A DNA stretch of 12,436 bases, from assembly GCA_018882485.1 (NCBI GenBank), contig VERU01000031.1, forward strand, positions 1 to 12,436, written 5' to 3'. Under the pieces are notes generated by a model that worked only from the letters and a program-made list of their open reading frames with translations, searched no databases and was not told where the DNA came from. Positions 1 to 12,436 of the stretch are shown here, in pieces. The position numbers and the translations under genes were made by a program. Source of the DNA: Rhodoferax sp. Lineage in GTDB: Bacteria > Pseudomonadota > Gammaproteobacteria > Burkholderiales > Burkholderiaceae_C. Within the stretch, counting starts at the first letter, position 1; every line of letters begins with the position of its first letter.

Positions 1-295
1 GCTCAAACACGCCGGTGCCATCTTCCTGGGCGCCTACACCAGCGAGAGCCTGGGCGACTACTGCGCCGGCCCCAACCATGTGCTGCCCACCAGCGGCACC
101 GCCCGCTTCAGCTCGCCGCTGGGGGTCTATGACTTTCAGAAGCGCAGCAGCCTGATCGAGGTCAGCCCCGCCGGCGCCCTGGTGCTGGGCCCGATTGCCG
201 CCGAACTGGCCTATGGCGAGGGGCTGCAGGCCCATGCGCGGGCCGCCGAGCTGCGGCTGGAGCCGGTGCCTGAACCCGGGAATCCGATGCCATGA
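1..295 (+). CDS. hisD: Histidinol dehydrogenase, C-terminal part (5' end outside window)
   Basis: HisD catalyses the last two steps of histidine synthesis, the NAD-dependent oxidation of histidinol to histidine, in the cytoplasm with one zinc ion. Only the last 97 codons are present; the first whole codon starts at base 2. The segment [20 protein letters not shown] is the highly conserved HisD signature; its first Asp corresponds to a zinc ligand (Asp360 in the E. coli enzyme). The His in the late [10 protein letters not shown] segment fits the C-terminal zinc ligand (His419 in E. coli). The stop codon TGA (293-295) overlaps the hisC start in an ATGA arrangement, which indicates translational coupling in the his operon. 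Identification is secure, but nothing can be said of the missing N-terminal part. Confidence 0.97.
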
Positions 296-1368
296 GGCCC
301 GACCCCTTGCGCGTGTTCCGGCAGGATGTGCAGGGCATGCACGCCTACGCCATCCAGGACTCGGTGGGCATGGTCAAGCTCGACGCCATGGAAAATCCCT
401 TCCCGCTGCCACCGGCGCTGCAGTCCGCGCTCGGGCAGCGCCTGGGTGCGCTGGCCGTCAACCGCTATCCCGGCGCCCGCGTGGCCGACCTGCAGGCGGC
501 GCTGGCGCGGCATGCCGGCCTGCCGGCCGGCTGTGCGCTCATGCTGGGCAATGGCTCGGACGAGTTGATCAGCCTGCTGGCACTGGCCTGCGCGCGGCCC
601 GGCGCCAGTGTGCTGGCGCCGGTTCCCGGTTTCGTGATGTACGCCATGAGCGCCCAGCTGCAGGGTCTGGCGTTCCACGGCGTGCCCTTGACGCCCGATT
701 TCCGGCTGGACGAACCCGCCATGCTGGCCGCCATCGCGCTGCACCGGCCCGCCATCACCTACCTGGCCTACCCCAACAACCCCACCGCCAACCTGTGGGA
801 CGAGGCGGTGATCGAGCGCCTGATCCAGGCCGTGGGCGAGCAGGGTGGCCTGGTGGTGATGGACGAGGCCTACCAGCCGTTTGCCAGCCGCAGCTTCATT
901 GGCCAGCTGGGCCAGCACGACCATCTGTTGTTGATGCGTACCCTCTCCAAGTTCGGATTGGCGGGCGTGCGGCTGGGCTACCTGATGGGGCCGCAGCCGC
1001 TGATCGGCCAGATCGACAAGGTGCGACCGCCCTATAACATCAGCGTGCTCAATGGCGAATGCGCCCTGTTTGCGCTCGAACATGAGGCGGTTTTTGCGGC
1101 TCAAGCCCTTGAAATACGGGCACAGCGCGCTATGCTTTTGGAAGCATTGGCCCCGCTCCCCGGCGTGCGGGTCTTCCCCAGCGAAGCCAACATGATCCTG
1201 CTGCGTGTACCCGACGCCGCCGCCACCTTCGACGCGCTCAAGCGCCGTCGCATACTGGTCAAGAATGTGTCCGCCCTGCACCCCTTGCTGGCCAACTGCC
1301 TGCGCCTGACCGTCGGCACACCCGACGAAAACCGCCTGCTGCTCACCGCCCTGGAGGAATCCCTATGA
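292..1368 (+). CDS. hisC: Histidinol-phosphate aminotransferase
   Basis: This PLP-dependent fold-type I aminotransferase converts imidazole-acetol phosphate plus glutamate to histidinol phosphate and 2-oxoglutarate. The 358-residue length is normal. Visible landmarks are NGSDE (87-91, cofactor phosphate region), YPNNPT (160-165), DEAY (191-194, Asp for the pyridine nitrogen and Tyr for the PLP oxygen), and [12 protein letters not shown], in which Lys220 should be the Schiff-base lysine. The ATG overlaps the hisD stop (ATGA), with GGGAA about 10 bases upstream. It ends in an ATGA overlap with hisB. Residues 271-285 are encoded by an AT-leaning patch (1103-1146) that belongs to a repeat family also present at 8087 and 10245; by eye, the patch replaces rather than lengthens the usual HisC sequence. 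The product needs PLP, whose precursor is made by PdxA later in the window. Confidence 0.97.
1103..1146 (+). repeat. Interspersed repeat, copy 1 (inside hisC)
   Basis: CCCTTG (1106-1111), GCTA (1129-1132) and AGCA (1143-1146) occur with the same offsets (0, 23, 37) as in the copies at 8087 and 10245, with no gaps across 44 bases. Weaker similarity extends upstream to about 1091 (T-rich, then GC before the block). The expected 3' stem (GCTAT/ATAGC in copy 3) is degenerate here, with GCTT-N4-AAGC instead. It encodes HisC residues 271-285. Confidence 0.6.
1353..1358 (+). promoter_or_regulatory. Shine-Dalgarno site for hisB
   Basis: GGAGGA lies 6 bases before the hisB ATG at 1365, inside the last hisC codons. 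It is one of the best ribosome sites in the window and fixes the hisB start despite the overlap with hisC. Confidence 0.8.
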
Positions 1369-1985
1369 CCCTGGTCCCCCCCTCCGAACCGGTCGCACCC
1401 CGCGCCGCCGAGGTGTCGCGCATCACGGCCGAGACCCGGATCACGGTCCGCCTTAACCTGGACGGCACCGGTCAGGCGCGGCTGCACACCGGCATCGGAT
1501 TCTTCGACCACATGCTCGACCAGATTGCGCGGCACGGCCTGATCGATCTTGACATCCAGGCCGAGGGCGATCTGCACATCGACGGCCACCACACGGTCGA
1601 AGACGTAGGCATCACGCTGGGCCAGGCGGTGCACCGTGCGGTGGGCGACAAGGCCGGCATCCGGCGCTACGGCCATGCCTATGTGCCGCTGGACGAGGCG
1701 CTGTCGCGCGTGGTGGTCGATTTTTCCGGGCGGCCCGGCCTGGTCATGAACGTGCCCTTCAAGAGCGGCATGATCGGCACCTTCGACAGCCAGCTCGCGC
1801 ACGAGTTCTTCCAGGGTTTTGTCAACCACGCGTTCGTGACGCTGCACATCGACAACCTGCGCGGCGAGAACGCCCACCACCAGGCCGAGACCGTGTTCAA
1901 GGCCTTTGCCCGGGCCCTGCGGGCCGCCCTGGAGCACGACCCCCGAGCGCCGGCCACCATTCCTTCCACCAAAGGCAGCCTGTGA
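1365..1985 (+). CDS. hisB: Imidazoleglycerol-phosphate dehydratase (monofunctional)
   Basis: HisB dehydrates imidazole-glycerol phosphate to imidazole-acetol phosphate, the substrate of HisC. The 206-residue length is that of the monofunctional dehydratase; there is no N-terminal histidinol-phosphatase domain as in the E. coli fusion, so the phosphatase must be encoded elsewhere. Manganese-binding histidine motifs are clear: [13 protein letters not shown] (47-58 region), DGHHTVED (73-80), [12 protein letters not shown] (145-156) and [20 protein letters not shown] (167-186). Its start overlaps the hisC stop and its stop overlaps the hisH GTG start (GTGA). The first 15 or so residues, rich in Pro and Ala, are variable in the family, but the strong ribosome site supports the ATG chosen. 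Confidence 0.97.
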
Positions 1986-2638
1986 GCACCGTGGCCGTGG
2001 TCGACTACGGCATGGGCAACCTGCGCTCGGTATCGCAGGCCCTGCAAGCCGTGGCGTCGGACACCGGCCACCATGTGCGGGTGACCTCCCGCCCCGACGA
2101 GGTGCGCGCCGCTGAACGGGTGGTGCTGCCCGGGCAGGGCGCCATGCCCGACTGCATGCGCGAGCTGAGGGCGTCGGGCCTGTTGCAGGCGGTACTGGAG
2201 GCGGCCCGCAGCAAACCCCTGTTCGGGGTCTGCATCGGCATGCAGATGCTGCTGGACCACAGCGCTGAAGGCGACACCCCGGGCCTGGGTCTGATGGCCG
2301 GCGAGGTCCGCCGTTTCGAACTGGCCGGCCGGCTGCAGCCCGACGGCAGCCGGTTCAAGGTGCCGCAGATGGGCTGGAACACGGTGCGCCGCACCGGCAC
2401 GGCGGGAGAGGCCCATCCGGTCTGGGGCGCCATCCCCGATGGCAGCCACTTCTACTTCGTTCACAGCTACCACGCCCGACCGTCTGATGCGCACCACACT
2501 GCCGGCGAGACCGACTACGGCCAGGTCTTCAGTTCGGTCATTGCGCGCGATAATATTTTCGCGACCCAATTCCATCCCGAGAAAAGTGCGATTCACGGCT
2601 TGTCCCTGTTCCGGAACTTTTTGCATTGGAACCCCTGA
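1982..2638 (+). CDS. hisH: Imidazole glycerol phosphate synthase, glutaminase subunit
   Basis: HisH is a class I glutamine amidotransferase that passes ammonia to HisF in the IGP synthase heterodimer. The start is GTG at 1982, overlapping the hisB stop; the N-terminus [16 protein letters not shown] matches the family. The nucleophile is Cys84 in [10 protein letters not shown], and the rest of the triad is His198 and Glu200 in ATQFHPEKS. The 218-residue length is normal. The stretch encoding [13 protein letters not shown] (about 2546-2590) uses several AT-rich codons (GAT AAT ATT) and contains a promoter-like GATAAT at 2549. After the stop, 67 bases (2639-2705) separate it from hisA; that gap is C-rich and shows no ORF, hairpin or T-run that I can support. 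Confidence 0.97.
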
Positions 2639-2705
2639 GGCTGTGTCGGCGGTCCCCGCGACCGTTGCCTGCCCGATCTCCCCTCCCACCAGCTGCTGAC
2701 CCTCC

Positions 2706-3446
2706 ATGCTGCTGATACCTGCGATCGACCTGAAAGACGGTCAGTGTGTCCGCCTGAAGCAGGGCGACATGGATCAGGCCACCACCTTTGGCCTGGACCC
2801 GGCGCAGATGGCGCGCAACTGGGTGGATCGCGGCGCCCGGCGGCTCCACCTGGTCGACCTGAACGGTGCTTTTGCAGGGCATCCCAAGAACGAGATGGCC
2901 ATCCGCAAGGTGCTGCGTGACGTGGGCAGCGAGGTGGATGTGCAACTGGGGGGCGGCATCCGCGATCTCGACACCATCGAGCGCTACCTCGACGCCGGGC
3001 TGCGTTACGTCATCATCGGCACGGCTGCGGTCAAGAACCCCGGTTTCCTGCAGGACGCCTGCACCGCCTTTGGCGGTCACATCATCGTCGGCCTGGACGC
3101 CCGCGATGGCAAGGTGGCCACCGACGGCTGGAGCAAGCTCACCCGCCACGATGTCGTCGACCTGGGCAAGAAGTTCGAGGACTACGGCGTCGAATCCATC
3201 ATCTACACCGACATCGGCCGCGATGGCATGCTGACCGGCATCAATGTGGAGGCCACGGTCAAGCTGGCGCAGGCGCTCTCCATCCCGGTCATCGCATCGG
3301 GTGGCCTGGGTGGCATGGGCGACATCGAAGCCCTGTGTGCGGTGGAAGACGAAGGCATCGAGGGCGTGATCTGCGGTCGGGCCATCTACAGCGGCGAACT
3401 GGACTTCTCGGCGGCTCAAAGCCGTGCCGACGAGCTCTCGCGCTAG
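2706..3446 (+). CDS. hisA: Phosphoribosylformimino-5-aminoimidazole carboxamide ribotide (ProFAR) isomerase
   Basis: HisA is a (beta/alpha)8-barrel isomerase catalysing the Amadori rearrangement of ProFAR to PRFAR, the substrate of HisF-HisH. The N-terminus [20 protein letters not shown] is canonical and sets the ATG start. The two catalytic acids are Asp8 and Asp131 (in [14 protein letters not shown]). LGGGIRD (81-87) and IASGGLGG near the C-terminus form the phosphate-binding loops. The length of 246 residues is normal. No purine-rich ribosome site is visible; the preceding 20 bases are C/T-rich, which is odd for a gene separated from its upstream neighbour. hisF follows 4 bases after the stop. 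Confidence 0.97.
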
Positions 3447-3450
3447 CCGC

Positions 3451-4230
3451 ATGCTGGCCAAGCGCATCATTCCCTGCCTCGATGTGACCGGAGGCCGGGT
3501 GGTCAAGGGGGTCCACTTCGTCGGGCTGCGCGACGCCGGCGATCCGGTCGAGATCGCGGCCCGCTACAACGAACAGGGTGCCGACGAACTCACCTTTCTG
3601 GACATCACGGCCACCAGCGACAACCGCGACCTGATCCTGCACATCGTCGAGGCGGTGGCGTCCCGGGTGTTCATCCCGCTGACGGTGGGCGGTGGCGTGC
3701 GCACGGTCGATGATGTGCGCCGCCTGCTCAACGCCGGGGCCGACAAGACCAGCTTCAATTCGGCCGCGATTGCCAACCCGGCCGTGATCCGGGAGGCCTC
3801 GCAGCGCTACGGCGCCCAGTGCATCGTGGTGGCCATCGACGCCAAGCGGCGCTACGGTGACGACCTGCTTGCCCGGGGCGAAGGCTGGGATGTGTACAGC
3901 CACGGCGGTCGCCGCAACACCGGGCTTGACGCCCTGACCTGGGCCCGGCGCATGGCCGCCGAAGGCGCTGGCGAAATCCTGCTCACCAGCATGGACCGGG
4001 ATGGCACCAAGGCCGGCTTCGACCTCGCACTCACCCGCGTCATCAGCGATGCGGTCGAGGTGCCGGTCATCGCGTCAGGGGGAGTGGGCACGCTGGACCA
4101 TCTGGCCGACGGCATCCAGCTGGGCGGCGCGGATGCGGTGCTGGCGGCCAGCATTTTCCATTTCGGCGAGTTCACCGTGGGCCAGGCCAAGACCCGCATG
4201 GCCGAACGCGGCATTCCCGTGCGCACCTGA
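3451..4230 (+). CDS. hisF: Imidazole glycerol phosphate synthase, cyclase subunit
   Basis: HisF condenses PRFAR with ammonia delivered by HisH, giving imidazole-glycerol phosphate and AICAR. It is a barrel paralogue of HisA. The 259-residue protein begins [20 protein letters not shown], which fixes the ATG at 3451; an in-frame GTG at 3424 lies inside hisA and would only add nine residues foreign to the family. Catalytic Asp11 and Asp130 (VVAIDAKRR) are present, with phosphate loops TVGGGVRT (about 78-85) and IASGGVGT. It starts 4 bases after the hisA stop without an obvious ribosome site, so translational coupling is likely. It ends only 9 bases from the 3' end of the oppositely oriented FAS1 gene, leaving no room for a conventional terminator. 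Confidence 0.97.
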
Positions 4231-4239
4231 CGCCCCTGC

Positions 4240-4779
4240 TCATGCCACCATGTTCTGCGGCAGCAGGACGCGGTCGATCACATGGATCACCCCATTGGAG
4301 GCCAGCAGGTCGCTGCGGGTGATGTGGGCCTGGCGCAGCAGCCGGTCGGTCAACCGGGCGCCCTCCAGCAGCCGGACCGGTTCGCCCTGCAGGGTGGGCA
4401 GGTCCTGATCCAGCGGCAGTTCCGCCTGCAGACGTCGCTGGGCCAGCAGGTGGTATTTCAGCACCCGCGTGAGCAGCTCGGTGGCGGCCAGCAATTCGTC
4501 CGCGCGCACACCCAGTTCGCCCTGCAGCAGCACAAAGGCCTCGTTGGTGGGCGCGAAGACGGTCAGCGCTTCGGCCTGGGCCACGCTGTCCTGCAAGGCG
4601 CTGGCGTTCAGCGCCTGCACCAGCGTGGACAGGTCCGGATCGGCCTGCAGCTGGGCCGCCAGGTTGGGCGGCGCCGGCGTGGGGTCGGTGGCGCTGCTGC
4701 TGCTGCCGCCGCCGCAGGCCGGCAGCAGGCCGGCCGCGCCCAGACCCAGAACCGTGAGGACGTGTCGTCGAATCATCAT
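4240..4779 (-). CDS. FAS1 (fasciclin) domain lipoprotein, probable Tat-type signal
   Basis: This is a predicted envelope protein with one FAS1 domain, a fold linked to adhesion; its substrate or partner is unknown. With the start at 4779 it has 179 residues. The N-terminus MMIRRHVLTVLGLGAAGLLPAC combines a twin arginine (4-5), a hydrophobic core and a lipobox (LPAC, lipidated Cys22), so a Tat-exported lipoprotein is plausible. A Gly/Ser/Pro linker follows (about 23-38), its GGGSSSS encoded by short trinucleotide runs at 4693-4713. The FAS1 H1 box is LTVFAPTNEAF (72-82) and the H2 region is SNGVIHVIDRVLLP (161-174). A longer reading from 4806 is possible, but GGAG at 4787-4790 favours 4779. 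The gene lies antisense between hisF and hisI and breaks the his cluster. FAS1 identity is firm; the role is not known. Confidence 0.88.
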   Translation of the reverse strand: MMIRRHVLTVLGLGAAGLLPACGGGSSSSATDPTPAPPNLAAQLQADPDLSTLVQALNASALQDSVAQAEALTVFAPTNEAFVLLQGELGVRADELLAATELLTRVLKYHLLAQRRLQAELPLDQDLPTLQGEPVRLLEGARLTDRLLRQAHITRSDLLASNGVIHVIDRVLLPQNMVA

Positions 4780-4786
4780 CTTTGAA

Positions 4787-4790
4787 CTCC
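4787..4790 (-). promoter_or_regulatory. Shine-Dalgarno site that decides the FAS1 gene start
   Basis: On the minus strand AGGGAG precedes tandem ATG codons (4779 and 4776) by about 7 bases. The site lies inside the longer frame from 4806, so it argues for the shorter product with the signal peptide at its very N-terminus. Confidence 0.6.
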
Positions 4791-4818
4791 CTGAATTCGG
4801 TGCCAATCACCACCGGTC

Positions 4819-4846
4819 ATTCTGGTCAGGGCGATGGATCTGGCAA
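4819..4846 (-). promoter_or_regulatory. Candidate sigma-70 promoter for the FAS1 gene
   Basis: Read on the minus strand, TTGCCA (4846-4841, 5 of 6 matches to the -35 consensus) and CAGAAT (4824-4819, 4 of 6 to the -10) are separated by 16 bases. Transcription would begin near 4812 and leave a leader of about 33 bases before the ATG at 4779. This is a by-eye match in a 150-base divergent region and could be chance. Confidence 0.35.
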
Positions 4847-4908
4847 TACCGCTTTCCGGGTGACAGGTGCGGTGTTTTGCGGCGGGTCAAGCCCCGCCTG
4901 GCCGATGC

Positions 4909-4925
4909 CAATCGGTCACAATCGG
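4909..4925 (+). repeat. CAATCGG direct repeat in front of hisI
   Basis: CAATCGG occurs at 4909-4915 and again at 4919-4925, exactly 10 bases apart, that is, on the same face of the helix. The first copy also forms the right arm of CCGAT-N4-ATCGG (4902-4915). TGCCAATC occurs at 4801-4808 and 4906-4913 in the same spacer. These could be operator sites for hisI or the divergent FAS1 gene, or chance. Confidence 0.3.
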
Positions 4926-4929
4926 GTCC

Positions 4930-5319
4930 ATGAGTTGGATCGATGACGTTCGCTGGGACGCCCAGGGACTGGTGCCCGCGATTGCCCAGGAATGGGCCAG
5001 CGGCGATGTGCTGATGCTGGCCTGGATGAACCGCGAGGCCCTGCAGGCCACGGTGGACAGCGGCCAGGCGGTGTACTACAGCCGGTCGCGTGGGCGCCTG
5101 TGGCCCAAGGGCGAGGCCTCGGGCCATGTGCAGCGGGTGCATGAAATCCGGCTGGATTGCGACCAGGATGTGCTGCTGCTCAAGGTCACCCAGCTCGGTC
5201 ACGAGCCGGGCATCGCCTGCCACACCGGGCGCCACAGCTGTTTTTATTCCGTGTACGAAAATGGTGTCTGGCGGGTGCTCGATCCGGTCTTGAAAGACCC
5301 GTCCACCATCTACACCTGA
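4930..5319 (+). CDS. hisI: Phosphoribosyl-AMP cyclohydrolase
   Basis: HisI opens the adenine ring of phosphoribosyl-AMP to give ProFAR, the substrate of HisA. The 129-residue protein is the stand-alone cyclohydrolase, not an HisIE fusion. Magnesium-binding acids are in LDCDQD (Asp76, 78, 80), and the zinc cysteines are Cys77, Cys97 and Cys104 ([11 protein letters not shown]). The [20 protein letters not shown] stretch (49-68) is diagnostic. The frame is open upstream to an ATG at 4867, but family alignment supports [10 protein letters not shown] at 4930. No Shine-Dalgarno is visible, and a -10-like CACAAT (4917-4922) lies only 7 bases before the ATG, so a very short leader or a leaderless message is possible. 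Because the antisense FAS1 gene separates it from hisF, hisI probably has its own promoter. Confidence 0.96.
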
Positions 5320-5326
5320 TAGGGCC

Positions 5327-5704
5327 ATGCCTGCACCCGATACCCTGGAGCGCCTCGCGGCCGTGATCGAAAGCCGTCTGCCCGTCCACGGAGGCGATCC
5401 GTCGACCAGTTACGTGGCGCGTCTGCTGCAGCGCGGACCGGACGCCTTCCTGAAGAAAATCGGCGAGGAAGCCACCGAGGTCGTGATGGCTGCCAAAGAC
5501 ACCGACCACGGCGGAGATCGTCAGCGGCTGGTCGGCGAAGTGGCCGACCTGTGGTTCCATTGCCTGGTGGCGCTGGCCCATTACGGCCTCCGGCCCGCCG
5601 ATGTGCTGGCCGAGTTGGAGCGGCGCGAGGGAACCAGCGGCATCGAGGAGAAAGCGCTGCGCAAGGCGGGTGTCCGTGAGGCCGAGGAGGGGCTGAGGTC
5701 ATGA
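5327..5704 (+). CDS. hisE: Phosphoribosyl-ATP pyrophosphatase
   Basis: HisE removes pyrophosphate from phosphoribosyl-ATP to give the HisI substrate, so pathway steps two and three are encoded side by side. It is an all-alpha MazG-like enzyme. The magnesium-binding helices are recognisable: [18 protein letters not shown] (41-58, Glu47, 48 and 51) and [16 protein letters not shown] (68-83, Glu71 and Asp74). The length of 125 residues is within the family range. It starts 7 bases after the hisI stop with a short AGGG before the ATG. Its stop overlaps the next gene in ATGA fashion. Confidence 0.95.
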
Positions 5705-6069
5705 CGGATGTGCAGCTTGCCCATGGTGGTGGCAAGACGGCCGAGCAGCTGGCCAGCCTGCGGCAGATCACGCTGGTGGTCTACGCGCTGTACGCCCTCT
5801 CGTGGGTGACCGGCATCACGGCGCTGGTGGCCATCATCATCAATTACGTCAAACGCGATGACGCCCGCGGCACGCTCTACGAGAGCCACTTCACCTGGCA
5901 GATCCGCACCTTCTGGTGGAGCCTGGCCTGGACGCTTCTGGGTGTCCTCACGATGTTCATCCTGGTCGGCTTCCTGATCATGGGGATCACCGCCGTCTGG
6001 TCCATCTACCGGCTGGTTCGCGGCTGGCTCAACTGGAACGACCACAAACCCATGCCGGTGTCGACATGA
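5701..6069 (+). CDS. Small DUF4870-like inner-membrane protein
   Basis: This 122-residue protein has a charged N-terminus, a hydrophobic span at about 24-50, a soluble loop carrying [14 protein letters not shown] (60-73), and a second hydrophobic region at about 72-106 that could hold two spans. The conserved His and the Arg-Thr-Phe-Trp element fit the DUF4870 family, whose function is unknown. The start overlaps the hisE stop and the stop overlaps the HIT gene start, both as ATGA, so it is co-translated with a histidine enzyme and a nucleotide hydrolase. The upstream sequence is AG-rich (GAGG at 5695-5698). The family assignment rests on my recognition of the pattern, without a profile search. 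Confidence 0.8.
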
Positions 6070-6434
6070 ATCCTCCCGCATCGCCCCCCGACTGCCTGTT
6101 CTGCAAAATTGCCGCCGGCCTGATACCCAGCCGCAAGGTGTACGAGGACCACGAGATCCTCGCCTTTCACGACATCCACCCCTGGGCGCCGGTGCACTTT
6201 CTGATGATCCCCAAGGCCCACATCGCATCCCTGGCGCAGCTGGAGCCGGGCCACGCTGCGCTCATGGGTCGCATGATGGTGCTGGTGCCGCAACTGGCCT
6301 TGCAGGCCGGTTGCCAGCCGTACCCGGAGGGCGGTTTCCGGGTGCTGAGCAACATCGGAGCCCATGGACATCAGGAGATCCACCACCTGCACATCCATGT
6401 GATGGGAGGGCCGCGCCCCTGGCTGCGCGGCTGA
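6066..6434 (+). CDS. HIT-family nucleotide-binding protein (HinT-like)
   Basis: This is a histidine-triad protein; HinT-type members hydrolyse adenosine phosphoramidates and related acyl- or aminoacyl-adenylates in the cytoplasm. The 122-residue product begins [18 protein letters not shown], with the family's CxxC (Cys10, Cys13), and ends with the HxHxHxx triad HHLHIHVMGG (His107, 109, 111; the central one is the expected nucleophile). The frame is open upstream into the DUF4870-like gene, but this ATG at 6066 gives the normal HinT N-terminus. It overlaps the previous stop by 4 bases. It is the last gene of the tightly overlapping hisI-hisE-DUF4870-HIT block; tatA follows after 53 bases. Family is certain; the exact substrate is not. 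Confidence 0.94.
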   Translation: MNPPASPPDCLFCKIAAGLIPSRKVYEDHEILAFHDIHPWAPVHFLMIPKAHIASLAQLEPGHAALMGRMMVLVPQLALQAGCQPYPEGGFRVLSNIGAHGHQEIHHLHIHVMGGPRPWLRG

Positions 6435-6457
6435 ATGCGCCCGCGGCGTGCGGCGAC

Positions 6458-6463
6458 TAGAAT
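6458..6463 (+). promoter_or_regulatory. Candidate -10 element upstream of tatA
   Basis: TAGAAT (5 of 6 matches to TATAAT) sits 24 bases before the tatA ATG in an otherwise very GC-rich gap. No convincing -35 hexamer is found 16-18 bases upstream. It could give tatABC its own transcript in addition to read-through from hisI. Confidence 0.35.
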
Positions 6464-6487
6464 TTCACCGGTTTACTGGAGATCACA

Positions 6488-6733
6488 ATGGGCTCGTTTT
6501 CGATTTGGCATTGGTTGGTGGTGCTGCTGATCGTCGTGATGGTGTTCGGCACGAAAAAGCTGAAGAACCTGGGCAGCGACCTGGGGGGTGCCGTCAAGGG
6601 CTTCAAGGACGGCATGAAAGAGGGCGGCGGCGCCGCCGACGACAAGTCCGCGGCCACGCCGCCGACGCAGGTGACTGCGGCCACCCCGGCCGACAAGACC
6701 ACCATCGACGTCGAGGCCAAGCACAAGTCCTGA
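6488..6733 (+). CDS. tatA: Sec-independent protein translocase subunit TatA
   Basis: TatA forms the size-variable pore or membrane-weakening ring that moves folded proteins across the inner membrane. The 81-residue protein has a short membrane helix (about 5-20), the hinge FGTKKL (20-25), an amphipathic helix (about 25-45, [20 protein letters not shown]) and a Pro/Ala/Thr/Lys-rich, probably disordered tail. GGAG at 6478-6481 precedes the ATG by 6 bases. tatB follows after 28 bases. The F-G pair at the hinge is diagnostic of the TatA/B family, and the second position and short tail favour TatA over TatB. Confidence 0.95.
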
Positions 6734-6761
6734 GCGTGGTCTCCACGGGTCTTCGGCGCGC

Positions 6762-7217
6762 ATGATCGATCTCGGCATCTCCAAGCTCGCGCTGATCGGC
6801 GCCGTGGCGCTGGTCGTGATCGGTCCCGAAAAGCTCCCCCGGGTGGCGCGCACGGTCGGCACGCTGCTGGGCAAGGCCCAGCGCTATGTCGCGGACGTCA
6901 AGGCCGAGGTCAACCGGTCGATGGACCTGGAAGAACTCCGCAAGATGAAGGACACGGTGGAGAGCGCCTCGCGCGAGGTGGAGACCGCGATCCAGACCCA
7001 GGCCAGCGATTTCGAGAAGTCCTGGGCCGAGGCCACGAGCACGGCGGCCGCGCTGGAACAGCCGGCCTCGCACCCGGCTTACCGCCACCCCGGCAAGAAG
7101 TGGCGCATCAAGCAGGGCGCCGTTCCCGGGTGGTACAAGGCCCGGGCCGGCGTGCGCAGCAAGGCCCTGTCGGGCGCAGCGCGGGTGGCCCGCTTTCGTC
7201 CCCCGCCCTCCCACTGA
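6762..7217 (+). CDS. tatB: Sec-independent protein translocase subunit TatB
   Basis: TatB binds TatC to make the signal-peptide receptor complex. The 151-residue protein starts with the TatB signature [21 protein letters not shown] and then PEKLPRVAR: one membrane helix (about 5-21), the Gly-Pro hinge (21-22), and a long amphipathic helix running to about residue 90. The C-terminus (about 112-151) is basic and rich in Arg, Lys and Pro ([19 protein letters not shown]), longer than needed for a minimal TatB; I have seen such tails in Burkholderiales TatB but know no function. There is no clear ribosome site before the ATG. A 66-base gap without recognisable features separates it from tatC. Confidence 0.94.
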
Positions 7218-7283
7218 ATGGGCGGCCCGCGATTCCCGACACGGGGCTGCCGGGACGCACTTCGCCCTGAACACGACTGACCC

Positions 7284-8072
7284 ATGGCCGACACCCCCTC
7301 CAAGGACGACGAACTCGCCGGCACCGAGCAGCCCTTTGTGCAGCACCTCATGGAGTTGCGTGATCGCCTGCTCTATTGCATCTACGGGCTGATGCTGGCG
7401 GTCGCGGTGCTGGCTTTCTGGCCGGGTCCGAACGGCTTGATCGACTTCATCGCCCGTCCGATCCGGGCCCACATGCCGCCCGACGCCAAACTGATCGCCG
7501 TGGGCGTTTTTTCGCCGTTTTTCGTTCCGCTCAAGGTGTTGGTGCTGGTTGCCGTGCTGCTGACCCTGCCCTGGCTGATGTACCAGATCTGGATGTTCAT
7601 TGCCCCGGGCCTGTACCGCCATGAGCGCCTGTTTGCCCTGCCGCTGATCGTTTTCGGCAGCCTGCTGGCGTACGCCGGCATCGCCTTTGTTCAGTTTTTT
7701 GTGCTGGACAAGATGTTCGCCTTCATCCAGGGTTTCACGCCGGCCAGCGTGGCGGCCACGCCCGACATCGCGTCCTACGTCGAGGCCATCCTCTCCCTGT
7801 ACCTGGCGTTCGGGGTGGCTTTCCAGGTGCCCATCGTGGTGATGCTGCTGGTGCGCCTGAACATGGTGACCATCGCCAAGCTCAAAAGCTTTCGCGGCTA
7901 TTTCATCGTGGTGGCCTTTGTGGTGGCCGCCGTCGTCACCCCGCCCGACGTGCTCTCGCAGGTGGCGCTCGCGGTGCCGATGTGCATTCTTTACGAGGTC
8001 GGTATCCTGGCGGCCGGGTGGTACGCCCGCGGCAAGCCCGCCGACGCCGAGCAGGAACCGAAAGAAACCTGA
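7284..8072 (+). CDS. tatC: Sec-independent protein translocase subunit TatC
   Basis: TatC is the six-span membrane receptor for twin-arginine signal peptides. Over 262 residues the protein shows the N-terminal HLMELRDRLLY (21-31), which carries the conserved Glu of the signal-binding site, the cytoplasmic loop PGLYRHER (108-115) with the second key Glu114, and TPPDVLSQ (219-226) before the last helix. Hydrophobic spans lie at about 29-46, 78-105, 116-140, 165-190, 205-219 and 222-245. The C-terminal tail is short and acidic. The gene ends 76 bases from the convergent protease gene; that gap contains one copy of the interspersed repeat. Confidence 0.97.
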   Translation: MADTPSKDDELAGTEQPFVQHLMELRDRLLYCIYGLMLAVAVLAFWPGPNGLIDFIARPIRAHMPPDAKLIAVGVFSPFFVPLKVLVLVAVLLTLPWLMYQIWMFIAPGLYRHERLFALPLIVFGSLLAYAGIAFVQFFVLDKMFAFIQGFTPASVAATPDIASYVEAILSLYLAFGVAFQVPIVVMLLVRLNMVTIAKLKSFRGYFIVVAFVVAAVVTPPDVLSQVALAVPMCILYEVGILAAGWYARGKPADAEQEPKET

Positions 8073-8086
8073 TCGAAATCAGGCAC

Positions 8087-8130
8087 CAGCCCTTGCTGGA
8101 TAACGATTTTCAGCTACCGATCTTGTAGCA
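8087..8130 (+). repeat. Interspersed repeat, copy 2 (between tatC and protease gene)
   Basis: This is the only intergenic copy. CCCTTG (8090-8095), GCTA (8113-8116) and AGCA (8127-8130) keep the same spacing as the two genic copies. A perfect small hairpin GCTAC-N7-GTAGC lies at 8113-8129. Similarity extends upstream to about 8074. It fills most of the 76-base gap between two convergent genes, where a hairpin could end transcription from either side, although no T-run follows. Confidence 0.65.
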
Positions 8131-8148
8131 CTTGCTAGACGGTCGCGG

Positions 8149-9291
8149 TCAGCGCTGGACCGCTTTGGGTGGTGGCCTCTGACCCGGCGTGACCTGCAAC
8201 TTCACCACCTGATCGCGGCGCTGCAGCACCACGCCAGCCGCTTGCCCGGGTTGCAGCGCGGCGACCTGGGCCAGCAGTTCCGCCACGTTGCGCACCTCTT
8301 TTCCGGCCACGGCCGTGATCACGTCACCTGGCCGGATGCCCGCCTGTGCGGCCGGCCCGTTCTGCAGCACGCCGGTGATGATCACGCCGGCCGAGGCCTT
8401 GACCCCGAAGGTTTCGGCCAGTTCCGGCGTCAGTTCGTTGGGCTCCACCCCGATCCAGCCCCGCATCACGCGGCCGTCGCGCACGATGCCCTCCATCACC
8501 TGGCGAGCGGTCGAGACCGGTATCGCGAAACCGATGCCCAGACTGCCTCCGGAGCGGGAATAGATGGCGGTGTTGATGCCCAACAGGTTGCCGGCGGTGT
8601 CTACCAGCGCCCCGCCCGAGTTGCCAGGATTGATCGCGGCATCGGTCTGGATGAAGTTTTCGAAGGTGTTGATGCCCAGCTGGTTGCGTCCCAGCGCGCT
8701 CACGATGCCGCCCGTCACCGTCTGACCCACGCCAAACGGGTTGCCGATGGCCAGCACCTGATCGCCCACCCGCAGGTTGTCGGAGTTGCCCAGCACCACC
8801 ATTGGCAGGCGGTCGAGGTCGATCTTCAGAACCGCCAGATCGGTGTCGGGATCGGTCCCGATGACCTTGGCCCGGCTGCGACGGCTGTCGTTGAGCACCA
8901 CCTCGATGTCGTCGGCCCCCTCGACCACATGGTTGTTGGTCAGGATGTATCCGGTGCTGCTCACGATCACGCCGCTGCCCAGTCCGACCTGAGGCTCACT
9001 GCCCTGGTCGCCATAGAAGAACTTGAACCAGGGGTCGTCGCTGTGGGGGTTGCGCCGTGCGGCCTTGCTGGTGTTGATGCTGACCACGGCGGCCGAGGCC
9101 TTGGCCGCCGCCTGGCGGAAACTGCCCGCCGGCAGGGCGCCGGGTTCGGACGCAGGCGCCTCCAGCAGGGCGATCGGGCCGTTGCGCAAGCCCCGCGGGC
9201 CCAGCCATTCGGGTTTGAGGGTCAGCACCACGAAGTAGGCGGCCAGCAGGACCGTCACAGCTTGGGAAAACAGGAGCCAGTAGCGTTTCAT
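8149..9291 (-). CDS. Membrane-anchored DegS/AlgW-type serine protease with one PDZ domain
   Basis: This HtrA-family protease is anchored in the inner membrane with its active domain in the periplasm. Known relatives DegS and AlgW sense misfolded outer-membrane proteins and cleave an anti-sigma factor; that role is inferred here. The 380-residue protein has an uncleaved-looking N-terminal hydrophobic span (about 5-24), a chymotrypsin-like domain with the triad His121 (TNNHVVEG), Asp151 (DTDLAVLK) and Ser225 (NPGNSGGAL), and a single PDZ domain (about 278-368) with GVIITGVLQNGPAAQAGIRP. One PDZ and a membrane anchor separate it from two-PDZ DegP/DegQ. It is convergent with tatC and divergent from the cysteine-rich gene. 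The start codon has only a weak ribosome site. No sigma-E or anti-sigma gene is in the window. Confidence 0.93.
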   Translation of the reverse strand: MKRYWLLFSQAVTVLLAAYFVVLTLKPEWLGPRGLRNGPIALLEAPASEPGALPAGSFRQAAAKASAAVVSINTSKAARRNPHSDDPWFKFFYGDQGSEPQVGLGSGVIVSSTGYILTNNHVVEGADDIEVVLNDSRRSRAKVIGTDPDTDLAVLKIDLDRLPMVVLGNSDNLRVGDQVLAIGNPFGVGQTVTGGIVSALGRNQLGINTFENFIQTDAAINPGNSGGALVDTAGNLLGINTAIYSRSGGSLGIGFAIPVSTARQVMEGIVRDGRVMRGWIGVEPNELTPELAETFGVKASAGVIITGVLQNGPAAQAGIRPGDVITAVAGKEVRNVAELLAQVAALQPGQAAGVVLQRRDQVVKLQVTPGQRPPPKAVQR

Positions 9292-9360
9292 CCGTCGGCG
9301 ATCGGTACAGGGGGTGGGGGCGGTCCGCGTGGATGGCGGACAGCGCGGGGGCGCGGCGAA

Positions 9361-9366
9361 ATTGTA
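9361..9366 (-). promoter_or_regulatory. Candidate -10 element for the DegS-type protease gene
   Basis: Minus-strand TACAAT (5 of 6 matches to TATAAT) lies about 70 bases upstream of the protease start in the divergent 125-base spacer. No good -35 hexamer is seen at the usual distance. The leader would be about 60 bases. Confidence 0.35.
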
Positions 9367-9416
9367 GGCCTTGCACCACCGGGAGCTGTGTCTCGGCGGT
9401 AAAGTGGGGGTCTGCC

Positions 9417-9773
9417 ATGCCCTCCGCCGCCCGAGTCATCGCCATCCAGCCCCTGGCGCCGTCCAAGCCCGCCTGGGGCGCGGCCTGCAACGGCTGCGGC
9501 CTGTGCTGTCTCTTCGAGCCCTGTCCGTTGGGCATGGTGCTCTCCCGCCGCCGTCGCGGGGCCTGTGTCGCCCTGCGCTGGCTGGAGACCGAGCGGCGCG
9601 ACCGCTGCGGGGCGCTCGCCCAGCCCGACCGGGTGCTGGGCGAGGTGCTTCCATCGAGGCTGCGCCCTGTCGCGGGTCGGCTGGCCCCGGCCTTGCGCCG
9701 TTGGGCCCAGCGCTGGATCGCCCCGGGCATCGGCTGCGACAGCCACCTCAGCGCCACTCGGACCCCGCCATGA
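9417..9773 (+). CDS. Small cysteine-rich protein (CxxCxxCC cluster), function unknown
   Basis: The product has 118 residues and eight cysteines, at 24, 27, 30, 31, 36, 50, 64 and 107. The first five form a CNGCGLCCLFEPC cluster that resembles the CxxCxxCC zinc- or iron-chelating motif of YkgJ-type proteins; the rest is rich in Arg and Ala and has no membrane span. The pattern suggests a metal or iron-sulfur site. The frame is open back to 9333, but the ATG at 9417 has a G-run (9406-9410) in front and begins just before the conserved-looking part. Its stop overlaps the nif3 start (ATGA), so it is co-translated with a metal-binding protein. I cannot name it, and the YkgJ link is only a motif resemblance. 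Confidence 0.75.
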   Translation: MPSAARVIAIQPLAPSKPAWGAACNGCGLCCLFEPCPLGMVLSRRRRGACVALRWLETERRDRCGALAQPDRVLGEVLPSRLRPVAGRLAPALRRWAQRWIAPGIGCDSHLSATRTPP

Positions 9774-10525
9774 CCGATCGCCAGCAGCTCTTGCACACCC
9801 TGAACGGACTGCTGCAGCCCGAGCGGTTTCGAGACCACGGTCCGAATGGCCTGCAGGTCGAGGGCCGGGCCTCGGTGCACCGCCTGGTATCGGGCGTGAC
9901 GGCCAGCCTGGCCCTGATCGAAGCCGCCGTGGCCTGGCGGGCCGACGCCATCCTGGTGCACCATGGCCTGTTCTGGCGTGGCCAGGACGGCTGCGTGACC
10001 GGCTGGATGCGGCAGCGGCTGGCCCGTTTGCTGGCCCACGACATCAACCTGTTTGCCTATCATCTGCCGCTGGACGCGCACCCCGTATGGGGCAACAACG
10101 TGCAGCTCGGCCACCGCCTGGGATTGCAGGCCGAGCGCCGTTTCGGCGATCAGGATCTGGGCCTGCTGGGGCGTCTCACCTCGGGCGCCACGGTGGCTGC
10201 AGCCGATCTGGCACAGCACCTGGAATTGTGCCTGAATCGGCCTGTAACCCTTGTGTATCAAGGAGATCGCGCTATTCAAAACATAGCATGGTGCAGCGGC
10301 GGTGCACAGGGCTACTTCGAGGCGGCGATGGCCGCAGGCGCCGATGCCTACATCACTGGCGAGATCTCCGAGCCCCAGGCCCACTTGGCACGAGAGTGCG
10401 GCGTGGCCTATCTGGCCTGCGGCCACCATGCCAGCGAGCGCTATGGTGCGCCGGCCCTGGGCGAGCATCTGGCCGGGTTGCTGGGGCTGGAGCACCGGTA
10501 CATCGAGATCGACAACCCGGCCTGA
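9770..10525 (+). CDS. Nif3-family dinuclear metal centre protein
   Basis: Nif3/YbgI proteins form hexameric toroids with a two-metal site and are often called GTP cyclohydrolase I type 2-like; the biological role is not settled. The 251-residue protein carries the expected ligands: His64-His65 (LVHHGLFW), His98 and Asp102 (AYHLPLDAH), and His219-His220 with Glu223 (ACGHHASE). DHGPNGLQVEG (22-32) and CSGGAQGYFEAAMAAGADAYITGE (about 175-198) are family hallmarks. The chosen ATG overlaps the stop of the cysteine-rich gene. Residues 159-173 are encoded by a copy of the interspersed repeat with little apparent damage to the protein. The stop TGA is part of the pdxA ribosome site. Confidence 0.94.
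   Translation: MTDRQQLLHTLNGLLQPERFRDHGPNGLQVEGRASVHRLVSGVTASLALIEAAVAWRADAILVHHGLFWRGQDGCVTGWMRQRLARLLAHDINLFAYHLPLDAHPVWGNNVQLGHRLGLQAERRFGDQDLGLLGRLTSGATVAAADLAQHLELCLNRPVTLVYQGDRAIQNIAWCSGGAQGYFEAAMAAGADAYITGEISEPQAHLARECGVAYLACGHHASERYGAPALGEHLAGLLGLEHRYIEIDNPA
10245..10288 (+). repeat. Interspersed repeat, copy 3 (inside nif3)
   Basis: CCCTTG (10248-10253), GCTA (10271-10274) and AGCA (10285-10288) match the other copies in order and spacing. A perfect hairpin GCTAT-N7-ATAGC lies at 10271-10287, at the same place as the copy 2 hairpin. It encodes Nif3 residues 159-173 with many AT-ending codons in an otherwise GC-rich gene. Confidence 0.6.
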
Positions 10526-10534
10526 GGACGTCCC

Positions 10535-11590
10535 ATGGCTGCACCCATCGCCATCACGCTCGGCGATCCCGCTGGCATCGGGCCGGAAATCATCGCCCGG
10601 GCCTGGATGCAGGACCCCCAGGCGCTTCGCGGTTGCGTGATCGCCGGCGATGTGGCGGCGCTGCAACGCGCCCAGAACCAGGTGGCCCGGGGCGCAGCCG
10701 TTGGGCCGCTGGCCCTGCTGACATCGTTGACGGAGCTACCGGCACTGCCGCCCCGTTGCCTGCCGGTGCTGCAGGTGGCCCGGCCCGGACCTCTGGTGAC
10801 GCAGGGCGTGGTGAGTCCGCGAGGCGGGCAGGTTGCAGCCGATTGCGTGCTGTGGGCGGCGCAGGCCGCCCTGCGGGGTGAGGTTGCCGCACTGGTCACG
10901 GCGCCCTTGCACAAGGAGGCTCTGGCTTTGGCGGGGCCGCCAGCGGACGGTTTTCCCGGCCACACCGAACTGCTGCAGCATCTGGCGGCCCGGTACCTGG
11001 GTCGGGAATGCGCGGAGTTGCCGGTGCGCATGATGCTGGCCAACGACGAACTGCGGGTCGTGCTGGTCAGCATCCACCTGTCGTTGCGCGAGGCGCTGGA
11101 CGCGGTGACCCGGCCGCAGGTGCTGGAGACCTTACGCATCGCCCACCGCTCGCTGTCTGCCATGCTGGGCCGTGCCCCCCGGCTGGCGGTGGCCGGTCTC
11201 AACCCTCATGCGGGCGAGGGGGGTCGTTTCGGCCGGGAGGAACTGGAGGTGATCGCCCCGGCGATCGCCGCCGCCCGTGAGGAAGGCATCTCTGCCCAAG
11301 GGCCTTTCCCGCCCGACACGGTGTTCATGCGGGCCCGAGCCCAGGCACGGGCCGCCCAGGCCGACGGCTGCGATGCGGTGATCGCCATGTACCACGATCA
11401 GGGGCTGATCCCGCTCAAGTACCTGGGGGTCGAGCAGGGGGTCAACGTCACCCTCGGGCTGCCGCTGGTGCGCACCAGCCCGGATCACGTAACCGCCTTC
11501 GACATTGCGGGTACCGGCCAGGCCGACCCGTCCAGCCTGCTGGCCGCGGTCCGTGTGGCGCGGACCCTCAGCGCCGCAGACTGTCCCTGA
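10535..11590 (+). CDS. pdxA: 4-hydroxythreonine-4-phosphate dehydrogenase
   Basis: PdxA oxidises 4-phosphohydroxy-L-threonine in the DXP-dependent route to pyridoxal phosphate; the product is joined with deoxyxylulose phosphate by PdxJ. The 351-residue protein shows [10 protein letters not shown] (10-19), TAPLHKEAL (122-130) and GHTELLQHL (142-150). The metal-binding histidines are His181 (SIHLSLREA), His225 ([12 protein letters not shown]) and His287 ([13 protein letters not shown]). The C-terminal [22 protein letters not shown] is canonical. GAGGA (10524-10528), 6 bases before the ATG, overlaps the nif3 stop and supports the start. The last 23 bases overlap the 3' end of mscL on the other strand. 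Confidence 0.97.
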
Positions 11591-11999
11591 TCTCGCGCAG
11601 CAACAGCACGTCCTCGGGGGTGGGTGCCGGCGCGGGTGCGGGCGGCGGCGGCGCCGAGCGCTTGAGGCGGTTGATCTGCTTGACCATCATGAAGATGATG
11701 AACGCCAGGATCGTGAAATTGACGGCCACCGTGATGAAGCTGCCGTAGGCAAACACCGGCACCCCGGCCTTTTTCATGGCATCCAGGGTGCTGGCGGTGC
11801 CGGCCGGCACCTGGCCGAGCACCAGGTACAGGTTGGAGAAGTCAAGCTTGCCAAACACCAGCCCGACCACCGGCATGATCAGATCGGCCACCACCGAATC
11901 CACGATCTTGCCGAATGCGCCGCCGATGATGACGCCCACGGCGAGGTCGACCACGTTGCCTTTGACGGCAAATTCCCTGAATTCCTGCAACACACTCAC
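11568..11999 (-). CDS. mscL: Large-conductance mechanosensitive channel
   Basis: MscL is a homopentameric inner-membrane channel that opens under membrane tension to release solutes on osmotic downshock. The 143-residue protein starts [21 protein letters not shown] after an initiating GTG and continues with [21 protein letters not shown] (first span), a periplasmic loop, a second span [21 protein letters not shown], a Pro/Ala linker and the C-terminal helix [15 protein letters not shown]. Minus-strand GGAG at 12011-12008, 8 bases before the GTG, supports that start. The stop lies inside the end of pdxA (tail-to-tail overlap of 23 bases), and the start is 155 bases from petA, with which it is divergent. 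Confidence 0.97.
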
Positions 12000-12007
12000 G
12001 GTCGTGT

Positions 12008-12011
12008 CTCC
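12008..12011 (-). promoter_or_regulatory. Shine-Dalgarno site supporting the mscL GTG start
   Basis: Minus-strand GGAG lies 8 bases before the GTG at 11999. Together with the canonical N-terminal sequence it makes a GTG start more likely than any internal ATG. Confidence 0.6.
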
Positions 12012-12105
12012 AAAGCGATGAGGGGCCGTCAGTATCTCCCAGAATGCCCGCGAGCCGGTCGTCCGGCGGGCCCGGGCGGTGCCAGGGCGCCCGCAGGGCC
12101 TCAGT

Positions 12106-12111
12106 TACAAT
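12106..12111 (+). promoter_or_regulatory. Candidate -10 element for petA
   Basis: TACAAT (5 of 6 matches) lies 43 bases before the petA ATG, directly after a GC-rich stretch. No convincing -35 is present at 16-18 bases. Transcription would start near 12118, with a leader of about 37 bases. Confidence 0.4.
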
Positions 12112-12144
12112 CAAGAGCTGTTGCGCGAAGCGAAGTTTTTCATT

Positions 12145-12149
12145 GAGGA
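12145..12149 (+). promoter_or_regulatory. Shine-Dalgarno site for petA
   Basis: GAGGA stands 5 bases before the ATG at 12155 and fixes the start of the Rieske protein. Confidence 0.65.
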
Positions 12150-12154
12150 TTCCC

Positions 12155-12436
12155 ATGAGTGAGAGCCTTGTCGAGCAGGGTCAGGTCGATGCCGCCAAAA
12201 GAACCTGGCTGATTGCGTCGAGCTGCGCGGGCGTGGCCGGTGGCGTGGCCGCCGTCGTTCCCTTTGTGAGCAGTTTCCAGCCGTCCGAGCGGGCCCGGGC
12301 CGCCGGCGCAGCGGTGGAGGCCGATATCTCGGGTCTCAAGCCCGGAGAAAAAATGGTGGTGGAGTGGCGCGGCAAGCCGGTCTGGATCGTGCGCCGCACT
12401 CCGGAACAGCTGGCCGTGCTGCCGCAACTCAACGCC
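12155..12436 (+). CDS. petA: Ubiquinol-cytochrome c reductase Rieske iron-sulfur subunit, N-terminal part (3' end outside window)
   Basis: PetA carries the 2Fe-2S Rieske cluster of the cytochrome bc1 complex and is held in the inner membrane by its uncleaved N-terminal helix, with the cluster domain in the periplasm. The first 94 codons are present. The N-terminus has a short acidic leader, the Tat-like motif AKRTWLIAS (residues 14-22), a hydrophobic span to about residue 38 (GVAGGVAAVVPFV), the hinge region FQPSERARAAGAAVEADISG, and the start of the periplasmic domain with GEKMVVEWRGKPVWIVRRT. The cluster-binding CTHLGC and CPCHGS boxes would lie beyond the edge, so the cluster cannot be confirmed here. 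The Tat motif has Lys-Arg in place of Arg-Arg. Cytochrome b and c1 genes are expected next. Confidence 0.94.
   Translation, partial: MSESLVEQGQVDAAKRTWLIASSCAGVAGGVAAVVPFVSSFQPSERARAAGAAVEADISGLKPGEKMVVEWRGKPVWIVRRTPEQLAVLPQLNA

Follow-up and report, generated by a model that had tools for sequence, protein, structure and literature searches.

A dispersed ~70-bp motif with dialects in related species is a candidate DNA uptake sequence of the Comamonadaceae

To our knowledge, DNA uptake sequences are known only from the Neisseriaceae and the Pasteurellaceae. The DUS of the Neisseriaceae resembles the motif described here in having many chromosomal copies, species-wide dialects and copies within genes; it was searched as 10-mers found thousands of times per genome, whereas the present motif spans ~70 bp and occurs several hundred times (PMC3630211). 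By eye the two sequences look unrelated. The USS of the Pasteurellaceae shares with it a core accompanied by AT-rich segments, evolution in place by point mutation, underrepresentation in coding DNA and lineages that prefer different motifs, and is also underrepresented in newly acquired DNA (PMC7811141). The density of the Haemophilus-type USS is given there as ~1000 per Mb, against ~70–130 per Mb in the motif-rich Comamonadaceae genomes that we scanned, and this roughly tenfold lower value counts against an uptake function. Here too the sequences are unrelated by eye, and the bacterial family is another one. Within the Comamonadaceae, Verminephrobacter eiseniae is reported to undergo type-IV-pilus-dependent, sequence-specific transformation, with no motif named, and A. 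temperans yielded transformants only from own-species DNA (PMC4212676), a result that may also stem from recombination barriers. No uptake motif of the family was found described in the open-licence literature searched. Two kinds of repeat were also compared. The beta-proteobacterial repeat element (BRE) has been described from Polaromonas, Rhodoferax, Acidovorax and Delftia, is ~90 bp long and is in part genic, like the present motif; in Bordetella it has a mean GC of 69% and forms tandem arrays (PMC3110155). In a comparison by description only, the present motif differs in being dispersed and below genome GC (0.51 for the sites of genome G106 against 0.67 for the stretch containing them). 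REP/RAYT systems are likewise dispersed and enriched between genes, and many motif genomes carry a Y1_Tnp gene, mostly a single one; the differences are that here the motif evolves in place inside two genes and that the transposase gene is not consistently flanked by it.

The window, i.e., the whole 12,436-nt stretch analyzed, contains three plus-strand copies with identical internal spacing, and all those reported by the first-pass annotation were found again. Copy c1 (1081..1151, CCCTTG at 1106, 35.9 bits) lies within an aminotransferase gene at 292..1368 on the plus strand (PF00155, E 2.3e-45), which we take to be hisC from its recognized position in a his run. Copy c2 (8065..8135, CCCTTG at 8090, 38.8 bits) is intergenic, between the convergent genes for tatC (7284..8072, plus strand; PF00902, E 1.5e-57) and for a trypsin-PDZ protease of the DegP/DegQ type (8149..9291, minus strand; PF13365 plus PDZ domains). 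Copy c3 (10223..10293, CCCTTG at 10248, 33.2 bits) lies within a DUF34/NIF3 gene at 9770..10525 on the plus strand (PF01784, E 5.9e-63), so that two of the three copies are genic. These scores came from a matrix trained solely on 29 copies drawn from congeneric genomes other than this one; with it, the rest of the window reached at best −13.8 bits on the plus and −9.7 bits on the minus strand, and reversed controls of the window peaked at −4.9 bits. The repeat had been annotated as 44 bases long with blocks at offsets 0, 23 and 37. It is real, with an element of ~70 bp running from −25 to +45 around CCCTTG, and the offsets are right with CCCTTG, at base 4 of the annotated stretches, as the zero point. 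The copies are indeed AT-leaning islands: the 71-bp sites c1, c2 and c3 have a GC of 0.55, 0.48 and 0.46, compared with 0.672 for the window, and fall at the 4.9th, 0.5th and 0.2nd percentiles among all its 71-mers.

The three repeats are members of a genuine genome-wide family of ~70-bp motifs. An excess of the pattern CCCTTG-N17-GCTA-N10-AGCA over random expectation, on which the annotated family depended, was found in the genome of origin and in the genus; the former (3.20 Mb in 645 contigs, 86% complete) holds 15 exact matches and none to the reversed pattern. There, 147 of the 150 scored among 861 candidates passed E ≤ 1, the 14 training copies included, so that this capped count is a lower bound. 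Within 400 kb of G106 we counted 41 sites, leaving out three below 30 bits, and none in the reversed control. The first 400 kb of G035 gave 33 sites with the genus matrix and none in the control, and this same stretch contained no exact-pattern seed, the matrix being empty when seeded that way. Of 299 genomes in the family, 50 had at least 10 matches to a dialect-general pattern, with up to 434 matches per genome and no more than two in the reversed controls among those 50. Occurrence in Comamonadaceae, suggested in the first-pass annotation, was borne out by matches in entries bearing the names Polaromonas, Rhodoferax, Curvibacter, Acidovorax, Paracidovorax, Diaphorobacter, Comamonas, Ramlibacter and Hylemonella. 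The exact pattern was absent from 24 other families of the order, represented by one genome each.

Next, orthologous loci were compared across the genus. Copies c1 and c3 are not insertions, because genus sequences align gap-free there: no gap was present at the c1 position in any of the 29 hisC rows covering it (among 30 genus loci) or at the c3 position across 30 NIF3 orthologues, and the motif has been gained or lost by substitution. The NIF3 site scored above 20 bits in 16 of the 30 genomes, the genome of origin among them. Scores followed the genome-wide count of exact matches at both NIF3 (Spearman 0.71, p 2e-5, n = 28) and hisC (0.51, p 0.008, n = 26), the genome of origin being excluded. 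When the NIF3 sites above 20 bits were recoded synonymously with each genome's own codon use (1000 draws), the observed score was reached by at most 0.1% of recodings in 15 of the 16 genomes and by 0.9% in the remaining one. There were exceptions: G004, G035 and G019, with 14, 21 and 27 exact matches, have no good motif in hisC, and G008 scores 43.4 bits in NIF3 though it has zero exact copies genome-wide. Just past tatC, a site was present in four of 30 genus genomes (52.4, 47.3, 38.8 and 23.7 bits), including the genome of origin. Insertion or loss is possible at this intergenic place, because the other 26 genomes, among them the motif-rich G035, G019, G004 and G341, are without a site there (at most −5.3 bits).

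The motif has genome-wide dialects that differ between related species. G106 and G222, two species of one genus and the sole pair so tested, were compared site by site. In a comparison by flanks, 17 of the 41 G106 sites had no flank match in the G222 stretch and 24 had both flanks there. The distance between the flanks was 56–106 bp at 21 of these (70 bp in G106), and a motif of at least 28 bits stood near every one of the 24 corresponding places. In a site pairing, 26 of the 41 were paired, and dropping two that mapped to an already-used G222 site left 24 pairs. At such places G106 spells AGCCC and G222 AGTCC. Among 22 sites with C at position 0 in G106, 20 have T in G222, compared with 4.0% of flanking C (p 2e-26); the 15 core columns used in this comparison were chosen after the alignment was seen. 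In line with a dialect, G222 had four matches to the CCCTTG pattern versus 304 to the dialect-general pattern. Whatever the function, a motif of several hundred copies respelled in place between two genomes calls for a drive-like process.

In two genomes the dialect-general pattern was distributed nearly equally between the strands (225/209 and 170/149). A replication polarity suspected from G106 contig 1 was dropped when the strands proved mixed (24/17 in 400 kb). Among 23 sites, 10 were intergenic, 11 coding and two at an edge; as 89.7% of the DNA is coding, this indicates intergenic enrichment. The 41 sites of one genome were spaced more evenly than random (CV 0.72 vs 0.97, P 0.018). No match at ≤1 mismatch was found in six plasmids (1.67 Mb), compared, in place of their hosts' own chromosomes, with 967 matches, and 11 to the reversed pattern, in eight named genomes (~38.6 Mb) chosen for having a match. 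The stringent pattern was also found in one viral contig.

Of the possibilities raised in the first-pass annotation, that of a recombination or protein-binding site agrees best with these data. Its REP/MITE option, i.e., a mobile repeat moved by a RAYT-like Y1_Tnp transposase of the host, is refuted for the hisC and NIF3 copies, which are not insertions, and is compatible only with c2 in the window, where the sparse occurrence after tatC would suit it. A Y1_Tnp gene, mostly in one copy, was detected in 20 of 20 motif-rich genomes versus 21 of 29 without CCCTTG copies, and this association, the intergenic enrichment and a GTAG preceding CCCTTG in some genomes, reminiscent of the REP tetranucleotide, speak for such an element. 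Against it, G106 and G222 have site positions in common that differ by substitutions, and the transposase gene is not consistently accompanied by the motif: in 15 Y1_Tnp neighborhoods the nearest site of at least 15 bits was 57 bp away in one, 323–325 bp in three and ~1–4.6 kb in ten, the contig of the genome of origin (4 kb) having none. With the motif within 325 bp in just four of 15 cases, the suspected REP-associated transposase was not corroborated, and we regard mobility as a highly improbable explanation. Still less credible is a role at the RNA level (terminator, attenuator, small RNA). Some copies do lie directly after stop codons, and the annotated hairpin GCTAY-N7-RTAGC exists as an inverted repeat in copies 2 and 3; across 282 distinct sites, however, its variable pairs 26/36 and 27/35 showed no covariation (p 0.56 and 0.07), nor was any individual set below 0.05, and the consensus fold of 14 copies gave three invariant pairs. 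An alternative stem, CCCTTG-N5-CAAGGG, had one pair (0/16) above all 2000 shuffles, in the pooled set only, with 28 T-A, 169 C-G and 55 C-A; the other five pairs gave no covariation signal, a slid control pair (28/35) also reached p 0.0015, and the signal was attributed to pooling sets of differing dialects. Moreover, the window had no Rfam match at the gathering score and only five of 11 coding copies were on the strand of the host gene, i.e., either orientation is used, leaving the RNA option unsupported.

A binding site of a chromosome-organizing or segregation protein, selected at several hundred places per genome, would be a better account of a long, fairly evenly spaced motif that has an inverted repeat in its 3′ part, occurs in coding DNA and at positions common to G106 and G222, and was found in none of the six plasmids and in a single viral contig. 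Nevertheless, 15 of 35 further congeneric genomes lacked the exact pattern, unlike what is expected of an essential system, with the reservation that other dialects may conceal some copies; no strand polarity was seen; and the one-base shift at position 0 would be hard to achieve by weak selection at each site and easier by drive. We consider this explanation unlikely.

The repeats are probably, judging from their sequence and distribution, a Comamonadaceae DNA uptake sequence whose dialect varies between species and which biased uptake and recombination maintain. A type IV pilus or competence receptor, presumably with a pilin-type reader, would prefer DNA bearing the ~70-bp motif, and recombination of the imported DNA into the chromosome would let alleles nearer the receptor's preference displace others. 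Such drive, for which biased uptake is the process we propose, would build and maintain the motif in place via point changes between genes and, inside genes, by codon choice where the protein tolerates it; a shift in receptor preference would carry a genome's sites along, producing dialects that might act as barriers between species. Traits of uptake sequences seen here are chromosomal over-representation on both strands, in-place point evolution (hisC, NIF3 and the 24 site pairs) and dialects (one species pair). All 49 genomes examined, whether rich or poor in the motif, had ComEC, which does not discriminate. Counted against uptake are the hisC and NIF3 exceptions, the mostly empty tatC site and the commoner Y1_Tnp in motif-rich genomes; in addition, 70 bp greatly exceeds the length of known uptake sequences, and how point mutation alone could create new sites is difficult to picture. 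If the uptake reading is true, a third family would imply that biased uptake evolves repeatedly, the motif could be the sequence behind the specificity reported in Verminephrobacter and Acidovorax, and related species with differing dialects could be used to trace the receptor by co-variation.

A more specific form of the uptake reading, in which we place somewhat less than even confidence, is that, besides the codes of Neisseriaceae and Pasteurellaceae, a third self-recognition code for uptake arose independently in the Comamonadaceae: rather than a single short word, a comb of ~70 bp, with about six blocks ~12.5 bp apart, that would be contacted repeatedly by an oligomeric or filamentous receptor and whose dialects would separate species. 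A periodicity of ~12.5 bp exceeded column shuffles in four of five sets (p ≤ 0.008; p 0.098 in the set from the genome of origin), in a test made too generous by shuffles that break blocks of adjacent columns. The motif carries 42–46 bits of information over its 70 bp.

The three copies proposed by the first-pass annotation were borne out, with CCCTTG starting at 1106 (c1, in hisC), 8090 (c2, between the convergent tatC and protease genes) and 10248 (c3, in the DUF34/NIF3 gene), and the genome scan it had suggested, for CCCTTG-N17-GCTA-N10-AGCA, gave 15 exact matches in this Rhodoferax sp. genome and none with the reversed pattern. With a matrix built from 29 copies, all taken from congeneric genomes other than this one, c1, c2 and c3 scored 35.9, 38.8 and 33.2 bits, respectively, with the remainder of the window at or below -9.7 bits and reversed controls at or below -4.9 bits. 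When a model was built from 14 of the 15 exact copies, at least 147 matches were detected in the genome at E ≤ 1 (150 of 861 first-look candidates were scored). A 248.6-kb sample of the genome held 23 sites above 30 bits and the control none; this sample comprised 20 stretches of match-holding contigs plus the window, and its density is therefore biased. Refinement of a matrix against a 400-kb stretch from the relative G106 yielded 41 sites above 30 bits, and the reversed sequence gave 0. There, the motif spans about -25 to +45 around CCCTTG (first base, 0) and carries 46 bits, with conserved blocks TTT near -22, AAA near -12, AGCCC at -2 to 2, GG-CAC at 12 to 17, GCTAT at 23 to 27, AAA at 30 to 32 and TAGCA at 36 to 40. 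The information in the matrices from G106, two further relatives (G222 and G035) and named loci repeated every ~12.5 bp, compared with the 10.5 bp of the helix, as judged by a generous shuffle test.

Of 35 further genomes of the genus, 20 carried the exact pattern, and none of 24 genomes from other families of the order did. It was also present in 76 of the 299 genomes of a family sample that included our own; the reversed control gave 13 single matches in this sample (our count), so lone matches may be due to chance. A dialect-general pattern, AGYCC-N20-GCTAY-N8-DAGCR, was found in 101 of the 299, with at least 10 matches in 50 (our count); its control gave at most 2 in each of these 50 and peaked at 15 in G119, a genome with a high chance level and 1 match to the pattern itself. 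Among contigs of named genomes, a stringent pattern hit at least 120 stretches, 47 of the 80 listed being named Polaromonas. The matches listed also bore the names Rhodoferax, Curvibacter, Acidovorax, Paracidovorax, Diaphorobacter, Comamonas granuli, Ramlibacter and Hylemonella. One metagenome bin from outside the family, named Sulfuriferula, was listed as well, and several stretches carried higher-rank names only.

With a simple gene caller, 11 of the 23 sites in our sample were coding (5 on the gene's strand), 10 intergenic and 2 at gene edges, 89.7% of the sample being coding. The G106 sites of at least 30 bits were 16 coding, 10 intergenic and 15 across a gene edge, lay on mixed strands (24/17) and were spaced more evenly than random (CV 0.72 vs. 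0.97, P 0.018). Eight named genomes (~38.6 Mb), picked from the matches, gave 967 matches at ≤1 mismatch and 11 control matches; six Polaromonas/Rhodoferax plasmids (1.67 Mb), the count covering the plasmid sequences alone, gave 0 and 1, respectively. The stringent pattern occurred in one IMG/VR contig only, which carries phage-type genes by ORF reading. An acetyltransferase-like ORF adjoining phage-type genes holds this viral copy (L315:999-1039, minus strand) in its N-terminal portion, functions being assigned by eye.

Because the hisC and NIF3 regions align without gaps across relatives, c1 and c3 are, on the alignment evidence, not insertions and evolved in place. The region around c1 was gap-free in all 29 covering rows (30 loci out of 40 genomes searched), and that around c3 in all 30 loci, drawn from 35 genomes with a match among 40 searched. 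A similar NIF3 peptide is spelled by high-GC codons without the motif in some relatives and with the motif in others. Matrix scores above 20 bits were reached at the NIF3 site by 16 of 30 genomes and at the hisC site by 9 of 29, our own included in both; for 15 of those 16, random synonymous recoding attained the observed NIF3 score in ≤0.1% of draws. Scores climbed with the exact-pattern count of the genome at NIF3 (Spearman 0.71, n = 28, our genome excluded), the corresponding value at hisC being 0.51 (n = 26). There were counter-cases: the motif-rich G004, G035 and G019 had no good motif in hisC, and the NIF3 site of G008 scored 43.4 bits, yet this genome has no exact copy. A site equivalent to c2 directly after tatC was found in 4 of 30 genomes (our own, G030, G032 and, in weaker form, G010); the tatC 3' region of the other 26, several of them motif-rich, had no site (≤ -5.3 bits).

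Spelling was then compared between G106 and G222, the sole further genome of its genus in the comparison; their aligned flanks were 86.1% identical. Both flanks were found within the G222 stretch examined for 24 of the 41 G106 sites, 56-106 bp apart for 21 sites (69-70 bp for 11; 70 bp in G106) and >1 kb apart for 3, and the best motif score near all 24 places was at least 28 bits. Synteny gave 26 pairs of sites, and 24 once two that mapped to an already used site had been dropped. Position 0 was C in 22 of these 24 paired G106 sites, and at 20 of these 22 it was T in G222, whereas flanking C of G106 reads T in G222 at 4.0% (p 2e-26). The 10 pairs within called genes were 7 C-T, 2 T-T and 1 C-C. 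Fifteen core columns, chosen post hoc, were 96% identical over the 24 pairs and the remaining columns 62%. In genome-wide counts, G222 had 4 matches with the CCCTTG pattern vs. 304 with the dialect-general one, and the middle block varies in further genomes, e.g., CTGCTCAAGCAGC in G094.

These data showed a long, chromosome-wide motif that evolves in place at the tested sites and is spelled differently at orthologous sites of two species. The motif is probably an uptake sequence, which biased uptake plus recombination would drive. Passages of PMC7811141 describe Pasteurellaceae uptake sequences as arising by point mutation rather than insertion, under a molecular drive that biased uptake and recombination supply, and as rarer than expected in new DNA and coding sequence; in-place evolution and dialect-like spelling are common to them and the Comamonadaceae motif. 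Dialects of the uptake sequence in Neisseriaceae are presented as barriers to transformation in PMC3630211. Within Comamonadaceae, passages of PMC4212676 report sequence-specific DNA uptake via type IV pili in V. eiseniae and A. temperans transformants only from own-species donor DNA, and give no sequence. The chief difficulties of the uptake reading are density (~70-130 per Mb here vs. ~1000 for Pasteurellaceae uptake sequences), motif length and the origin of new sites. ComEC, present in 49 of 49 genomes, did not discriminate between motif-rich and motif-poor ones.

A REP-type repeat tied to a host Y1_Tnp (REP-transposase-type) gene is improbable: this gene occurs in 20 of 20 motif-rich genomes vs. 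21 of 29 without CCCTTG copies, but of 15 neighbourhoods, one had its closest motif site at 57 bp, three at 323-325 bp and ten at ~1-4.6 kb, and one had no site. Even less credible is an RNA element with a hairpin, since across 282 distinct sites, collected with the tested columns masked, the variable pairs of the GCTAY-N7-RTAGC hairpin seen in the first-pass annotation show no covariation; one alternative-stem pair (0/16) does covary in the pooled set, but this set mixes dialects and the neighbours of that pair are negative. The Y1_Tnp gene, mostly single-copy, was present in 41 of 49 genomes searched. One motif site lay 5488-5598 bp from it in 8 of 10 neighbourhoods (L384-L389, L392 and L394) from four genera, a near-constant ~5.5-kb distance that is a sign of long positional persistence.

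Among the open-licence papers searched, no paper joining 'DNA uptake sequence' with Comamonadaceae was found; judged by title, adding Acidovorax returned PMC4212676 alone as concerning this family, and adding Burkholderiales returned Neisseria work only. The nearest published repeat found was the Beta-proteobacterial repeat element (BRE) of PMC3110155, which differs from this motif in GC content and tandem organisation. Elsewhere in the window, a short cysteine-rich ORF (CNGCGLCC...; 9333-9773, plus strand) with no Pfam match lies 5' of the NIF3 gene. A fasciclin-domain protein (PF02469) is encoded at 4240-4806 (minus strand), on the opposite strand inside what we take, from gene names assigned by recognition, to be a histidine-biosynthesis run.
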